Below, one piece after another: positions 1 through 64,000 of a stretch of 64,000 bases of DNA. Position 1 is the stretch's first letter; every line of letters starts with the position of its first letter. A program made the position numbers and the translations under genes. The notes under the pieces were generated by a model. That model saw nothing but the letters and a program-made list of their open reading frames with translations. It was not told the DNA's origin and did no database searches. Source of the stretch: Pseudomonas mandelii (GTDB taxonomy: Bacteria; Pseudomonadota; Gammaproteobacteria; Pseudomonadales; Pseudomonadaceae); NCBI RefSeq assembly GCF_900106065.1, contig NZ_LT629796.1:2826001-2890000 (forward strand), written 5' to 3'.

Positions 1-993
1 ACGGTGAATGTGGATTTCCGAGTCACGGGCCAGCTCGACGTTGATCACCATGTCCAGCGCATCGATGTCCAGGCCACGAGCGGCAACGTCGGTGGCGACC
101 AGTACCGAAGTACTGCGGTTGGCGAACATGGCCAGCACCTGGTCACGGTCACGCTGTTCCAGATCGCCGTGCAGGCCGACGGCGGAAATGCCTTTGGAGG
201 TCAGGTGATCGACGGTTTCCTGAACCTGCTGCTTGGTGAAGCAGAAGGCGACGCAGGACGCCGGACGGTGATGCGCGAGGACTTTGACCACCGCGTCCAT
301 GCGCTCTTCCGGGGAGATTTCGTAGAAGCGCTGCTCAATCTGCGTGTCGTCGTGGAACGCTTCGGCCTTCACGATCTGCGGGTTGCGCATGAATTTCGCC
401 GCCAATTGCTTGATGCCCGTCGGATAGGTGGCGGAGAACAGCAGGGTCTGGCGACGTTCGGGGCTCTGGGCGATGATTTCTTCGATGGAATCGTAGAAAC
501 CCATGTCGAGCATGCGGTCGGCTTCATCGAGGATCAGCGTGTTCAGGCCATGGAGAATCAGCGAACCCTTGCGCAGGTGCTGCTGAATCCGACCAGGGGT
601 GCCGACGATGATGTGCGCACCGTGCTCCAGCGAGCCGATCTGTGGGCCGAAAGCCACGCCGCCGCACAGGGTCAGGACCTTGATGTTGTCTTCGGCGCGG
701 GCCAGGCGACGGATTTCCTTGGCGACCTGGTCGGCCAACTCGCGAGTCGGGCAGATGACCAGCGCCTGGCAACCGAAGAAGCGCGGATTGATCGGGTTCA
801 GCAGGCCGACACCGAAGGCGGCGGTCTTGCCGCTACCGGTCTTGGCCTGGGCGATCAGGTCCATCCCCTTGAGGATCACCGGCAAGCTTTGCGCCTGGAT
901 CGGCGTCATCTCGGCATAACCCAAAGAGTCGAGGTTAGCCAGCATGGCGGCGGATAGCGGCAAAGTATTAAAAGCGGTGGCAATGGTGGTCAC
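1..993 (-). CDS. dbpA: ATP-dependent RNA helicase DbpA (5' part, cut by window edge)
   Basis: DEAD-box helicase that remodels 23S rRNA during large-subunit assembly (family knowledge). The 331 codons present run from a GTG start to an open reading at base 1. Visible are a Q motif (MTPIQ, about residue 29), Walker A AKTGSGKT (about 50-57), PTRELA, a DEAD box in LILDEADRM, SAT in FSATYP, and the helicase-C motif VATDVAARGLD. The reading stops at the HxHR that precedes IGRTAR, so about 130 C-terminal residues, including the RNA-binding domain that gives DbpA its hairpin-92 specificity, lie outside. The DbpA call over RhlE or SrmB rests on overall similarity to E. coli DbpA. Confidence 0.9.
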   Translation of the reverse strand, partial: MTTIATAFNTLPLSAAMLANLDSLGYAEMTPIQAQSLPVILKGMDLIAQAKTGSGKTAAFGVGLLNPINPRFFGCQALVICPTRELADQVAKEIRRLARAEDNIKVLTLCGGVAFGPQIGSLEHGAHIIVGTPGRIQQHLRKGSLILHGLNTLILDEADRMLDMGFYDSIEEIIAQSPERRQTLLFSATYPTGIKQLAAKFMRNPQIVKAEAFHDDTQIEQRFYEISPEERMDAVVKVLAHHRPASCVAFCFTKQQVQETVDHLTSKGISAVGLHGDLEQRDRDQVLAMFANRSTSVLVATDVAARGLDIDALDMVINVELARDSEIHIHR

Positions 994-1052
994 GGGACTG
1001 GCCTGCAAAACAAAATGTCGCGCAGTGTATCAGTCCCATGGCCATTCGCCCG

Positions 1053-1104
1053 TAGTTTCCAGACGAGAAGTCGCCGAGCGCAGGCACTTATCGTCTGGAA
1101 ACTA
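1053..1104. repeat. Perfect 14-bp inverted repeat between the MFS gene and dbpA
   Basis: TAGTTTCCAGACGA (1053-1066) is repeated exactly in inverted form at 1091-1104 with a 24-base loop. The right arm contains the stop codon of the MFS gene. There is no T-run, so it is not a textbook intrinsic terminator. It may end the MFS transcript or act as an operator for dbpA, which starts 60 bases further on. Confidence 0.6.
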
Positions 1105-2529
1105 AGGCTCTATGTGTTCTTCCGGGCTTCTGACGCGCCGTCCGTCTTCCTTTGAGAGCTGGGAGAAGATCGTCGCGGCCAGCATCGCCATGATTCCGAC
1201 CGTCACAAACGTCAGCTGGAACGCACCCAGCACCGTGTCCACGCCATCGTTACCGATCTCTGCGGTAAAGCCGCCGAGCAACGCGCCGGCACAGGCAACG
1301 CCAAGGCTCAGGGACAATTGCGCGACCACCGACAGCAGGCTGTTGCCGCTGCTGGCGCTGGCGTCGTCGAGGTCGATCAGGGTCACGGTGTTCATGGCGG
1401 TGAACTGCAAGGAGTTGATCGCGCCGAGAATCGCCAGCATCCCCAGCAGCAGCCAGTACGGCGTCTGCTCGCTGACCAGGCCCATGCTCGCCAGCATCAG
1501 CCCCAGCGCCAGGGTGTTGCCGGTGAGCACGATGCGATAGCCCAGGCGCTCAATCAGCGGACGCGCCACCGATTTGGCGACCATCGCCGCAGCGGCCAGC
1601 GGCAACATGCTCATCCCGGCTTGTGACGGCGAATAACCCAGCGCCACTTGCAGCAACAACGGCACGAGGAACGGCAGGGCGCCGCTGCCCAGGCGGGCGA
1701 ACAGGTTGCCGAGGATGCCCACGGCAAACGTCCGGGTCTTGAACAGCGACGGCGCGAACAGCGGATTATCGATGTGCCCGGCGCGCAGCCAATACGCCGC
1801 CAGACACGCCATGCCGCCGAACAGCAGCAACATCACCCGCAAGTGCGGCAGGTGCAGTTCACCGAGGCCTTCCATGGCGATGGTGATCAGAATCATCGCC
1901 GCGCCGAACAGCAAAAAGCCCAAGCTGTCGAAGCGCGTGCGTTCAGTGCCGCGCAGGTCGGGAATGAACTTCCACACGGCGTAGCAGCCGATGGCGCCCA
2001 CCGGCAGGTTGATCAGGAAGATCCAGTGCCAGGTCAGGTATTCGACCATCCAGCCGCCCATGGTCGGGCCGATCAACGGGCCGAGCAGGCCGGGAATGGT
2101 GATGAAGCCCATGATCCGCACCAGCTCCGAGCGCGGATAGGCGCGCAGCACCACCAGCCGCCCGACCGGCAGCATCAACGCACCGCCCAGGCCTTGTATC
2201 ACTCGTGCACCGATCAGCATGCTCAGGGTGCTCGACAAGGCGCAGAGCAATGAGCCGAGGCTGAACAGCAGGATTGCGCCGAAGAAGATTTTCTTGGTGC
2301 CGAAGCGGTCGGCGATCCAGCCCGAGGCGGGGATCAGCAGCGCGACGGTGAGCATGTAGGCAATGATCACGCCCTGCATGCGCAGCGGATCTTCGGCCAG
2401 ATCCCGGGCCATGGCGGGCAGGGCGGTGTTGAGGATGGTCCCGTCGAGGGACTGCATGAAGAAGGCGATGGCGACGACCCACGGCACCCAGCGGGCGGTG
2501 ACAGCGTCGAGAGGCGGGCGGTTGGGCAT
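1102..2529 (-). CDS. MFS multidrug transporter, DHA2 family (MdtD-like)
   Basis: 475-residue inner-membrane proton-driven exporter of the DHA2 group, the length of E. coli MdtD (about 471). The N-terminus has the DHA2 signature FFMQSLDGTILNTALPAMA (about residues 23-41). Motif A appears as GWIADRFGTKK (about 69-79), and many 20-residue hydrophobic segments follow. The ATG start has GAGG four bases upstream. The substrate cannot be read from sequence. It is monocistronic, with a REP doublet upstream and the 14-bp inverted repeat at its stop codon. Confidence 0.85.
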   Translation of the reverse strand: MPNRPPLDAVTARWVPWVVAIAFFMQSLDGTILNTALPAMARDLAEDPLRMQGVIIAYMLTVALLIPASGWIADRFGTKKIFFGAILLFSLGSLLCALSSTLSMLIGARVIQGLGGALMLPVGRLVVLRAYPRSELVRIMGFITIPGLLGPLIGPTMGGWMVEYLTWHWIFLINLPVGAIGCYAVWKFIPDLRGTERTRFDSLGFLLFGAAMILITIAMEGLGELHLPHLRVMLLLFGGMACLAAYWLRAGHIDNPLFAPSLFKTRTFAVGILGNLFARLGSGALPFLVPLLLQVALGYSPSQAGMSMLPLAAAAMVAKSVARPLIERLGYRIVLTGNTLALGLMLASMGLVSEQTPYWLLLGMLAILGAINSLQFTAMNTVTLIDLDDASASSGNSLLSVVAQLSLSLGVACAGALLGGFTAEIGNDGVDTVLGAFQLTFVTVGIMAMLAATIFSQLSKEDGRRVRSPEEHIEP

Positions 2530-2555
2530 GGGACCTCGTGTGAGTCGGAGTTAAT

Positions 2556-2665
2556 GATCGTTCCCACGCTCCGCGTGGGAATGCAGTCCGGGACGGTCCG
2601 CGTCCCTGCCGAAGCGGACGCGTAGCGTCCATTGAGGCATTCCCACGCAGAGCGTGGGCACGATC
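2556..2665. repeat. REP doublet (type GATCGTTCCCACGC)
   Basis: Outer arms GATCGTTCCCACGC and its near-complement (GAGCGTGGGCACGATC) flank inner repeats around GGACGCG. The same composite hairpin recurs at 18885-18994. It sits between the divergent ends of the MFS and PmbA-like genes. Confidence 0.8.
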
Positions 2666-2669
2666 GGTG

Positions 2670-4007
2670 TCAGAGGGTCAAGGTCAGCTTGCTGATCAGC
2701 GCCCCCGGCAACAACGCCGAGGCTGTGGCCCGCTGGCTGTAGGTGCTGGCCGACAACATAAGCTCACGCTCCTCGGTCAACGCTTCCAGTTGGGAACCAA
2801 GCAGACTGTACGCACTGTCATCAAAGCGCATGGTGCTCACCGGCGCCTGAATCTCGCCGTTCTCGACCCAGAACGTCGCGAATCGCGTCATGCCGGTCAG
2901 GCGTGCCGCCGGTTGGTCCGAGTAGTTCAGGTACCAGAGGTTGCTGATGTACAGACCGGTTCCCAGTTGCTTGAGAATCTCTGCATCGGGCAGCGTACCG
3001 GCGGCCATGTTCACAGCACTCGGCATTTCACCGCCGCTGGCGCCATTGGCGGTCAGGCCGTATTCGGCGGCACTGCGTGAACTGACCATCTGCGCGCCCG
3101 CCTTGCCTTCGACGATCAAGCCAAGATCGCTGCGCGGATAACCTTCGCCCGAGAACGCCGGGCTCAACGAACCGCTGACCTTTTCATCAACCGACACCAA
3201 CGGGCTGAACGCACTGTCGCCCGCATACAGCTTCTGCAACGGGCTGCTTTTGGTGGCAATCGACTGTGCCGAGAAACCGCCCCAGCCCAGCATGTCCATT
3301 ATTTCTCCCAGGGCTGCCGGTGCCAGATAGGCGCGGTACTGACCGGGCGCCAGGGTGCGTTGCGGTCTGCCGAGGAATGCCAACTGCTCACGCGCCTGCG
3401 CAAAGCGCTTGGCAAAACCCTCGCTGTTCCAGTCGTGCCCGGCGTAACTGGCTTTCACCGCTTGGCCGTTTTCATGGACCAGACTGAAATCAAAGTTGAA
3501 GCTGTTGGCCTGATGCCAGCCAAGCGCCCCCGAAGAACTGGCGAAACCACGACTGATCGGGCCGGCGGCGTAGAAGCCGACCAGATCCAGCCCCTCGGCG
3601 GCCTGGGTGATTTCGGCCACGACCTGCTCGGTGTCCGGCAGCGGATGCTCCTGCACGTTCTTGCTCTGCCAACTGTTGTGGTTGAGCAGCAGGTAGGGAT
3701 CCTGCGGCAGCAGCGGCAAGGTTTCGCGCAACTGTTGCAGACCTTCGGCCAGGCGCTGAAGGTCGACTTCCTGATCGCCGGCCAGCGTGATGTTGAGGTC
3801 AGCATGCCGACCCTCGTTGATCAGCTTGAAACCGACGCTCGCCTGCTGCACCTGGCCGGCCTGACGCACCTTGGCGTGGTTGAAGCGCACGAAGGCCGAG
3901 GATTCGGCGGCGTAACTTAGAGTGAACTGTTCCGGCTCGCGAATCGCATCACGCAGCCAATTGACCAAGGCCTTGAACGCATCGGCCTGACTTTTTGAAG
4001 TACTCAT
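2670..4007 (-). CDS. TldD/PmbA-family protein, PmbA(TldE)-like partner
   Basis: 445 residues, the usual length of PmbA/TldE (about 450). In the characterised TldD-TldE protease the TldE subunit carries no zinc motif, and none is visible here. The C-terminal half (SAAEYGLTANGASGGEMPSA, NLWYLNYSDQ, MTRFATFWVENGEI) matches the family. Its start codon overlaps the stop of the upstream TldD-like gene (ATGA, 4005-4009), implying translational coupling and a hetero-oligomer. This is probably an extra paralogue pair besides the housekeeping tldD and pmbA; the substrate is unknown. Confidence 0.8.
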   Translation of the reverse strand: MSTSKSQADAFKALVNWLRDAIREPEQFTLSYAAESSAFVRFNHAKVRQAGQVQQASVGFKLINEGRHADLNITLAGDQEVDLQRLAEGLQQLRETLPLLPQDPYLLLNHNSWQSKNVQEHPLPDTEQVVAEITQAAEGLDLVGFYAAGPISRGFASSSGALGWHQANSFNFDFSLVHENGQAVKASYAGHDWNSEGFAKRFAQAREQLAFLGRPQRTLAPGQYRAYLAPAALGEIMDMLGWGGFSAQSIATKSSPLQKLYAGDSAFSPLVSVDEKVSGSLSPAFSGEGYPRSDLGLIVEGKAGAQMVSSRSAAEYGLTANGASGGEMPSAVNMAAGTLPDAEILKQLGTGLYISNLWYLNYSDQPAARLTGMTRFATFWVENGEIQAPVSTMRFDDSAYSLLGSQLEALTEERELMLSASTYSQRATASALLPGALISKLTLTL

Positions 4008-5449
4008 CAGGCATCCCCCCCAAACACATCAACGTTGCTGAACACACAGGCCGGCGAGGCATGGCCGACGCGGATCACCTGGTTCGGTTCGCCCTTGCCG
4101 CAGTTCGGCGTGCCCAGGACCTTGACGGAGTTGGCATCGCCAACGGCGCTGAGGTTTTTCCAGAACTGCGCGGAAATCGCCCGGTAGTTCGGGTTCTTGA
4201 CCACGCCTTTGAGTTCGCCGTTTTCGATCAGTTGGCCCCATTCACAGCCGAACTGGAATTTGTTGCGGGCATCGTCGATGGACCAGGACCGGTTGGTGCT
4301 CATCAAGATGCCGTGCTCGATGTTGCCGATCATTTGCTCCAGCGGTTGATCGCCGGCCTCGATGTTCAGGTTGGCCATGCGATCGATCGGCGGACGGTTC
4401 CAGCTGCAGGCGCGGCTGTTGGCCACGCCATCCATGCCCGCGCGAAACTGCGACAGCGCGCCGCCCAATGGGCGCAGCAGCAAGCCTTCTTTAATCAGGA
4501 ATTGTTTGCTGGCAGCAGTGCCGTCGTCGTCATGGCCATAGCTGGCCAGCTGTTCGGGAATCTCCGGGTCGAAGGTCACGTTCAGCAGTTTCGAGCCGTA
4601 CTGCAGGCTGCCGAAGTCTTCTGCCTTGACGAAACTGGTGCCGGCGTAATTGCGCTCGTCACCGAGGATGCGGTCCAGTTCCAATGGGTGGCCAATCGAT
4701 TCGTGGATTTGCAGCATCATCTGGTCCGGCATCAGCAGCAGGTCACGCGGGCCTTTCGGGGTGTTCGGCGCCAGCAGCAATTGCAGCGCCTGATCGGCGA
4801 TTTTCGGACCGGCGCCGACCAGGCCGCAGCGGCTGATCACATCAAAACCGCCCTGTTGACCGAAGTTCTCGCGGCCCAGGGTTCGGGTCTGGCTGTCGTT
4901 GCCGTCGTAGGCCGTGACTTCCAGGCTCGGGTAGACGAACCGCTGGGCCTGGCGCAGTTCGGCACCGGCGTTGCTGAGGTAGATCTGTTCGACATGGGTG
5001 ATGCCGATGCTCACTTCCCAGTTCACCAGTCGCTCGTCCTTGGGCACGGATGCGGATTCGGCGCCGAGCAGTTGGTAGCAATCGCTCAGGGAAGGGAAGG
5101 GCTGGTCGAGGTTCGGCGAAAAGTAGTCGGCGCGGTCGCTGGAGACCACCTGTGCGCTCAGGTCGAGCAGGGCGTGGGGCTTGAGTCGGCGGGCTTGTTG
5201 CTCGGCCTTCTCCAGTGCGGCTTGCAGGCCTTGTTGCGACAGGTCGTTGGTCGCGGCGTAGGCTTCGACGCCGTTGACACGCACGGTCAGCATCGCGCCT
5301 TCGTCACGGCTCAGGCTCGGAGGTTCGGCGACATTCTTGCGCACCGACAGGTACTGGCCGGACTCGCGTACATAACGCAGCGAAAAGAATTCAGCGCCCG
5401 TGCGCAAGGCAGCGAAGCGCTGCTTGAGCTGGGGGTGGAAATCGAACAT
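4007..5449 (-). CDS. TldD-like zinc metalloprotease subunit
   Basis: 480 residues, typical of TldD. The zinc-binding HExxxH is present as HESIGH at residues 249-254, and the C-terminus has the conserved CGKGEPNQ, HASPAC and VDVFG blocks. In the family, TldD and TldE form a cylindrical protease that cleaves unfolded or modified peptides such as microcin B17 and CcdA. The start has a strong AAGGAGG seven bases upstream. It is translated ahead of the PmbA-like gene through an ATGA overlap. The next operon on this strand is betIBA, about 260 bases upstream and separated by a REP doublet. Confidence 0.85.
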   Translation of the reverse strand: MFDFHPQLKQRFAALRTGAEFFSLRYVRESGQYLSVRKNVAEPPSLSRDEGAMLTVRVNGVEAYAATNDLSQQGLQAALEKAEQQARRLKPHALLDLSAQVVSSDRADYFSPNLDQPFPSLSDCYQLLGAESASVPKDERLVNWEVSIGITHVEQIYLSNAGAELRQAQRFVYPSLEVTAYDGNDSQTRTLGRENFGQQGGFDVISRCGLVGAGPKIADQALQLLLAPNTPKGPRDLLLMPDQMMLQIHESIGHPLELDRILGDERNYAGTSFVKAEDFGSLQYGSKLLNVTFDPEIPEQLASYGHDDDGTAASKQFLIKEGLLLRPLGGALSQFRAGMDGVANSRACSWNRPPIDRMANLNIEAGDQPLEQMIGNIEHGILMSTNRSWSIDDARNKFQFGCEWGQLIENGELKGVVKNPNYRAISAQFWKNLSAVGDANSVKVLGTPNCGKGEPNQVIRVGHASPACVFSNVDVFGGDA

Positions 5450-5614
5450 TCGGGAACCTCCTTGGTCTGGAGTGGCGGTGCAGCGGTGTTGCGAAGGGGG
5501 GGGTGAAACGTTTGCGTGGCGCTAGATTAGGCCTGGGCGGGGGGTAGGATCAAGGGTGGAGCGGTGTAGGAAGGGATTACCGGTATGTGTCAGTTAGAGA
5601 TGTGTTGCTTGGTC

Positions 5615-5693
5615 GGGCCCCTTCGCGGGCAAGCCTCGCTCCTACAAGTAATTGCGTTCCCTTGTAGACGCGAGGTTTGCCCGCGAAGGGCGC
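5615..5693. repeat. REP doublet (type TGTAGGAGCGAGGCTTGCCCGCGAAG)
   Basis: CCTTCGCGGGCAAGCCTCGC with TCCTAC, then the inverted copy CTTGTAGACGCGAGG with TTTGCCCGCGAAGG. It lies between the betA stop codon and the TldD-like gene. Confidence 0.8.
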
Positions 5694-5709
5694 ACCTCGG
5701 TATTAAGTC

Positions 5710-7413
5710 TTACTGAGCGGTAAGGCTCACTTCCCGCAACGGCTTGCCACGCACCGGCGCATCGCCGGCCACGTAGTAATCGGCCTTGCTGCGCGGTAAC
5801 GGCTGGCGACCACGGATCTTGTCGGCGATTTTCTCGGCGATCATGATCGTTGGTGCGTTCAGGTTGCCGGTGGTGATGATCGGCATGATCGAGGCATCGA
5901 CCACACGCAGGGCTTGCAGACCATGCACTCGACCTTCGCCATCGACCACGGCCATCTCGTCGGTGCCCATCTTGCACGAGCAGGAAGGATGGAACGCGGT
6001 TTCGGCGTGTTCGCGGATGAACTTGTCGAGCTGCTCATCGGTTTGCACGTCGATGCCCGGGCTGATTTCGCGACCACGGAAAGCGTCCAGTGCGGGCTGT
6101 TGCATGATTTCACGGGTCAGGCGAATGCCGTCGCGGAATTCCTGCCAGTCCTGCTCGGTGGCCATGTAGTTGAACAGGATGCTCGGGTACTCGCGCGGAT
6201 CCTTGGACTTGGCCTGGATGCGACCACGACTCGGCGAACGCATGGAACCCATGTGCGCCTGGAAACCGTGCTCTTTCACACCGTTGCTGCCGTTGTAGTT
6301 AATCGCGACCGGCAGGAAGTGGTACTGGATGTTCGGCCAATCGAATTCTTCGCGGGTACGAATGAAACCGCCCGCTTCGAACTGGTTGCTGGCGCCGATG
6401 CCGGTGCCGTTGAACAGCCATTCGGCACCGATGGCCGGCTGGTTGTACCAGAGCAGCGACGGGTACAGCGAGACCGGTTGGGTGCAGGCGTATTGCAGGT
6501 ACAACTCGAGGTGATCCTGCAGGTTTTCGCCGACGCCGGGCAGGTCATGGACCACCGGGATGTCGAGCTTGTTCAGCAGTTCAGCCGGGCCGACGCCGGA
6601 GCGTTGCAGAATCTGCGGCGAAGCGATGGCGCCGGAGCACAGCAGCACTTCTTTGCGGGCACGGGCTTCAACGCGCTCTTCAGCGGCACCGATCAGGTAA
6701 CGCACGCCAACGGCACGCTTGCCTTCGAACAGGATCTTGTCGGTCAGGGCGTGGGTGACGATGGTCAGGGTCGAACGCTTCTTGGCGATGTCCAGGTAAC
6801 CGCGAGCGGTGCTGGCGCGGCGGCCGTTCGGCGTCACGGTGCGGTCCATCGGGCCGAAGCCTTCTTGCTGGTAACCGTTGAGATCTTCGGTGCGCGGGTA
6901 ACCGGCCTGTACGCCTGCTTCAACCATCGCGTGGAACAGCGGGTTGTTGCCGGCTTTCGGCGTGGTCACGCTGACCGGACCGTCGCCACCGTGGTAGTCG
7001 TTCGGGCCGATGTCGCGGGTTTCAGCCTTGCGGAAGTACGGCAGGCAGTTCAGGTAGTCCCAGTCTTCAAGACCTGGAAGCTTGGCCCAGTTGTCGTAGT
7101 CCATCGCGTTGCCGCGGATGTAGCACATGCCGTTGATCAGCGAGGAACCGCCGAGGCCCTTGCCGCGACCGCATTCCATCTTGCGACCGTCCATGTGTGG
7201 CTCTGGATCGGTTTCGTAGGCCCAGTTGTAGCGACGGCCTTGCAGCGGGAACGCCAGGGCGGCCGGCATTTGCGTGCGGAAGTCCAGACGGTAGTCCGGG
7301 CCACCTGCTTCGAGCAGCAGGACGGTGACGCCTTCGTCTTCAGTCAGACGGGTCGCCAGGGTGTTACCGGCCGAGCCGGCACCGATGATGATGTAATCGA
7401 ATTCTTGGGACAT
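5710..7413 (-). CDS. betA: Choline dehydrogenase BetA
   Basis: Membrane-associated FAD enzyme of the GMC family that oxidises choline to betaine aldehyde and passes electrons to the respiratory chain. The reading from [16 protein letters not shown] gives 567 residues with the FAD dinucleotide motif GAGSAG at 11-16. GMC signature 1 is in the [14 protein letters not shown] block, and the catalytic His region reads [11 protein letters not shown] near the C-terminus. An upstream in-frame start (nine residues more, at 7440) falls inside a REP-like repeat and is less likely. It is the last gene of betI-betB-betA. Confidence 0.95.
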
Positions 7414-7430
7414 AGGCCCTCCGGGAGTTT

Positions 7431-7528
7431 CAAGCTTCAAGCTTCAAGCTGCAAGAGAGCAGCGAGCGGTGTTGAGATGGAGCGGCAAACCAAACTGCTT
7501 TTACTTGCAGCTTGAAGCTTGCCGCTTG
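7431..7528. repeat. GCTTCAAGCTGCAAG-type inverted repeat between betB and betA
   Basis: Tandem CAAGCTTCAAGCTTCAAG followed by GCTGCAAG at 7431-7455, and an inverted counterpart CTTGCAGCTTGAAGC at about 7504-7518. It sits inside the betB-betA transcription unit, so the mRNA can form a long hairpin between the two cistrons. A related element lies between dgcA and dgcB. Confidence 0.75.
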
Positions 7529-7544
7529 TCGCTGGATCAGCTAA

Positions 7545-9017
7545 TCAAAATACCGAAACGTACTCACCCAGTTCGACTTGCACGGACTTGATGCGCGTGA
7601 AGTTATTGAGAGAGCTGATCCCGTTTTCACGACCAACACCGGACTGCTTGTAGCCGCCGACCGGCATCTTCGCGTCGGACTCGCCCCAGGCGTTGATCCA
7701 GCAGATACCGGCTTCCAGTTGATGAATCACGCGGTGAGCGCGGTTCAGGTCCTTGGTGACGATGCCGGCGGCCAGGCCGAAGTCGGTGTCGTTGGCACGA
7801 CGGATCACTTCTTCTTCGGTGTCGTAGGTCAGGATCGCCATCACCGGGCCGAAGATTTCTTCGCGAACGATGGTCATCTCGTCGGTGCAGTCGGTGAACA
7901 CGGTCGGGGCCACGAACGCGCCTTTGGCGAATTCGCCTTCGGTCAGACGATTGCCGCCGCACAGCACGCGAGCACCTTCTTCCTTACCTTTGGCGATGTA
8001 ACCCAGCACGCTTTCCATGTGGGCGAAGCTGACCAGCGGGCCGAAGTTGGTGTTCTCGTCTTCCGGGTTGCCGATGCGGATGCGCGCAACGCGCTCAGCG
8101 ATCTTGGCTTCGAAAGCGGCTTTCAGGTGAGTCGGCACGAACACGCGAGTGCCGTTGGTGCAGACCTGGCCGGAGCTGTAGAAGTTGGCCATCATCGCGG
8201 TGTCGGCGGCGCGATCGAGGTCGGCGTCGTCGAAGATGATCAGCGGGGATTTGCCGCCCAGTTCCATGGTCACGTCTTTCAGCGACGAAGCGGAAGCGCT
8301 GGCCATGACCTTCTTGCCGGTGTCGGTGCCGCCGGTGAAGGAGATTTTTTCGATGCGTGGGTGCTCGGTCAACCAAGTGCCGACTTCACGGCCGCTGCCG
8401 GTCAACACGTTGAACACGCCGGCTGGCAGGCCTGCCTCGGTGTAGATCTCGGCCAGTTTCAGCGTGGTCAGGGAAGTGACTTCGCTTGGCTTGAAGATCA
8501 TCGCGTTACCGGCCGCCAGGGCTGGCGCGGATTTCCACAGGGCGATCTGGATCGGGTAGTTCCACGCGCCGATACCGGCCACGACACCCAGTGGCTCGCG
8601 ACGGGTGTAGACGAACGACGTGGTACGCAGCGGGATCTGCTCGCCTTCGATGGCGGGCACCAGGCCTGCGTAGTACTCCAGCACGTCGGCACCGGTGACG
8701 ATGTCGACATACTTGGTTTCGGAGAACGACTTGCCGGTGTCCAGGGTTTCCAGGGCGGCCAGCTCATCGTTGCGCTCGCGCAGGATGTCAACGGCACGAC
8801 GCAGGATGCGCGAACGCTCCATGGCGGTCATTGCGGCCCAGATTTTCTGGCCCTTTTCGGCGCTGACTACCGCGCGCTCAACGTCTTCCTTGGTCGCACG
8901 CTGTACGGTTGCGAGGACTTCACCGTTAGCCGGGTTGATGGCTTCGAAGGTGGCGTCGCTGCTGGCGTCGGAGTAACCGCCATCGATGTAAAGTTTTTGC
9001 AGTTCGAAACGGGCCAT
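7545..9017 (-). CDS. betB: Betaine aldehyde dehydrogenase BetB
   Basis: Cytosolic ALDH-superfamily enzyme oxidising betaine aldehyde to glycine betaine with NAD(P)+. 490 residues from [15 protein letters not shown], the size of Pseudomonas BetB. It shows the coenzyme loop [10 protein letters not shown], the catalytic glutamate in MELGGKSPL, and the catalytic cysteine in [12 protein letters not shown] longer reading from 9086 adds 23 unrelated residues and was not used. It lies between betI and betA on the same strand. Confidence 0.96.
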
Positions 9018-9127
9018 AGTGTCCTCGCAAGTGCATAAGTGGTTGGCGTAGGCCACTGGAGTGAAGCCATAGGGTTGTGGCAACACCGATCAGCAGCAGT
9101 TCAGGGGTTGAGCGATTTATGTGTGCT

Positions 9128-9721
9128 CTAACTCACCTGCTTGGCCAGTTGAAAGTCCATGTATTCGTAAGCGATCCGGTGCGCCTGCTCGGTGTCGAAA
9201 GCATCTCCCGACAGCGCGCCGCGCAACCACAAACCGTCAATGAGGGCTGCCAGGCCCCGGGCTGCACTGCGCGCGTCATCGAGCGGCAATACGCGGCGGA
9301 ACTGGCAGCACAGGTTGGAATACAGGCGGTGATCGTTGATCCGCTGCAACCTGTGCAAAGACGGGTGGTGCATGCTGGTGGCCCAGAAGGCCAGCCAGGT
9401 TTTCATTGCCGGGCCATTGACCTGGCTGGCGTCGAAGTTGCCTTCGATGATCACCTGGAGGTGCGCCCGCGGGCTGCTGTCCTCCAGCGCCTGACGGCGC
9501 GCGGTGACGTTCTCGCTCAGGACACTCATCAGATACTGCGCCGTGGCAGCAATCAGGCCGTTCTTGTCCTGAAAATAGTGACTGATGATGCCATTCGAGA
9601 CACCGGCCAAACGGGCGATCAGCGCAATGCTGGCGTCCCCCATTCCGACCTGATCAACCGCCTGCAATGTGGCTTCGATCAATTGCTGGCGGCGGATGGG
9701 TTGCATACCGACCTTGGGCAT
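9128..9721 (-). CDS. betI: TetR-family choline-responsive repressor BetI
   Basis: 197 residues from [14 protein letters not shown], which is preceded by AAGGAG at nine-base spacing; the ATG three codons upstream sits directly on the Shine-Dalgarno and was rejected. The TetR helix-turn-helix spans about residues 27-50 ([21 protein letters not shown]), followed by a helical ligand domain. In the family, BetI represses the bet genes and is released by choline. Divergent from betT, with a perfect palindrome between the two genes. Confidence 0.95.
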
Positions 9722-10042
9722 CTTGCACATCTCCTTAGGCCTTCCGGCGGACGTAAAACGTCTATCGGATTGAGGGCCAGTCTATTTTGTTTTGATTGAA
9801 CGTTCAATCAACAAAGAATAAGATCTGCGACAATTCGTCGCTGCTTACAGATTTTTCCTACGTGTAAATGACGATAAACCGACATCCAAAACGGCTCGAA
9901 ACCCCTACGCACTGGCGTTCCGGGCTTCGGGCTTTTTTCGGGGTGTCTTTATATCACCCGTCGGTCGGCTGCCAACTAACCGATTGGTCGGGTACCGCGT
10001 TGCCTTGTGTTCTTCTCTCGCACTGCCTGGAGCATCTGTGCC
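9722..10042. other. betI-betT divergent control region
   Basis: 321 bases without a gene. It holds the BetI palindrome (9792-9811). The stretch from about 9840 to 9960 shows no recognisable repeat. Both promoters must lie here. Confidence 0.7.
9792..9811. promoter_or_regulatory. BetI operator palindrome
   Basis: Perfect 20-base palindrome TTGATTGAACGTTCAATCAA located 71 bases upstream of the betI start and 232 bases upstream of betT. It closely resembles the BetI operator core known from E. coli and Pseudomonas (TTGAACGTTCAA-type). The placement fits repression of both divergent transcripts. Confidence 0.85.
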
Positions 10043-12049
10043 ATGAGTTCTGCCTCTCTAATAAAGACCCCGCCCGAGAAGGTGACGGTCAACGGTTGGG
10101 TGTTCTACACCTCTACCGCGCTGATTCTGTTGTTGACCGCCATTCTGATCATCGCCCCGCAAGAGGCCGGCAGATTGCTCGGCATCGCCCAGGCCTGGTT
10201 GTCCCGCAGCTTCGGCTGGTACTACATGGTGGTGATCGCCGCCTACCTGGTATTTGTCGTCGGCCTGGCGTTTTCGTCCTACGGCAAGCTCAAGCTGGGC
10301 AGCAAGGACGACACCCCGGACTTCAGCTACGGCGCGTGGGCGGGGATGCTGTTCTCGTCGGGTATCGGCATTTCGCTGCTGTACTTCGGTGCTTCCGAGC
10401 CGCTGGACCATTACTTCAACCCGCCGGAAGGCGTGGCTGCCAGCAACATGGCCGCCCGTCAGGCTGTGCAGCTGACATTCCTGCATTGGGGCCTGCATGG
10501 CTGGGCGATCTACGCCTTGGTCGGCCTGGCCGTGGCGTACTTTGCCTACCGTCATAACCAGCCGCTGGCGTTGCGTTCGGCGTTGTATCCGTTGGTGGGC
10601 GAGCGTTGGGTCAAAGGCGCGGCCGGCCATGCGGTGGATGGTTTCGGCATGTTCGTGACCCTGCTGGGGCTGGTGACGAACCTGGGGATTGGTTCGCTGC
10701 AAGTGTCGTCGGGCCTTGAAAACCTGTTCGGCATGGAACACAGCAACACCAACCTGCTGATCGTGATCATCGTGATGAGCACCGTGGCGACCATCGCGGC
10801 TGTGTCGGGTGTGGAAAACGGCATTCGCCGTCTGTCGAACCTGAACATCGTACTGTTCAGCGGTCTGCTGATTTTCGTGCTGCTGTTCGGCCCGACCTTG
10901 CACCTGTTGAACGGCTTCGTGCAGAACGTCGGCGACTACCTGAACGGCGTGGTCCTGAAGACTTTCGACCTCTACGTCTACGAAGGCGACAGTGAGAAGT
11001 CCGACCGCTGGCTGGGCTTGTGGACCCTGTTCTACTGGGCCTGGTGGATTTCCTGGGCCCCATTCGTCGGCATGTTCATCGCGCGTATTTCCCGTGGTCG
11101 CACGGTGCGTGAACTGGTGGCCGGCGTGCTGCTGATCCCGCTGGGGTTCACCCTGGCGTGGCTGTCGATCTTCGGTAACTCGGCCCTGGACCTGGTGATG
11201 AACCATGGGGCGGTGGAGCTCGGAAAGACGGCGCTCGAACAGCCGTCGATGGCGATCTACCAATTGCTTGAGCATTACCCGGCATCGAAGATTGTGATCG
11301 GCGTGTCGATCTTCGTCGGTTTCGTGCTGTTCCTGACCCCGGCGGATTCCGGCGCGGTGATGATGGCCAACCTTTCCTGCAAGGGCGGTAACGTCGATGA
11401 AGATGCGCCGCACTGGTTGCGGATCTTCTGGTCGGCGGTGATCACCCTGGTGACCATCGGCCTGCTGTTCGCCGGTAACTTCGAAGCGATGCAAACCATG
11501 GTGGTGTTGGCCGGTCTGCCGTTCTCGGTGGTGTTGGTGTTCTTCATGTTTGGCCTGCACAAGGCGATGCGCCAGGACGTGCAGATCGAACAGGAGCAAG
11601 CGGAGCTCGCAGCACGCGGTCGCCGTGGTTTCAGCGAGCGTTTGACGCAGCTGGACCTGCAACCGAATCAGTCGATCGTTCAGCGTTTCATGGACAAGCA
11701 AGTCAGCCCGGCGCTGGAAGATGCGGCCGTGCAATTGCGTGCCCAGGGTCTGGACGTGCAAACGTTGCTGGGCAAGTCCAAGCGCTGCATGGGTGTGCGC
11801 ATCGAGATGGAAGAGGGCAACCCTTTTGTCTACGAAGTGAGCCTGGATGGCTATCTGGCGGCGGCGAGTGAAACGGTGTCGGCCGAAAGCGCTGACGAAC
11901 CGCGTGCGCGCTATTACCGCGCCGAGGTTTACCTGCACAACGGCAGCCAGGATTACGACTTGATGGGCTTCACTCAGGATCAGATCACCCGTGACGTGCT
12001 CGATCAGTTCGAAAGCCATCGGCAGCTCCTTGGCCGTGTCTATAGCTGA
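10043..12049 (+). CDS. betT: BCCT-family choline transporter BetT
   Basis: 668 residues from MSSASLIKTPPEKVTVNGWV. Secondary sodium- or proton-coupled high-affinity choline importer of the inner membrane. The BCCT core has about 12 hydrophobic segments in residues 15-505, with the aromatic substrate-site region FYWAWWISWAPFVGMFIARISRG in the second half. The last roughly 150 residues form a hydrophilic cytoplasmic tail typical of the osmosensing BetT subgroup. GGAG lies about ten bases before the chosen ATG; an upstream ATG at 10007 lacks one. Divergent from betIBA. Confidence 0.93.
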   Translation: MSSASLIKTPPEKVTVNGWVFYTSTALILLLTAILIIAPQEAGRLLGIAQAWLSRSFGWYYMVVIAAYLVFVVGLAFSSYGKLKLGSKDDTPDFSYGAWAGMLFSSGIGISLLYFGASEPLDHYFNPPEGVAASNMAARQAVQLTFLHWGLHGWAIYALVGLAVAYFAYRHNQPLALRSALYPLVGERWVKGAAGHAVDGFGMFVTLLGLVTNLGIGSLQVSSGLENLFGMEHSNTNLLIVIIVMSTVATIAAVSGVENGIRRLSNLNIVLFSGLLIFVLLFGPTLHLLNGFVQNVGDYLNGVVLKTFDLYVYEGDSEKSDRWLGLWTLFYWAWWISWAPFVGMFIARISRGRTVRELVAGVLLIPLGFTLAWLSIFGNSALDLVMNHGAVELGKTALEQPSMAIYQLLEHYPASKIVIGVSIFVGFVLFLTPADSGAVMMANLSCKGGNVDEDAPHWLRIFWSAVITLVTIGLLFAGNFEAMQTMVVLAGLPFSVVLVFFMFGLHKAMRQDVQIEQEQAELAARGRRGFSERLTQLDLQPNQSIVQRFMDKQVSPALEDAAVQLRAQGLDVQTLLGKSKRCMGVRIEMEEGNPFVYEVSLDGYLAAASETVSAESADEPRARYYRAEVYLHNGSQDYDLMGFTQDQITRDVLDQFESHRQLLGRVYS

Positions 12050-12092
12050 AACTTGAGGTCATGCGGTGCAAGTTGCTGCACCGCAGATCCAT

Positions 12093-12226
12093 TGTGGCGA
12101 GGGAGCTTGCTCCCGCTCGACTGCGTAGCAGTCGCATTTAACGATAACGCGGTCTTTCTGAATGACCGTGGTGTCTGGTTTTGGGGTTGCTGCGCAACCC
12201 AGCGGGAGCAAGCTCCCTCGCCACAG
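12093..12226. repeat. REP doublet (type TGTGGCGAGGGAGCTTGCTCCC)
   Basis: TGTGGCGAGGGAGCTTGC with TCCCGC at the left and GCGGGAGCAAGCTCCC with TCGCCACA at the right, with inner arms GACTGCGTAGCAGTC and GGTTGCTGCGCAACC. It lies downstream of betT. Same class as 17197-17330, 47097-47231 and 62953-63090. Confidence 0.85.
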
Positions 12227-12260
12227 TTATCAGCATTCCAAGCCAAATATCTGCACTAAC

Positions 12261-12291
12261 AAAAACGCCGCGATCCTCTCGCGGCGTTTTT
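12261..12291. terminator. Bidirectional intrinsic terminator between betT and cbcV
   Basis: Perfect 13-bp stem: AAAAACGCCGCGA (12261-12273) and TCGCGGCGTTTTT (12279-12291) around a five-base loop. A-run and T-run on opposite sides let it serve the convergent betT (+) and cbcXWV (-) transcripts. Confidence 0.9.
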
Positions 12292-12303
12292 GTGTCTGTT
12301 GCC

Positions 12304-13482
12304 TTAACCCAGGTTCTTGCCGAGCAGTGCGTGATACAGCTCGCTGTCGCCCAGAATCCCGACCACTTTGTTGTTGTCGTGCAGCACCAGTTTGTTGCCG
12401 GTCTGATAACGAATCTGCAGCGCATCGCGCATGCCGATGTTCGAGTCCACCAGCGTTGGCCGTCGACCCAGGCCTTCAACCGCTTGCCCTGGAATCCAGT
12501 TCTGCAGATCCAGGCTCGCGCCGTTCTGGCGGGCGCCTTTGATGGTGTTGCCTTCGGCCAGGTCCAGCCATGAATCGCCGCCCGGATCGAGGCACACCGA
12601 ACCGTTGATGCGTTTGCAGTTGTCCAGGGTGCGCATCAGGCTGCGACCGCACAGCACGTTCAGCGGGTTGGTGTGCGCGACGAAGGTCCGCACGTAGTCG
12701 TCCGCCGGGTTGAGCACGATCTCTTCCGGCACGCTGTACTGGATGATTCGGCCGTCTTTCATGATTGCGATACGGCTGCCGAGCTTCAGGGCTTCATCGA
12801 GGTCGTGGCTCACGAACACAATGGTTTTGCTCAGCTTGCTTTGCAGTTCCAGCAATTCGTCCTGCAGACCTTGGCGGATCAGCGGGTCGAGCGCCGAGAA
12901 CGGTTCGTCCATCAGCAGAATGTCCGCATCCATCGCCAGCGCACGGGCCAGGCCCACGCGTTGCTGCATACCGCCGGAGAGTTCGTCAGGCTTCTTGTTG
13001 CGCCACTGGGTCAGGCCCACCAGCTCAAGCTTGTCGTCCACCAGTTTGCGGCGTTCTTTCTCCGGGCGACCCTGCATTTCCAGACCGAAACTGATGTTCT
13101 CGCGCACCGTCAGCCACGGCATCAGGGCGAATTTCTGGAACACCATCGCGATGCGCTTGGTGCGCATCATTTTCAGTTCTGCCGGGGTACAGGAAGCGAT
13201 ATCGATCTGCTTGCCTTCGTGCTCGACGAACAACTTGCCACGGCTCACGGTGTTGAGGCCGTTGATGCAACGCAGCAGGCTGGATTTGCCGGAGCCCGAC
13301 AGGCCCATCAGCACGCAGATTTCGCCTTTTTCCACGTCCAGGCTGGCTTTTTCAACGCCGACGATCTGCCCGGTTTTTTTCAGGATCTGGTCGCGGGTCA
13401 TGCCTTGGTCGAGGAGCTTGAGCGCCTCGCGTGGATCTTTGGAGAAGATTACGTCGACGTCTTCGAAGCGAATAATGCTCAT
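12304..13482 (-). CDS. cbcV: Choline/betaine/carnitine ABC transporter ATPase CbcV
   Basis: 392-residue ProV-type ATPase of the osmoprotectant importer family. It has Walker A GLSGSGKSS (about residue 59), signature LSGGMQQRVGLARAL, Walker B ILLMDEPFSALD, the H-loop VSHDLDEA, and a C-terminal CBS-like region (about 280-390). In P. aeruginosa the CbcVW core imports choline, betaine and carnitine using separate binding proteins. The start overlaps the cbcW stop by four bases. Last gene of cbcX-cbcW-cbcV. Confidence 0.92.
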   Translation of the reverse strand: MSIIRFEDVDVIFSKDPREALKLLDQGMTRDQILKKTGQIVGVEKASLDVEKGEICVLMGLSGSGKSSLLRCINGLNTVSRGKLFVEHEGKQIDIASCTPAELKMMRTKRIAMVFQKFALMPWLTVRENISFGLEMQGRPEKERRKLVDDKLELVGLTQWRNKKPDELSGGMQQRVGLARALAMDADILLMDEPFSALDPLIRQGLQDELLELQSKLSKTIVFVSHDLDEALKLGSRIAIMKDGRIIQYSVPEEIVLNPADDYVRTFVAHTNPLNVLCGRSLMRTLDNCKRINGSVCLDPGGDSWLDLAEGNTIKGARQNGASLDLQNWIPGQAVEGLGRRPTLVDSNIGMRDALQIRYQTGNKLVLHDNNKVVGILGDSELYHALLGKNLG

Positions 13483-14324
13483 GCGTCACCCCCTGCTTTA
13501 GCGTCGGGTTGTTTGCAGATACGGTCGAGCATGATCGCCAGCAGTACGATCGCCAGGCCGGCTTCGAAGCCCAGGGCGATATCAGCAGTGTTCAGTGCGT
13601 TGACCACAGGTTTGCCCAAGCCGTCGGCGCCCACCAGAGCCGCAATCACCACCATCGACAATGACAGCATGATGCACTGGGTGATACCGGCCGCGATGCT
13701 TGGCATGGCGTAAGGCAGTTCGATGCGTGCGAGTAACTGGCGGCGCGAGCAGCCGAAGGCTTTGCCGGCGTCCATCAGTTCTGCGGGAACATCACGGATG
13801 CCCAGGTAGGTCAGGCGGATAGGCGCGGCAATCGCGAACACTACCGTGGAGATCAGACCCGGGACCACGCCCAGCCCGAAGAGGGTCAGGGTAGGAATGA
13901 GGTACACAAACGTCGGTACGGTCTGCATCAGATCGAGCACCGGCCGCATCAGTGTGTAGAACATCGGTTTGTGCGCGGCGACGATACCCAACGGTACGCC
14001 GATGACCACGCAGACCAGGGTCGCGAAGAGCACCTGGGCGAGGGTTTCCATGGTTTCCTGCCAGTACCCCAGGTTGAGGATCAGCAGAAAGGAGGCAATG
14101 ACGAAAACGGTCAGCCCCCACTTTCGTTGAATGAAATGAGCCAGTAGTGCGATGAGGCCGATCAATGCCAGCGGGTTGAACCAGGTCAGCGCGAAAGTCA
14201 CGCCGTGGATCATCGTTTCCAGTGACACGGCGATGGCGTCGAAGGTGTTGGCGCCGTGTTGCGTCAACCATTCAACGAAGCCCGCGATGTACTGGCCTAG
14301 AGGTATTTTCTGATCAATCAGCAT
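13479..14324 (-). CDS. cbcW: Choline/betaine/carnitine ABC transporter permease CbcW
   Basis: 281 residues from MLIDQKIPLGQYIAGF. Inner-membrane permease of the ProW type with several hydrophobic segments and the cytoplasmic coupling motif around AGKAFGCSRRQLLARIELPYAMPSI (about residues 195-219). It partners CbcV and the binding proteins CbcX and CaiX. An ATG six codons upstream (14342) is possible; neither start has a strong Shine-Dalgarno, so the first residues are uncertain. Confidence 0.9.
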   Translation of the reverse strand: MLIDQKIPLGQYIAGFVEWLTQHGANTFDAIAVSLETMIHGVTFALTWFNPLALIGLIALLAHFIQRKWGLTVFVIASFLLILNLGYWQETMETLAQVLFATLVCVVIGVPLGIVAAHKPMFYTLMRPVLDLMQTVPTFVYLIPTLTLFGLGVVPGLISTVVFAIAAPIRLTYLGIRDVPAELMDAGKAFGCSRRQLLARIELPYAMPSIAAGITQCIMLSLSMVVIAALVGADGLGKPVVNALNTADIALGFEAGLAIVLLAIMLDRICKQPDAKAGGDA

Positions 14325-14401
14325 GGTAGTGAACGTCCGCATGCAAGGAAATAAACAGCCCGGGCGAGCGAACCCGCCCGGCGTAAGCGATGCTTCCTAA
14401 A

Positions 14402-15352
14402 TCAAGGCTGCGCGAGCTTGGCTTTCACGGCTTCCAGGCCAGGTTTACCGTCAATGGTGGTTACGCCAGCGAGCCAGGTATCGAGCACCTGTGGATTCTT
14501 TTTCAGCCAGGCCTTGGCGGCCGCGTCAGGCTTCATTTTGTCGTCCAGGACGTTGCCCATCAGCGTGCTTTCCATGTCGAGGGTGAACACCAGGTTTTTC
14601 AGCAACTGACCGACGTTGCTGCATTCCTGCGCGTAGCCCTTGCGGGTGTTGGTGAAGATGGTCGCCTGACCGAAGTTCGGGCCGAAGAAGTCGTCGCCGC
14701 CGGTCAGGTACTTCATCTTGAAACGTGTGTTCATCGGGTGTGGTTCCCAGCCCAGGAACACCACGGCGGTGTTGCGGCGCTGGGCGCGATCGACTTGCGA
14801 GAGCATGCCTGCCTCGCTGGACTCGACCACCTTGAAGCCGGCGTCTTTCAGGCCGAAGGCGTTCTTGTCGATCATGCTCTGAATCAGGCGGTTGCCGTCG
14901 TTGCCCGGTTCGATGCCGTAGATCTTGCCGTCGAGTTCTTTCTTGAACTTGGCGATGTCGGCAAAATCTTTCAGACCCTTGTTATACAACTCTTCGGGCA
15001 CGGCGAGGGTGTATTTTGCGTTCTCGAGGTTGGCGCGCAGGGTCTCCACGGTACCGGCATCACGGTAAGCCTTGATGTCGTTTTCCATGGTCGGCATCCA
15101 GTTGCCCAGGAACACGTCCATGTTCTTGCCGTCGGCCAGGGACTTGTAGGTCACCGGAACGGAAATCATCGTGGTTTTGGTCTTGTAGCCCAGGGCATCG
15201 AGAACGACGCTGGTGGTGGCGGTGGTGACGGTAATGTCAGTCCAGCCGACATCGGAGAAGTTTACGGTGCTGCACTGAGCGGGTTCTGCAGCTTGAGCCA
15301 GTAACGGCAGACTCAGCATGGCGGCCAACAACAACGACGGGGAACCTTTCAT
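14402..15352 (-). CDS. cbcX: Choline-binding periplasmic protein CbcX (ChoX-like)
   Basis: 316 residues from MKGSPSLLLAAMLSLP with a signal peptide ending at AQA (about residue 21) and AAGGAG before the ATG. The mature part is an OpuAC-type quaternary-amine binding protein (GWTDITVTTATT, FLGNWMPTM, YGIEPGNDGN, VFLGWEPHPMN). A reading from 15478 adds 42 residues and hides the signal peptide, so it was rejected. First gene of the cbcXWV operon. Confidence 0.93.
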   Translation of the reverse strand: MKGSPSLLLAAMLSLPLLAQAAEPAQCSTVNFSDVGWTDITVTTATTSVVLDALGYKTKTTMISVPVTYKSLADGKNMDVFLGNWMPTMENDIKAYRDAGTVETLRANLENAKYTLAVPEELYNKGLKDFADIAKFKKELDGKIYGIEPGNDGNRLIQSMIDKNAFGLKDAGFKVVESSEAGMLSQVDRAQRRNTAVVFLGWEPHPMNTRFKMKYLTGGDDFFGPNFGQATIFTNTRKGYAQECSNVGQLLKNLVFTLDMESTLMGNVLDDKMKPDAAAKAWLKKNPQVLDTWLAGVTTIDGKPGLEAVKAKLAQP

Positions 15353-15788
15353 GGATGGACTCCTTGGTGTTTTTTTTGGCAGTGTTCCGACTGGACCACC
15401 GCACTTATAGGTTGCGGTTGGATGGCGTTTTGGAGACAGCTCTACCACGGCGCCTTGCAATCGAGTCGATACGATCATGTACCAGTGAAAATCTGACGCC
15501 TACAGGGTGCGTCGTAACCAGTACAGGGATGGTCGCATCCAGTGTCGGTGACGTCGTTTACAGCTTTTTTCAGCCCCCTTTGCCTCCCTGATCCGCAAAA
15601 AAACGGCGAAAACGAAGCGTAAAACGCCTGCGGCGTTAGTGAGCATGAGTGCGTCGGTGTGAGACGTCGAACGACACGGAAAAAGCCTGATGATGCGGCC
15701 AATCTCGGCGGATTGCAGCTTGAGCGTAGCAGCTCCGTCACTGGGCGCTTTTGCGTCTGGAGTTGGCACATCCAGGAGTTCGGCAGTA
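15353..15788. other. cbcX-sdaB divergent control region
   Basis: 436 bases without a gene, carrying both divergent promoters. TGTCGTT on the minus strand at 15670-15676 matches a motif also seen upstream of the dgc operon. No REP element or terminator is visible here. Confidence 0.6.
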
Positions 15789-17165
15789 ATGGCTATCAGT
15801 GTTTTCGACCTGTTCAAAATCGGCATCGGCCCTTCCAGTTCGCACACCGTGGGACCTATGCGGGCCGCCGCGCTGTTCGTGCAAGGTTTGCGTGAGCAGG
15901 GTCTTTTGGAACAAGTGCGGCGCGTTGAAGTTCAGCTTTATGGTTCGTTATCGGCCACCGGAATCGGTCACGGCAGCGACAACGCTGTGATCATGGGCCT
16001 GATGGGCGAGTGGCCGGACGCGATTGATCCGTCGCAAATCGGCATCCGTATCGAAACCTTGCGCGAGACCCACACCCTGCTGCTCGACGGTCGCTTGTCG
16101 GTGCCGTTTATCTGGGCCCGCGACATGCGCCTGATCGACGAAAACCTGCCGTTCCACCCTAACGCCATGACCCTGATCGTCGAAGGCGAACACGGTGAGT
16201 TGCATCGCGACACCTACTATTCCATCGGCGGTGGTTTTGTCGTGGATGAAGCGCAGGCTTCCAGCGGCGTGGTCGATCTGGATCGCACCGTGTTGCCCTA
16301 CGATTTCTCCAGCGCTGTCGAACTGCTCAGCCTGTGCCAGAAGCACAACCTGCGCGTCGCCGAATTGATGATGGCTAACGAGAAGGTCTGGCGCAGCGAG
16401 GAAGAGATTCGCAGCGGTCTGATGAAGCTCTGGCGCGCCATGCAGGATTGCGTCGATCAGGGCCTCAAGCACGAAGGCATCTTGCCTGGCGGCCTGAATG
16501 TGCGCCGTCGTGCGGCCAAGTTGCATCGCAGCCTGCAAGAGCTGGGCAAACCCAACGTCATCGGCTCGACCTTGAGCGCCATGGAATGGGTCAACCTGTT
16601 CGCCCTGGCGGTCAACGAAGAGAACGCTGCCGGTGGGCGCATGGTGACGGCACCGACTAACGGTGCGGCGGGAATCATTCCGGCGGTGTTGCACTACTTT
16701 ATGAAGTTCAGCGAGGCGGTGACGGACGCCAACGTGGTCGACTATTTCCTCAGTGCTGCGGCGGTGGGAATTCTGTGCAAGAAGAACGCTTCGATATCCG
16801 GGGCCGAGGTCGGTTGTCAGGGCGAAGTCGGTTCAGCCTGCGCGATGGCTGCGGCCGGGTTGGCAGAGATCCTTGGCGCGACCCCGGAGCAGTTGTGCAA
16901 CGCGGCGGAAATCGGCCTGGAACACAACCTCGGCCTGACCTGCGACCCGGTGGGCGGGCTGGTTCAAGTGCCGTGCATCGAGCGCAATGCGATTGCCGCG
17001 GTGAAAGCCATCAACGCGGCGCAGATGGCGCTGCGCGGGGATGGTCAGCACTTTATCTCGCTGGATCGGGTGATCCGCACCATGCGTGATACCGGCGCCG
17101 ATATGCATGACAAATACAAAGAGACTTCGCGTGGAGGGTTGGCGGTGAGCGCGGTTGAGTGCTGA
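15789..17165 (+). CDS. sdaB: L-serine dehydratase (single-chain, iron-sulfur type)
   Basis: 458 residues from [19 protein letters not shown], with AGGAG seven bases before the ATG. Converts L-serine to pyruvate and ammonia using a [4Fe-4S] cluster. The N-terminal beta domain carries [16 protein letters not shown] and the alpha domain carries the cysteines in [28 protein letters not shown] and QVPCIERN. Placed between cbcX and gbdR, it closes the choline-glycine-serine-pyruvate route. Confidence 0.94.
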
Positions 17166-17196
17166 TAACGCTTAACTCTCTGGTGAAATGAGTATC

Positions 17197-17330
17197 TGTG
17201 GCGAGGGAGCGTGCTCCCGCTCGGCTGCGCAGCAGCCGAATAGCCCGCGACCGGGTATATCTGAAAGTTCGCGTTTGCAGTTTTCAGGGCCGCTTCGCGC
17301 CCCAGCGGGAGCAAGCGCCCTCGCCACAGA
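17197..17330. repeat. REP doublet (type TGTGGCGAGGGAGCTTGCTCCC)
   Basis: TGTGGCGAGGGAGCGTGC and the inverted GCAAGCGCCCTCGCCACA, with inner arms GGCTGCGCAGCAGCC and GGCCGCTTCGCGCC. Immediately downstream of sdaB, where it may stabilise the mRNA 3' end. Confidence 0.85.
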
Positions 17331-17387
17331 AAAGTCATCTGCGAGAGAAGACCAGTCAAAACTGCGCGCTAAGTGACCACCGGAATT

Positions 17388-17410
17388 AAAACGCGCCACG
17401 TTTTGGCGCG
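17388..17410 (-). terminator. Possible minus-strand intrinsic terminator
   Basis: Stem CGCGCCA (17392-17398) and TGGCGCG (17404-17410). The run of four A on the left becomes TTTT on the minus strand. No minus-strand gene is recognised upstream of it, so it may be chance or end a short unannotated RNA. Confidence 0.35.
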
Positions 17411-17661
17411 TCGCTTACAGATAAGCGGCTTCACCCAGGACAGGGATCCAACCTGGCCATTACCGCCTGTCACCTGTGCTTGTGGTGACACTCTCCAATA
17501 AGTCGCCGTAGCCCTGTTCCCACAAGTGCTACCGATTTGCTCAAGCCCAACGGCAGAGCGCCTCCCGCCGATAATGGCACTTATAACCCCCACTCGCGGC
17601 AAGGCTTATTTAGACACACCGCGACGTCGTTTTCAGGAGTTATTGAATGACCATTCAACTT

Positions 17662-17678
17662 TAGGCATGGCAATTGCT
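17662..17678 (+). promoter_or_regulatory. Sigma-54-type promoter upstream of gbdR
   Basis: TAGGCATGGCAATTGCT matches the sigma-54 consensus TTGGCACG-N4-TTGCW at all but two positions. GG is at 17664-17665 and GC at 17676-17677, with the canonical ten-base gap. It lies 97 bases upstream of the gbdR ATG. It would place gbdR under a sigma-54 activator such as NtrC or CbrB (inference). Confidence 0.7.
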
Positions 17679-17774
17679 CTGTCATTACAAAGCCCGTCTC
17701 CCACGCGAGAACGATGGCAATAACAAGAGCCTCCGCCTGAGGCCATCACCCGCTTTGTGTGAGGAGATACCGCG

Positions 17775-18878
17775 ATGACGACGTTCAACTCCGGGGCTCA
17801 ACCCCAGAACCGTGCGCCTCAATCCATCGGCTTTCTGCTGCTGGACAATTTCACGCTTATTTCTCTGGCCTCCGCAGTAGAACCCCTGCGCATGGCCAAC
17901 CAATTGTCCGGCCGCGAGCTGTATCGCTGGACCACGCTCACCGTCGACGGTGGTCAGGTCTGGGCCAGTGACGGTCTGCAGATCACCCCCGACTGCTCCA
18001 TGCACAAAGCGCCCCCTCTGGACACCATCATTGTCTGCGGCGGCATCGGCATCCAGCGCACCGTTACCCGCGAGCACGTGTCGTGGCTGCAAAGCCAGGC
18101 GCGTCAGTCCCGCCGTCTCGGTGCGGTCTGCACCGGCAGCTGGGCCCTGGCGTGCGCCGGCCTGCTGGACGGTTTTGATTGCAGCGTGCACTGGGAATGC
18201 CTGGCCGCGATGCAGGAAGCGTTCCCCCGTGTAGCCATGAGCACACGCCTGTTCACCCTCGACCGTAACCGTTTCACCAGCTCCGGCGGCACCGCGCCGC
18301 TGGACATGATGCTGCACCTGATCAGCCGCGATCACGGTCGTGAACTGTCGGCCGCGATCTCGGAAATGTTCGTCTACGAACGCATCCGCAACGAGCAGGA
18401 TCACCAGCGCGTGCCGCTCAAGCACATGCTCGGCACCAACCAGCCGAAGTTGCAGGAAATCGTCGCGCTGATGGAAGCCAACCTGGAAGAGCCGATCGAC
18501 CTCGACGAACTGGCGGTGTATGTCGCTGTTTCCCGTCGTCAGCTGGAGCGCCTGTTCCAGAAATACCTGCACTGCTCGCCGTCGCGTTACTACCTCAAAC
18601 TGCGCCTGATCCGTGCCCGGCAGCTGCTCAAGCAAACGCCGATGTCGATCATCGAAGTGGCGTCGGTCTGCGGCTTCGTGTCCACGCCGCACTTCTCCAA
18701 GTGCTACCGCGAATACTTCGGCATTCCGCCGCGTGACGAACGCGTAGGTTCCAATACCACGCAACAGGTGGCGATGATGCCGTTGCCGCAAGCACTGGTG
18801 CTGTCACCGCTGTCCGGGCCGTTGTCGGCGCTGAGTCAGGCGCGTAATGAGTCGACGTTTGCCAGCGTAAGGCTCTAA
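17775..18878 (+). CDS. gbdR: AraC/GlxA-family regulator GbdR
   Basis: 367 residues, the same length as P. aeruginosa GbdR. An N-terminal DJ-1/PfpI-like domain (about residues 18-190, ending around FTSSGGTAPLDMM) is followed by two C-terminal AraC helix-turn-helix units (about 235-330). In the family GbdR senses glycine betaine and dimethylglycine and activates gbc, dgc, sox, cbc and sdaB genes, all present in this window. A sigma-54-like promoter precedes it. TGAGGAG lies nine bases before the ATG. Confidence 0.95.
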   Translation: MTTFNSGAQPQNRAPQSIGFLLLDNFTLISLASAVEPLRMANQLSGRELYRWTTLTVDGGQVWASDGLQITPDCSMHKAPPLDTIIVCGGIGIQRTVTREHVSWLQSQARQSRRLGAVCTGSWALACAGLLDGFDCSVHWECLAAMQEAFPRVAMSTRLFTLDRNRFTSSGGTAPLDMMLHLISRDHGRELSAAISEMFVYERIRNEQDHQRVPLKHMLGTNQPKLQEIVALMEANLEEPIDLDELAVYVAVSRRQLERLFQKYLHCSPSRYYLKLRLIRARQLLKQTPMSIIEVASVCGFVSTPHFSKCYREYFGIPPRDERVGSNTTQQVAMMPLPQALVLSPLSGPLSALSQARNESTFASVRL

Positions 18879-18884
18879 TGCTCT

Positions 18885-18994
18885 GATCGTTCCCATGTGC
18901 TGCGTGGGAATGCCTCAATGGACGCTCTGCGTCCGCTTCGGCAGGGACGCGGAGCGTCCCGGGCTGCATTCCCACGCGGAGCGTGGGAACGATC
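18885..18994. repeat. REP doublet (type GATCGTTCCCACGC)
   Basis: GATCGTTCCCATGTGCTGCG at the left and ACGCGGAGCGTGGGAACGAT at the right, with inner GGACGCTCTGCGTCC. Same class as 2556-2665. Between the convergent ends of gbdR and the 87-residue gene. Confidence 0.8.
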
Positions 18995-19009
18995 ATGGTG
19001 AGGCGCTAC

Positions 19010-19273
19010 TCAGGCGCTACGGCTTTGTTGATACTCCGCCAGCGCCGGCAGCAATTGCTTGTCGATCGCCTGGCGCACGGCCGGCAGGATGGTCGCACTG
19101 CTGGTGTACATCTGCTTGACCATAGTTCGCAGATCCGTTGCCCGTTCGTTGTTCAAACCCCGTACCGCGCACTCGCAGGCCTGCTCGGCGTTAGCGCCAG
19201 GGGGCACTGCAAATCCTAACGCCTTGAGCTGGCCCAACAGGTCTTCCTGGTCAATCAAATCGGCGTACATCAT
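19010..19273 (-). CDS. Conserved small protein next to gbdR, function unknown
   Basis: 87 residues from MMYADLIDQEDLLGQLKALG, with AAGGA seven bases before the first ATG; longer readings lack a ribosome site. It looks entirely helical, with one CEC pair (EQACECAVRG), no signal peptide and no membrane segment. I do not recognise a named domain. A small gene follows gbdR in P. aeruginosa too, by recollection. It could be a regulatory or accessory partner of the carnitine module. Confidence 0.7.
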   Translation of the reverse strand: MMYADLIDQEDLLGQLKALGFAVPPGANAEQACECAVRGLNNERATDLRTMVKQMYTSSATILPAVRQAIDKQLLPALAEYQQSRSA

Positions 19274-19487
19274 GACGCAATCCTTCTTCAGGGAACGGTG
19301 TCGTGATTCGATTCTCATCGGGGCCAGAGGTGGCGGCAAGGACGTTTTGTCGCAATGGCCGCGATACCTATGAACAGGTCGTTTTCGGCTAACTTGCGAA
19401 AGGGGAGAGTGGGCACACTGGATTCAGCTGGCAACACGAAGGTTTGGTCACCCTCGCGCGAAGGCTCCTCAACAGTACCCTCCTCAG

Positions 19488-19523
19488 CTCCGATCCTGTC
19501 ACGGCTTGATCGGGGTTTTTTTT
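19488..19523 (+). terminator. Orphan intrinsic terminator (plus strand)
   Basis: Eight-bp stem with one GU pair: CTCCGATC (19488-19495) and GATCGGGG (19508-19515) around a 12-base loop, followed by eight T. The nearest plus-strand gene upstream (gbdR) ends 600 bases away behind a REP doublet. Confidence 0.75.
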
Positions 19524-19565
19524 GCCTGTGAATCAGGGCGGGATGGGGTGTCTGGGCTGACCCCA

Positions 19566-19630
19566 TCGCGAGCAGGCTCACTCCCACGGGGATATGCGAT
19601 CCCCTGTAGGAGCGAGGCTTGCCCGCGAAG
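19566..19630. repeat. Mixed REP pair
   Basis: TCGCGAGCAGGCTCACTCCC (one class) followed by CCTGTAGGAGCGAGGCTTGC with CCGCGAAG (another class). Between the dioxygenase stop and the orphan terminator. Confidence 0.7.
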
Positions 19631-19644
19631 AACGATGACGCGGT

Positions 19645-20805
19645 CTAGCGTTGCAACACAAGGATCCGCGACAACAATTCATCCCGATCAACATAGCAGC
19701 CTTGAAAATGACGGGCGCCACTGGCGGGATCAAACGCATTGCGGGCATGAAGGGTGCGGCGGTTGTCGAAGCACCACAGCTCACCGGGATTGAGCCGCGT
19801 CATCACCCGGAATCGCGCTTCGCGGGTCATCGCAATAAACCGCCGATAAGCGCGGTACAGCTTGGGCATGTCCTCGATCGAGGCATCAAACGGTCCGCGT
19901 AGAAAGTTCGCCATGCGGATTTCCGACACCTGCCCAAAGGCATCCAGCGCGATGATCGGCGCGAGACGGCGGTAGTCGCTGTGGCGATCTTTGTTGCGGA
20001 ACTCCACCGGGATTTCGCAGAGGCTTTTAAACGACTCGGGATCTTCCTCGCGCAACGCTTGGGCTATGGCAAAGCCGTCGACAAAAATACTCTCGCCACC
20101 GTCCGCGTCATTGACCAGGCAATGCAGAAATTGCAGCCCCGGTTGCAACTCGCGGGTCGGCAAATCGCTGTGCAGCGGCAGGTTGAAGGCGGTGTAGGCG
20201 TTGCTATCGGCATCGGCCTTGGATTGCACGTTGAACAGCACGCCGAAATTGCTCTCGCGGATGAAGGAAATCCGCTGGGCGATCAGTTTAAGTGAGCCGG
20301 GTTCGGTGGGTACGCCGCGCACTTGGGTCAGGCCGATATCGCGCACCGCCAGCAGCCATTGCAGCAAGGCGTCGTTATCGTTCATCAGCGCCTGGTATTC
20401 GAACGCCGGCAGCTGCAAGTCGCTTTTCCACAGCCTGGATTTTGGTTTGCCGACACGGCGTTCGGTTCGGGACTCGTCGTCATAGGCGTGAGCCCGCAGC
20501 CAGCCCGGGTCGAAGCGGCTTAGGTGGCCGTCCTGCCATTCGACGCTGAGGCAACCTTCGGCGTCGACGTTTGCCGCTGTCGGCACCAGGTCCTCTGCGA
20601 CGTCGACGATTTCCAGCACTTGCTCGCGGGTCACGGTGTAGACGCACTGCGGGCACGGGCAGTTATCTCGAAGCCATTGATGATGAAAGGGGCTGACCCG
20701 GCCGTCAGCCCACTGCACTTGAATTCGATCCGCCAGGGTTTGCACGGCGGACAACGCGCTGATCAACGGGTAGGTACGGAAGTCGGCAAAAGCGGCGGTG
20801 TTCAA
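19645..20805 (-). CDS. Gamma-butyrobetaine dioxygenase (2-oxoglutarate/Fe(II))
   Basis: 386 residues. Hydroxylates gamma-butyrobetaine to L-carnitine, feeding the genes next to it. The N-terminal zinc domain shows C49, C51, C54 (CPCPQC) with an adjacent HH. The TauD-like double-stranded helix has the iron motif H212-x-D214 (LPLHSDLP) and distal H353 (RTLHARNAF), followed by a conserved arginine region at SGARHFQGCY. Translation begins at TTG (20803-20805), supported by AAGGAG at seven-base spacing. First of the cdh genes after the gbdR-linked small gene; cdhB lies upstream by 15 bases. Confidence 0.9.
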   Translation of the reverse strand: MNTAAFADFRTYPLISALSAVQTLADRIQVQWADGRVSPFHHQWLRDNCPCPQCVYTVTREQVLEIVDVAEDLVPTAANVDAEGCLSVEWQDGHLSRFDPGWLRAHAYDDESRTERRVGKPKSRLWKSDLQLPAFEYQALMNDNDALLQWLLAVRDIGLTQVRGVPTEPGSLKLIAQRISFIRESNFGVLFNVQSKADADSNAYTAFNLPLHSDLPTRELQPGLQFLHCLVNDADGGESIFVDGFAIAQALREEDPESFKSLCEIPVEFRNKDRHSDYRRLAPIIALDAFGQVSEIRMANFLRGPFDASIEDMPKLYRAYRRFIAMTREARFRVMTRLNPGELWCFDNRRTLHARNAFDPASGARHFQGCYVDRDELLSRILVLQR

Positions 20806-20819
20806 TGGCGATCTCCTTG

Positions 20820-21296
20820 TTATTTTTTAGGGGGTAATGCGATCACTCGGCCAATGTAGGCGGGGGTTGGCAGGTCGGTTTGCTCGGCGACGATGGCTTG
20901 CAGCTTGCTCAGGGTGTCTTCGCTGAACGGTGCGGAGCGAGGTCCGGCGAGGTCCACGTGCAGCAGCATTTGTTCGTTGCCCGCCAGTTCCTTGTCGTCG
21001 CCGACCAGATGCAGGCTGTGATAGAGGTGCAGGCGTTTGCTGTCGTAGCCGATGATTTGGGTACGCACTTCGACGTCAGCGTCGAGCTTCACTTCATGCA
21101 GATAATTGAGGTGCAGTTCGAGGGTGAACAGCGAATTGCCGCTGGCTTCGCGGTTGTTGCTGTCCATGCCCAGGCGATCCATCAGGGCGTCGGTGGCGTA
21201 GCTGAAAATCAGCAGGTAGAAGGCATCGCGCAGGTGGCCGTTGTAGTCGACCCAGTCGGGGATGATTTTGGTTTGGTAGGTGGTGAGGGTGGGCAT
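20820..21296 (-). CDS. cdhB: Betainyl-CoA thioesterase CdhB (hot-dog fold)
   Basis: 158-residue acyl-CoA thioesterase. The 4HBT signature is DWVDYNGHLRDAFYLLIFSYATDALM (about residues 14-39), with Asp and Asn-Gly-His in the usual catalytic place. In the carnitine pathway it releases glycine betaine from betainyl-CoA made by CdhC. No obvious Shine-Dalgarno before the ATG. It shares a unit with the dioxygenase and cdhA, but a near-perfect REPIN separates it from cdhA. Confidence 0.9.
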   Translation of the reverse strand: MPTLTTYQTKIIPDWVDYNGHLRDAFYLLIFSYATDALMDRLGMDSNNREASGNSLFTLELHLNYLHEVKLDADVEVRTQIIGYDSKRLHLYHSLHLVGDDKELAGNEQMLLHVDLAGPRSAPFSEDTLSKLQAIVAEQTDLPTPAYIGRVIALPPKK

Positions 21297-21322
21297 GTCG
21301 TCACATCCGAAATGGTTGAGGC

Positions 21323-21419
21323 CTGTAGGAGCGAGGCTTGCCCGCGAAGAGGCCGGTACATTCGACGGATCTCTTGCGGCAGGGAAATTGCCTTCGCGGG
21401 CAAGTCTCGCTCCTACAGG
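21323..21419. repeat. REPIN between cdhB and cdhA
   Basis: TGTAGGAGCGAGGCTTGCCC paired with GGGCAAGTCTCGCTCC and TACAGG. The spacer includes AGAGGCCGGTACATTCGACG and GATCTCTTGC. Nearly identical to 22426-22522 on the other side of cdhA. Confidence 0.9.
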
Positions 21420-21430
21420 GGGTGGGTTGT

Positions 21431-22396
21431 TTAGTCAGCGAACGCCATCCCATGCTTCTCTTTGGTGGTCTTCACCGCTTCCAGCACCGCCAGCAAGCAA
21501 TCATCACGATAGCGCTCCAGCGCGGAAATGCTGTGCGTGCCTAACTGATCGCTGGTGCCATCCACCACATCATCAATCAACTTGTCGGTCAGCTCCGGTG
21601 CCGGCAGATACGTCCACGGTAACTGCAACGCCGGCCCAAATTGCGCCATGAAGTGCCTCATACCCGCATCGCCACCCGCCAGGGTGTACGTCAAGAACGT
21701 GCCCATGAATGACCAGCGCAGACCCGCGCCAAAGCGAATCGCATCATCGATTTCTCCGGTGGTCGCCACACCGTCGTTGACCAGGTGCAGCGCCTCCCGC
21801 CACAGCGCTTCGAGCAAACGGTCGGCGATGAACCCGGGCACTTCCTTGCGCACGTGCAGCGGACGCATGCCCAGGGATTCGTAGACTTTCATCGCCGCTT
21901 GAACGGCTTGCGGTGCGGTGTTTTTGCCGCCGACCACTTCCACCAGCGGCAGCAGGTAAACCGGGTTGAAGGGGTGCCCGACCACGCAGCGTTCCGGGTG
22001 CGTCGAACTCTCGTAGAACTCGCTCGGCAACAGGCCGGAAGTACTGGAACCGATCAAGGCATTGGGCTTGGCCGCCGCGCTGATTTTACTGTGCAGTTCC
22101 AGTTTCAGATCGAGGCGCTCAGGGGCACTTTCCTGAATGAAGTCGGCGTCGCGAACGCATTCCTCAATGGTTGCGACAAAGCGCAGCCGATCCTGTGAAG
22201 CACCCGGTGCCAAGCCTTGTTTCTCCAGCGCACCCCAGGCATTGGCGACGCGTTTGCGCAACGCGGCTTCAGCGCCAGGCGCCGGGTCCCAGGCGACAAC
22301 GTCGAGGCCGTGGGCGAGGGCGCGGGATACCCAACCGCTGCCGATGACACCGCTGCCCAGGGCTGCGAAGGTTTTGATTTCGGTGATAAAGCTCAT
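21431..22396 (-). CDS. cdhA: L-carnitine dehydrogenase CdhA
   Basis: 321 residues, 3-hydroxyacyl-CoA dehydrogenase fold. Oxidises L-carnitine to 3-dehydrocarnitine with NAD+. The NAD motif GSGVIGSG is at about residues 14-21, with [24 protein letters not shown] and [14 protein letters not shown] typical of the family. AGGACG precedes the ATG. Flanked on both sides by near-identical REPINs. Confidence 0.93.
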
Positions 22397-22425
22397 GGCG
22401 TCGTCCTAAAAGAATTCGGTGCTCT

Positions 22426-22522
22426 CTGTAGGAGAGAGGCTTGCCCGCGAAGAGGCCGGTACATCCGACGGATCTCTTCCGGCAGGAATGCCACCTTCGC
22501 GGGCAAGCCTCGCTCCTACAGG
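22426..22522. repeat. REPIN between cdhA and cdhC
   Basis: TGTAGGAGAGAGGCTTGCCC and inverted GGGCAAGCCTCGCTCC with TACAGG. The spacer AGAGGCCGGTACATCCGACG is shared with the copy at 21323-21419. Confidence 0.9.
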
Positions 22523-22538
22523 TTATGTGCGTGGGGGA

Positions 22539-23426
22539 TTAGCCGCGCTTGGTCAGGCCCATTTTTGCCCGGCCTTCCGCCGGAGTCAGGACGCGGGCAC
22601 CGAGGCGGCTGAGGATTTCCGAGGCGCGTTCGACCAGTTGGCCGTTGGTCGCCAGCACACCCTTGTCCAGCCAGATGTTGTCTTCCAGGCCAACCCGCAC
22701 GTTGCCGCCGAGCAGCACCGCTTGCGCCGCCATCGGCATTTGCATGCGACCGATGCCGAAGCCGGCCCAGACCGCGTTCGCGGGCAGGTTGTCGACCATG
22801 GCTTTCATAGTGGTGGTGTCGGCCGGCGCGCCCCACGGAATGCCCAGGCACAGCTGGAACAGCGGATCGTCGAGCAGGCCTTCCTTGATCAACTGCTTGG
22901 CGAACCACAGGTGACCGGTGTCGAAAATTTCCAGCTCGGCCTTCACGCCCAGCTCTTGAATGCGTTTGGCGCCTGCGCGCAGTTGCGCCGGGGTGGAAAC
23001 GTAAATGGTGTCACCGTCGCCGAAGTTCAGGGTGCCGCAGTCGAGGGTGCAGATTTCCGGCAACAGTGCTTCAACGTGGGCCAGACGGGTCAACGGCCCC
23101 ACCAGGTCGGTGTTCGGACCGAACTCCATCGGGTTCTCGCCCGCGCCGATTTCCAGGTCGCCGCCCATGCCGGCGGTGAGGTTGACGATGATGTCGACGT
23201 CCGCCTCGCGGATGCGCTCCATCACTTCGCGGTACAAGGCCACGTCACGGCTGAATTTGCCGGTTTCGGGGTTGCGCACGTGGCAGTGAACGACCGTGGC
23301 ACCTGCCTTGGCGGCTTCCACGGCGGCAGCGGCGATTTGTTTCGGGGTGACCGGCACGTGTGGGCTCTTGCTGGTCGTGTCGCCAGCACCGGTGAGTGCG
23401 CAGGTGATGATGACGTCGTGGTTCAT
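22539..23426 (-). CDS. cdhC: 3-dehydrocarnitine cleavage enzyme CdhC (BKACE family)
   Basis: 295 residues of the beta-keto acid cleavage enzyme family. Uses acetyl-CoA to split 3-dehydrocarnitine into acetoacetate and betainyl-CoA. The zinc-ligand motif HCHVRN (about 48-53) and the conserved blocks NLTAGMGGD and [10 protein letters not shown] are visible. AAGGAACCCG precedes the ATG. Follows caiX on the same strand. Confidence 0.93.
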
Positions 23427-23501
23427 GAGGCGGGTTCCTTGCAGGCGTGATGATTCCGTTCGCAGCCCCGTAGGGCTGCGAGTCGGTGGTTCAATCGGGG
23501 T

Positions 23502-24446
23502 TTATTTGCTGGTCAGTTTCAAATTGTCAGCGGCCGGTTTGCCATCGAAGGTGGTGACGCCTTCGAGCCAGCGTTGCTTGTCTTGCGGGTGATCTTTCAG
23601 CCATTGTTTGGCCGATTCGAAAGCGTCTTTGTGATCCAGCAGCGGCTGCATCATCCGGCTCTCGTCTTCGGCGGTGTAGGTCAGGTTGCTCAGCAATTTG
23701 CCGATGTTCGGGCACTGTTGCGCATAGTTCGGCGAAGTGACGGTCCAGACCGTGGCCATGCCTTCGTTCGGGCCGAGAGCGTCTTCGCTGCCGGTGAGGT
23801 AAGTCATCTGCACGTTGACGTTCATCGGGTGCGGCGCCCAGCCGAAGAACACCACGGCTTCTTTGCGGCGCACGGCGCGATCCACCGCCGCGAGCATGCC
23901 GGCTTCGCTGGACTCGACGAGCTGGAATTTGCCGAGGCCAAACTGGTTCTTGGCGATCATTGCCTTGATCTGGGTGTTAGCGCCCGAGCCAGGCTCGATG
24001 CCGTAGATCTTGCCGCCCAGTTCTTTTTCGAACTTGGCGATGTCGGCGAAGGTTTTCAGACCCTTGTCGGCGAGGTAAGTCGGAACGGCGAGCGTGGCGC
24101 GGGCGTCTTTCAGGCTAGGCGCTTCAAGCACCTTGACCTGATTGGCGTCGACGAACGGTGTGATGGTCTGGGTCATCAGCGGGTTCCAGTAACCCAGGAA
24201 CAGGTCCAGGCGCTGGTCGCGGATCCCGGCGAAGATGATTTGCTGGGAGGCGCTGGTTTGTTTGGTGTTGTAGCCGAGGCCATCGAGCAGGACCTGGGTC
24301 ATGGCACTGGTGGCGATCACGTCGGTCCAGTTCACGACGCCCATGCGCACGTTCTGGCATGAAGCAGGTTCGGCCGCCATGACGCTGGCGCTCAAGAAGG
24401 CGGTACCGCTGAGTGCAAGAACACAGCTGCTGATCAGTCGTTTCAT
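23502..24446 (-). CDS. caiX: L-carnitine-binding periplasmic protein CaiX
   Basis: 314 residues with a clear signal peptide (MKRLISSCVLALSGTAFLSA, cleavage after VMA about residue 24). OpuAC-like, clearly homologous to CbcX (QNVRMGVVNWTDV, FLGYWNPLM, YGIEPGSGANTQ, VFFGWAPHPMN). It has no permease beside it and is expected to deliver carnitine to CbcVW. First gene of the carnitine operon, divergent from cdhR. Confidence 0.93.
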   Translation of the reverse strand: MKRLISSCVLALSGTAFLSASVMAAEPASCQNVRMGVVNWTDVIATSAMTQVLLDGLGYNTKQTSASQQIIFAGIRDQRLDLFLGYWNPLMTQTITPFVDANQVKVLEAPSLKDARATLAVPTYLADKGLKTFADIAKFEKELGGKIYGIEPGSGANTQIKAMIAKNQFGLGKFQLVESSEAGMLAAVDRAVRRKEAVVFFGWAPHPMNVNVQMTYLTGSEDALGPNEGMATVWTVTSPNYAQQCPNIGKLLSNLTYTAEDESRMMQPLLDHKDAFESAKQWLKDHPQDKQRWLEGVTTFDGKPAADNLKLTSK

Positions 24447-24535
24447 GTCGGGGTTCCTCGGCAGACGTTATTGTGGGTTCCGGCATCTTTGTGCGCCGGT
24501 GATGCCAAGTTACGCAGCTAAGGCCCCGTGAAAGC

Positions 24536-24579
24536 GCACTGCGGCGACCAGCTCTTGCACTGCAGCGACCTGCGCTCTT
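24536..24579. promoter_or_regulatory. Tandem direct repeat upstream of cdhR (candidate CdhR operator)
   Basis: Two adjacent imperfect copies, GCACTGCGGCGACCAGCTC (TT) at 24536-24556 and GCACTGCAGCGACCTGCGC (TCTT) at 24557-24579. They lie in the 209-base caiX-cdhR intergenic region, 77 bases before the cdhR ATG. AraC-type regulators often bind tandem half-sites, so this is the best operator candidate here (inference). Confidence 0.55.
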
Positions 24580-24655
24580 GAAAGCCTGTTGCAAGTGGCG
24601 TATCAACGTCCACACGCTACCCGCCCTCTCGTTACCTGCCAGTCGAGTGCGCTCC

Positions 24656-25615
24656 ATGTCCCAGGACTTCTACTTCATGTTGATGCCGGGTTTCTCGGCC
24701 ATCGGTTTTATCTCGGCCATCGAGCCGCTGCGGGTCGCCAATCGCTTTCGCGGCGAGTTGTATCGCTGGCACGTGCTGAGTGCCGATGGCGGGGCGGTAT
24801 TGGCCAGCAATGGCATGTCGGTCAACGCCGATGCGGCGCTGGAGCCGCTGAAGAAAGGTGCAACCCTGTTGGTGGTCGCCGGCTTCGAACCGCTGAAATT
24901 CGCCACGCCCGCGCTGGAGCACTGGCTGCGCCGTCTGGACAACGAGGGCGTGACCCTCGGCGCCATCGACACCGGCAGCTTCGTCCTCGCCGAAGCCGGC
25001 CTGCTCGACGGCCATCGCCTGACCCTGCACTGGGAAGCCATCGACGCGTTCAAGGAGTCTTATCCACAGCTCAGCGTCACCCAGGAGCTGTTCGAGATCG
25101 ATCGCCGCCGTATCACCTCAGCCGGCGGTACAGCCTCCATCGACCTGATGCTCGACCTGATCGCCCAGGCCCACGGCCCGGAACTGGCGATCCAGGTCAG
25201 CGAACAATTCGTGCTCGGGCGCATCCGCCCGCGCAAAGACCACCAGCGCATGGAAGTCGCCACGCGCTATGGCATCAGCAACAAGAAGCTCGTTCACGTT
25301 ATTGGTGAGATGGAGCAGCACAGCGAACCACCGCTGAGTACGCTTGAGTTAGCCGAATCGATCAAGGTGACGCGGCGCCAGTTGGAGCGCCTGTTTCGGT
25401 TGCACCTGAACGACACGCCGAGCAATTTCTACCTGCGCTTGCGGCTGGAGAAGGCCCGGCAGTTGCTGCGACAGACGGACATGAGTGTGCTGGAGGTGAG
25501 CATTGCGTGCGGTTTTGAATCGCCGTCGTATTTCACCCGCAGCTATCGGGCGAAGTTTGCGCGGTGCCCGCGCGAGGATCGCCGACGGCTTGGGGATGGG
25601 CGAGAGCTGGTCTGA
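24656..25615 (+). CDS. cdhR: AraC/GlxA-family carnitine-responsive activator CdhR
   Basis: 319 residues from MSQDFYFMLMPGFSAIGFIS; an upstream reading from 24578 runs through the tandem repeat and was rejected. DJ-1/PfpI-like sensor domain (about residues 1-180; GAIDTGSFVLAEAGLL, ITSAGGTASIDLM) and a C-terminal AraC double helix-turn-helix (about 210-305). Same architecture as GbdR. In P. aeruginosa CdhR activates the caiX-cdhCAB operon in response to carnitine. Divergent from caiX. Confidence 0.93.
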   Translation: MSQDFYFMLMPGFSAIGFISAIEPLRVANRFRGELYRWHVLSADGGAVLASNGMSVNADAALEPLKKGATLLVVAGFEPLKFATPALEHWLRRLDNEGVTLGAIDTGSFVLAEAGLLDGHRLTLHWEAIDAFKESYPQLSVTQELFEIDRRRITSAGGTASIDLMLDLIAQAHGPELAIQVSEQFVLGRIRPRKDHQRMEVATRYGISNKKLVHVIGEMEQHSEPPLSTLELAESIKVTRRQLERLFRLHLNDTPSNFYLRLRLEKARQLLRQTDMSVLEVSIACGFESPSYFTRSYRAKFARCPREDRRRLGDGRELV

Positions 25616-25643
25616 GCACAGATTCCTACAACACCAAAAAAAC

Positions 25644-25735
25644 CTGTGGGAGCGAGGCTGCTCGCGAATGCAATCTGTCAGCCGCCATTGATGTCGACTG
25701 ACCCACCGCTTTCGCGAGCAGGCTCGCTCCCACAG
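25644..25735. repeat. REP doublet (type TGTGGGAGCGAGCCTGCTCGCGA)
   Basis: TGTGGGAGCGAGGCTGCTCG and inverted CGAGCAGGCTCGCTCCCACA. Between the convergent cdhR and DUF3010 genes. Confidence 0.85.
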
Positions 25736-25754
25736 TTATGATTTGTTGTGGATC

Positions 25755-26171
25755 TTATTTCTTCATTAAGGCCGAGCAGGCTGCTTTGTAGGCTTCATGC
25801 TGATATTTGTTCAGCGTCGCTGGCAGTTCCACGTTGTGCTTCTTGCTCTGCGCATTGATCGTTTGCGGCGACAGCAGCGTCACCTCGCAATTTTCCAGCA
25901 GCTGAAACACACCCTCGATCTTGAACGTGGTCGGTCCACCGGCGAACTCGCCTTTCTTGCTGCGCTTCTTGATCGCGATCCGGTCGATGGAGTTCTCGCG
26001 TACAAACGACGCCACCTGAGCGGCGAAGACTTTGACGTTCGCGGCTTCGTCGTCATCGTCGAGGGCAATTTTCTTGGTGGGCAGGGCTACGTGACTCAGC
26101 GTCTGACCGTCCAGGGACGCGACGGCAATGATCGCTTCGCTGCCTTTGATTTCGATGCCGCAGATTTTCAT
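25755..26171 (-). CDS. DUF3010 family protein
   Basis: 138 residues from MKICGIEIKGSEAIIAVASL, with GGGA five bases before the ATG; a GTG five codons upstream is possible. It begins like a RuvC/RNase-H-type beta strand (KICGIEIKGSEAIIAV) and carries IKKRSKKGEFAGGPTTFKIE and LSPQTINAQSKKHN, recognised as DUF3010. Function unknown; a nuclease-like fold is only suggested. Last of three close minus-strand small genes. Confidence 0.75.
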   Translation of the reverse strand: MKICGIEIKGSEAIIAVASLDGQTLSHVALPTKKIALDDDDEAANVKVFAAQVASFVRENSIDRIAIKKRSKKGEFAGGPTTFKIEGVFQLLENCEVTLLSPQTINAQSKKHNVELPATLNKYQHEAYKAACSALMKK

Positions 26172-26203
26172 TTCGATCCCTTTCACAAATGGTTGTGTGC
26201 AGC

Positions 26204-26434
26204 CTACAGCTCAAGTTGATTAGCCGTAATGCCAAACGCCGCGGCAATTTTCTCGCGGGTGGCCTTGCGAGGCTTCGCTACAGTCTCTTGCTGGGCAAAA
26301 GCAGGTTGAGAAATGCCCATGCGTTTGGCCACCTCATCCTGTGTAAGGTTCAGGTGTTCGCGCCAGGCCCTGACCGGTAACGCGCCATCAACGATAAGGC
26401 TGACTACTTCGTGAGGGATCAAATCATTCTCCAT
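26204..26434 (-). CDS. XRE-type antitoxin-like DNA-binding protein without a visible toxin
   Basis: 76 residues from MENDLIPHEVVSLIVDGALP. The helix-turn-helix is LTQDEVAKRMGISQPAFAQQE (about residues 29-49). The N-terminal IPHEVV and RAWREHLNLT blocks are typical of HigA/RelB-like antitoxins, where a RelE/HigB toxin gene usually precedes. Here the preceding gene is an LprI-like secreted protein and the following one is DUF3010; no toxin is seen. A longer reading from 26488 overlaps the LprI-like gene. Confidence 0.75.
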   Translation of the reverse strand: MENDLIPHEVVSLIVDGALPVRAWREHLNLTQDEVAKRMGISQPAFAQQETVAKPRKATREKIAAAFGITANQLEL

Positions 26435-26444
26435 ATTTATGTTT

Positions 26445-26846
26445 TCACTCCTGCCCAATCGACTCCAAAAACTCCGACCGCTCATCACTCATCCGCGCCA
26501 CGCAATCGTTCTGCGCAATGGTGAACGCCTTGCTGCCACTGGTCGCCGGAAACGCTTCAACCGCGCAATCCGCATCCCGGGTTTTCAGCCACTGCTGCTG
26601 CGCGGCCTTGAGCTTGGCGGTGATGTCGCTCAGTTGCGCCGGGTTCTTGCCGTAGGCCGTTTGCATGCGCTCGGTCAGGCTTTGGTAGTTGTCCTTGAGC
26701 AGGTCTTCGGCGGTGGTTCTGCTGAAGGCGGAGCATTCCAGGGTCTGGACGTCGTTTTCGACCTTGTCGCAGGGGTTGTCGTCGGCCTCTTCAGCTGCGT
26801 GTACGCCGGTCGCTATCAGTGCCAAAGCCAGGAAGATCGTTCTCAT
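26445..26846 (-). CDS. Secreted LprI/DUF1311-family protein
   Basis: 133 residues with a short signal peptide (MRTIFLALALIATGVHA, cleavage after about residue 17). The mature part has the four-cysteine helical LprI-type domain: NPCDKV, TLECSAFS, DADCAVEAF and QNDCVARMSDERSEFL. Members can inhibit host lysozyme, but many have no tested role. Ten bases separate it from the antitoxin-like gene, so they may be co-transcribed. Confidence 0.8.
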   Translation of the reverse strand: MRTIFLALALIATGVHAAEEADDNPCDKVENDVQTLECSAFSRTTAEDLLKDNYQSLTERMQTAYGKNPAQLSDITAKLKAAQQQWLKTRDADCAVEAFPATSGSKAFTIAQNDCVARMSDERSEFLESIGQE

Positions 26847-27082
26847 TGCGACGCAGCCCCTATTTTTCAGTGCCTATTCAGTAATGCAGCGGATTCTGGC
26901 CCAAGCAGCGGCCCTTGAACAGGTGGGCGATTGCGTCGATCAACGACCCTTTGTCGCGGATTGACGCTTTCGGCAAACCCCCTGTCGTTTTTGCACCCGG
27001 CTGCCCCGGTCCTCAGGCATATGCTGGCCCCAAAGCGCCGGCACACGATTCGGCGCATGAATCGCTAATAGGGGACAGCCTG

Positions 27083-28060
27083 ATGAGCCCAGCCGAATTG
27101 CACGCCGACAGCATCGTTATCGACGGGCTGATTATTGCCAAGTGGAACCGTGAGCTGTTCGAAGACATGCGCAAGGGCGGTCTGACCGCGGCCAACTGCA
27201 CCGTGTCGGTGTGGGAGGGCTTCCAGGCCACCGTCAACAACATCGCCGCCAGCCAGAAGCTGATCCGCGAGAACAGCGACCTGGTGATTCCGGTTCGCAC
27301 TACCGCCGACATCCGTAAAGCGAAGGAGCAGGGCAAGACCGGCATCCTGTTCGGCTTCCAGAATGCTCACGCGTTTGAAGACCAGATCGGCTACGTCGAG
27401 GTCTTCAAGCAGCTCGGCGTCGGTATCGTGCAGATGTGCTACAACACCCAGAACCTGGTAGGGACTGGCTGCTACGAGCGCGATGGCGGCCTGTCGGGAT
27501 TCGGTCGTGAAATCGTTGCCGAGATGAACCGCGTCGGGGTCATGTGCGACCTGTCCCACGTCGGCTCCAAGACGTCTGAAGAAGTCATTCTCGAATCGAA
27601 GAAACCGGTGTGCTACTCCCACTGCCTGCCGTCGGGCCTGAAAGTCCATCCGCGCAACAAGTCCGATGAAGAACTGAAGTTCATCGCCGATCACGGCGGT
27701 TTTGTCGGCGTGACCATGTTCGCGCCGTTCCTGGCCAAGGGCATCGATTCGACCATCGACGACTACGCCGAGGCCATCGAATACACCATGAACATCGTTG
27801 GTGAAGACGCCATCGGTATCGGCACCGACTTCACCCAGGGCCATGGCCAGGACTTCTTCGAGTACCTGACCCATGACAAGGGCTACGCCCGCCGCCTGAC
27901 CAGCTTCGGCAAGATCATCAACCCGCTGGGCATCCGCACCGTCGGCGAATTCCCGAACCTGACCGAAACCCTGCTCAAGCGCGGCCACTCCGAGCGTGTG
28001 GTGCGCAAGATCATGGGCGAGAACTGGGTCAACGTCTTGAAAGACGTTTGGGGCGAATAA
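27083..28060 (+). CDS. M19 dipeptidase-like protein of the dgc operon, metal site altered
   Basis: 325 residues from MSPAELHADSIVIDGLIIAK, AGGGGA before the ATG. TIM-barrel M19 fold, first gene of the dimethylglycine operon, as in P. aeruginosa (PA5396 by recollection). Two late ligands remain (DLSHVGSK, CYSHCLPSG) and so does GIGTDF. The first-site HxD expected in VIDGHND reads VIDGLII, and the bridging Glu (GxEG) reads GFQN. A classical binuclear dipeptidase is therefore unlikely; its role in betaine breakdown is unproven. The ORF can be extended upstream to 26915 without a good start. Confidence 0.85.
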   Translation: MSPAELHADSIVIDGLIIAKWNRELFEDMRKGGLTAANCTVSVWEGFQATVNNIAASQKLIRENSDLVIPVRTTADIRKAKEQGKTGILFGFQNAHAFEDQIGYVEVFKQLGVGIVQMCYNTQNLVGTGCYERDGGLSGFGREIVAEMNRVGVMCDLSHVGSKTSEEVILESKKPVCYSHCLPSGLKVHPRNKSDEELKFIADHGGFVGVTMFAPFLAKGIDSTIDDYAEAIEYTMNIVGEDAIGIGTDFTQGHGQDFFEYLTHDKGYARRLTSFGKIINPLGIRTVGEFPNLTETLLKRGHSERVVRKIMGENWVNVLKDVWGE

Positions 28061-28139
28061 GCCGCCGCATCTGAAGAATTCTTTCCTCCGGCCGTCCGCG
28101 CCGGGGGCAACACCCAAAATTTTCTGGAGTTAAGTTTCC

Positions 28140-28670
28140 ATGGCCAAGATCGCCCCGCAATTGCCAATCGAAGTCGACAGCGAAACCGGTGTCTGGACTT
28201 CCGACGCCCTGCCGATGCTGTATGTGCCGCGTCACTTCTTCGTCAACAACCACATGGGCATCGAGGAAGTGCTGGGCGCCGACGCCTACGCCGAAATCCT
28301 CTACAAGGCCGGCTACAAATCCGCCTGGCACTGGTGTGAAAAAGAAGCCGAATGCCACGGCCTGGAAGGCGTCGCGGTGTTCGAGCACTACATGAAGCGC
28401 CTGTCGCAGCGCGGCTGGGGCCTGTTCAAGATCCAGGACATCGACCTCGACAAGGGCACCGCCAGCGTCAAGCTCGAACACTCGGCGTTCGTCTACGTGT
28501 ACGGCAAGGTCGGGCGCAAGGTCGACTACATGTTCACCGGTTGGTTTGCCGGAGCCATGGACCAGATTCTGCAAGCCCGTGGCAGCAAGATCCGCACTGT
28601 TGCCGAACAGGTTTACGGTGGCTCCGAAGAAGGCCACGACGACGGTTTGTTCACCGTCAAGCCGTTGTAA
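28140..28670 (+). CDS. DUF5943 (V4R-like) protein of the dgc operon
   Basis: 176 residues, GGAG upstream. N-terminal PMLYVPRHFFVNNHMGIEE, then a V4R/XylR-N-like small-molecule fold with GYKSAWHWCEKEAECHGLEG and FVYVYGKVGRKVDYMFTGWF. Located between the M19-like gene and dgcA with 15 bases to the latter, the order known in P. aeruginosa. It probably assists the demethylase or binds an intermediate; the precise role is unknown to me. Confidence 0.8.
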   Translation: MAKIAPQLPIEVDSETGVWTSDALPMLYVPRHFFVNNHMGIEEVLGADAYAEILYKAGYKSAWHWCEKEAECHGLEGVAVFEHYMKRLSQRGWGLFKIQDIDLDKGTASVKLEHSAFVYVYGKVGRKVDYMFTGWFAGAMDQILQARGSKIRTVAEQVYGGSEEGHDDGLFTVKPL

Positions 28671-28685
28671 GTCGAGGAACCCGCC

Positions 28686-30746
28686 ATGGCTTTCGAAGCA
28701 ATGTTCCAGCCGATCCAGATCGGCAAACTGACCATCCGCAACCGCGTGCTCAGTACCGCGCACGCCGAGGTCTACGCGACCGACGGCGGCATGACCACCG
28801 ACCGGTACGTCAAGTATTACGAAGAGAAAGCCAAGGGCGGGATCGGCCTGGCGATTTGCGGCGGTTCCTCCAGCGTGGCCATCGACAGCCCGCAAGGCTG
28901 GTGGAAGTCGGTCAACCTGGCCGACGACCGGATCATTCCGCACTTCCAGAACCTGGCCGATGCCATGCACAAGCATGGCGCCAAGATCATGATCCAGATT
29001 ACCCACATGGGCCGTCGTTCCCGCTGGGATGGCGAGCATTGGCCAACTCTGCTGTCGCCGTCGGGCATCCGCGAGCCGGTGCACCGTGCGACTTGCAAAA
29101 CCATCGAGCCGGAAGAAATCTGGCGGGTGATCGGCAACTACGCCAGCGCTGCGGCACGGGCCAAGGCCGGTGGCCTGGATGGCGTCGAGCTGTCCGCCGT
29201 GCACCAGCACATGATCGACCAGTTCTGGAGCCCGCGGGTCAACAAACGTACCGACGAATGGGGCGGCAGCTTCGAGAACCGCATGCGTTTCGGCCTGGAA
29301 GTGATCAAGGCTGTGCGGGCTGAAGTCGGCCCGGATTTCTGCGTCGGCATCCGTTTGTGCGGTGATGAGTTCCACCCGGACGGCTTGTCCCACGAGGACA
29401 TGAAGCAGATCGCCAAGTACTACGACGACACCGGCATGATCGACTTCATCGGCGTGGTGGGTTCGGGTTGCGACACCCACAACACCCTGGCCAACGTTAT
29501 CCCGAACATGAGTTATCCACCGGAGCCGTTCCTGCATTTGGCGGCCGGTATCAAGGAAGTGGTCAAGGCCCCGGTCCTGCACGCGCAGAACATCAAGGAC
29601 CCGAACCAGGCGACCCGTATTCTGGAAGGCGGCTACGTGGACATGGTCGGCATGACCCGCGCCCACATCGCCGACCCGCACCTGATCGCCAAGATCAAAA
29701 TGGGTCAGGTTGACCAGATCAAGCAATGCGTCGGCGCCAACTACTGCATCGACCGTCAGTATCAGGGCCTGGACGTCTTGTGCATCCAGAACGCCGCGAC
29801 TTCCCGTGAATACATGGGCGTGCCGCACATCATCGAGAAATCGACCGGTGTGAAGCGCAAGGTTGTGGTGGTCGGTGCCGGTCCTGCCGGGATGGAAGCG
29901 GCGCGTGTGTCGGCCGAACGTGGCCACGACGTGACCCTGTTCGAGAAGAAAGAATTCATTGGCGGGCAGATCACTACCGCTTCGAAAGCCCCGCAACGGG
30001 ACCAGATCGCCGGTATCACTCGCTGGTTCCAGCTGGAATTGGCGCGTCTGAAAGTCGACCTGCGCCTGGGCGTGGCGGCCGATGCGGCAACCATTCTCGA
30101 CCTGCGTCCGGACGTGGTGGTGCTCGCCGTTGGCGGTCATCCGTTCCTGGAACAAAACGAACACTGGGGCGCGGCTGAAGGCCTGGTGGTCAGCAGCTGG
30201 GACATCCTCGACGGCAAGGTCGCGCCGGGCAAGAACGTGTTGGTCTACGACACCATTTGCGAATTCACCGGCATGTCGACCGCCGACTTCCTCGCTGACA
30301 AAGGCAGCCAGGTCGAGATCGTTACTGACGACATCAAGCCGGGCGTGGCGATTGGCGGTACGTCGTTCCCGACGTACTACCGCAGCATGTACCCCAAAGA
30401 AGTGATCATGACCGGCGACATGATGCTGGAAAAGGTCTACCGCGAAGGCGACAAGCTGGTGGCGGTGCTGGAAAACGAATACACCGGCGCCAAAGAGGAG
30501 CGAGTGGTGGACCAGGTCGTCGTTGAAAACGGCGTGCGTCCGGACGAAGAGATCTACTACGCCATGAAGGAAGGCTCGCGCAACAAAGGCCAGATGGACA
30601 TCGAAGCCCTGTTCGCGATCAAGCCGCAACCTTCGCTGAGCCAGGCGGGCGACGGCTACTTGCTGTTCCGCATCGGCGACTGCGTGGCGCAGCGCAACAC
30701 ACACGCCGCCATTTATGACGCACTCCGGCTCTGTAAGGATTTTTGA
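28686..30746 (+). CDS. dgcA: Dimethylglycine demethylase subunit DgcA
   Basis: 686 residues. Old-yellow-enzyme-like FMN TIM barrel (about 1-370: FQPIQIGKLTIRNRVLSTAH, MIQITHMGRRS, DGVELSAVHQHMIDQF) followed by an FAD/NAD(P) Rossmann module (VVVVGAGPAGMEAARV, about 390). The cysteines in CVGANYC and DVLCIQN lie between, in the cluster region of this family. Removes a methyl group from dimethylglycine to give sarcosine. GAGG before the ATG. A repeat separates it from dgcB. Confidence 0.93.
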   Translation: MAFEAMFQPIQIGKLTIRNRVLSTAHAEVYATDGGMTTDRYVKYYEEKAKGGIGLAICGGSSSVAIDSPQGWWKSVNLADDRIIPHFQNLADAMHKHGAKIMIQITHMGRRSRWDGEHWPTLLSPSGIREPVHRATCKTIEPEEIWRVIGNYASAAARAKAGGLDGVELSAVHQHMIDQFWSPRVNKRTDEWGGSFENRMRFGLEVIKAVRAEVGPDFCVGIRLCGDEFHPDGLSHEDMKQIAKYYDDTGMIDFIGVVGSGCDTHNTLANVIPNMSYPPEPFLHLAAGIKEVVKAPVLHAQNIKDPNQATRILEGGYVDMVGMTRAHIADPHLIAKIKMGQVDQIKQCVGANYCIDRQYQGLDVLCIQNAATSREYMGVPHIIEKSTGVKRKVVVVGAGPAGMEAARVSAERGHDVTLFEKKEFIGGQITTASKAPQRDQIAGITRWFQLELARLKVDLRLGVAADAATILDLRPDVVVLAVGGHPFLEQNEHWGAAEGLVVSSWDILDGKVAPGKNVLVYDTICEFTGMSTADFLADKGSQVEIVTDDIKPGVAIGGTSFPTYYRSMYPKEVIMTGDMMLEKVYREGDKLVAVLENEYTGAKEERVVDQVVVENGVRPDEEIYYAMKEGSRNKGQMDIEALFAIKPQPSLSQAGDGYLLFRIGDCVAQRNTHAAIYDALRLCKDF

Positions 30747-30752
30747 CGGCTT

Positions 30753-30838
30753 AGCTGCAAGCCTTAAGCTGCAAGCTACAAGTAAAAGCTCATCCTCACC
30801 GCCGCTTTTTCTTGCAGCTTGTAGCTTGTAACTTGCAC
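30753..30838. repeat. AGCTGCAAGC-type inverted repeat between dgcA and dgcB
   Basis: CTTAAGCTGCAAGCTACAAG on the left and CTTGCAGCTTGTAGC on the right, forming a hairpin between two cotranscribed cistrons. Related to 7431-7528 between betB and betA. Confidence 0.75.
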
Positions 30839-30857
30839 CTCGCCAGAGGTGACTCTG

Positions 30858-32807
30858 ATGTTGAACACCCTTCTTCCAATCCTGTTGTTCGCTGCCCTGG
30901 GCCTTGCCGTCCTCGGCGCGTTGCGGCGGGTGGCTATGTGGCGTCGGGGCCGTGCCTCCAAGGTCGACCTGATCGGCGGCCTGTTTGCCATGCCCAAGCG
31001 CTACATGGTCGATTTGCACCACGTCGTGGCGCGGGACAAATACATCGCCAACACCCACGTGGCCACGGCCGGTGGTGCGGTGGCGTCCATCGTGCTGGCG
31101 ATTCTGGTGCACGGTTTCGGCCTGCATAACCGCATCCTCGGTTACGCGCTGCTGTTGATGACGGTGGTGATGTTCGTCGGTGCGATCTTTGTCTACCTGC
31201 GTCGTCGCAACCCACCGGCGCGCCTGTCCAAAGGGCCGTGGATGCGCCTGCCGAAAAGCCTGTTGGCGTTCTCGGCGAGCTTCTTCCTGTTGACCCTGCC
31301 GGTGGCCGGCATCCTCCCGGAAAACTTCGGCGGTTGGGTGGTGGCAGCGATCCTCGGCCTCGGTGTTTTGTGGGGTGTGAGTGAACTGTTCTTCGGCATG
31401 ACCTGGGGCGGGCCGATGAAGCACGCCTTTGCCGGGGCCCTGCACCTGGCTTGGCACCGTCGCGCCGAACGCTTTGGCGGCGGTCGTTCCACCGGTTTGA
31501 AACCGCTGGACCTGAACGACCCGAGCGCACCGTTGGGCGTGGAAAAACCCAAGGATTTCACCTGGAACCAACTGCTCGGTTTCGACGCCTGCGTGCAGTG
31601 CGGTAAATGCGAAGCCGCGTGCCCCGCATTCGCCGCCGGCCAGCCGCTGAACCCGAAAAAACTGATTCAGGACATGGTCGTCGGCCTGGCCGGTGGCACC
31701 GACGCCAAGTTCGCTGGCAGCCCGTATCCGGGCAAGGCCATCGGCGAGCACGCCGGCAACCCGCATCAACCGATCGTCAACGGTTTGGTGGACGCCGAGA
31801 CCCTGTGGTCCTGCACCACGTGCCGGGCTTGTGTCGAGGAATGCCCGATGATGATCGAGCACGTCGACGCCATCGTCGACATGCGCCGCCATCTGACCCT
31901 GGAAAAAGGCGCCACTCCGAACAAGGGCGCCGAAGTCCTGGAAAACCTGATCGCCACCGATAACCCGGGCGGTTTCGCGCCGGGCGGGCGGATGAACTGG
32001 GCGGCGGATTTGAACCTCAACCTGATGAGCGAGAAGAAGTCCGTCGACGTGCTGTTCTGGGTTGGCGACGGCGCCTTCGACATGCGCAACCAGCGCACCC
32101 TGCGCGCCTTCGTCAAGGTATTGAAAGCGGCCAAGGTCGACTTCGCAGTGCTGGGGCTCGAAGAGCGCGACAGCGGTGACGTGGCCCGGCGTCTGGGCGA
32201 CGAAGCGACGTTCCAGTTGTTGGCCAAACGCAACATCCAGACCCTGGCCAAGTACAGCTTCAACCGCATCGTCACCTGCGACCCACACAGCTTCCACGTG
32301 CTGAAAAACGAGTACGGCGCCTTCGACGGCAACTACCTGGTGCAGCACCACAGCACCTACATGGCCGAAATCATCGGCGCTGGCGCCCTGAACCTTGGCC
32401 AGCACAAAGGCAGCAGCGTGACGTATCACGACCCGTGCTACCTCGGCCGCTACAACGGCGAATACGAGGCGCCGCGTGAAGTGCTGCGCGCCCTCGGCAT
32501 TGAAGTCAAAGAGATGCAACGCTCCGGTTTCCGCTCGCGCTGCTGCGGCGGCGGTGGCGGGGCGCCGATCACTGACATTCCGGGCAAGCAACGGATCCCT
32601 GACATGCGCATGGACGACATCCGCGAAACCGGCGCCGAACTGGTGGCCGTGGGTTGCCCGCAATGCACCGCGATGCTCGAAGGCGTGGTCGAACCGCGTC
32701 CGCTGATCAAGGACATCGCCGAATTGGTGGCGGACGCGTTGCTCGAAGATGCGGCGCCGAGCAAGCCGACCAAACCGGCCCAACGTGAACCTGCGGAGGC
32801 CCACTGA
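30858..32807 (+). CDS. dgcB: Dimethylglycine demethylase subunit DgcB (membrane iron-sulfur)
   Basis: 649 residues from MLNTLLPILLFAALG with AGAGGTG upstream. Several N-terminal membrane segments (about 1-25, 75-125, 145-185) are followed by two 4Fe-4S motifs (CVQCGKCEAACP, CTTCRACVEECP) and C-terminal heterodisulfide-reductase-type CCG blocks (HDPCYLGRYN, SRCCGGGGGAP, GCPQC). It is expected to carry electrons from DgcA to the quinone pool, possibly via the ETF encoded next. Its stop overlaps the next start (TGATG). Confidence 0.92.
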   Translation: MLNTLLPILLFAALGLAVLGALRRVAMWRRGRASKVDLIGGLFAMPKRYMVDLHHVVARDKYIANTHVATAGGAVASIVLAILVHGFGLHNRILGYALLLMTVVMFVGAIFVYLRRRNPPARLSKGPWMRLPKSLLAFSASFFLLTLPVAGILPENFGGWVVAAILGLGVLWGVSELFFGMTWGGPMKHAFAGALHLAWHRRAERFGGGRSTGLKPLDLNDPSAPLGVEKPKDFTWNQLLGFDACVQCGKCEAACPAFAAGQPLNPKKLIQDMVVGLAGGTDAKFAGSPYPGKAIGEHAGNPHQPIVNGLVDAETLWSCTTCRACVEECPMMIEHVDAIVDMRRHLTLEKGATPNKGAEVLENLIATDNPGGFAPGGRMNWAADLNLNLMSEKKSVDVLFWVGDGAFDMRNQRTLRAFVKVLKAAKVDFAVLGLEERDSGDVARRLGDEATFQLLAKRNIQTLAKYSFNRIVTCDPHSFHVLKNEYGAFDGNYLVQHHSTYMAEIIGAGALNLGQHKGSSVTYHDPCYLGRYNGEYEAPREVLRALGIEVKEMQRSGFRSRCCGGGGGAPITDIPGKQRIPDMRMDDIRETGAELVAVGCPQCTAMLEGVVEPRPLIKDIAELVADALLEDAAPSKPTKPAQREPAEAH

Positions 32808-34027
32808 TGAGCGACATTATCCGCCGCGACCCCCGCGCCGAATGGATTGCCCGTAACCGCCTGCACCCGCTGCACGCGGCCATGCAACCGGCGCAACACA
32901 GCTGGATGGGCCCTAACGGCGTCCTCCGCAAGAACCTGCACGGCATCGGTTTTATCGGTCCCAACGGCATCAAGCGCATTGACCGCAGCGGCGCTCAGCA
33001 CGGCGGCGCGACCAAACGCTCGGCGGCCGTGGAAGTGCAATTGCCACTGCATCAAGTGCCTGCACCTGCGTTTTACATCAGCGTGGTGCCGGACATGGTC
33101 GGCGGCCGCTTGAGCAGCCACGACCGCGACTTGCTCGGTCTGGCTCATCAACTGGCCGGCAAGGAAGGCGCGGTGTTGGCTGTGGTTTTCGGCGAACACA
33201 AAGAAAACGCCTTCACTACCGCAGGCGTCGATCGCTTGCTGGTATTGGATGGCGATGAATTCAGCGGTTATGCACCGGAGCAACGGGTCCAGGGCCTGCG
33301 GGCTGTGGATAACCAGTTCAGTCCGCGTCACTGGCTGCTGCCGGACAGCCGCAGCGGTGGCGGTGAACTCGGTCGGCGCTTTGCCGCCGCACTGGGCGAA
33401 CGCCCGGCCACGCGGGTCTGGCAGGTCAAGGATCAGGAATGCATCGGCCGCGCCGGTGCCGGTTTACAGGACCTTGCGCGTCCGGTCGCACGCTTGATTC
33501 TGGCCGCTGTCGAGTGCGCAGAACCGGTCAGCGAAACCCGTCACGAAGCGTTGCCCGTGGAGTTATCCACAGCCGTCGCACGCAGCTTGTCGCGCATTGA
33601 AGATTTGGGCGCGGTGGCGGTGGATCCGGCGGCGATTCCGATGGCCGAAGCCGAATTCATCTTCTCCGGCGGCAACGGAGTCAAGGACTGGGGACTTTTC
33701 CACAGGACCGCTGAAGCCCTTGGCGCCACCGAAGGCGCGTCGCGGGTGGCGGTGGACGATGGCTTCATGGCGCGCGATCGCCAAGTCGGCGCGTCCGGTA
33801 CCTGGGTCACCGCGCGGGTTTACGTGGCGGTGGGGATTTCCGGGGCGATCCAGCACCTGCAAGGCATTGGTGCCTGCGACAAGGTGGTGGCAATCAACCT
33901 CGACCCTGGCTGCGACATGATCAAACGAGCCGACTTGTCGGTGATCGGTGAGAGCGCCGAAATTCTTCAAGCCTTGATCGCGGCGGTAGAGGCTTACCGC
34001 AACGAAGCCAAGCGCGATGCGGCTTAA
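32807..34027 (+). CDS. Electron transfer flavoprotein alpha-like subunit (FixB family)
   Basis: 406 residues, longer than standard ETF-alpha (about 310) because of an N-terminal extension of about 85 residues with a WMGPNGVLRKNLHGIGFIG block. The C-terminal FAD domain is intact (LSRIEDLGAV, FSGGNGVKDW, DRQVGASGTWVTARVYVAVGISGA, CDKVVAINLDP). Coupled to dgcB by a one-base stop/start overlap. It likely receives electrons from the dimethylglycine demethylase. Contains two exact DnaA boxes. Confidence 0.87.
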   Translation: MSDIIRRDPRAEWIARNRLHPLHAAMQPAQHSWMGPNGVLRKNLHGIGFIGPNGIKRIDRSGAQHGGATKRSAAVEVQLPLHQVPAPAFYISVVPDMVGGRLSSHDRDLLGLAHQLAGKEGAVLAVVFGEHKENAFTTAGVDRLLVLDGDEFSGYAPEQRVQGLRAVDNQFSPRHWLLPDSRSGGGELGRRFAAALGERPATRVWQVKDQECIGRAGAGLQDLARPVARLILAAVECAEPVSETRHEALPVELSTAVARSLSRIEDLGAVAVDPAAIPMAEAEFIFSGGNGVKDWGLFHRTAEALGATEGASRVAVDDGFMARDRQVGASGTWVTARVYVAVGISGAIQHLQGIGACDKVVAINLDPGCDMIKRADLSVIGESAEILQALIAAVEAYRNEAKRDAA

Positions 34028-34042
34028 GGAAAGGAAAGGGTT

Positions 34043-34813
34043 ATGAGCACGAAAATCATCAGCCTGGTGTCCATCGGCGCCCACCCGACCTCCGGCCGGC
34101 CACGTCGCGCGGAGCAGGATGCGCGGGCGGTGGAACTGGGTCTGCAACTGGCTGGGGATAACTTGCACGTGCTGCATGCCGGCGATGTCGCAGAGCCGGC
34201 GTTGCGCGCTTATCTGGGCATGGGCCTGGAACAACTGCATGTGCTCGAACAACCGCAAGGCGCCGATGCACTGCCTGCATTGACCGCGTACCTGCGCGAC
34301 GCCGGGGCGCAAGTGGTGCTGACTGGCAGTCAGGCGGAAACCGGCGAAGGCTCGGGCATGCTCCCGTTCCTGCTGGCGGAAAGCCTCGGCTGGCCGCTGG
34401 TGGTGGGGCTGGCTCAAGTGGAGTCCATCGACGGTAATTCAGCGCTGGTGCTGCAAGCCTTGCCTCGCGGTCAACGCCGTCGATTGAAAGTGCGGCTGCC
34501 GTTTCTCGCAACTGTGGATAACGCTGCACCGAAACCTCGGCAGAGCGCCTACGGCCCGGCCCGACGCGGGGTGTTGCAGGCCGATGAAGTCGAAGTGATC
34601 GACGATGAATTGTTGGCCGTCGCCACGCTGCAACCGGCCAAGCCACGTCCAAAACGTCTGAAGGTGATCAAGGCCAAGAGCGGCGCGGACCGGATGAAAG
34701 CTGCGACGGCCAAGGCCAGTGGCGGCGGTGGGCAAGTGCTCAAAGGCGTGACCGCGCAGGCCGGGGCTGAGGCGATTCTCAAGTTGCTGATCGAAGAAGG
34801 CGTCGTCCGCTAA
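34043..34813 (+). CDS. Electron transfer flavoprotein beta-like subunit (FixA family)
   Basis: 256 residues. ETF-beta/adenine-nucleotide-binding fold (ADARAVELGLQLAG-type start, VVLTGSQAETGEGSGMLPFLLAESLGWP), with a lysine-rich C-terminus that ends in EAILKLLIEEGVV. It pairs with the preceding alpha-like subunit, 15 bases away, and closes the dgc operon. Contains one exact DnaA box (34513-34521). Confidence 0.85.
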   Translation: MSTKIISLVSIGAHPTSGRPRRAEQDARAVELGLQLAGDNLHVLHAGDVAEPALRAYLGMGLEQLHVLEQPQGADALPALTAYLRDAGAQVVLTGSQAETGEGSGMLPFLLAESLGWPLVVGLAQVESIDGNSALVLQALPRGQRRRLKVRLPFLATVDNAAPKPRQSAYGPARRGVLQADEVEVIDDELLAVATLQPAKPRPKRLKVIKAKSGADRMKAATAKASGGGGQVLKGVTAQAGAEAILKLLIEEGVVR

Positions 34814-34834
34814 CCGAAAATCAGCACAGAACCC

Positions 34835-34865
34835 ATGTGGGAGCGAGCAGGCTCACTCCCACAGG
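34835..34865. repeat. Single REP hairpin
   Basis: TGTGGGAGCGAGCAGGCTCA followed by CTCCCACA: a solitary REP rather than a doublet, 20 bases after the ETF-beta-like stop and just before the GNAT gene. Confidence 0.75.
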
Positions 34866-34897
34866 GTGTCCGTGTCACCGACATTTATGGGGAAACA

Positions 34898-35464
34898 ATG
34901 GCAGTAGAATTTCGTTCGGCAGTGCGCGCCGATGCGCGTGAGATTGCGCGTCTGTTTCAAATCACATCGGAGGGGGCTGCCGATTACATCTGGAGCCAAC
35001 TCGCCCGGCCCGGTCAGGATCTGCTGGACGTCGGCGCCATTCGTTACGCCCGCGACGATGTTGATTTCTCCTGGCAGAACTGCCTTATCGCAGAGTCGGA
35101 GGGCCGGGTCATCGGCATGCTGCACAGTTACGTGATGCGTCACGATCCGCTGGCAGAGCCGACGACCGATCCGGTCCTGGCGCCCTACGCGAAGATGGAA
35201 ATCCCCGACACCCTGTACATCTCCAGCCTGGCGTTGCATGAAGGCTGGCGCAACCTGGGCCTGGGCAAGCAATTCCTTGCCTACGCCTACGACCGTGCCA
35301 ACCGGCTCGGGCTCAACGGCTTGAGCCTGATCGACTACGCCGCCAACACTGGCGCGCGTCGGTTCTATGAGCGTCATGGCTTCCGCATCGTCGACACCTG
35401 CCAGATCACGCCCCATCCGATGATTCGGGTTACGGGGGAGGCCTACCTGATGTATCGGCCATGA
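34898..35464 (+). CDS. GNAT-family N-acetyltransferase
   Basis: 188 residues from MAVEFRSAVRADAREIARLF, with GGGGA before the ATG; the ORF upstream of it runs through the REP and was rejected. Acetyl-CoA motif A is seen as LYISSLALHEGWRNLGLGKQ (about 104-123), then ARRFYERHGFRIVD near the end. The substrate is unknown. It follows the dgc operon and is followed by the DnaA-box region. Confidence 0.82.
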   Translation: MAVEFRSAVRADAREIARLFQITSEGAADYIWSQLARPGQDLLDVGAIRYARDDVDFSWQNCLIAESEGRVIGMLHSYVMRHDPLAEPTTDPVLAPYAKMEIPDTLYISSLALHEGWRNLGLGKQFLAYAYDRANRLGLNGLSLIDYAANTGARRFYERHGFRIVDTCQITPHPMIRVTGEAYLMYRP

Positions 35465-36489
35465 ACACTCACCCGATGTTGCGCCAGATTCAGGCTGGCG
35501 TTTCCATCCCATAGGAAACCCATGGTTACCCACAATCCCTGTTAGCGCTTCTGTGGATAACATGTTCGCCCTTCGCTACACACCATACAAAACAAGCCCT
35601 GCAAACCTTCGTACAAAAAACAACCAGGCTAACTTGCGGTTTTTACAGGCTTTTTCCAGAGGATAAGTTTGTCCGCTAGCCAATACTTGCCCCCAATCTC
35701 TGTTAGCGCATCTGTGGATAAGATGTTCGCTGTCCGCTACAGGCCTTATAAAACGGGCTTGTCAGGTAGATGGTTAAAAAACGATCAAATCAGCGGTTTT
35801 GCGCGACTAATCACCCGCAAAGCCCGATATATTGCGGTTTTCAGAGGTTTTCCACAGATCGGCCGAAGTTGCCCCCAAAGTCTGTTGGCGCTTCTGTGGA
35901 TAAGGTGTTCGCCATCCGCTGTAAGCCACGTATAACGTGCTCTGCAAGCTTTAGATCAAAAAACAACCAATCGCTGTGGAAAACCGGCCTTCTGGATAAG
36001 TCACGGTTTTTCTTCGGTTTCTGTGGAGAAAGATTCCCGCCTATCCACACTTGTCCCCATTAGCTGTGGGTGGAGGTGTGGATAACTTGTTCGCCAAACC
36101 CTGAAAGCCACGTCCCGCATAGGCTTGAATGGAATAGATCAGATTTCATACAGTTCTAAGCCGCTGGCTTGACTTCGATCGGTCGCCTGTCTTCACTCAC
36201 AGGTCACAAGGACCGCCGTCATTTATCCACATCTGGTTCAGGGAGAACGCGTGATGGATAGCCAGCCCGCCCCCATTTTCTTCGCAACGTGCGTGCCCCT
36301 CCCGGCGGTCTTGTTGCGCAAACGCATTCACCGCCGCGCCGCCAATCAGCGCGCTCGCCTATAGCGCCCGACCTTTCGTAGTGACACCCGCGTGCTGCCG
36401 TTGAGTTCACTCAGTGGCCAGGTACTCGTTCGCCCATCGATTGCAGGCAACCGCAGAGTTGCCCTATCTGCCTGATAGAGGAAAGTCCC
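35465..36489. other. 1-kb non-coding region with four iterated DnaA-box units
   Basis: No convincing gene. Four diverged direct repeats, each with CTGTTAGCGCTTCTGTGGAT or a variant plus AA and a following TGTTCGC, carry exact DnaA boxes (TGTGGATAA) at 35552-35560, 35713-35721, 35895-35903 and 36077-36085. Spacing is 161, 182 and 182 bases. A fifth box in the opposite orientation (TTATCCACA) is at 36223-36231. Near-matches (CTATCCACA 36041-36049, others around 35655, 35850, 35975, 35990) and A-rich stretches such as AAAAAACAACCA lie between. Confidence 0.85.
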
Positions 36490-39400
36490 ATGACACGGAT
36501 CGCAACGCCCATCAGCGACATCAAGGAACATTACGACGTGATCGTCATCGGCTCGGGTTACGGCGGCGGGATCGCGGCGTCGCGCCTGTCCCGCGCCGGC
36601 AAGCGGGTCTGCCTGCTGGAACGGGGCCGGGAGATACAACCCGGCGAATACCCGAACACGATGCTGGCAGCCACCGAGGAATTGCAGGTGCACGACCCGG
36701 ACGGCCACATCGGTTCGCGCACCGGGTTGTTCGATCTGCACGTCAACGCCCAGCAGAACGTGGTGGTCGGTTGCGGCCTGGGCGGTACGTCGCTGATCAA
36801 CGCCAACGTCGCACTCGAACCGGAGCCCGGTGTCTTCGACGATCCGCGCTGGCCATTGGCGGTGCGCGAACATCGCGACACCTTGCTCAAGGACGGTTAC
36901 GCCCGGGCGCGGGAAATGCTCAAGCCCAATCCGTATCCCAGCACTTCACCGGTGTTGCCGAAACTCGAAGCCAACAAGAAGTCGGCGGACTACCTCAAGC
37001 AAGGCGCGCATTTTTACCGGCCGCCGATCAACGTGACCTTCGACAAACTGCCGAACAACCTCAACCATGTCGGTGTTGAACAACTGCCTTGCAACCATTG
37101 CGGCGACTGCGTCTCGGGCTGTAACAACAAGGCCAAGAACACCACGCTGATGAATTATCTGCCGGACGCCTGGAACCACGGCGCGGAGATTTTCTGCCAG
37201 GCGCAAGTGCGGCATCTGGAACGCGACGGCGATGGCTGGATCGTGCACTTCCAGTACCTGGACAGTGGCCGCGAGAAGTTCTCGGCGCCGACGCTGTTCG
37301 TCAAAGCCGACATCGTCGTGGTGTCTGCCGGCACCCTCGGCTCCACCGAAATCCTCCTGCGCTCCCGGGACAAAGGCCTGTCGATGTCCGGCCAGCTCGG
37401 CGAGAACATGAGCGGCAACGGCGACATCCTCGGCTTCGGTCACAATTGCGCACAACCGATCAATGGCATCGGTTTCGGCGCGCATCCGGCGAAGGAATTG
37501 CAGCCGGTCGGCCCGTGCATCACCTCGGTCATCGACATGCGCACCGAAGGCGACTGGCGTAGCCGCATGGTCATCGAAGAAGGATCGATCCCCGGTGCCC
37601 TCGGTCGGCCGATGGTGCCGAGCATGGCCGGGTTCGCCGAGCTGATCGGTCAGCCCACCGACGACAGTTTTACCGGCAAGTTGAAGTACAAGGAACGCGA
37701 AGCCGAAAGCTTCCTCCGTGGCCCGTATTACGGCGCGCTGCACAACATGCAGACGTACCTGATCATGAGCCACGACGACGGCAAGGGCCGGATGGTGCTG
37801 GACAGCAAGGATCAGCTGCGCATCGACTGGCCGGGAGTTGGCGAGCAGGAAAACGTCAAGATCGGTAATGAACGGCTGCACCTGAGCACCAAGGCACTGG
37901 GCGGCATCTGGGTCGAGAACCCGATCTGGACCAAATTGCTCAAGCACAGCATCGTCTCGGTTCACCCCCTGGGCGGTTGCGTCATGGGCGAGGACGCGGG
38001 GCAGGGCGTGGTCAACCACAAGGGCCAGGTGTTCAGCGGCGCCAGCGGGACTGACGTGTATGCCGGTTTGTACGTGACCGACGGCGCGGTAATTCCGACG
38101 TCCCTGGCGGTCAATCCGTTGCTGACGATTTCCGCGGTGAGCGAGCGCAACATGGGCCTGCTGGCTGCCGATCGCGGCTGGCAGATCGACTACACGCTGC
38201 CTTCGGCCCCACGCAAACAAGTGGCGCCGCCAACGCTCGGCGTGCAATTCACCGAAACCATGAAAGGCTACTTTTCCCGGGCCTTCACCGCAGCCCAAAG
38301 TACTGACCTGAAGGTCTACGAAGCGGCGGCCAAACGCGGCGAGGCAGATAACTCGCCCATCGATTTCACCCTGACCATCACCGCCAACGACCTCAATCGC
38401 ATGATCAAGGAGCCGGAGCACGCCGCGACGCTGGTCGGTACGGTCAACGCCCCGAGCCTGTCGCCGCAGCCGCTGACCGCCAGCAACGGCGTGTTCAACC
38501 TGTTCGAGCAGTATCAGCAGCAAGTCGGCGTGCGCCACATGAAGTACGACATGAAACTGACCGCCGAGGACGGCAGCGACTTTTACTTCAGCGCCTTCAA
38601 AACCGTGCCCGAGGACAACGGCGTGCTGAACATCTGGCACGACACCAGCACCCTCTATGTGACGCTGTATCGCGGGCCGGACAAGACCGGCGAGGTGATC
38701 GGCAGCGGGGTGATGCACATCCATCCGACCGACTTTGCCAAGCAAATGACCACCATGAAGGTGCTCAACGCCCGCAACGAACGCGAACGCATCGAAGGCC
38801 TGGCGCGGTTCGGCAAGTTCTTCGCCGGGATTCTCTGGGAGAGCTATGGCGGCGTGTTCGCCGGCGACATCTACTTCAACCCCGACGCACCGCCACGGCT
38901 CAAACGACCCCTGGATGCGCCGTCGCCGGTGGTGCATTTCTTCCAGACCGAAGACAACGTCGAATTGCGCCTGACCCGTTATCAGGGCGGCAGCAAAGGG
39001 CCGGTGATGCTGGTGCACGGGTTGGGCGTAGGCTCGAATATTTTCTCCACCGACACCATCCAGACCAACCTGCTGGAGTACTTGTGCAAGCACGAGTACG
39101 ACGTCTGGCTCCTGGATTTGCGGGTGAGCATCCTGCTGCCGGCGAGCAAGAAGGAATGGAACGGCGACCAGATCGCCCAGTATGACTTCAAGGCGGCCAT
39201 CGCGCAGATCCGCCAGGCAACCGAGGCGGCGGACGTGCAGTGCGTGGTGCATTGCTACGGCGCGACGACCTTCTTCATGTCGTTGCTGGCCGGGCTGCAG
39301 GGCGTGCGCTCGGTGGTCTGCTCGCAGATCGCGGCGGATACGGTGGTCGCCACGGCAACCGGGCTCAAGGCCGGTTTGCACCTGCCGGGCATGCTCGACG

Positions 39401-39942
39401 CCATCGGCATCAAATCCCTCACGGCGTATGCCGACAACAAGGAGAACTGGTTCAACAAGCTCTACGACAAGGCGCTCAACGGCTACGCCCGGATCGAGGC
39501 CCAAGGCTACTGCACCAACCCGGTGTGCCATCGCATCACCTTCATGTACGCGTCGTTGTATCGCCACGACACCCTCAACGAAACCTTGCACGACAACCTG
39601 CACGAATTGTTTGGCGAGTCGAACATGCACACCTTCGAGCACCTGGCGCTGATCGTGCGCAAAGGCCATCTGGTGGACTTCAAGGGTGACGACGTCTACA
39701 TGCCGCACTTCGACCGGCTGAGCATGCCGATCTGCTTTATCAGCGGCGCGGACAACCAGTGCTACCTGCCGGAAAGCACGCTCAAGACTTATGACCGCGT
39801 GTGCAAGGTCCATGGGCCGGAGCGTTACAGCCGGCATGTGGTGCCGGGGTACGGCCATATCGATTGCATGTTCGGCAAGGACGCGGTGGTCGATGTGTAC
39901 CCGATCATCCTGCAACACCTCGAGAAAACCGCCCTCGGCTAA
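36490..39942 (+). CDS. GMC flavoprotein (cholesterol-oxidase-like) fused to an alpha/beta hydrolase
   Basis: 1150 residues. FAD motif GSGYGG at 21-26, a Cx2Cx2Cx3C cluster (CNHCGDCVSGC, 201-211), GMC C-terminal His492 (VHPLGGC) and Asn542 (VNPLLTISA). A beta-rich middle part (about 580-800) resembles no domain I recognise. The alpha/beta hydrolase (about 815-1150) has the oxyanion HG (843-844), nucleophile elbow VHCYGA with Cys922 where serine is usual, Asp1088 and His1123. No signal peptide. AGAGGAAA precedes the ATG. The natural substrate is unknown; a sterol-like or lipid alcohol ester is a guess. Followed by a cytochrome and a phosphoesterase on the same strand. Confidence 0.85.
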   Translation: MTRIATPISDIKEHYDVIVIGSGYGGGIAASRLSRAGKRVCLLERGREIQPGEYPNTMLAATEELQVHDPDGHIGSRTGLFDLHVNAQQNVVVGCGLGGTSLINANVALEPEPGVFDDPRWPLAVREHRDTLLKDGYARAREMLKPNPYPSTSPVLPKLEANKKSADYLKQGAHFYRPPINVTFDKLPNNLNHVGVEQLPCNHCGDCVSGCNNKAKNTTLMNYLPDAWNHGAEIFCQAQVRHLERDGDGWIVHFQYLDSGREKFSAPTLFVKADIVVVSAGTLGSTEILLRSRDKGLSMSGQLGENMSGNGDILGFGHNCAQPINGIGFGAHPAKELQPVGPCITSVIDMRTEGDWRSRMVIEEGSIPGALGRPMVPSMAGFAELIGQPTDDSFTGKLKYKEREAESFLRGPYYGALHNMQTYLIMSHDDGKGRMVLDSKDQLRIDWPGVGEQENVKIGNERLHLSTKALGGIWVENPIWTKLLKHSIVSVHPLGGCVMGEDAGQGVVNHKGQVFSGASGTDVYAGLYVTDGAVIPTSLAVNPLLTISAVSERNMGLLAADRGWQIDYTLPSAPRKQVAPPTLGVQFTETMKGYFSRAFTAAQSTDLKVYEAAAKRGEADNSPIDFTLTITANDLNRMIKEPEHAATLVGTVNAPSLSPQPLTASNGVFNLFEQYQQQVGVRHMKYDMKLTAEDGSDFYFSAFKTVPEDNGVLNIWHDTSTLYVTLYRGPDKTGEVIGSGVMHIHPTDFAKQMTTMKVLNARNERERIEGLARFGKFFAGILWESYGGVFAGDIYFNPDAPPRLKRPLDAPSPVVHFFQTEDNVELRLTRYQGGSKGPVMLVHGLGVGSNIFSTDTIQTNLLEYLCKHEYDVWLLDLRVSILLPASKKEWNGDQIAQYDFKAAIAQIRQATEAADVQCVVHCYGATTFFMSLLAGLQGVRSVVCSQIAADTVVATATGLKAGLHLPGMLDAIGIKSLTAYADNKENWFNKLYDKALNGYARIEAQGYCTNPVCHRITFMYASLYRHDTLNETLHDNLHELFGESNMHTFEHLALIVRKGHLVDFKGDDVYMPHFDRLSMPICFISGADNQCYLPESTLKTYDRVCKVHGPERYSRHVVPGYGHIDCMFGKDAVVDVYPIILQHLEKTALG

Positions 39943-39974
39943 TACCGCCGGTGGCTGGAGATTTGTCGCACAAC

Positions 39975-40066
39975 CTGTGGGAGCGAGCCTGCTCGCGAAA
40001 GCGGCGGCACAGTCAACATTGACGTTGCCTGATACAACGCTTTCGCGAGCGGGCTCGCTCCCACAG
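39975..40066. repeat. REP doublet (type TGTGGGAGCGAGCCTGCTCGCGA)
   Basis: TGTGGGAGCGAGCCTGCTCG and inverted CGAGCGGGCTCGCTCCCACA, between the GMC fusion gene and the cytochrome gene. Confidence 0.85.
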
Positions 40067-40101
40067 TGGACGGTGTTCAGGATTAGAAGGAAATGGATGA
40101 T

Positions 40102-41970
40102 ATGGACAGTTACATCCGCTGGTTCCAACGCTTCATCTGGCTAGGCATCGTGATGAACATGGTCTTCGCGATCCCGGCGCTTTTCGCTCCGGCGCTGCTG
40201 ACCTCGATGCTCGGCCTGCCACCGCAACTCTCCGATCCATGGCTTGAAAACGCCGGCATGCTGCTGGTGGGTATCAGCGTGTTCTACATGCCGTCGGGCT
40301 TCAATGCGCCGCGGTTTGTGGTGCATTCCTGGTTATGTGTGTTGTCGCGACTGATCGCCGTGGCGTTCTGGATCTACCTGATCAACACCAGCAGCCAGGC
40401 ATCGGTGTTCGTGCCGATGCTGATGGGCGATCTGAGCATGTTCCTGATCCTCGGCATCCTGCTGTACCTGGGCAGCACGCCGGCCAATCGTCCGTTGGCG
40501 TTGCTCTGTGACGGCTGGCGGGAATGGCGTGCCGGCTGGGCGCTGCGCTGGCAGCGGCACAGTTTCAAGGTCGGCACGCTGATCGTGGTTCTGGTGCTGG
40601 GATTTATCGGTTACGAGACTTGGTACCAGATGCTGCGGGTGGTGCCAGCCGAGAAGTACGCCTCCGACGAAGACCACTACAAGTACGCCGCTATCGGCTT
40701 GGGCATTGAAGCGCGCATCCCGTATTACCTGTTCGCCGTGCTGCCGCAGATGTGCCCCGAGAAACTGCCCAGACCCGGCGGCTATGAAGTCTTCGGTTTC
40801 CTCTTTGAGAACGGCAAGGACCTGCCCATCGGCATGGCCAAGCGGCAAATCGGCTACCCGACCGTGGAGCCGAACTGCGCCCTGTGTCACACCGGTTCCT
40901 ACCGGGCCAATGCCAGCGACGTTGCCACCCCGGTGGCCACCGCCCCGGCCAATACCCTTCAACTGCAAGCCTTTCAGTGGTTCGCCTACGATTGCGCCAG
41001 CGATCCGACATTCACCACCGACGCGGTGATGACTGCGATCAACGGCAAGTTCCAACTCGGGTTTTTCGAGCGCTTGTACAACCGCTACCTGATCATTCCG
41101 ATGGCCAAGAGCGCGTTGCTCAAACAGAAACAGGCCTACGCCTGGCAGAAGCTGCGCCCGCAACAGGGACCGGGGCGCACCGACACCTTCAACCCGACGA
41201 AAATGGTGGTGTTCGGCTTCCCGGATGACTCGACCATCGGCACCGTCGACCTGCCGCAAGTGTGGAACCAGAAACCCCGGGAGTCGCTGTACCTGCACTG
41301 GGACGGCAACAACAACGACATCCACGAGCGCAACTACGCAGCGGCAATGGCCGTGGGTGCGACGCCGGAATCGGTGCTGCCGGAAAGCTTCAACCGCGTG
41401 ACCAACTGGCTGCTCGGCACCAAGCCGCCCGTCTGGCCGTTCGCGCTGGACCAGGCCAAGGTCGCCCAGGGCAAACCGGTCTGGGATCAGAACTGCGCCG
41501 GCTGTCACGACTTCGGTCGCACCGACACCGGCCAGGTCACCACCCGCATCGACGAACTGGGCACCGATCCCCATCGCCTGAACTCGTTCACCACGGGGTT
41601 GGTGGAGGCCTTCCACACCTTCAAGAAACCGCCATTCGACTTCAACGCCTATCGCAAGACCCAGAGCTACAGCAACACGCCGACCGATGGTGTCTGGCTG
41701 CGGGCGCCCTACCTGCATAACGGTTCGGTGCCCACGTTGTGGGATTTGCTGCAGACGCCGGAACAGCGGCCGTCGGTGTTCTACACCGGCTCCGATGTGT
41801 ACGACCAGGAAAAGGTCGGCTTCGTCACGAGCGGGGCGCAGGCCAAGGCCTCGGCGGACTTCAAATACGACACGCGCCTGGAGGGTAACCACAACAGCGG
41901 CCACCTGTACGGCACGCAACTGTCGGACATCGATAAACGGGCGCTCATCGAGTTCATGAAAACCCTGTGA
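40102..41970 (+). CDS. Membrane-anchored di-heme cytochrome c
   Basis: 622 residues from MDSYIRWFQRFIWLG, chosen because AGAAGGAA lies nine bases before it (an ATG at 40093 is on top of the ribosome site). Five hydrophobic segments (about 10-33, 50-65, 73-95, 102-125, 156-178) precede a large, probably periplasmic, domain with heme motifs CALCH (259-263) and CAGCH (465-469). The C-terminal part (GVWLRAPYLHNGSVPTLWDLL) resembles thiol-oxidase and peroxidase-like di-heme cytochromes. Candidate electron acceptor for the upstream flavoprotein. Confidence 0.85.
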   Translation: MDSYIRWFQRFIWLGIVMNMVFAIPALFAPALLTSMLGLPPQLSDPWLENAGMLLVGISVFYMPSGFNAPRFVVHSWLCVLSRLIAVAFWIYLINTSSQASVFVPMLMGDLSMFLILGILLYLGSTPANRPLALLCDGWREWRAGWALRWQRHSFKVGTLIVVLVLGFIGYETWYQMLRVVPAEKYASDEDHYKYAAIGLGIEARIPYYLFAVLPQMCPEKLPRPGGYEVFGFLFENGKDLPIGMAKRQIGYPTVEPNCALCHTGSYRANASDVATPVATAPANTLQLQAFQWFAYDCASDPTFTTDAVMTAINGKFQLGFFERLYNRYLIIPMAKSALLKQKQAYAWQKLRPQQGPGRTDTFNPTKMVVFGFPDDSTIGTVDLPQVWNQKPRESLYLHWDGNNNDIHERNYAAAMAVGATPESVLPESFNRVTNWLLGTKPPVWPFALDQAKVAQGKPVWDQNCAGCHDFGRTDTGQVTTRIDELGTDPHRLNSFTTGLVEAFHTFKKPPFDFNAYRKTQSYSNTPTDGVWLRAPYLHNGSVPTLWDLLQTPEQRPSVFYTGSDVYDQEKVGFVTSGAQAKASADFKYDTRLEGNHNSGHLYGTQLSDIDKRALIEFMKTL

Positions 41971-41997
41971 TCCCACTACGGATGGAGGAATGCCAAC

Positions 41998-43242
41998 ATG
42001 TCATTAGTTACTCATTGGGAACATGAATACGACAAGGTCAAAGTTCGCGTGCATGGGCTGTTCACGCGATTGGAAATGTCCTGGAAAAAGCTCATCAGCG
42101 AGCTTGAGCCCGAGGAGTTCCAGGCCATCGTCGCCCTGTTGCAGCGTGGCCACGATCAGGCGCAATACGTGCTCAAACACGGCGATCTGCCGGTCGATCA
42201 GCCAAGCGTGCCGTGGGAGTTGTCCCACGGTTTGTCAATCCTGCACATCGGCAACGCCACGCCTTTGCCGCAATCGGTCGACCAGTTGCAGACCCGGGTG
42301 CTCAAGGACGGCAGTCTGCTGGGCTGTCGCAAGTGGGAACTGCTGGATCTGTTGTGGAGCGAAGCGCTGCTCAAGTGGATCGAAAACCTGCGCCATCACG
42401 CGCCGTTCGCCACTAACCCGGCATTGATGAAGATGGACAGTGACGTGGTGCTGGCGATCGCCGGCGACTGGGGCACCGGTCCGTTCGACAGCCACGCCCC
42501 GGCGGTGGCGGTGGCCAACCAGATGCAACTGGCTCAGGCCGATTTCACTATTCACCTGGGGGATGTGTATTACGCCGGCACCCATTCCCAGGAAGACGTC
42601 GACATGGTCGGCTGGCCCCTGGGCAAGCACGGCTCATTCACCCTCAACTCCAATCACGAGATGTACAGCGGCGCCCACGGTTATTTCAAGGAACTGGCCA
42701 AGCGTTTTCCGGCGCAGCAGGGCACCAGTTATTTCGCGTTGTACAACGACGATTGGCTGGTGGTCGGGCTCGACACGGCCTATGCGTCAGACGCCATCAA
42801 TCTGTACATGGACGGCACGCTGAACAAGGAGCAGATCGCCTGGATGAAAGAACTGCCCCAGCGCAAGAAGATCATGGTGCTCAGTCACCATCAGGGGTTC
42901 GATATTTCCGGGCACAACAAGACGGCGTTGTATCAGCCGGTCTGTGATGCGTTGGGTCGGGAGCCTGATTACTGGTATTGGGGGCATTTGCACAATGGCA
43001 TTTGCTATGCGGCCCAGGGTGGACTGCATGCGCGTTGCGCCGGGCATGGGGCGATTCCGTATGGTAATGCCAGCGAGCTGGACGGGCATACACGGGTGTT
43101 GTGGTCGGAAACCGAGAATGCGCGGGATGAGGCGTACCCGGATCGGGTGTTGAATGGGTATGTGAAGGTGCGGTTGGTGGGGGAGCACATCGAAGAGACG
43201 TTTATCGGGGAGGATGGCAGCGTGCGGTGGTCTTCAAGTTGA
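41998..43242 (+). CDS. Calcineurin-like metallophosphoesterase
   Basis: 414 residues. The metal motifs appear in order: GDW (156-158), GDVYYAG (188-194), SNHE (218-221), SHHQGF and GHLH. The first roughly 145 residues are an all-helical stretch without a recognised domain. No signal peptide. GGAGG precedes the ATG, and it starts 27 bases after the cytochrome stop, so it belongs to the same unit. The substrate is unknown. Confidence 0.83.
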   Translation: MSLVTHWEHEYDKVKVRVHGLFTRLEMSWKKLISELEPEEFQAIVALLQRGHDQAQYVLKHGDLPVDQPSVPWELSHGLSILHIGNATPLPQSVDQLQTRVLKDGSLLGCRKWELLDLLWSEALLKWIENLRHHAPFATNPALMKMDSDVVLAIAGDWGTGPFDSHAPAVAVANQMQLAQADFTIHLGDVYYAGTHSQEDVDMVGWPLGKHGSFTLNSNHEMYSGAHGYFKELAKRFPAQQGTSYFALYNDDWLVVGLDTAYASDAINLYMDGTLNKEQIAWMKELPQRKKIMVLSHHQGFDISGHNKTALYQPVCDALGREPDYWYWGHLHNGICYAAQGGLHARCAGHGAIPYGNASELDGHTRVLWSETENARDEAYPDRVLNGYVKVRLVGEHIEETFIGEDGSVRWSSS

Positions 43243-43263
43243 TCGGGTGAATGTGAGGCCGTC

Positions 43264-43339
43264 ATCGCGAGCAGGCTCGCTCCCACATTCGATCTTCAGC
43301 GCACCAAAGATCCCCTGTGGGAGCGAGCCTGCTCGCGAT
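43264..43339. repeat. REP pair in inverse configuration
   Basis: TCGCGAGCAGGCTCGCTCCC followed by the inverted copy GGGAGCGAGCCTGCTCGCGA: the halves point away from each other compared with most doublets here. Between the convergent phosphoesterase and gbcA genes. Confidence 0.8.
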
Positions 43340-43349
43340 GCTTTTGCTG

Positions 43350-44645
43350 TTAGCCCTGAACCGGAACGCCCTTGAGGTAAGGCGCAGGCTCGGCCCCGAG
43401 GTTGCTCAACAGACGCTCGCTGTACCAGTCCACAAAGTTCACCACACCAAACTCATAGGTCTTGGAGTAAGGCCCTGGCTGGTACGCCGTGGAGTTGATC
43501 CCGCGCTGGTTCTCTTCGGCCAGACGGCGGTCCTGGTCGTTGGTGGCGTCCCAGACCTGGCGCATGCGCTCCACGTCGTAGTCCACGCCTTCAACGGCGT
43601 CCTTGTGGACGATCCACTTGGTGGTGACCATGGTTTCCTGAGCGCTGATCGGCCACACGGTGAAGACGATGATGTGATCGCCCATGCAGTGGTTCCACGA
43701 GTGCGGCAGGTGCAGGATGCGCATCGAGCCCAGGTCCGGGTTCTTGATGCGGCCCATGAGTTTGGCGCAGCCCTGTTTGCCGTCCAGGGTCATCGACACG
43801 GTGCCCTTGAGCAGCGGCATGCGCACGATGCGGTTACGCAGGCCGAAACTGGCGTGGGCGTAAGGGATCTTCTCGGCTTCCCAGGCAGCGGCGGAGGCCG
43901 CGACGTGGTCCTTGAAGGCCTGGTCGGCACGCGGGTCGGTGACGTCGTCCCATTCCAGCAGGGTTTTCAGCAGTTCCGGGTGCGACGCGTTGCAGTGGTA
44001 GCACTCGCGGTTGTTTTCCAGCACCAGCTTCCAGTTGGCCTTTTCCATCAAGGTGGTGGTAATCGCCACCTTGGTGTTTTCCATGTCATACGGTTCCATG
44101 TAATGGTTCAGCGTCGACAGGAAGTCATCAATGGCTGGCGGGTTCTCCGACAGGCTGATGAAGATGTAGCCGCCGGCGGTCTTCACGTTCACCGGTTTGA
44201 GGCCGTACTGCTTCATGTCGAAGTCGGCGCCCATTTCGGTGCCGGCGAACAGCAGGCGACCGTCCAGTTCGTAAGTCCACTGGTGGTAATGGCAGACCAG
44301 TTTGGCAACCTTGCCCTTTTCACTGGTGCACAGACGCGAGCCGCGGTGACGACAGACGTTGTGGAACGCATGGATCACGCCTTCGGCGCCGCGAATCACG
44401 ATGATCGGATTCTTGCCGACTTGCAGGGTCAGGTAGTTGCCCTTGGTCGGGATTTCGCAAGCCATGCCGGCGATCAACCACTCTTTCTGGAAGATTTCCT
44501 GCATGTCGATATCAAACAGCCGCTCGTCAGAGTAAAACGGCTGCGGCAGCGAGAAAGTGCGCTCGCGCTCTTGCAGCATCTGCGCGGTGGCCTTGCGTGC
44601 GGGTTCCAGCGGATCGCCCAGGCTGATTTTTGCGGTGACGTCCAT
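43350..44645 (-). CDS. gbcA: Glycine betaine monooxygenase oxygenase subunit GbcA (Rieske)
   Basis: 431 residues from MDVTAKISLGDPLEP, with GAGG nine bases upstream; a longer reading to 45125 overlaps gbcB and was rejected. Rieske [2Fe-2S] motif CRHRG...CHYH (about residues 96-118) and a ring-hydroxylase catalytic domain (NWKLVLENNRECYHCNASHP with iron-ligand His pair). Demethylates glycine betaine to dimethylglycine, releasing formaldehyde. Divergent from its reductase gene gbcB. Confidence 0.95.
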   Translation of the reverse strand: MDVTAKISLGDPLEPARKATAQMLQERERTFSLPQPFYSDERLFDIDMQEIFQKEWLIAGMACEIPTKGNYLTLQVGKNPIIVIRGAEGVIHAFHNVCRHRGSRLCTSEKGKVAKLVCHYHQWTYELDGRLLFAGTEMGADFDMKQYGLKPVNVKTAGGYIFISLSENPPAIDDFLSTLNHYMEPYDMENTKVAITTTLMEKANWKLVLENNRECYHCNASHPELLKTLLEWDDVTDPRADQAFKDHVAASAAAWEAEKIPYAHASFGLRNRIVRMPLLKGTVSMTLDGKQGCAKLMGRIKNPDLGSMRILHLPHSWNHCMGDHIIVFTVWPISAQETMVTTKWIVHKDAVEGVDYDVERMRQVWDATNDQDRRLAEENQRGINSTAYQPGPYSKTYEFGVVNFVDWYSERLLSNLGAEPAPYLKGVPVQG

Positions 44646-44928
44646 CGATTTGATCCTCAAGGCCATTCTGTGTGGCCGGCGAAAGTGGCTAATCAGGTTT
44701 GCTACGCAAGGTGTAAAGATTGTGTCTTGGTATGGAGCGAGTGTGGGGCCGGCGCTGGGCAGAACCTTATCCATGGGCGACATGGCCCAATCTGTTCCCG
44801 ACGCGCAACCCCCGGTAGTTGGGGGCTGGTCGCGATAAGTATGTGAATGTCGCAGATAGGTAAATGGGTGGCTCGCGCTATACGCAGAATCGCCAACATA
44901 AGGCCGACCATCGGCGGTGGAGAACAGC
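44646..44928. promoter_or_regulatory. gbcA-gbcB divergent promoter region
   Basis: 283 bases with both promoters. AACCCCCGGTAGTT at 44807-44820 matches AACCCCCTGTCGTT at 26976-26989, upstream of the dgc operon, at 12 of 14 positions. GbdR control of both units is established in P. aeruginosa, so this is a candidate GbdR site (inference). Confidence 0.45.
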
Positions 44929-46029
44929 ATGTCCAACAGCTTCCTGAATCCGGTAACCACCCAGACCTGGGCCAACGGTCGACACATCGTCCGTTGCGTC
45001 AAAGTCATCCAGGAAACCTGGGATGTGCGCACCTTCTGCTTTATGGCCGACCAGCCGATCCTGTTCTTCTTCAAACCGGGGCAGTTCGTCACCCTGGAGC
45101 TGGAAATCGAAGGCGTGCCGATCATGCGCTCCTACACCATTTCCAGCTCGCCATCGGTGCCGTACAGCTTTTCGGTGACGATCAAGCGCGTACCGGGCGG
45201 CAAAGTCTCGAACTGGTTGCACGACACGCTGCATGAAGGTCAGGAGCTGGCGGTGCACGGGCCGGTCGGGCTGTTCAACGCCATGGACTTCACCGCGCCG
45301 AAGGTGTTGTACCTCAGCGGCGGCGTCGGCATCACGCCGGTCATGTCGATGGCGCGCTGGTTCTACGACACCAACGGCAACGTCGACATGGTGTTTATCC
45401 ACAGCGCCCGCTCGCCCAAAGACATCATTTATCACCGCGAGCTGGAACACATGGCGTCGCGGATCGATAACTTCAGCCTTCACCTGATCTGCGAGAAGCA
45501 TGGTCTGGGTGAGCCGTGGGCGGGTTATCGCGGTTACCTGAACCACAAGATGCTCGAACTGATGGCCCCGGACTTCATGGAGCGCGAAGTGTTCTGCTGC
45601 GGCCCGACGCCATACATGAACGCGGTCAAGCGCATGCTCGAGACCGCCGGTTTCGACATGTCGCGTTACCACGAGGAATCCTTCGGTGCCACGCCGCCGG
45701 AAGCCCGCGCCGATGCGGTGGAACAGGCCGAAATTGCTGCCGACGCGCCGGAAGTTGATCTGGCAGACCTGCATCAAGTCGAATTTATCTCCTCCGGCAA
45801 GAGCATTCGCGTGGCCCCGGGTGAAACCGTGCATGCGGCGGCGGCCAAGCTGGGCTTGCTGATTCCGAAGGCCTGCGGCATGGGCATTTGCGGCACGTGC
45901 AAAGTGCTGAAGCTGGGCGGCGAGGTCGAAATGGACCACAACGGCGGGATTACCGAGGAAGACGAAGCCGAAGGCTACATCCTGTCGTGCTGCAGCGTGC
46001 CGAAGGGCGACGTGCGCATCGAGTTCTAA
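44929..46029 (+). CDS. gbcB: Glycine betaine monooxygenase reductase subunit GbcB
   Basis: 366 residues from MSNSFLNPVTTQTWANGRH, with GGAG seven bases upstream. A ferredoxin-NADP reductase-like part carries the flavin motif MRSYTISSSPS and the NAD(P)H motif YLSGGVGITPVMSM. It is followed by a C-terminal plant-type [2Fe-2S] domain with CGMGICGTCK and a fourth cysteine in LSCCSVPKG. Feeds electrons to GbcA. Confidence 0.94.
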   Translation: MSNSFLNPVTTQTWANGRHIVRCVKVIQETWDVRTFCFMADQPILFFFKPGQFVTLELEIEGVPIMRSYTISSSPSVPYSFSVTIKRVPGGKVSNWLHDTLHEGQELAVHGPVGLFNAMDFTAPKVLYLSGGVGITPVMSMARWFYDTNGNVDMVFIHSARSPKDIIYHRELEHMASRIDNFSLHLICEKHGLGEPWAGYRGYLNHKMLELMAPDFMEREVFCCGPTPYMNAVKRMLETAGFDMSRYHEESFGATPPEARADAVEQAEIAADAPEVDLADLHQVEFISSGKSIRVAPGETVHAAAAKLGLLIPKACGMGICGTCKVLKLGGEVEMDHNGGITEEDEAEGYILSCCSVPKGDVRIEF

Positions 46030-46043
46030 GCAACGCCAATCCC

Positions 46044-46136
46044 TTGTGGGAGCGAGCCTGCTCGCGAAGGCATACGGACATTCAACATCGATGTTGAATG
46101 ATCCGGCGCTTTCGCGAGCAGGCTCGCTCCCACAGG
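46044..46136. repeat. REP doublet (type TGTGGGAGCGAGCCTGCTCGCGA)
   Basis: TGTGGGAGCGAGCCTGCTCG and inverted CGAGCAGGCTCGCTCCCACA, 15 bases after the gbcB stop and before the convergent SDR gene. Confidence 0.85.
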
Positions 46137-46166
46137 TTTTGTATCTTTTCTGACCGGTTGTTTTCT

Positions 46167-46991
46167 TCAGTCGACAAACAGGTCCGGCATCAGCGGGTCA
46201 GTGGTGTCGGGCGCGAACCGATACTGTTCAAAATCCGTCACCCCGTGCTCACTCAGAATCTCTTCATCAATCAGCAACCGCCCGGTAATGCTGCGACCGC
46301 TGCTGTCCAGAATTGCGTAAGCAGCATCGGCCATGATCGCCGGCGTTCGTGCGTGTTTGAAGGATTCCCTTGAGCCAAGCTGAAACTCGATGGCCGCCGT
46401 CGCAATCATCGTCTGCGGCCACAACGAATTGACGCTGATGCCATAACTGGCAAATTCCTCACTCATGCCCAGGGTCAGCATGCTCATGCCGTATTTGGTC
46501 ACCGTGTAGGGGCTGTATTGGGCGAACCATTTCGTCGCCAGGTTCAACGGTGGCGACAGGTTAAGAATGTGACCCTTGGTTTTTTTCAGATAGGGCAGGG
46601 CAGCCTGGCTGCACAGCAACACGGCGCGGGTGTTGATTTGGTGCATCAGGTCGAAGCGCTTGAGCTCGATGTGTTGAACGCCGGTCAGCTTGATCGCCCC
46701 GGCGTTGTTGATCAATGCATCGATACCGCCGAAATGCTCGTGGGCCTGGGCCAGCGCCTCGCGTACCGCGAGTTCATCGCGAACATCCACCTGCAAGGCC
46801 AGCGCCTTGCCACCCGCGTCTTCAACTTCCTTGGCCACGCTGAAAATCGTGCCGGGCAGTTTGGGGTGGGGGTCGGCGCTTTTGGCGGCAATCACAATGT
46901 TGGCCCCATCCCGCGCAGCTCGCAGCGCGATCTCACGACCAATCCCACGGCTGGCACCGGTAATGAACAGGGTTTTGCCTTGTAAGGACAT
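46167..46991 (-). CDS. Short-chain dehydrogenase (HSDL2-like)
   Basis: 274 residues from MSLQGKTLFITGASRGIGRE, with GGAG seven bases upstream. NAD(P) motif TGASRGIG (about 11-18), NNAG, and the Tyr-x3-Lys pair in YSPYTVTKYGMS. Long SDR resembling hydroxysteroid dehydrogenase-like protein 2 without its sterol-carrier domain. Substrate unknown. Probably monocistronic; not an obvious part of betaine catabolism. Confidence 0.85.
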   Translation of the reverse strand: MSLQGKTLFITGASRGIGREIALRAARDGANIVIAAKSADPHPKLPGTIFSVAKEVEDAGGKALALQVDVRDELAVREALAQAHEHFGGIDALINNAGAIKLTGVQHIELKRFDLMHQINTRAVLLCSQAALPYLKKTKGHILNLSPPLNLATKWFAQYSPYTVTKYGMSMLTLGMSEEFASYGISVNSLWPQTMIATAAIEFQLGSRESFKHARTPAIMADAAYAILDSSGRSITGRLLIDEEILSEHGVTDFEQYRFAPDTTDPLMPDLFVD

Positions 46992-47096
46992 GCGTACGCT
47001 CCTGATTATTATTGTCTGAGCGGATAGAAGCGGCTCGCCAATCAATGTAGACCAAGAGTTTCAGGGTGAGTGATCAGGGGAGGGGGAAAGGGGTTT

Positions 47097-47231
47097 TGTG
47101 GCGAGGGAGCTTGCTCCCGCTGGGCTGCGAAGCGGCCCCGAATACTGAGAATGCGGTCTGTCTGGCAGACCGCATTGGCTGGTTCTACGACGGCTGCGCC
47201 GCCGAGCGGGAGCAAGCTCCCTCGCCACAGG
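47097..47231. repeat. REP doublet (type TGTGGCGAGGGAGCTTGCTCCC)
   Basis: TGTGGCGAGGGAGCTTGCTC and inverted GAGCAAGCTCCCTCGCCACA with GC-rich inner arms. Between ltaE and the SDR gene. Confidence 0.85.
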
Positions 47232-47255
47232 GGATCGGGTTGCTGTTTGAAGGAA

Positions 47256-48296
47256 TCAGTGGGACATGACTTCGCGAATATCCGCCGCCAATTCACGTAC
47301 GCGTTCTTCTTCGGTATCCCACGAGCACATGAAGCGTGCGCCGCCGTTGCCGATGAAGGTGTAGAAACGCCAGCCCTTGGCCGTCAGTGCAGCGATGGCC
47401 GGCTCCGACAGTTGCAGGAACACGCCGTTGGCCTGTACCGGGAACATCAGTTCCACGCCGGGAATATCGCTGACCAGTTCTGCAAGAAGCTGCGCGCAAT
47501 GGTTGGCGTGGCGAGCGTATTTGAGCCAGGCGTCGTTTTCCAGAATCCCGACCCACGGTGCCGACAGGAAACGCATTTTCGAGGCCAGTTGCCCCGCCTG
47601 TTTGCAGCGGTAGTCGAAGTCTTCGGCCAGTTTGTGGTTGAAGAACAGAATCGCTTCACCCACCGCCATGCCGTTTTTCGTGCCGCCGAAGCACAACACA
47701 TCGACGCCGGCTTTCCAGGTCAGGTCGGCCGGGGAGCAGCCGAGGAATGCGCAGGCGTTGGAGAAGCGCGCGCCGTCCATGTGCAGGTTCAGGCCCAGCT
47801 CTTTGCAGGTGGCGCTGATGGCGCGGATTTCTTCCGGGGTGTAGACGCTGCCGACTTCGGTGGCCTGGGTCAGGGTCACGACGCGGGGTTTCGGGTAGTG
47901 GATGTCCTGGCGCTTGAGGGCGACTTCGCGGATCGATTCCGGGGTCAGCTTGCCGTTTTCGGTGCGGGCAATGAGCAACTTGGAACCGTTGGAGAAGAAT
48001 TCCGGCGCGCCGCACTCGTCGGTTTCGACGTGGGCGGTTTCCGAGCAGATCACGCTGTGGTAACTCTGGCACAGAGACGACAGGGCCAGCGAGTTGGCCG
48101 CGGTGCCGTTGAAGGCGAAAAACACTTCGCAGTCGGTTTCGAACAGTTTGCGGAAATCATCGGACGCGCGTGCGGTCCATTCATCGTCGCCGTAAGCGCG
48201 TTGGTGGCCGTGGTTGGCCTGTTCCATGGCAGCCCAGGCTTCAGGGCAGATACCGGAATAGTTGTCGCTGGCGAATTGTTGGCTCTTATCGGTCAT
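47256..48296 (-). CDS. ltaE: Low-specificity L-threonine aldolase
   Basis: 346 residues from MTDKSQQFASDNYSG, the length of the known Pseudomonas enzyme. PLP-dependent cleavage of L-threonine or L-allo-threonine to glycine and acetaldehyde. The Schiff-base lysine is in CFGGTKNGMAVGEA. FNGTAANSLAL and HMDGARFSNA are family signatures. Placed at the glycine node between gbcAB and glyA-sox. A longer reading from 48347 was rejected. Confidence 0.93.
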   Translation of the reverse strand: MTDKSQQFASDNYSGICPEAWAAMEQANHGHQRAYGDDEWTARASDDFRKLFETDCEVFFAFNGTAANSLALSSLCQSYHSVICSETAHVETDECGAPEFFSNGSKLLIARTENGKLTPESIREVALKRQDIHYPKPRVVTLTQATEVGSVYTPEEIRAISATCKELGLNLHMDGARFSNACAFLGCSPADLTWKAGVDVLCFGGTKNGMAVGEAILFFNHKLAEDFDYRCKQAGQLASKMRFLSAPWVGILENDAWLKYARHANHCAQLLAELVSDIPGVELMFPVQANGVFLQLSEPAIAALTAKGWRFYTFIGNGGARFMCSWDTEEERVRELAADIREVMSH

Positions 48297-48429
48297 GGCC
48301 CTGCTTTCCGTGGTCGAGACGCTTATGGTGAAGCGCCTCGTGGTCAATGATGGTGCGCACTTTACCGAAGATCATCCGGCGAGCACACGGGATGCGTCTG
48401 ACAGAACACTACAAAGACGACGGGCAATT

Positions 48430-49146
48430 ATGCACATGACGCAAAGGGATGGGGCACTGGATCTGCTCAAGTGGCTGGCGCTATTGAGCATGGTGCTCGA
48501 TCACCTGCGATATGTCGGTTACTCCGTCGATCTGCTGTATGTGCCGGGACGGCTGGCGTTTCCGTGGTTCTGCCTGGCGATGGCGGCCAACCTTGCGCGC
48601 ACTGGTGCCACGACGACCGACGGCCAGTGGCGTTACCTGGGCTGGTTGCTGTTGTTCAGCGCCCTGAGCGAAATTCCCTACCGGATGTACATTCCCGATC
48701 CCGACACCTTGAACGTGTTGCCTACGCTGGCGCTGGGATTGCTGGTGGCCCGCGGCTGGCAGGATCAACGCCTGCAATCACGACTGCTCGCGGTGGTTGC
48801 GCTGGCGCTGGCGGCGCTGTTCCCGCAGTGGCTGATGTTTGGATTCTTCGGGGTGCTGCTGCCGCTGGCGACGTTGCTGGTGATCCGCCGGCCCTGGTAT
48901 TTCAGCCTGTTGCCGGGGTTGGTGTGTTTGGCGGCGAATCAATGGGAGGTGCTGTTTTACTCCGCGCGGATCGGCAACCGTGCAGCCTTCCTCGGCATTG
49001 CCGCCTGTCTGATTGCGCCATTGCTCGGGTTGTTCCTGTTGCGACATACCCGGCATTTCCAGCCGCCGCCAATGCGGCGTTGGGCGTATGCCTTGTATCC
49101 GCTGCATTTTTTGCTGTTGCTCGCAATGCGCCAGGCAATCGCCTGA
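48430..49146 (+). CDS. TraX-family membrane protein
   Basis: 238 residues from MHMTQRDGALDLLKWLALLS; the RDGALDLLKWLALLSMVLDHL opening is the TraX signature. About seven to eight hydrophobic segments. The family includes the F-pilin N-acetyltransferase TraX, but chromosomal members have no assigned role. No conjugation genes are near. The start is uncertain by two codons because no clear ribosome site is visible. Divergent from ltaE. Confidence 0.8.
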   Translation: MHMTQRDGALDLLKWLALLSMVLDHLRYVGYSVDLLYVPGRLAFPWFCLAMAANLARTGATTTDGQWRYLGWLLLFSALSEIPYRMYIPDPDTLNVLPTLALGLLVARGWQDQRLQSRLLAVVALALAALFPQWLMFGFFGVLLPLATLLVIRRPWYFSLLPGLVCLAANQWEVLFYSARIGNRAAFLGIAACLIAPLLGLFLLRHTRHFQPPPMRRWAYALYPLHFLLLLAMRQAIA

Positions 49147-49149
49147 CCC

Positions 49150-49242
49150 CTGTAGGAGTGAGCCTGCTCGCGATGAGGCCGTCACAGCCAGCATTGATGT
49201 TGCCTGACCCACCGCTATCGCGAGCAGGCTCACTCCTACAGG
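49150..49242. repeat. REP doublet (type TGTAGGAGTGAGCCTGCTCGCGA)
   Basis: TGTAGGAGTGAGCCTGCTCG and inverted CGAGCAGGCTCACTCCTACA. Between the TraX-like gene and glyA. Confidence 0.85.
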
Positions 49243-49430
49243 GGTTCCTTGGTGATTTGAGGAGTGTGTTCGGCATGCCATTTCCCGCCATGTCGTAAAC
49301 GCACCTTTGCGTGGCGTCCGTAGGCATTTGGCCTGTCTGCGCCGGTCATACCATCGCATCAAAGGGCACTGTCGAAACACCGGTGCCTTACCGAGACGAA
49401 TGGCGCATAGATGCCGCTGGGAGAGACGCG

Positions 49431-50684
<1,254 letters not shown>

Positions 50685-50707
50685 GCGCGGTTTTGGAGTA
50701 AATGACT

Positions 50708-51958
50708 ATGCAACGCTACTCGGGCTTCGGCCTCTTCAAACACTCCCTCAGCCATCACGAAAACTGGCAGAAAATGTGGCGCACGCCGACCCCTAAAAAG
50801 GTCTATGACGTGGTCATCGTCGGCGGTGGCGGGCATGGTCTCGCCACGGCTTACTACCTGGCCAAAGAGCACGGCATCACCAACGTGGCCGTGGTCGAGA
50901 AAGGCTGGCTGGGCGGCGGTAACACCGCGCGCAACACCACCATCGTTCGCTCCAACTACCTGTGGGACGAGTCGGCGCACCTGTACGAACACGCGATGAA
51001 ATTGTGGGAAGGTTTGTCCCAGGATCTGAACTACAACGTCATGTTCTCCCAGCGCGGCGTTTACAACCTGTGCCACACCCTGCAAGACATCCGTGATTCC
51101 GAGCGTCGGGTCAGCGCCAACCGCCTCAACGGCGTGGACGGTGAACTGCTCGATGCCAAGCAAGTGGCCGACGAGATCCCGTACCTCGACTGCTCGAAGA
51201 ACACTCGCTACCCGGTGATGGGCGCAACCGTTCAGCGTCGCGGCGGCGTGGCCCGTCACGATGCCGTGGCGTGGGGCTTTGCCCGTGCCGCCGACGCCTT
51301 GGGCGTGGACCTGATCCAGCAGACCGAAGTGATCGGCTTCCGCAAGGAAAACGGCGTGTGCATCGGCGTTGAAACCAACAAAGGCTTCATCGGCGCCAAG
51401 CGCGTCGGCGTGGTGACCGCCGGTAACTCCGGGCACATGGCCAAGCTGGCCGGTTTCCGCCTGCCGATCGAATCCCATCCGCTGCAAGCGCTGGTGTCCG
51501 AGCCGATCAAGCCGATTATCGACAGTGTGATCATGTCCAACGCCGTACACGGTTACATCAGCCAGTCCGACAAGGGCGACCTGGTGATCGGCGCCGGTAT
51601 CGACGGCTACAACGGCTACGGCCAGCGTGGTTCGTACCCGGTGATCGAACACACCATCCAGGCCATCGTCGAGATGTTCCCGGTGTTGTCCCGCGTGCGC
51701 ATGAACCGGCAGTGGGGCGGCATCGTCGACACCACACCGGATGCCTGCCCGATCATCTCGAAAACCCCGGTCCCGAACATGTTCTTCAACTGCGGTTGGG
51801 GTACCGGCGGCTTCAAGGCCACACCTGGCTCGGGCAACGTGTTTGCCGCGAGTCTGGCCAAGGGTGAAATGCACCCATTGGCCGCACCTTTCTCCATCGA
51901 CCGTTTCCACAACGGTGCGTTGATCGATGAACACGGCGCTGCTGCGGTTGCCCACTAA
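50708..51958 (+). CDS. soxB: Sarcosine oxidase beta subunit SoxB
   Basis: 416 residues from [20 protein letters not shown]. The ATG at 50708 has GGAG at nine-base spacing and is preferred over the ATG two codons earlier. FAD motif [18 protein letters not shown] (about residues 33-50) and a DAO fold with [18 protein letters not shown]. It holds covalent FMN at the SoxA interface and demethylates sarcosine to glycine. Second gene of glyA-soxBDAG. Confidence 0.95.
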
Positions 51959-51972
51959 CAGGAGAAATCCCC

Positions 51973-52302
51973 ATGTTGCATATCTTCTGTCCTCACTGCG
52001 GCGAGTTGCGCTCCGAAGAGGAATTCCACGCATCCGGCCAGGCGCACATTCCGCGCCCGCTGGATCCGAACACCTGCACCGACGAGGAGTGGGGCGACTA
52101 CATGTTCTTCCGCGATAACCCTCGCGGTCTGCACCACGAGTTGTGGGATCACGTCGCCGGTTGCCGTCAGTATTTCAACGCGACCCGCGACACCGTGACC
52201 TACGAGATTCTCGAGACCTACAAGATCGGCGCCAAGCCGCAGTTCACCGACAAGACCGATAGCCCGAAAGCGGCCACGACGGCTCTGGGAGAGAAGGTAT
52301 GA
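51973..52302 (+). CDS. soxD: Sarcosine oxidase delta subunit SoxD
   Basis: 109 residues, AGGAG before the ATG. Small zinc-binding subunit with CPHC at about 6-9, a histidine in EEFHASGQAH, and a later cysteine in VAGCRQYFNATRDT. Structural role in the heterotetramer. The stop overlaps the soxA start (ATGA). Confidence 0.94.
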   Translation: MLHIFCPHCGELRSEEEFHASGQAHIPRPLDPNTCTDEEWGDYMFFRDNPRGLHHELWDHVAGCRQYFNATRDTVTYEILETYKIGAKPQFTDKTDSPKAATTALGEKV

Positions 52303-55300
52303 GCCAGATCAATCGCCTGTCCAACGGCGGACGGATCGACCGCAACAAAGTGCTGAGCTTCACCTTCAACGGTCAGGTCTACAAAGGCTTTGAAGGCGAT
52401 TCGCTGGCCGCTGCCCTGCTGGCCAACGGTGTCGACATCATCGGTCGCAGCTTCAAGTATTCCCGTCCGCGCGGCATCTTCGCTGCCGGCGCCGAAGAGC
52501 CGAATGCCGTGCTGCAGATCGGCGCGACCGAAGCCACGCAGATCCCGAACGTACGTGCCACGCAACAAGCGCTGTATCAAGGCCTGGTCGCCACCAGCAC
52601 CAACGGCTGGCCAAGCGTCAACAACGACATGATGGGGATTCTCGGCAAGGTCGGCGGCAAGCTGATGCCGCCGGGCTTCTACTACAAAACCTTCATGTAC
52701 CCGCAATCGTTCTGGATGACTTACGAGAAGTACATCCGTAAGGCCGCCGGCCTTGGCCGCTCGCCGACCGAGAACGATCCGGACACCTACGACTACATGA
52801 ACCAGCACTGCGACGTGCTGATCGTCGGCGGTGGCCCCGCAGGTCTGGCCGCTGCACTGGCGGCTGCGCGCAGCGGTGCTCGTGTCATCCTCGCCGATGA
52901 ACAGGAAGAGTTCGGCGGCAGCCTGCTCGACTCCCGCGAAAGCCTCGACGGCAAGCCAGCGGCCGAGTGGGTCGCCAGCGTCATCGCCGAACTGAAAGAC
53001 ACCCCGGACGTGCTGCTGTTGCCGCGCGCCACGGTCAACGGTTACCACGACCATAACTTCCTGACCATTCACGAGCGCCTGACCGATCACCTCGGCGACC
53101 GCGCTCCGATTGGCCAGGTGCGTCAGCGCATCCACCGGGTTCGCGCCAAACGTGTGGTGCTGGCAACCGGCGCTCACGAGCGCCCACTGGTCTACGGCAA
53201 CAACGACGTGCCGGGCAACATGCTGGCCGGCGCTGTCTCGACTTACGTTCGCCGTTACGGCGTGGCACCGGGCAAGAAACTGGTGCTGTCGACCAACAAC
53301 GATCACGCCTACCGCGTGGCGCTGGATTGGCTCGATGCCAGCCTGCAAGTGGTGGCCATCGCCGACGCCCGCAGCAATCCGCGCGGTGCATTGGTTGAAG
53401 AAGCGCGCGCCAAAGGCATTCGCATCCTGACCGGCAGCGCCGTGATCGAGGCCCGTGGCAGCAAGCACGTGACCGCCGCTCGCGTTGCCGCGATCGATGT
53501 CAAAGCACACGCCGTGACCAGCCCTGGCGAGTGGCTTGATTGCGATTTGATCGCCAGCTCCGGTGGTTACAGCCCGGTGGTTCACTTGGCTTCTCACCTG
53601 GGTGGCAAACCGATCTGGCGTGAAGACATCCTCGGTTTCGTACCGGGCGAAGCACCGCAGAAACGCGTGTGCGTTGGTGGCATCAACGGCGTCTACGGCC
53701 TCGGCGATTCGTTGGCCGATGGTTTTGAAGGCGGCGCTCGCGCAGCCAGCGAAGCCGGTTTCAGTGTGGTCGAAGGCACGTTGCCGAAGGCCCTGAGCCG
53801 TCTCGAAGAGCCCACCCTGGCGCTGTTCCAGGTGCCGCACGAAAAAGGCACCTCACGCGGACCGAAGCAATTCGTCGACCTGCAAAACGACGTCACCGCC
53901 GCCGCCATCGAACTGGCGACCCGCGAAGGCTTCGAGTCGGTCGAGCACGTCAAACGCTACACCGCACTGGGCTTCGGCACTGACCAGGGCAAGCTCGGCA
54001 ACGTCAACGGCCTGGCCATCGCCGCCCGTTCGCTGAACGTGACCATCCCGCAGATGGGCACCACCATGTTCCGCCCGAACTACACGCCGGTAACCTTCGG
54101 CGCCGTGGCCGGTCGTCACTGTGGGCACATCTTCGAACCTGTCCGTCACACCGCGCTGCATCACTGGCACGTGAAAAACGGCGCCGAGTTTGAAGACGTC
54201 GGTCAGTGGAAGCGTCCTTGGTACTTCCCGAAAAACGGTGAAGACATTCACGCTGCGGTGAAACGCGAATGCAAAGCCGTGCGCGACAGCGTCGGCCTGC
54301 TGGACGCTTCGACCCTGGGCAAGATCGACATCCAGGGCCCGGACACCCGCGAGTTCCTGAACCGCATCTACACCAACGCCTGGACCAAGCTCGACGTGGG
54401 CAAGGCCCGTTACGGCCTGATGTGCAAAGAAGACGGCATGGTGTTCGACGACGGCGTGACCGCATGCCTGGCCGATAACCACTTCGTGATGACCACCACC
54501 ACCGGCGGCGCTGCTCGCGTGCTGCAATGGCTGGAAATCTACCACCAGACCGAATGGCCAGACCTGAAGGTGTACTTCACGTCCGTGACGGATCACTGGG
54601 CAACCATGACCCTGTCCGGGCCGAACAGCCGCAAGCTGCTCAGCGAAGTGACCGACGCAGATCTGAGCAACGAAGCCTTCCCGTTCATGACCTGGAAAGA
54701 AGCTTTGGTCGGCGGTGTGCCGGCGCGGATTTTCCGGATTTCGTTTACCGGTGAGCTGTCGTACGAAGTCAACGTGCAAGCCGACTATGCGATGGGCGTG
54801 CTCGAGAAAATCGTCGAGGCTGGCAAGCAGTACAACCTGACCCCGTATGGCACCGAAACCATGCACATCCTGCGGGCCGAGAAGGGCTTCATCATCGTCG
54901 GTCAGGACACCGACGGCTCGATGACCCCGGACGACCTGAACATGGGCTGGTGTGTCGGTCGCACCAAACCGTTCTCGTGGATTGGCCAGCGTGGCATGAA
55001 CCGCGAAGACTGCGTGCGTGATCAACGCAAACAGCTGGTGGGCCTGAAACCGATCGACCCGACCAAATGGCTGCCGGAAGGTGCGCAACTGGTGTTCAAC
55101 ACCAAGCAGACGATCCCGATGACGATGGTCGGTCACGTCACTTCCAGCTACCTGCACAACTCCCTGGGCTATTCGTTTGCCATGGGCGTGGTGAAGGGCG
55201 GTTTGAAGCGCATCGGTGAGCGCGTGTTCGCACCGCTGGCCGATGGCAGCGTGATCGAGGCGGAAATCGTTTCTTCGGTGTTCTTCGATCCAAAGGGTGA

Positions 55301-55316
55301 TCGCCAGAACATCTAA
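52299..55316 (+). CDS. soxA: Sarcosine oxidase alpha subunit SoxA
   Basis: 1005 residues. N-terminal Fer2_4-like domain without iron-sulfur cysteines (LSFTFNGQVYKGFEGDSLA), NAD-binding Rossmann (DVLIVGGGPAGLAAALAAARSG, about 168) and a second nucleotide-binding region (ATGAHERPLVYGNNDVPG). The C-terminal GcvT-like THF domain (about 615-1000; ISFTGELSYEVN) captures the methyl carbon as methylene-THF. Translationally coupled to soxD. Confidence 0.95.
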   Translation: MSQINRLSNGGRIDRNKVLSFTFNGQVYKGFEGDSLAAALLANGVDIIGRSFKYSRPRGIFAAGAEEPNAVLQIGATEATQIPNVRATQQALYQGLVATSTNGWPSVNNDMMGILGKVGGKLMPPGFYYKTFMYPQSFWMTYEKYIRKAAGLGRSPTENDPDTYDYMNQHCDVLIVGGGPAGLAAALAAARSGARVILADEQEEFGGSLLDSRESLDGKPAAEWVASVIAELKDTPDVLLLPRATVNGYHDHNFLTIHERLTDHLGDRAPIGQVRQRIHRVRAKRVVLATGAHERPLVYGNNDVPGNMLAGAVSTYVRRYGVAPGKKLVLSTNNDHAYRVALDWLDASLQVVAIADARSNPRGALVEEARAKGIRILTGSAVIEARGSKHVTAARVAAIDVKAHAVTSPGEWLDCDLIASSGGYSPVVHLASHLGGKPIWREDILGFVPGEAPQKRVCVGGINGVYGLGDSLADGFEGGARAASEAGFSVVEGTLPKALSRLEEPTLALFQVPHEKGTSRGPKQFVDLQNDVTAAAIELATREGFESVEHVKRYTALGFGTDQGKLGNVNGLAIAARSLNVTIPQMGTTMFRPNYTPVTFGAVAGRHCGHIFEPVRHTALHHWHVKNGAEFEDVGQWKRPWYFPKNGEDIHAAVKRECKAVRDSVGLLDASTLGKIDIQGPDTREFLNRIYTNAWTKLDVGKARYGLMCKEDGMVFDDGVTACLADNHFVMTTTTGGAARVLQWLEIYHQTEWPDLKVYFTSVTDHWATMTLSGPNSRKLLSEVTDADLSNEAFPFMTWKEALVGGVPARIFRISFTGELSYEVNVQADYAMGVLEKIVEAGKQYNLTPYGTETMHILRAEKGFIIVGQDTDGSMTPDDLNMGWCVGRTKPFSWIGQRGMNREDCVRDQRKQLVGLKPIDPTKWLPEGAQLVFNTKQTIPMTMVGHVTSSYLHNSLGYSFAMGVVKGGLKRIGERVFAPLADGSVIEAEIVSSVFFDPKGDRQNI

Positions 55317-55351
55317 TGGCTTCGGGTCCTGTGGGGTGCCTGCTACCGCCT

Positions 55352-55416
55352 TCGCGAGCAGGCTCGCTCCCACAGGAGATCGCGGTCAAATGTGGGAGCT
55401 AGCCTGCTGGCGATGA
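55352..55416. repeat. REP pair in inverse configuration
   Basis: CGCGAGCAGGCTCGCTCCCA followed by TGTGGGAGCTAGCCTGCTGG: two halves pointing outward, the second slightly degraded. Lies inside the operon between soxA and soxG. Confidence 0.75.
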
Positions 55417-55465
55417 CGGCAGTGCAGCCACCACAGGAACCAACAGAATTCAGGAAAGGTGCTTT

Positions 55466-56098
55466 ATGACCGCAGCCAATGTGTACCAACAACGCCCAAC
55501 CACCGGGGCCAAGGCCGAGTCGTCGCTGCATCATGCCGGCCTCGCCAGCCTGGTGGGCAAGGGCCGTAAAAGCGCCGGCGTGATCGTGCGTGAGAAAAAA
55601 CTCCTCGGCCACCTGACTATTCGTGGTGATGGCCACGATGCGGCGTTCGCCGCTGGCGTGCACAAGGCCCTCGGGATCGAACTGCCGGCCGCGCTGACCG
55701 TCGTCGTCAAAGGCGAAACCAGCCTGCAATGGATGGGGCCGGATGAATGGCTGCTGATCGTGCCGACCGGCGAAGAATTCGCCGCCGAGCAAAAACTGCG
55801 TGAAGCGCTGGGCGACCTGCACATCGCGATCACCAACGTCAGCGGCGGCCAGCAGATCCTCGAACTGAGCGGCCCGAACGTGCGCCAGGTGCTGATGAAA
55901 TCCACCAGCTACGACGTGCACCCCAACAGTTTCCCGGTGGGCAAGGCTGTCGGCACCGTGTTTGCCAAGTCGCAACTGGTGATCCGCCACACCGCCGAAG
56001 ACACCTGGGAACTGCTGATCCGTCGCAGCTTCTCGGATTACTGGTGGTTGTGGTTGCAGGATGCGGCGGCGGAATACGGCCTAAGCGTCCAGGCCTGA
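55466..56098 (+). CDS. soxG: Sarcosine oxidase gamma subunit SoxG
   Basis: 210 residues, AGGAAAGG before the ATG. GcvT-like small fold typical of SoxG (SLQWMGPDEWLLIVP, NVSGGQQILELSGPNVRQVL, RRSFSDYWWLWLQDAAAEYG). Fourth subunit of the heterotetrameric enzyme. Separated from soxA by 149 bases holding a REP pair. Confidence 0.94.
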   Translation: MTAANVYQQRPTTGAKAESSLHHAGLASLVGKGRKSAGVIVREKKLLGHLTIRGDGHDAAFAAGVHKALGIELPAALTVVVKGETSLQWMGPDEWLLIVPTGEEFAAEQKLREALGDLHIAITNVSGGQQILELSGPNVRQVLMKSTSYDVHPNSFPVGKAVGTVFAKSQLVIRHTAEDTWELLIRRSFSDYWWLWLQDAAAEYGLSVQA

Positions 56099-56113
56099 TC
56101 AGGAGGCGATCAC

Positions 56114-56206
56114 CTGTGGGAGCGAGCCTGCTCGCGAAGGCGGTATCTCAGCGACATTGATGTCGACTGACACGCCCTCTTCGCGAGCAGGCTCGCTCCC
56201 ACAGGA
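56114..56206. repeat. REP doublet (type TGTGGGAGCGAGCCTGCTCGCGA)
   Basis: TGTGGGAGCGAGCCTGCTCG and inverted CGAGCAGGCTCGCTCCCACA, inside the operon between soxG and purU. Confidence 0.85.
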
Positions 56207-56245
56207 GAATGTTTTGTTCCCCGAACTCTCAGGAGTCACCGCACT

Positions 56246-57103
56246 ATGAGCCGCGCCCCAGACACATGGATTCTGACCGCCGACTGCCCAAGCGTCCTCG
56301 GCACCGTGGACGCGGTGACCCGCTTTCTGTTCGAGCAGGGCTGCTACGTCACCGAGCACCATTCCTTCGATGATCGGCTCTCGGGCCGTTTCTTCATTCG
56401 CGTGGAATTCCGCCAGCCCGATGGCTTCGACGAGCAAGCCTTCCGCGCCGGACTGGAAGAGCGTGGCAAAGCCTTCGGGATGGTCTTCGAGCTGACACCA
56501 CCGAACTACCGGCCAAAAGTGGTGATCATGGTCTCCAAGGCCGATCACTGCCTCAACGATTTACTCTACCGCCAACGCATTGGCCAATTGTCGATGGACG
56601 TGGCCGCCGTGGTGTCCAACCACCCGGACCTCAAACCGTTGGCCGACTGGCATCAGATTCCGTACTACCACTTCCCGCTGGACCCGAACGACAAGCCGTC
56701 GCAAGAGCGTCAGGTGTGGCAGGTGATCGAAGAGTCCGGCGCTGAACTGGTGATCCTTGCCCGCTACATGCAAGTCCTGTCGCCAGAGTTGTGCCGCAAA
56801 CTCGACGGCAAGGCGATCAACATCCATCACTCGTTGCTGCCGGGTTTCAAGGGCGCCAAGCCTTATCACCAGGCCTACAACAAGGGCGTGAAACTGGTCG
56901 GCGCCACGGCGCACTACATCAACAACGACCTGGACGAAGGGCCGATCATCGCCCAGGGCGTGGAGGCGGTGGACCACAGTCATTACCCGGAAGACTTGAT
57001 CGCCAAAGGTCGGGATATCGAAGGGCTGACCCTGGCGCGGGCCGTCGGGTATCACATTGAACGACGAGTGTTTCTCAACGCCAATCGCACGGTCGTTCTC
57101 TAG
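56246..57103 (+). CDS. purU: Formyltetrahydrofolate deformylase PurU
   Basis: 285 residues, AGGAG before the ATG. N-terminal ACT domain (about 8-80; WILTADCPSVLGTVDAVTRF) and a formyltransferase-type catalytic domain with NIHHSLLPGFKGAKPYHQAY and the Asp in NNDLDEGPII. Hydrolyses 10-formyl-THF to formate and THF, recycling folate loaded by sarcosine oxidation. Part of glyA-sox-purU-fdhA. Confidence 0.94.
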   Translation: MSRAPDTWILTADCPSVLGTVDAVTRFLFEQGCYVTEHHSFDDRLSGRFFIRVEFRQPDGFDEQAFRAGLEERGKAFGMVFELTPPNYRPKVVIMVSKADHCLNDLLYRQRIGQLSMDVAAVVSNHPDLKPLADWHQIPYYHFPLDPNDKPSQERQVWQVIEESGAELVILARYMQVLSPELCRKLDGKAINIHHSLLPGFKGAKPYHQAYNKGVKLVGATAHYINNDLDEGPIIAQGVEAVDHSHYPEDLIAKGRDIEGLTLARAVGYHIERRVFLNANRTVVL

Positions 57104-57108
57104 TTCGC

Positions 57109-57201
57109 TTTCGCGAGCAGGCTCGCTCCCACCGGTTTTGTGTTGGTCACAGACGTGTGTACACCCCCGATCAAATGTGGGAGCGAGCCTGCTCGCGAAG
57201 A
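57109..57201. repeat. REP pair in inverse configuration
   Basis: TTCGCGAGCAGGCTCGCTCC followed, after about 50 bases, by TGTGGGAGCGAGCCTGCTCG. Between purU and fdhA. Confidence 0.8.
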
Positions 57202-57306
57202 GGCCCTATCAGGCAACACAAGACACAGGCAATAACCCGAGCAATCAACGCGCCGCCGCTCCATGGCGACGCGACCGCTACATAAAAACAACAGCGAGGT
57301 GAAAGC

Positions 57307-58506
57307 ATGTCTGGCAATCGTGGTGTGGTGTATCTCGGCAATGGCAAGGTCGAGGTGCAAAAAATCGACTATCCGAAAATGCAGGACCCGCGCGGCAGGA
57401 AGATTAACCACGCCGTCATCCTGCGTGTGGTTTCCACCAACATCTGTGGTTCCGACCAGCACATGGTGCGCGGCCGCACCACTGCTCAGACTGGCCTGGT
57501 GCTGGGCCATGAAATCACTGGCGAAGTGATCGAGAAGGGCAGCGACGTCGAAAACCTGCAGATCGGCGATCTAGTCTCCGTGCCGTTCAACGTGGCTTGC
57601 GGGCGCTGCCGTTCCTGCAAGGAAATGCATACCGGTGTTTGCCTGAGCGTTAACCCGGCGCGTCCGGGCGGTGCTTACGGTTATGTCGACATGGGCGACT
57701 GGACCGGCGGCCAGGCTGAGTACGCGATGGTGCCGTATGCCGACTTCAACCTGTTGAAACTGCCTGATCGTGATCGCGCGATGGAAAAAATCCGCGACCT
57801 GACCTGCCTCTCCGACATCCTGCCGACCGGTTACCACGGCGCAGTCACCGCTGGCGTTGGCCCAGGCAGCACCGTGTACATCGCTGGCGCCGGCCCTGTC
57901 GGTCTGGCCGCTGCCGCGTCCGCCCGCCTGCTGGGCGCGGCGGTGGTGATTGTTGGTGACGTCAACACCGTCCGCCTGGCACACGCCAAGGCCCAGGGTT
58001 TCGAAATCGCCGACCTGTCCCTGGACACCCCGCTGCACGAACAAATCGCTGCACTGCTGGGCGAGCCAGAAGTGGATTGCGCCGTCGACGCCGTAGGCTT
58101 CGAAGCGCGCGGCCACGGCCATGACGGCGTGAAACACGAGGCCCCGGCCACCGTGCTCAACTCGCTGATGGGCGTGGTACGGGTTGCCGGCAAAATCGGT
58201 ATCCCGGGCCTGTACGTGACCGAAGATCCAGGTGCCGTCGATGCTGCCGCAAAAATGGGCAGCCTCAGCATCCGCTTCGGCCTGGGCTGGGCCAAATCCC
58301 ACAGCTTCCACACCGGCCAGACGCCCGTGATGAAGTACAACCGCCAGCTGATGCAGGCGATCATGTGGGACCGCATTCACATTGCCGACATCGTTGGCGT
58401 GGAAGTCATCAGCCTTGATGACGCGCCACGCGGTTATGGCGAGTTCGATGCGGGCGTGCCGAAGAAGTTTGTGATTGATCCGCATAAGTTGTTCAGTGCG
58501 GCGTAA
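57307..58506 (+). CDS. fdhA: Glutathione-independent formaldehyde dehydrogenase FdhA
   Basis: 399 residues, AGGTGAAAGC before the ATG. Zinc-dependent MDR enzyme with tightly bound NAD. The catalytic zinc cysteine and following Asp are in STNICGSDQHMVRG, structural zinc cysteines in NVACGRCRSCKEMHTGVC, nucleotide fold GAGPVGLAAAASARLLGA. Oxidises the formaldehyde set free by GbcA and DgcA. Last gene before a strong terminator. Confidence 0.95.
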   Translation: MSGNRGVVYLGNGKVEVQKIDYPKMQDPRGRKINHAVILRVVSTNICGSDQHMVRGRTTAQTGLVLGHEITGEVIEKGSDVENLQIGDLVSVPFNVACGRCRSCKEMHTGVCLSVNPARPGGAYGYVDMGDWTGGQAEYAMVPYADFNLLKLPDRDRAMEKIRDLTCLSDILPTGYHGAVTAGVGPGSTVYIAGAGPVGLAAAASARLLGAAVVIVGDVNTVRLAHAKAQGFEIADLSLDTPLHEQIAALLGEPEVDCAVDAVGFEARGHGHDGVKHEAPATVLNSLMGVVRVAGKIGIPGLYVTEDPGAVDAAAKMGSLSIRFGLGWAKSHSFHTGQTPVMKYNRQLMQAIMWDRIHIADIVGVEVISLDDAPRGYGEFDAGVPKKFVIDPHKLFSAA

Positions 58507-58525
58507 GCGTTACGCAAGACGGGAG

Positions 58526-58554
58526 AAGGGCGACAGAGATGTCGCCCTTTTTTA
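58526..58554 (+). terminator. Intrinsic terminator after fdhA
   Basis: Nine-bp stem AAGGGCGAC and GTCGCCCTT around AGAGAT, followed by a T-run. Ends the glyA-sox-purU-fdhA transcript. Confidence 0.92.
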
Positions 58555-58571
58555 TGGCTGTCCGGTGACAC

Positions 58572-58961
58572 CTAATTGCTCAAAGAGAATGAGCAGTCAT
58601 TGTTGGGTTTAGAATAACAGCGATTCGATTCGTCCCAATTCGCAGGCGCCGCGGCTTTCCAGTTGACTACATTGTCTAGAAACAAGGCCAGATTTTGGTA
58701 GCGGCAACTCAACTGACTGACTTTCACTGGCCCGTTTTCGGTTTCGTCTTCAGTGATATACGCCGCATCTTCAAAAACCAGAGTCTTAACATCGACCGGT
58801 TGTCCCGGATCTTCTCCTTTCCAGATATGGCCGGATTTGTCCTTGGCTTCAAAGCCACTTTTTGTTTTGTAAATAGATGAGGGTTCAGGGCAAGTATCTG
58901 CGTAGGTATAGTTACTCACGGTCAGGATTGCTAAAACGCTGGCAATAATCTTTGTCTGCAT
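58572..58961 (-). CDS. Secreted DUF3757-like protein
   Basis: 129 residues from MQTKIIASVLAILTVSNYTY with a signal peptide (cleavage after YADT or TYA, about residue 21). The mature part has four cysteines (DTCPEPSSIY, QLSCRYQN, NRCYSKPNNDCSFSLSN) and KSGHIWKGEDPGQP. It resembles DUF3757. Function unknown. It is AT-richer than the neighbouring operon, in keeping with an accessory patch that also holds the IS. Readings from 59156 add 65 unlikely residues. Confidence 0.7.
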   Translation of the reverse strand: MQTKIIASVLAILTVSNYTYADTCPEPSSIYKTKSGFEAKDKSGHIWKGEDPGQPVDVKTLVFEDAAYITEDETENGPVKVSQLSCRYQNLALFLDNVVNWKAAAPANWDESNRCYSKPNNDCSFSLSN

Positions 58962-59190
58962 GGTGTCTAACCCCCGTTTGTTTGTCCGTAATAAACACTC
59001 GCGTTGATACCTATTGCCAGCTAATTGCCGTAAGTGAAGAAAAACAATAGCTTCAGTTGGTATGTACGCAAAAGAGAAGCTGGACTTACGGTCAAAACTA
59101 AATAGATTTAATGAGGCTTTTTGTCGCTTACCACTATGATGTTCTTTGCGTACCACTGTCCGTTATCGCCTTGGACTAGGTCATACGTCA

Positions 59191-59198
59191 CCTTATCG
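59191..59198. repeat. Target-site duplication, left copy
   Basis: CCTTATCG, identical to 60618-60625 on the other side of the element. Eight bases is the usual ISL3-family duplication. Confidence 0.9.
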
Positions 59199-60617
59199 GG
59201 CTCTTCGCATTTAAGGGTGTAGCTGATTTCTAAACCCTCCTGACTTCAGCAAGCACCTGGCTATGTAATTGGTTAAATTTCTAAAGCCCAAGGCGGTACC
59301 TCGTAAGTGCTCAAGTCGCCCGTTGATAGCTTCTGTTGGACCGTTGCTGGTTCCTGGCCGGTCGAAGTAGGCAAGGATGCTCTCAGCGTATTTTTTCAGC
59401 GTTTCCCCCAAGCCTTTCACCTCGATGAGCGCTTTGGGCAAGTCGCTGGCTGTAATGATATTTATGACCTCTTCCATGAGTTTTTTACCACGTTTTCGAT
59501 CCGGCTCGTTGTAGGCGCTGACCACCCGTTGGTACATGCTCCAGGTGCAATCCACTTCGAGGTGGTGCTCATCTGCAAACAGCTGGAACAGTTGCTTTTT
59601 GTTGGCGTCAGACAGGTAGCTGATCCGAGTCAGTAGCGTTCGACGGCTTTTGTAGAGCGGGTCATTTTTACGCCCTCTGCGGCCCAGGATGTCGTGTTGC
59701 ACACGCCGGCGGCATTCATCCAGCATGTTGCTTGCCCAGCGCACGACATGGAAAGGATCCAGCACGGTTTGGGCTTGAGGCAGGGCTTCTTGCGCTGCAG
59801 ATTTAAACCCCGTAAAACCGTCCATGGCAATGCTTTCGATCTGGTCACGCCACGATTTGGGGCGACTCTGTAGCCATTGCTTAAAGGCTTGTTTGGAGCG
59901 GCCTTCCAGCACATCGAGCAAGCGGGCCGGCCCGTTTTTGTTACGCACGGGCGTAAGGTCAACCACGATGGTGACGTACTTGTCACCACAGCGTGTATGT
60001 CGCCAAACATGCTCATCCACGCCCAGCACGGTCACACCGTCAAAACGTGTCGAGTCATTAAAAAGCAGGCGCCGTCCTTCGTTGATAATGGCATTATTAG
60101 CGGTGTGCCATGCAACATCAAGCTGGCTCGCAACACGAGATACCGACAGATGATCCAGCACGATGGCAGCTAATGCCCAGCGTATCGCCCCATATGAAAG
60201 CTTTGAACGTGGAGGTGCTGCACTGTTTGTATCTTCATGCCAGAAACAGCCGCAAGCACAACGCCAGCGACGGATACGCAGCAGCAATCTGGTTGGTCGT
60301 TGTCCGTAAGGTGTGTGAGCAAGATGCCTATCGACAGTACCGCGTGAAACACCAGCAGCCCCGCACTTGGGGCATGGCTCGGGTGCTTTGGTTAAACGAC
60401 ATTCGATGACGGCGCGCTCTGCACAAAGATGTTGTCCAGTGGCAGTCAGGCCGAGGTTATTCAGTTGGCAAAAGCTGGAAAGATCAGGGCTAGAAAAGGT
60501 AAGATTGTTCACGTCGGGGGCTTAGTTTTTGTTGGTGTGAGAGCTTACATTTTCTAAGATCCTCGACTCCTTTTCCAGCCGGTCAGATTTTTTCTACACC
60601 CTTAAATGCGAAGAGCC
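59199..60617 (-). mobile_element. Complete ISL3-family insertion sequence (1419 bp)
   Basis: Perfect 24-bp terminal inverted repeats beginning GGCTCTTCGCATTTAAGG at 59199-59222 and 60594-60617, flanked by identical 8-bp duplications CCTTATCG. One intact transposase gene fills the element. Identical repeats and intact duplications point to recent insertion. Confidence 0.95.
59211..60512 (-). CDS. ISL3-family transposase
   Basis: 433 residues from a GTG start. N-terminal zinc-finger-like cysteines (CPKCGAAG, RWRCACGCFWHE), a helix-turn-helix region (LSVSRVASQLDVAWHTANNAI, about 122-142), and the DDE domain with VLGVDEHVWR, SIAMDGFTGF / TVLDPFHVVRWA, and a C-terminal GPTEAINGRLEHLRGTALGF. Its last codons lie within the left inverted repeat. 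Full length, so probably active. Confidence 0.95.
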   Translation of the reverse strand: MNNLTFSSPDLSSFCQLNNLGLTATGQHLCAERAVIECRLTKAPEPCPKCGAAGVSRGTVDRHLAHTPYGQRPTRLLLRIRRWRCACGCFWHEDTNSAAPPRSKLSYGAIRWALAAIVLDHLSVSRVASQLDVAWHTANNAIINEGRRLLFNDSTRFDGVTVLGVDEHVWRHTRCGDKYVTIVVDLTPVRNKNGPARLLDVLEGRSKQAFKQWLQSRPKSWRDQIESIAMDGFTGFKSAAQEALPQAQTVLDPFHVVRWASNMLDECRRRVQHDILGRRGRKNDPLYKSRRTLLTRISYLSDANKKQLFQLFADEHHLEVDCTWSMYQRVVSAYNEPDRKRGKKLMEEVINIITASDLPKALIEVKGLGETLKKYAESILAYFDRPGTSNGPTEAINGRLEHLRGTALGFRNLTNYIARCLLKSGGFRNQLHP

Positions 60618-60625
60618 CCTTATCG
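60618..60625. repeat. Target-site duplication, right copy
   Basis: CCTTATCG, matching 59191-59198. Confidence 0.9.
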
Positions 60626-60789
60626 CCGACCTTTGGATGACGGTCGCCCGGGTTGATGCAAAAGATAATTGGTTGAGTCTCCAGTTCTATATGTTCCAAA
60701 CTTTTCGATGGCGACGAAGTAGGTTCGTTAATGACTGTAGTATCGAACTTTTCTGTTTTTCGCCTCATCGCCGTGTCTCCGATAAGAAT

Positions 60790-60821
60790 GGCCTGCCCTA
60801 ACCACTAGGTGGAAGCAGGCC
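60790..60821 (-). terminator. Two-tier hairpin downstream of the cold-shock gene
   Basis: GGCCTGC (60790-60796) and GCAGGCC (60815-60821) enclose a smaller CCAC/GTGG stem. It lies 36 bases beyond the csp stop, but the T-run is poor, so termination is only likely. Confidence 0.4.
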
Positions 60822-60856
60822 TGGTCGAGTCTTCAACGACTTTGGTCATTGTTTAT

Positions 60857-61069
60857 TTATTCGGTGCGAACCTGCGCAGCCTGTTGACCTTTTTGCCCTT
60901 TTTCTGAAACGTAAGATACTGCTTGTCCCTCTTTCAAACTTTTAAAGCCGTCTGATTCAATTGCTTTGAAGTGTACGAAAAGTTCCGCTCCTCCACTATC
61001 TGGAGTGATAAATCCAAAGCCCTTTTCATCGTTAAACCATTTAACTATACCTGTTTCTCTGTCAGCCAT
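60857..61069 (-). CDS. Cold-shock domain protein (CspA family)
   Basis: 70-residue single-stranded nucleic-acid-binding protein. RNP1 is KGFGFI (about 16-21) and RNP2 LFVHF (about 30-34, the first residue Leu rather than Val). [20 protein letters not shown] opens the fold. It acts as an RNA chaperone. The long AT-richer leader with inverted repeats suggests post-transcriptional control. The split gene downstream may be a divergent relative. Confidence 0.92.
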
Positions 61070-61390
61070 ATTAATGCTTCCTACCAGATCGAAAACGAAG
61101 AGGTGCGAGCTGCTATTTAATAACTCACTCCCGATTGCTGTTGTTACAAACTCAGCTTAGTTTGTGCTGCGAAACGGTCGCAACTGTCAGATATGACAGA
61201 TTTTTATACCGGTTTGATGTAGTCAGGTTGTTTCTTATAGCAGTCAATTAACTGGTCTATCTCATGCTATGCACTTCCAAAGGCAAAAAATGCCTGCGCC
61301 AGCAAGGAACAACACCCCCCAAACCCCGGTCAAATCGGCAGTTTTCCCGCCCACACACGGGTGGCTCTCACGGCGCAAGAGGATGTCTGG
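61070..61390. other. Leader region of csp and upstream region of the DUF2780 gene
   Basis: 321 bases without a gene. Two inverted repeats: ACAAACTCAGCTTAGTTTGT (61146-61165) and CTGTCAGATATGACAG (61184-61199). AT-rich near 61200-61260. Both csp (minus) and the plus-strand DUF2780 gene must start transcription here. Confidence 0.6.
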
Positions 61391-61945
61391 ATGAAGATTT
61401 CACGCGGTTTAGCACTGGCTTCGCTGATGACCCTCGCGGCCAGCCCGGTCTTCGCCGGTTTCAGCCTGGACGATGTGACCAAAGCGGCTTCGAGCATGCA
61501 GGGGGGTAATGCTGCCGCAGCGGCTGCGCCAACGTCAGAAACGGCCGGATTGTTGAGCGCGCTCAGCGAATTGAACGTGACACCTCAACAGGCCGTCGGC
61601 GGGACTGGGGCGATGCTGGGGCTGGCGAAGAATCAGTTGAGCTCGACCGATTACTCGGAACTGGCCAAAAGCGTTCCGGGTATCGACAAGTTGTCCGGCG
61701 GCGGTGAGCTGGGTGCGCTGGCCGGCCTGCTTGGGTCTTCCGGCAAGGCGGCCGGTCTGGACAATGCCTTGGGTGCCGTGAAGAACACCAACGATCTGAA
61801 CAACGCTTTCAGCGCGTTGGGCATGGACAGCGGCATGATCGGCCAGTTTGCCCCGGTGCTGTTGCAATACCTCGGTCAGCAGGGCGTTGGTGGCTCGTTG
61901 CTGGAAAGCCTGGGCGGGATCTGGGGCGCCGGCACCGGCAGTTGA
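61391..61945 (+). CDS. Secreted DUF2780-family protein
   Basis: 184 residues from MKISRGLALASLMTLAASPV with a signal peptide cleaved after VFA (about residue 22). AGAGG eight bases upstream. The mature protein is rich in Gly, Ala, Leu and Ser with repeats of LNVTPQQAVGGTGAMLGLAK type, as in DUF2780 (VcgC/VcgE-like) proteins. Function unknown. Convergent with the acyltransferase gene, one base apart. Confidence 0.8.
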   Translation: MKISRGLALASLMTLAASPVFAGFSLDDVTKAASSMQGGNAAAAAAPTSETAGLLSALSELNVTPQQAVGGTGAMLGLAKNQLSSTDYSELAKSVPGIDKLSGGGELGALAGLLGSSGKAAGLDNALGAVKNTNDLNNAFSALGMDSGMIGQFAPVLLQYLGQQGVGGSLLESLGGIWGAGTGS

Positions 61946-61946
61946 T

Positions 61947-62834
61947 TCAACGGCGCTCGGCGCGCAACGCGTCGATGCGTTGATCCTTCTCGATCCAGAG
62001 TTGGTTGACCCAGTTCTGGACCGTTTCGCGAAACACCGGATCGTTTTCGTAATCGCCTTGCCACAATGCCGGGTCGAGCTCTCGGGTCTTGATGTCGATG
62101 ATGACCCTCGGCACGTTGCCGCTGAGCAAGTCCCAAAACCCCGGAATCTGCTGCTGCGGATACACCACCGTCACATCAAGCACGGCATCCAGCTGTTCGC
62201 CCATTGCCGCCAGGACAAACGCCACGCCGCCGGCCTTGGGCTTGAGCAGGTGAGTGAAGGGTGACTGCTGCTGAGTGCTTTTCGCTGCGGTGTATCGGGT
62301 GCCTTCCAGGTAATTGACCACGGTCACCGGCTGACGCTTGTACAACTCGCACGCCGCTTTAGTGATTTCCAGATCCTTGCCGGCCAGCTCAGGGTGCTTG
62401 GCCAGGAATGACTTGGTGTAGCGCTTCATGAACGGGTAATCCAGGGCCCACCACGCCAGGCCCAGGAATGGCACCCAGATCAGTTCCTTCTTGAGGAAGA
62501 ACTTGAAGAACGGCGTGCGGCGGTTCAGGGCCTGGATCAACGCCGGGATATCGACCCAGGATTGATGGTTGCTGATCACCAGGTATGAGGTATCGACGCG
62601 CAGACCCTCGCCACCACGAATGTCCCACTGGGTCGGGATGCACCACTTGAAGATCAGCTTGTCGATCTCGGCCCAGGTCTCGGCGATCCACATCACCGCC
62701 CATGAGGCGTAGTCGCGATAGCGACCAGGCAAGACCAGTTTGAGCAGCGCAAACACCATCAGCGGCCCGATCAGGACCAGGGTGTTGAGCAACAGCAGCA
62801 GGGTAACTAAACAGCCGGTGAGCAGGCGGCGCAT
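61947..62834 (-). CDS. 1-acyl-glycerol-3-phosphate acyltransferase-like (YihG/PlsC family)
   Basis: 295 residues. An N-terminal membrane segment (about 7-35) is followed by the PlsC motifs NHQSWVD (NHx4D, about 89-95), FLKKELIWVPFLG, and NYLEGTR. Transfers acyl groups to lysophosphatidic acid in the family; E. coli YihG is the nearest named relative I recognise. Start ATG at 62834. Not in an operon. Confidence 0.87.
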   Translation of the reverse strand: MRRLLTGCLVTLLLLLNTLVLIGPLMVFALLKLVLPGRYRDYASWAVMWIAETWAEIDKLIFKWCIPTQWDIRGGEGLRVDTSYLVISNHQSWVDIPALIQALNRRTPFFKFFLKKELIWVPFLGLAWWALDYPFMKRYTKSFLAKHPELAGKDLEITKAACELYKRQPVTVVNYLEGTRYTAAKSTQQQSPFTHLLKPKAGGVAFVLAAMGEQLDAVLDVTVVYPQQQIPGFWDLLSGNVPRVIIDIKTRELDPALWQGDYENDPVFRETVQNWVNQLWIEKDQRIDALRAERR

Positions 62835-62952
62835 AAGTAACTCTTGAAAGCGTTTGGGCGCGTCATGATATTCAGCTTCGGGCCGCAGGCCAAATCGACG
62901 GTGACGAATGTTTCACCTTTACATCGTTATGCTTGCAGCCTGATGAGATCAC

Positions 62953-63090
62953 CTGTGGCGAGGGAGCTTGCTCCCGCCGGGCTGCGAAGCGGCCCCAAAA
63001 GCTAATGTGAAGCGGCGTGTCAGGAACACCGAGTTGAATGGATTTACGGCGGCTTCGCCGCCCAACGGGAGCAAGCTCCCTCGCCACAAA
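62953..63090. repeat. REP doublet (type TGTGGCGAGGGAGCTTGCTCCC)
   Basis: TGTGGCGAGGGAGCTTGCTC and inverted GAGCAAGCTCCCTCGCCACA with inner arms around GCTGCGAAGC and GCGGCTTCGC. Between the divergent acyltransferase and retropepsin-like genes. Confidence 0.85.
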
Positions 63091-63173
63091 GCTAGGTGGC
63101 CGTCCAACTATCTTTGTTGTTTGCGGTCTAGAATTTGGCCACTGCGCCCCCATTCCCAAAGGATGCCCATTAC

Positions 63174-63680
63174 GTGAAATCCCTCCTTGCACTGCTTTCT
63201 CTCGTGGCCCTGCCGGTCCTGGCCGCCGAGCCGACGCTGTACGGGCGTTACGAATACATTGCGCTGCCGGAAATCGGCGGCGAAGTCCTCAAGGCCAAAA
63301 TGGACACCGGCGCCCTGACGGCCTCGCTGTCGGCCAAGGACATCGAAACCTTCACCCGCGACGGCGACGAGTGGGTCCGTTTCCGCCTCGCCACCAAAGA
63401 CGCGAGCAACAAGGTCTACGAGCACAAGGTTGCGCGGATCAGCAAGATCAAGACCCGCTCCGAAGAGGATGACGATGACAAGGAAGCCGTCGAGCCGACC
63501 AAGCGCCCGGTAGTCGATCTGGAACTGTGCCTGGGCAACGTCAAGCGCACCGTCGAGGTCAACCTTACCGACCGCAGCAGCTTCAACTATCCGCTGTTGA
63601 TCGGTGCCAAGGCCTTGCGTGAATTCGGTGCGGCGGTCAACCCGGCGCGGCGTTTCACGGCCGACAAACCCGACTGCTGA
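63174..63680 (+). CDS. Retropepsin-like zinc protease family protein (RimB/DUF785)
   Basis: 168 residues from a GTG start (VKSLLALLSLVALPVLAAEP), with AAGGA ten bases upstream. Signal peptide cleaved after AAA or VLA (about residue 17). The aspartic-protease-like core has MDTGALTASLSAKDIE (D-T-G-A) and YPLLIGAKALREFGAAVNPA. An acidic insertion (SEEDDDDKEAVE) lies mid-protein. Formerly called ATP-dependent zinc protease; its real activity is unclear. Just upstream of creB. Confidence 0.85.
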   Translation: MKSLLALLSLVALPVLAAEPTLYGRYEYIALPEIGGEVLKAKMDTGALTASLSAKDIETFTRDGDEWVRFRLATKDASNKVYEHKVARISKIKTRSEEDDDDKEAVEPTKRPVVDLELCLGNVKRTVEVNLTDRSSFNYPLLIGAKALREFGAAVNPARRFTADKPDC

Positions 63681-63739
63681 TTGACGGAACGAGAGGCTTG
63701 GGGCACCGTTCGCCCACTTAACTGCCGGGCTCGGACGCC

Positions 63740-64000
63740 ATGCCTCATATCCTGATTGTCGAAGACGAAGCGGCGATTGCCGACACCCTGATATTCGCGT
63801 TGCAGGGCGAGGGGTTCACCACGACCTGGTTGAGCCTCGGCGCGGCGGCGCTGGAGCATCAGCGCCAGACCCCGGCCGACCTGATCATTCTCGACATCGG
63901 CCTGCCGGACATCAGCGGCTTTGAGACCTGCAAGCAACTGCGGCGTTTCAGCGAAGTGCCGGTAATCTTCCTCAGCGCCCGTGACGCGGAAATCGACCGC
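63740..64000 (+). CDS. creB: Response regulator CreB (5' part, cut by window edge)
   Basis: 87 codons of an OmpR-type response regulator. MPHILIVEDEAAIADTLIFA carries the acidic pair, LIILDIGLPDISGFE the phospho-acceptor Asp, and VIFLSARDAEIDR the Ser/Thr switch. Its opening and the IADTL-ALQGEGF pattern match CreB. The DNA-binding domain lies beyond the window. CreBC controls beta-lactamase and biofilm traits in Pseudomonas (family knowledge). Confidence 0.85.
   Translation, partial: MPHILIVEDEAAIADTLIFALQGEGFTTTWLSLGAAALEHQRQTPADLIILDIGLPDISGFETCKQLRRFSEVPVIFLSARDAEIDR

Follow-up and report, generated by a model that had tools for sequence, protein, structure and literature searches.

Tandem DARS-like DnaA-box modules in a non-coding array of Pseudomonas mandelii, with counterparts across the genus

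We consider it rather likely, from the layout of its DnaA boxes, that the stretch 35526-36150 of the window (the whole 64-kb piece of DNA analysed) consists of four tandem DARS-like, DnaA-reactivating modules, which would swap ADP for ATP on DnaA. The array is non-coding and holds four copies of a composite module, each roughly 100 bp long, with a core span of 35526-36085 (Table 1). Each core is built of three DnaA boxes in a 9-5-9-3-9 layout, boxes I and II lying head-to-head 5 bp apart and box III lying 3 bp beyond II, so that box I is opposed to both II and III. The match to TTWTNCACA varies among the boxes: box III is exact in most modules, box I differs from TTATCCACA by one to four mismatches, and box II is reduced to approximately YCMACA, with little kept beyond the TGT end in A1 to A3. 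The highest module-matrix score of the window, 99.3, belongs to A3. Since the modules resemble the sites that re-arm DnaA in Escherichia coli and occupy similar positions in relatives, the array is probably part of replication timing in these bacteria. To our knowledge, initiation timing has been little explored in Pseudomonas compared with E. coli.

Table 1. Positions of the array features in the window; offsets are relative to box III
Feature	Position	Strand	Remarks
Module A1 core	35526..35560	-	layout 9-5-9-3-9
A1 box I	35526-35534	+	weak, TTACCCACA
A1 box II	35540-35548	-	weak
A1 box III	35552-35560	-	exact
A1 palindrome region	35580..35600	.	-40 to -20; ARGCC-N11-GGCYT position, weak copy
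A1 Fis-like site	35611..35625	-	-65 to -51; GTACAAAAAACAACC on + strand; 5/6 consensus positions
Module A2 core	35687..35721	-	box I TTGCCCCCA, box II, exact box III 35713-35721
A2 palindrome region	35741..35761	.	-40 to -20
A2 Fis-like site	35772..35786	-	5/6 consensus positions
Module A3 core	35869..35903	-	box I TTGCCCCCA, box II, exact box III 35895-35903
A3 palindrome region	35923..35943	.	-40 to -20
A3 Fis-like site	35954..35968	-	GATCAAAAAACAACC on + strand; 5/6 consensus positions
Module A4 core	36051..36085	-	box I TTGTCCCCA, box II, exact box III 36077-36085
A4 palindrome region	36105..36125	.	-40 to -20
A4 degenerate Fis position	36136..36150	-	only 2/6 consensus positions
Lone exact DnaA box	36223..36231	+	inverted vs array boxes; 146 bp from A4 exact box

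All ten exact TTATCCACA boxes that a sequence-only reading had listed for the window were recovered where it placed them, eight of them within 33304-36231, against 0.19 expected per 64 kb and a maximum of one in 100 shuffles. The 161/182/182 spacing and common flanks that it described for four boxes (35552, 35713, 35895 and 36077) were reproduced as well. Its eight-box cluster holds only in part, with these four boxes belonging to the repeated structure and the other four lying outside the repeat; the boxes at 33304, 33563 and 34513 are inside ETF genes and carry no module. The whole genome contains 157 exact boxes (17 for the reversed pattern), concentrated near oriC, where four are found in 0.27 kb; three further exact boxes lie in 0.1 kb at 2372484-2372587. 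Exact boxes are abundant genome-wide; the 0.7-kb five-box stretch of the locus is unmatched among the 141 of 157 boxes placed in a comparison made by eye, the remaining 16 being located beyond 3.24 Mb.

With respect to conservation, a search of 59 genomes of the genus that left both gaps free to vary returned 234 matches, and all 150 of those listed share one gap pair (search gaps 9 and 5). The exact-pattern module is present in 52 of the 59 genomes, with the reversed control giving 0 in all 59, and the three pattern-negative genomes inspected out of seven carry arrays of 7, 9 and 3 modules. In exact-box contexts drawn from loci gathered for these sites, box I occurs at offset +26 in 156 of 361, compared with eight occurrences in total at 50 other offsets between 9 and 59. 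Identity at locus A, the array described here, is highest in the boxes (box III, 0.97; box I, 0.89; box II, 0.85; outside, 0.63). The spacings between modules at locus A form a ladder, approximately 150/160/172/182/193, with steps of 10 to 11 bp, a periodicity reached by 0 of 20,000 random draws, or by 37 of 20,000 when the five rungs alone are counted. Helical phasing was rejected as a general rule, array spacings in distant genomes (~158, 168, 189, 194 and 204) being off the locus A phase.

The same core geometry is found in E. coli, where DARS1 has three boxes with I opposed to II and III at spacings of 5 and 3 and the DARS2 core has the same box geometry. Common spacing and an inverted box I in both cores are described in the literature (PMC5742627); two other papers place the DARS2 core within a stretch deleted using published primers (PMC4585315) and report its conservation among E. 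coli-related gammaproteobacteria (PMC4245941). When the Pseudomonas module matrix is run on 26.5 kb of E. coli DNA picked around known loci, the DARS2 core comes first and the DARS1 core second among 52,796 positions, and none of 835,902 positions across 80 dnaA regions attains the score of the DARS1 core. The systems differ in which box is exact, this being II in the E. coli DARS cores and III in most Pseudomonas modules.

The flank of the Pseudomonas modules carries two further elements. A Fis consensus lies at exactly -65, with at least five of six positions matched in 202 of 249 contexts, while elsewhere it occurs in a median of 1.5 contexts per offset, with 22 at the next best offset. None of the 11 modules of the own genome matches all six consensus positions, and A4 is without a Fis-like site. 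Between -40 and -20 from box III lies a palindrome. Stems of at least five pairs occur in 44 of 101 contexts (24.2 expected), 18 of the 44 with a common centre, and two control stretches are nearly as stem-rich, with 39/101 and 39/101 (24.9 and 24.0 expected). A freely covarying stem was rejected on account of these controls, and because the stem excess is similar in them and 18 of 44 stems have one centre, we read the palindrome as sequence-specific. An RNA gene was also dismissed, an Rfam scan having given no match with E up to 1. The IHF consensus was found in 5 and 6 of 249 contexts (shuffles, 1.4 and 1.6) with no fixed place in the consensus scan, and an IHF site in the role of fixed partner was set aside.

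The palindrome extends the likeness to DARS1, whose half sites AAGCC (-40 to -36) and GCTTGC (-23 to -18) stand at the same positions relative to box III as in Pseudomonas. In a test and window picked after the match had been noticed by eye, the stretch flanking DARS1 has a score of 13.0 under the matrix derived from the Pseudomonas palindromes, a value reached by 2 of 52,802 E. coli positions including itself, 0 of 3000 shuffles and 39 of 836,062 null positions. Unlike the Pseudomonas modules, DARS1 has no Fis-like match at -65, the Fis matrix giving -10.6 and -2.8 at the E. coli core positions against a Pseudomonas median of 14.1. The DARS2 flank is unlike the Pseudomonas flank by matrix; Fis takes part in DARS2 action, as the Fis-like site would suggest for the Pseudomonas modules, whereas the IHF sites required at DARS2 have no fixed counterpart in them.

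From these features we infer DnaA binding, Fis binding, ADP release and an effect on initiation. DnaA-ADP would bind the exact box III and, beside it, weak box II and box I in its opposed orientation, head-to-head DnaA contact on boxes I and II would loosen ADP, and the freed apo-DnaA would rebind ATP and become competent for initiation at oriC. Regulation of this complex would fall to a Fis-like dimer at -65 and to some factor, or the shape of the DNA, at the palindrome, in the way that Fis and IHF regulate DARS2 in E. coli. The array and its sister loci on both arms would tie DnaA re-arming to locus copy number.

At least 11 modules are present in the genome. They occupy five loci on both arms, at distances of 0.65-0.99 Mb from oriC (~8-16% of the chromosome), and these were the only loci in a module search allowing up to three mismatches. 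Four of the five occupy similar oriC-relative positions in the tabulated relatives. It is highly improbable that the units are an ordinary intergenic repeat family without DnaA function. The unit is indeed repeated within the genome, but the eleven copies are confined to these loci and do not show the scatter of ordinary repeats that the sequence-only reading had named as fatal to its proposal; moreover, conservation peaks in the DnaA boxes and the locus A spacings keep to the 10-11 bp ladder. Loci A and B lie at -649 and +656 kb from oriC in the own genome, and in 10 of 11 tabulated genomes at 8.1-9.2% and 9.2-11.5%, respectively; exact symmetry around oriC was discarded, these distances being similar but unequal. 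Both loci are nearer to oriC than DARS2 or DARS1, the latter being distant from it (17.5 min versus 84.6 min), and the Pseudomonas pattern of one to nine modules per locus at several loci on both arms is likewise unlike DARS1.

That these sites form a dedicated DnaA regulatory locus away from oriC is well supported by the conserved box spacing, the conserved map position and the peak of conservation in the boxes, but the earlier comparison with datA is probably misplaced on geometry, IHF and matrix score. The arrays could be Pseudomonas counterparts of datA, promoting ATP hydrolysis or titrating DnaA by soaking it up soon after oriC-proximal replication, and many exact boxes packed into a small space, the number of modules in the genome and the position of A and B would fit, E. 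coli datA being a non-coding box cluster separated from oriC by some 10% of the chromosome (84.6 to 94.6 min). We nevertheless regard this as rather unlikely. Head-to-head boxes with spacings of 5 and 3 are the DARS signature, whereas the datA complex is described as mainly head-to-tail, and its boxes are mostly widely spaced; E. coli datA lacks the 5/3 trio, its single pair of opposed boxes (L079:4907 and 4919) being separated by 3 bp. Furthermore, boxes I and II are conserved despite being weak, although plain titration would not need them. Because the boxes are arranged as in DARS, the IHF site that datA requires has no fixed consensus in the modules, and the module matrix gives no E. coli datA position a score above -10 but exceeds that value at both DARS cores, datA is probably the wrong nearest analogue.

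Readings as an origin or a promoter element fare less well. The suggested remnant iteron origin finds no backing: the neighbours are ETF, ETF, GNAT and GMC genes, with no rep gene among these four Pfam-tested genes, and a plasmid or phage origin was rejected, searches for both being without a match. A second or dormant chromosomal origin, comparable to P. aeruginosa oriC2 as an element besides the essential origin, appears improbable. Two autonomously replicating elements, only one of them essential, are reported for P. aeruginosa (PMC4403523), but here the GC skew does not switch from negative to positive at 35-36 kb (mean 0.029 before, 0.001 after), oriC itself is marked 0.65 Mb away by dnaA and its four exact boxes, a long AT-rich unwinding region was not recognised on reading the sequence, and the module recurs at five loci. 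Transcriptional control by DnaA of a neighbouring gene (the GNAT acetyltransferase or the GMC oxidoreductase-hydrolase) is very unlikely in our view. The array does lie upstream of the GMC gene, and LivF, the neighbour of locus B, is kept in 30 of 30 relatives, yet around locus A the modules stay while the neighbours in the 1.5-kb flanks vary (GMC in 12/29, GNAT in 8/29 and the second ETF gene in 19/29 relatives), and the B, C and D modules adjoin unrelated genes. A promoter array was dropped, as the consensus scan found no sigma-70-like promoter in the stretch.

Returning to DnaA reactivation, we see an even balance for and against the broader proposal that Pseudomonas and Stutzerimonas have a distributed DnaA-recharging system, with tandem arrays of up to nine DARS modules, most with a Fis-like switch and a palindrome, lying on both arms at comparable distances from oriC. 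If true, DnaA re-arming would depend on how many copies of several loci are present and on when these loci replicate, compared with two sites in E. coli, and Pseudomonas would gain a deletable locus set for testing DnaA control. The DARS logic would probably also have a greater age and modularity than the pair of sites in E. coli reveals, and the palindrome would be a flank element shared with DARS1.

Some minor observations concern individual places. No module accompanies CAAAAAACAACCA at 1580847, and the same applies to G026:C6 and to the second places in G040 and G041. By eye, loci A and B appear swapped or rearranged in the relatives G014, G017, G019 and G028. A box in the opposite orientation, such as the lone box beyond A4, is found at 144-148 bp in 10 of 29 relatives (table read by eye).

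All ten exact matches to the DnaA-box consensus TTATCCACA reported by the sequence-only reading are present in the window where it placed them (0.19 expected), and every exact box in the locus A array is box III of a fixed trio in which box I is opposed to boxes II and III at spacings of 5 and 3 bp. We refer to this trio, with its flank, as a module. The repeated part of locus A is intergenic, flanked on one side by a GNAT gene and on the other by a GMC oxidoreductase-hydrolase gene; the stretch matches the rest of its own genome only over 16 to 39 bp, and a search for plasmid or phage matches to it found none. The genome is a single 7.04-Mb contig carrying 157 exact boxes, versus 17 for the reversed pattern, and oriC is taken to lie at the dnaA match, with four exact boxes near it, which puts locus A ~0.65 Mb from oriC.

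A search for the trio with free gaps (strong box, 4 to 14 bp, ACA, 0 to 12 bp, box I) in 59 genus genomes, including our own, returned 234 matches and at least one module in 52 genomes; among the matches listed, 150 of 150 span 35 bp with gaps of 9 and 5, and the reversed control gave 0 in each genome. Of 361 distinct contexts of an exact box, 156 show box I at offset +26, a proportion that is not a genome-wide rate since the sequence was gathered for these sites, with 8 occurrences at 50 other offsets (9 to 59) combined. Modules within one genome probably arose by duplication, and these counts therefore reflect a fixed architecture rather than independent inventions.

Module loci in the P. 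mandelii genome (genome coordinates unless stated) and cores compared (box, gap in bp, box, gap in bp, box)
Feature	Coordinates	Content	Core
dnaA match	2,213,209-2,213,415	minus strand	
Boxes near dnaA	2,214,724-2,214,997	four exact boxes	
Locus A	2,861,465-2,862,489	four modules, A1-A4	A1, + strand: TTACCCACA, 5, TGTTAGCGC, 3, TGTGGATAA
Locus B	1,557,033 and 1,557,408		
Locus C	3,206,877		
Locus D	1,406,726 and 1,406,928		
Locus E	2,906,811 and 2,906,923	degenerate pair, matrix-confirmed	
E. coli DARS1			TTATCCACT, 5, TGTGGATAA, 3, TGTGTATTA
E. coli DARS2			TTATTCACC, 5, TGTGGATAG, 3, TGTGAAGAA

A module search of the own genome (up to 3 mismatches) gave 15 hits against 1 for the reversed control; four lie outside loci A to E, two being reverse-strand self matches and two (2,920,735 and 4,352,488) looking like chance. 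Modules of greater divergence may have escaped, as the matrix was applied solely to the window and fetched loci. Distances from dnaA were expressed as a percentage of the main contig. In 10 of the 11 genomes whose length is known, locus A lies at 8.1 to 9.2% and locus B at 9.2 to 11.5% on the other arm; the exception (G028) is rearranged. Locus C lies at 13.2 to 15.6% (nine genomes tabulated) and locus D at 11.1 to 13.0% (five), figures that are not presence rates, the table being limited to genomes in which a match was listed. By eye, A and B are on opposite arms at 0.48 to 0.68 Mb in genomes G016 and G050, have swapped arms in G014 and G019, and share one arm in G017.

The flank was studied in 249 module contexts (101 after thinning to <70% identity). 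At exactly -65 from box III, the Fis consensus GNNYANNNNNTRNNC is matched at five or more of six positions in 202 of 249 contexts and at all six in 71, versus medians of 1.5 and 0 at other offsets (runner-up 22), and the central 7 bp are 87% A+T versus 49% overall. Among the own 11 modules, nine fit 5/6, one fits 4, and A4 just 2. The A-tract points one way in A1 and A3 but the other way in B and C, over an identical 15 bp, as expected for a dimer site. According to PMC5612765, P. putida Fis binds sites that the E. coli matrix predicts, six of eight being footprint-verified. Closer to the core lies a palindrome, ARGCC-N11-GGCYT (-40 to -20), as well as a fourth, weak box whose end is at -3; the IHF consensus has no fixed place (5 and 6 of 249 contexts).

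The same geometry is found in the E. coli DnaA-reactivating sites DARS1 and DARS2, of which we take DARS1 to lie in the bioD-uvrB gap from its box geometry and map position (17.5 min). We built a matrix from the 101 thinned contexts (Pseudomonas plus a small number of Stutzerimonas). Of the 52,796 positions it scored in 26.5 kb of E. coli DNA, the best is the DARS2 core, followed by the DARS1 core; a site near DARS2 (L078:3452) ranks fourth, with a far lower score. The DARS1 core score is reached by 0 of 835,902 positions in 80 dnaA regions. After retraining without the named genomes, DARS1 scores 8.0 and DARS2 -6.1, with no other place above -10 in three E. coli stretches, none in the stretch of the titration/ATP-hydrolysis site datA, and 0 of 1,940,318 positions at or above 0 in reversed loci. 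Scored apart from the core with the palindrome matrix, the DARS1 flank reaches 13.0, in a test window picked after the match was spotted by eye, a score found at 2 of 52,802 positions including itself, in 0 of 3000 shuffles and at 39 of 836,062 positions in dnaA regions. The DARS2 palindrome region shows no match (379 of 3000 shuffles equally good), and the Fis position is matched in neither site. Module copies whose box II is exact occur in one genome of Stutzerimonas and one of P. viridiflava, and box I of the Stutzerimonas copies is TTATCCACT, as in DARS1. Passages of PMC5742627 describe the common spacing of the DARS cores, with box I opposed to II and III, and deletion primers given in part of PMC4585315 enclose the DARS2 core.

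The simplest account is that locus A is a DARS-like array, at which DnaA and Fis would bind, ADP would be released and timing would be affected. The sequence-only reading had proposed a datA-like locus or a remnant iteron origin. DnaA titration or hydrolysis of the datA type stays the main rival because of the number of boxes and the distance of the array from oriC. That locus A is an active origin is unlikely, since GC skew averages 0.029 before it and 0.001 after it, with no negative-to-positive switch; an element termed oriC2 is reported for P. aeruginosa in a passage of PMC4403523. As to precedent for a DARS-like array, our literature search for DARS in Pseudomonas found nothing on point among the papers listed, and passages of PMC10218098 place none there. 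The review PMC10380432 states in one section that many proteobacteria carry DARS-like sequences, and some Pseudomonas copies may thus already be noted in the work it cites.

As a DNA query, the locus A stretch matches 46 of 58 other genus genomes, some matches being short or at sister loci, and 0 of 36 from other families of the order (47 of 95 in total, own genome counted). In 29 relatives (L010-L038, of which L029 is a partial locus), locus A holds 134 exact boxes, 5.1 per kb versus 0.30 in its flanks, with spacing preserved; aligned identity to the window is 0.97 for box III, 0.89 for box I, 0.85 for box II, 0.73 for inter-box spacers and 0.63 outside. Module spacings in this locus fall at 150, 159-161, 172, 181-183 or 192-193 bp in 84 of 85 cases (the remaining one is 342), in steps of about one helical turn. 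This periodicity is equalled by 0 of 20,000 random sets for the 14 distinct values and by 37 of 20,000 for the five rungs alone; since the majority of spacings are inherited, it stems from few independent events.

The exact module pattern is absent in seven of the 59 genus genomes. In stretches from three of them, picked by an A-tract word (G007, G011, G027 and G053 being left out), we observe 3 modules in G013 and tandem arrays bigger than that of the window in G040 (7 modules in 1.1 kb, L218:1096-2214) and G041 (9 in ~1.8 kb, L220:885-2649). G040 and G041 are divergent genomes within the genus. We also searched 40 named genomes, many of them draft assemblies, in a way that would overlook any module whose box III is not exact. 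Modules with gaps of 9 and 5 occur in all 7 genomes of Pseudomonas and Stutzerimonas. Of the remaining 33, which include Halopseudomonas, 3 gave pattern matches (Kluyvera, Klebsiella and Vibrio), none with these gaps and all with matrix scores below 0.

Exact TTATCCACA boxes are strongly enriched around oriC, with at least 118 of 157 within 1.1 Mb, or 31% of the chromosome (hand count, G000:C1), and many of these are solitary, without a module. Three exact and two near boxes lie within ~100 bp ~158 kb from oriC (L044:4485-4587, C1:2372485-2372587), without DARS-like geometry, and four exact boxes occupy 1.7 kb ~0.86 Mb from oriC (L042:4424-6115, C1:3070424-3072115), where the pattern search found no module. 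Within the window, the listed start of the GNAT ORF (34835-35464) falls within a REP-like intergenic palindrome (gggagcgagcaggctcactccc), the true one probably being the ATG at 34898, and 36490-39942 encodes a 1150-aa protein in which a GMC oxidoreductase is fused to an alpha/beta hydrolase domain. The segment 58001-62000 has a G+C of 0.53 versus ~0.60 elsewhere and is possibly acquired DNA.
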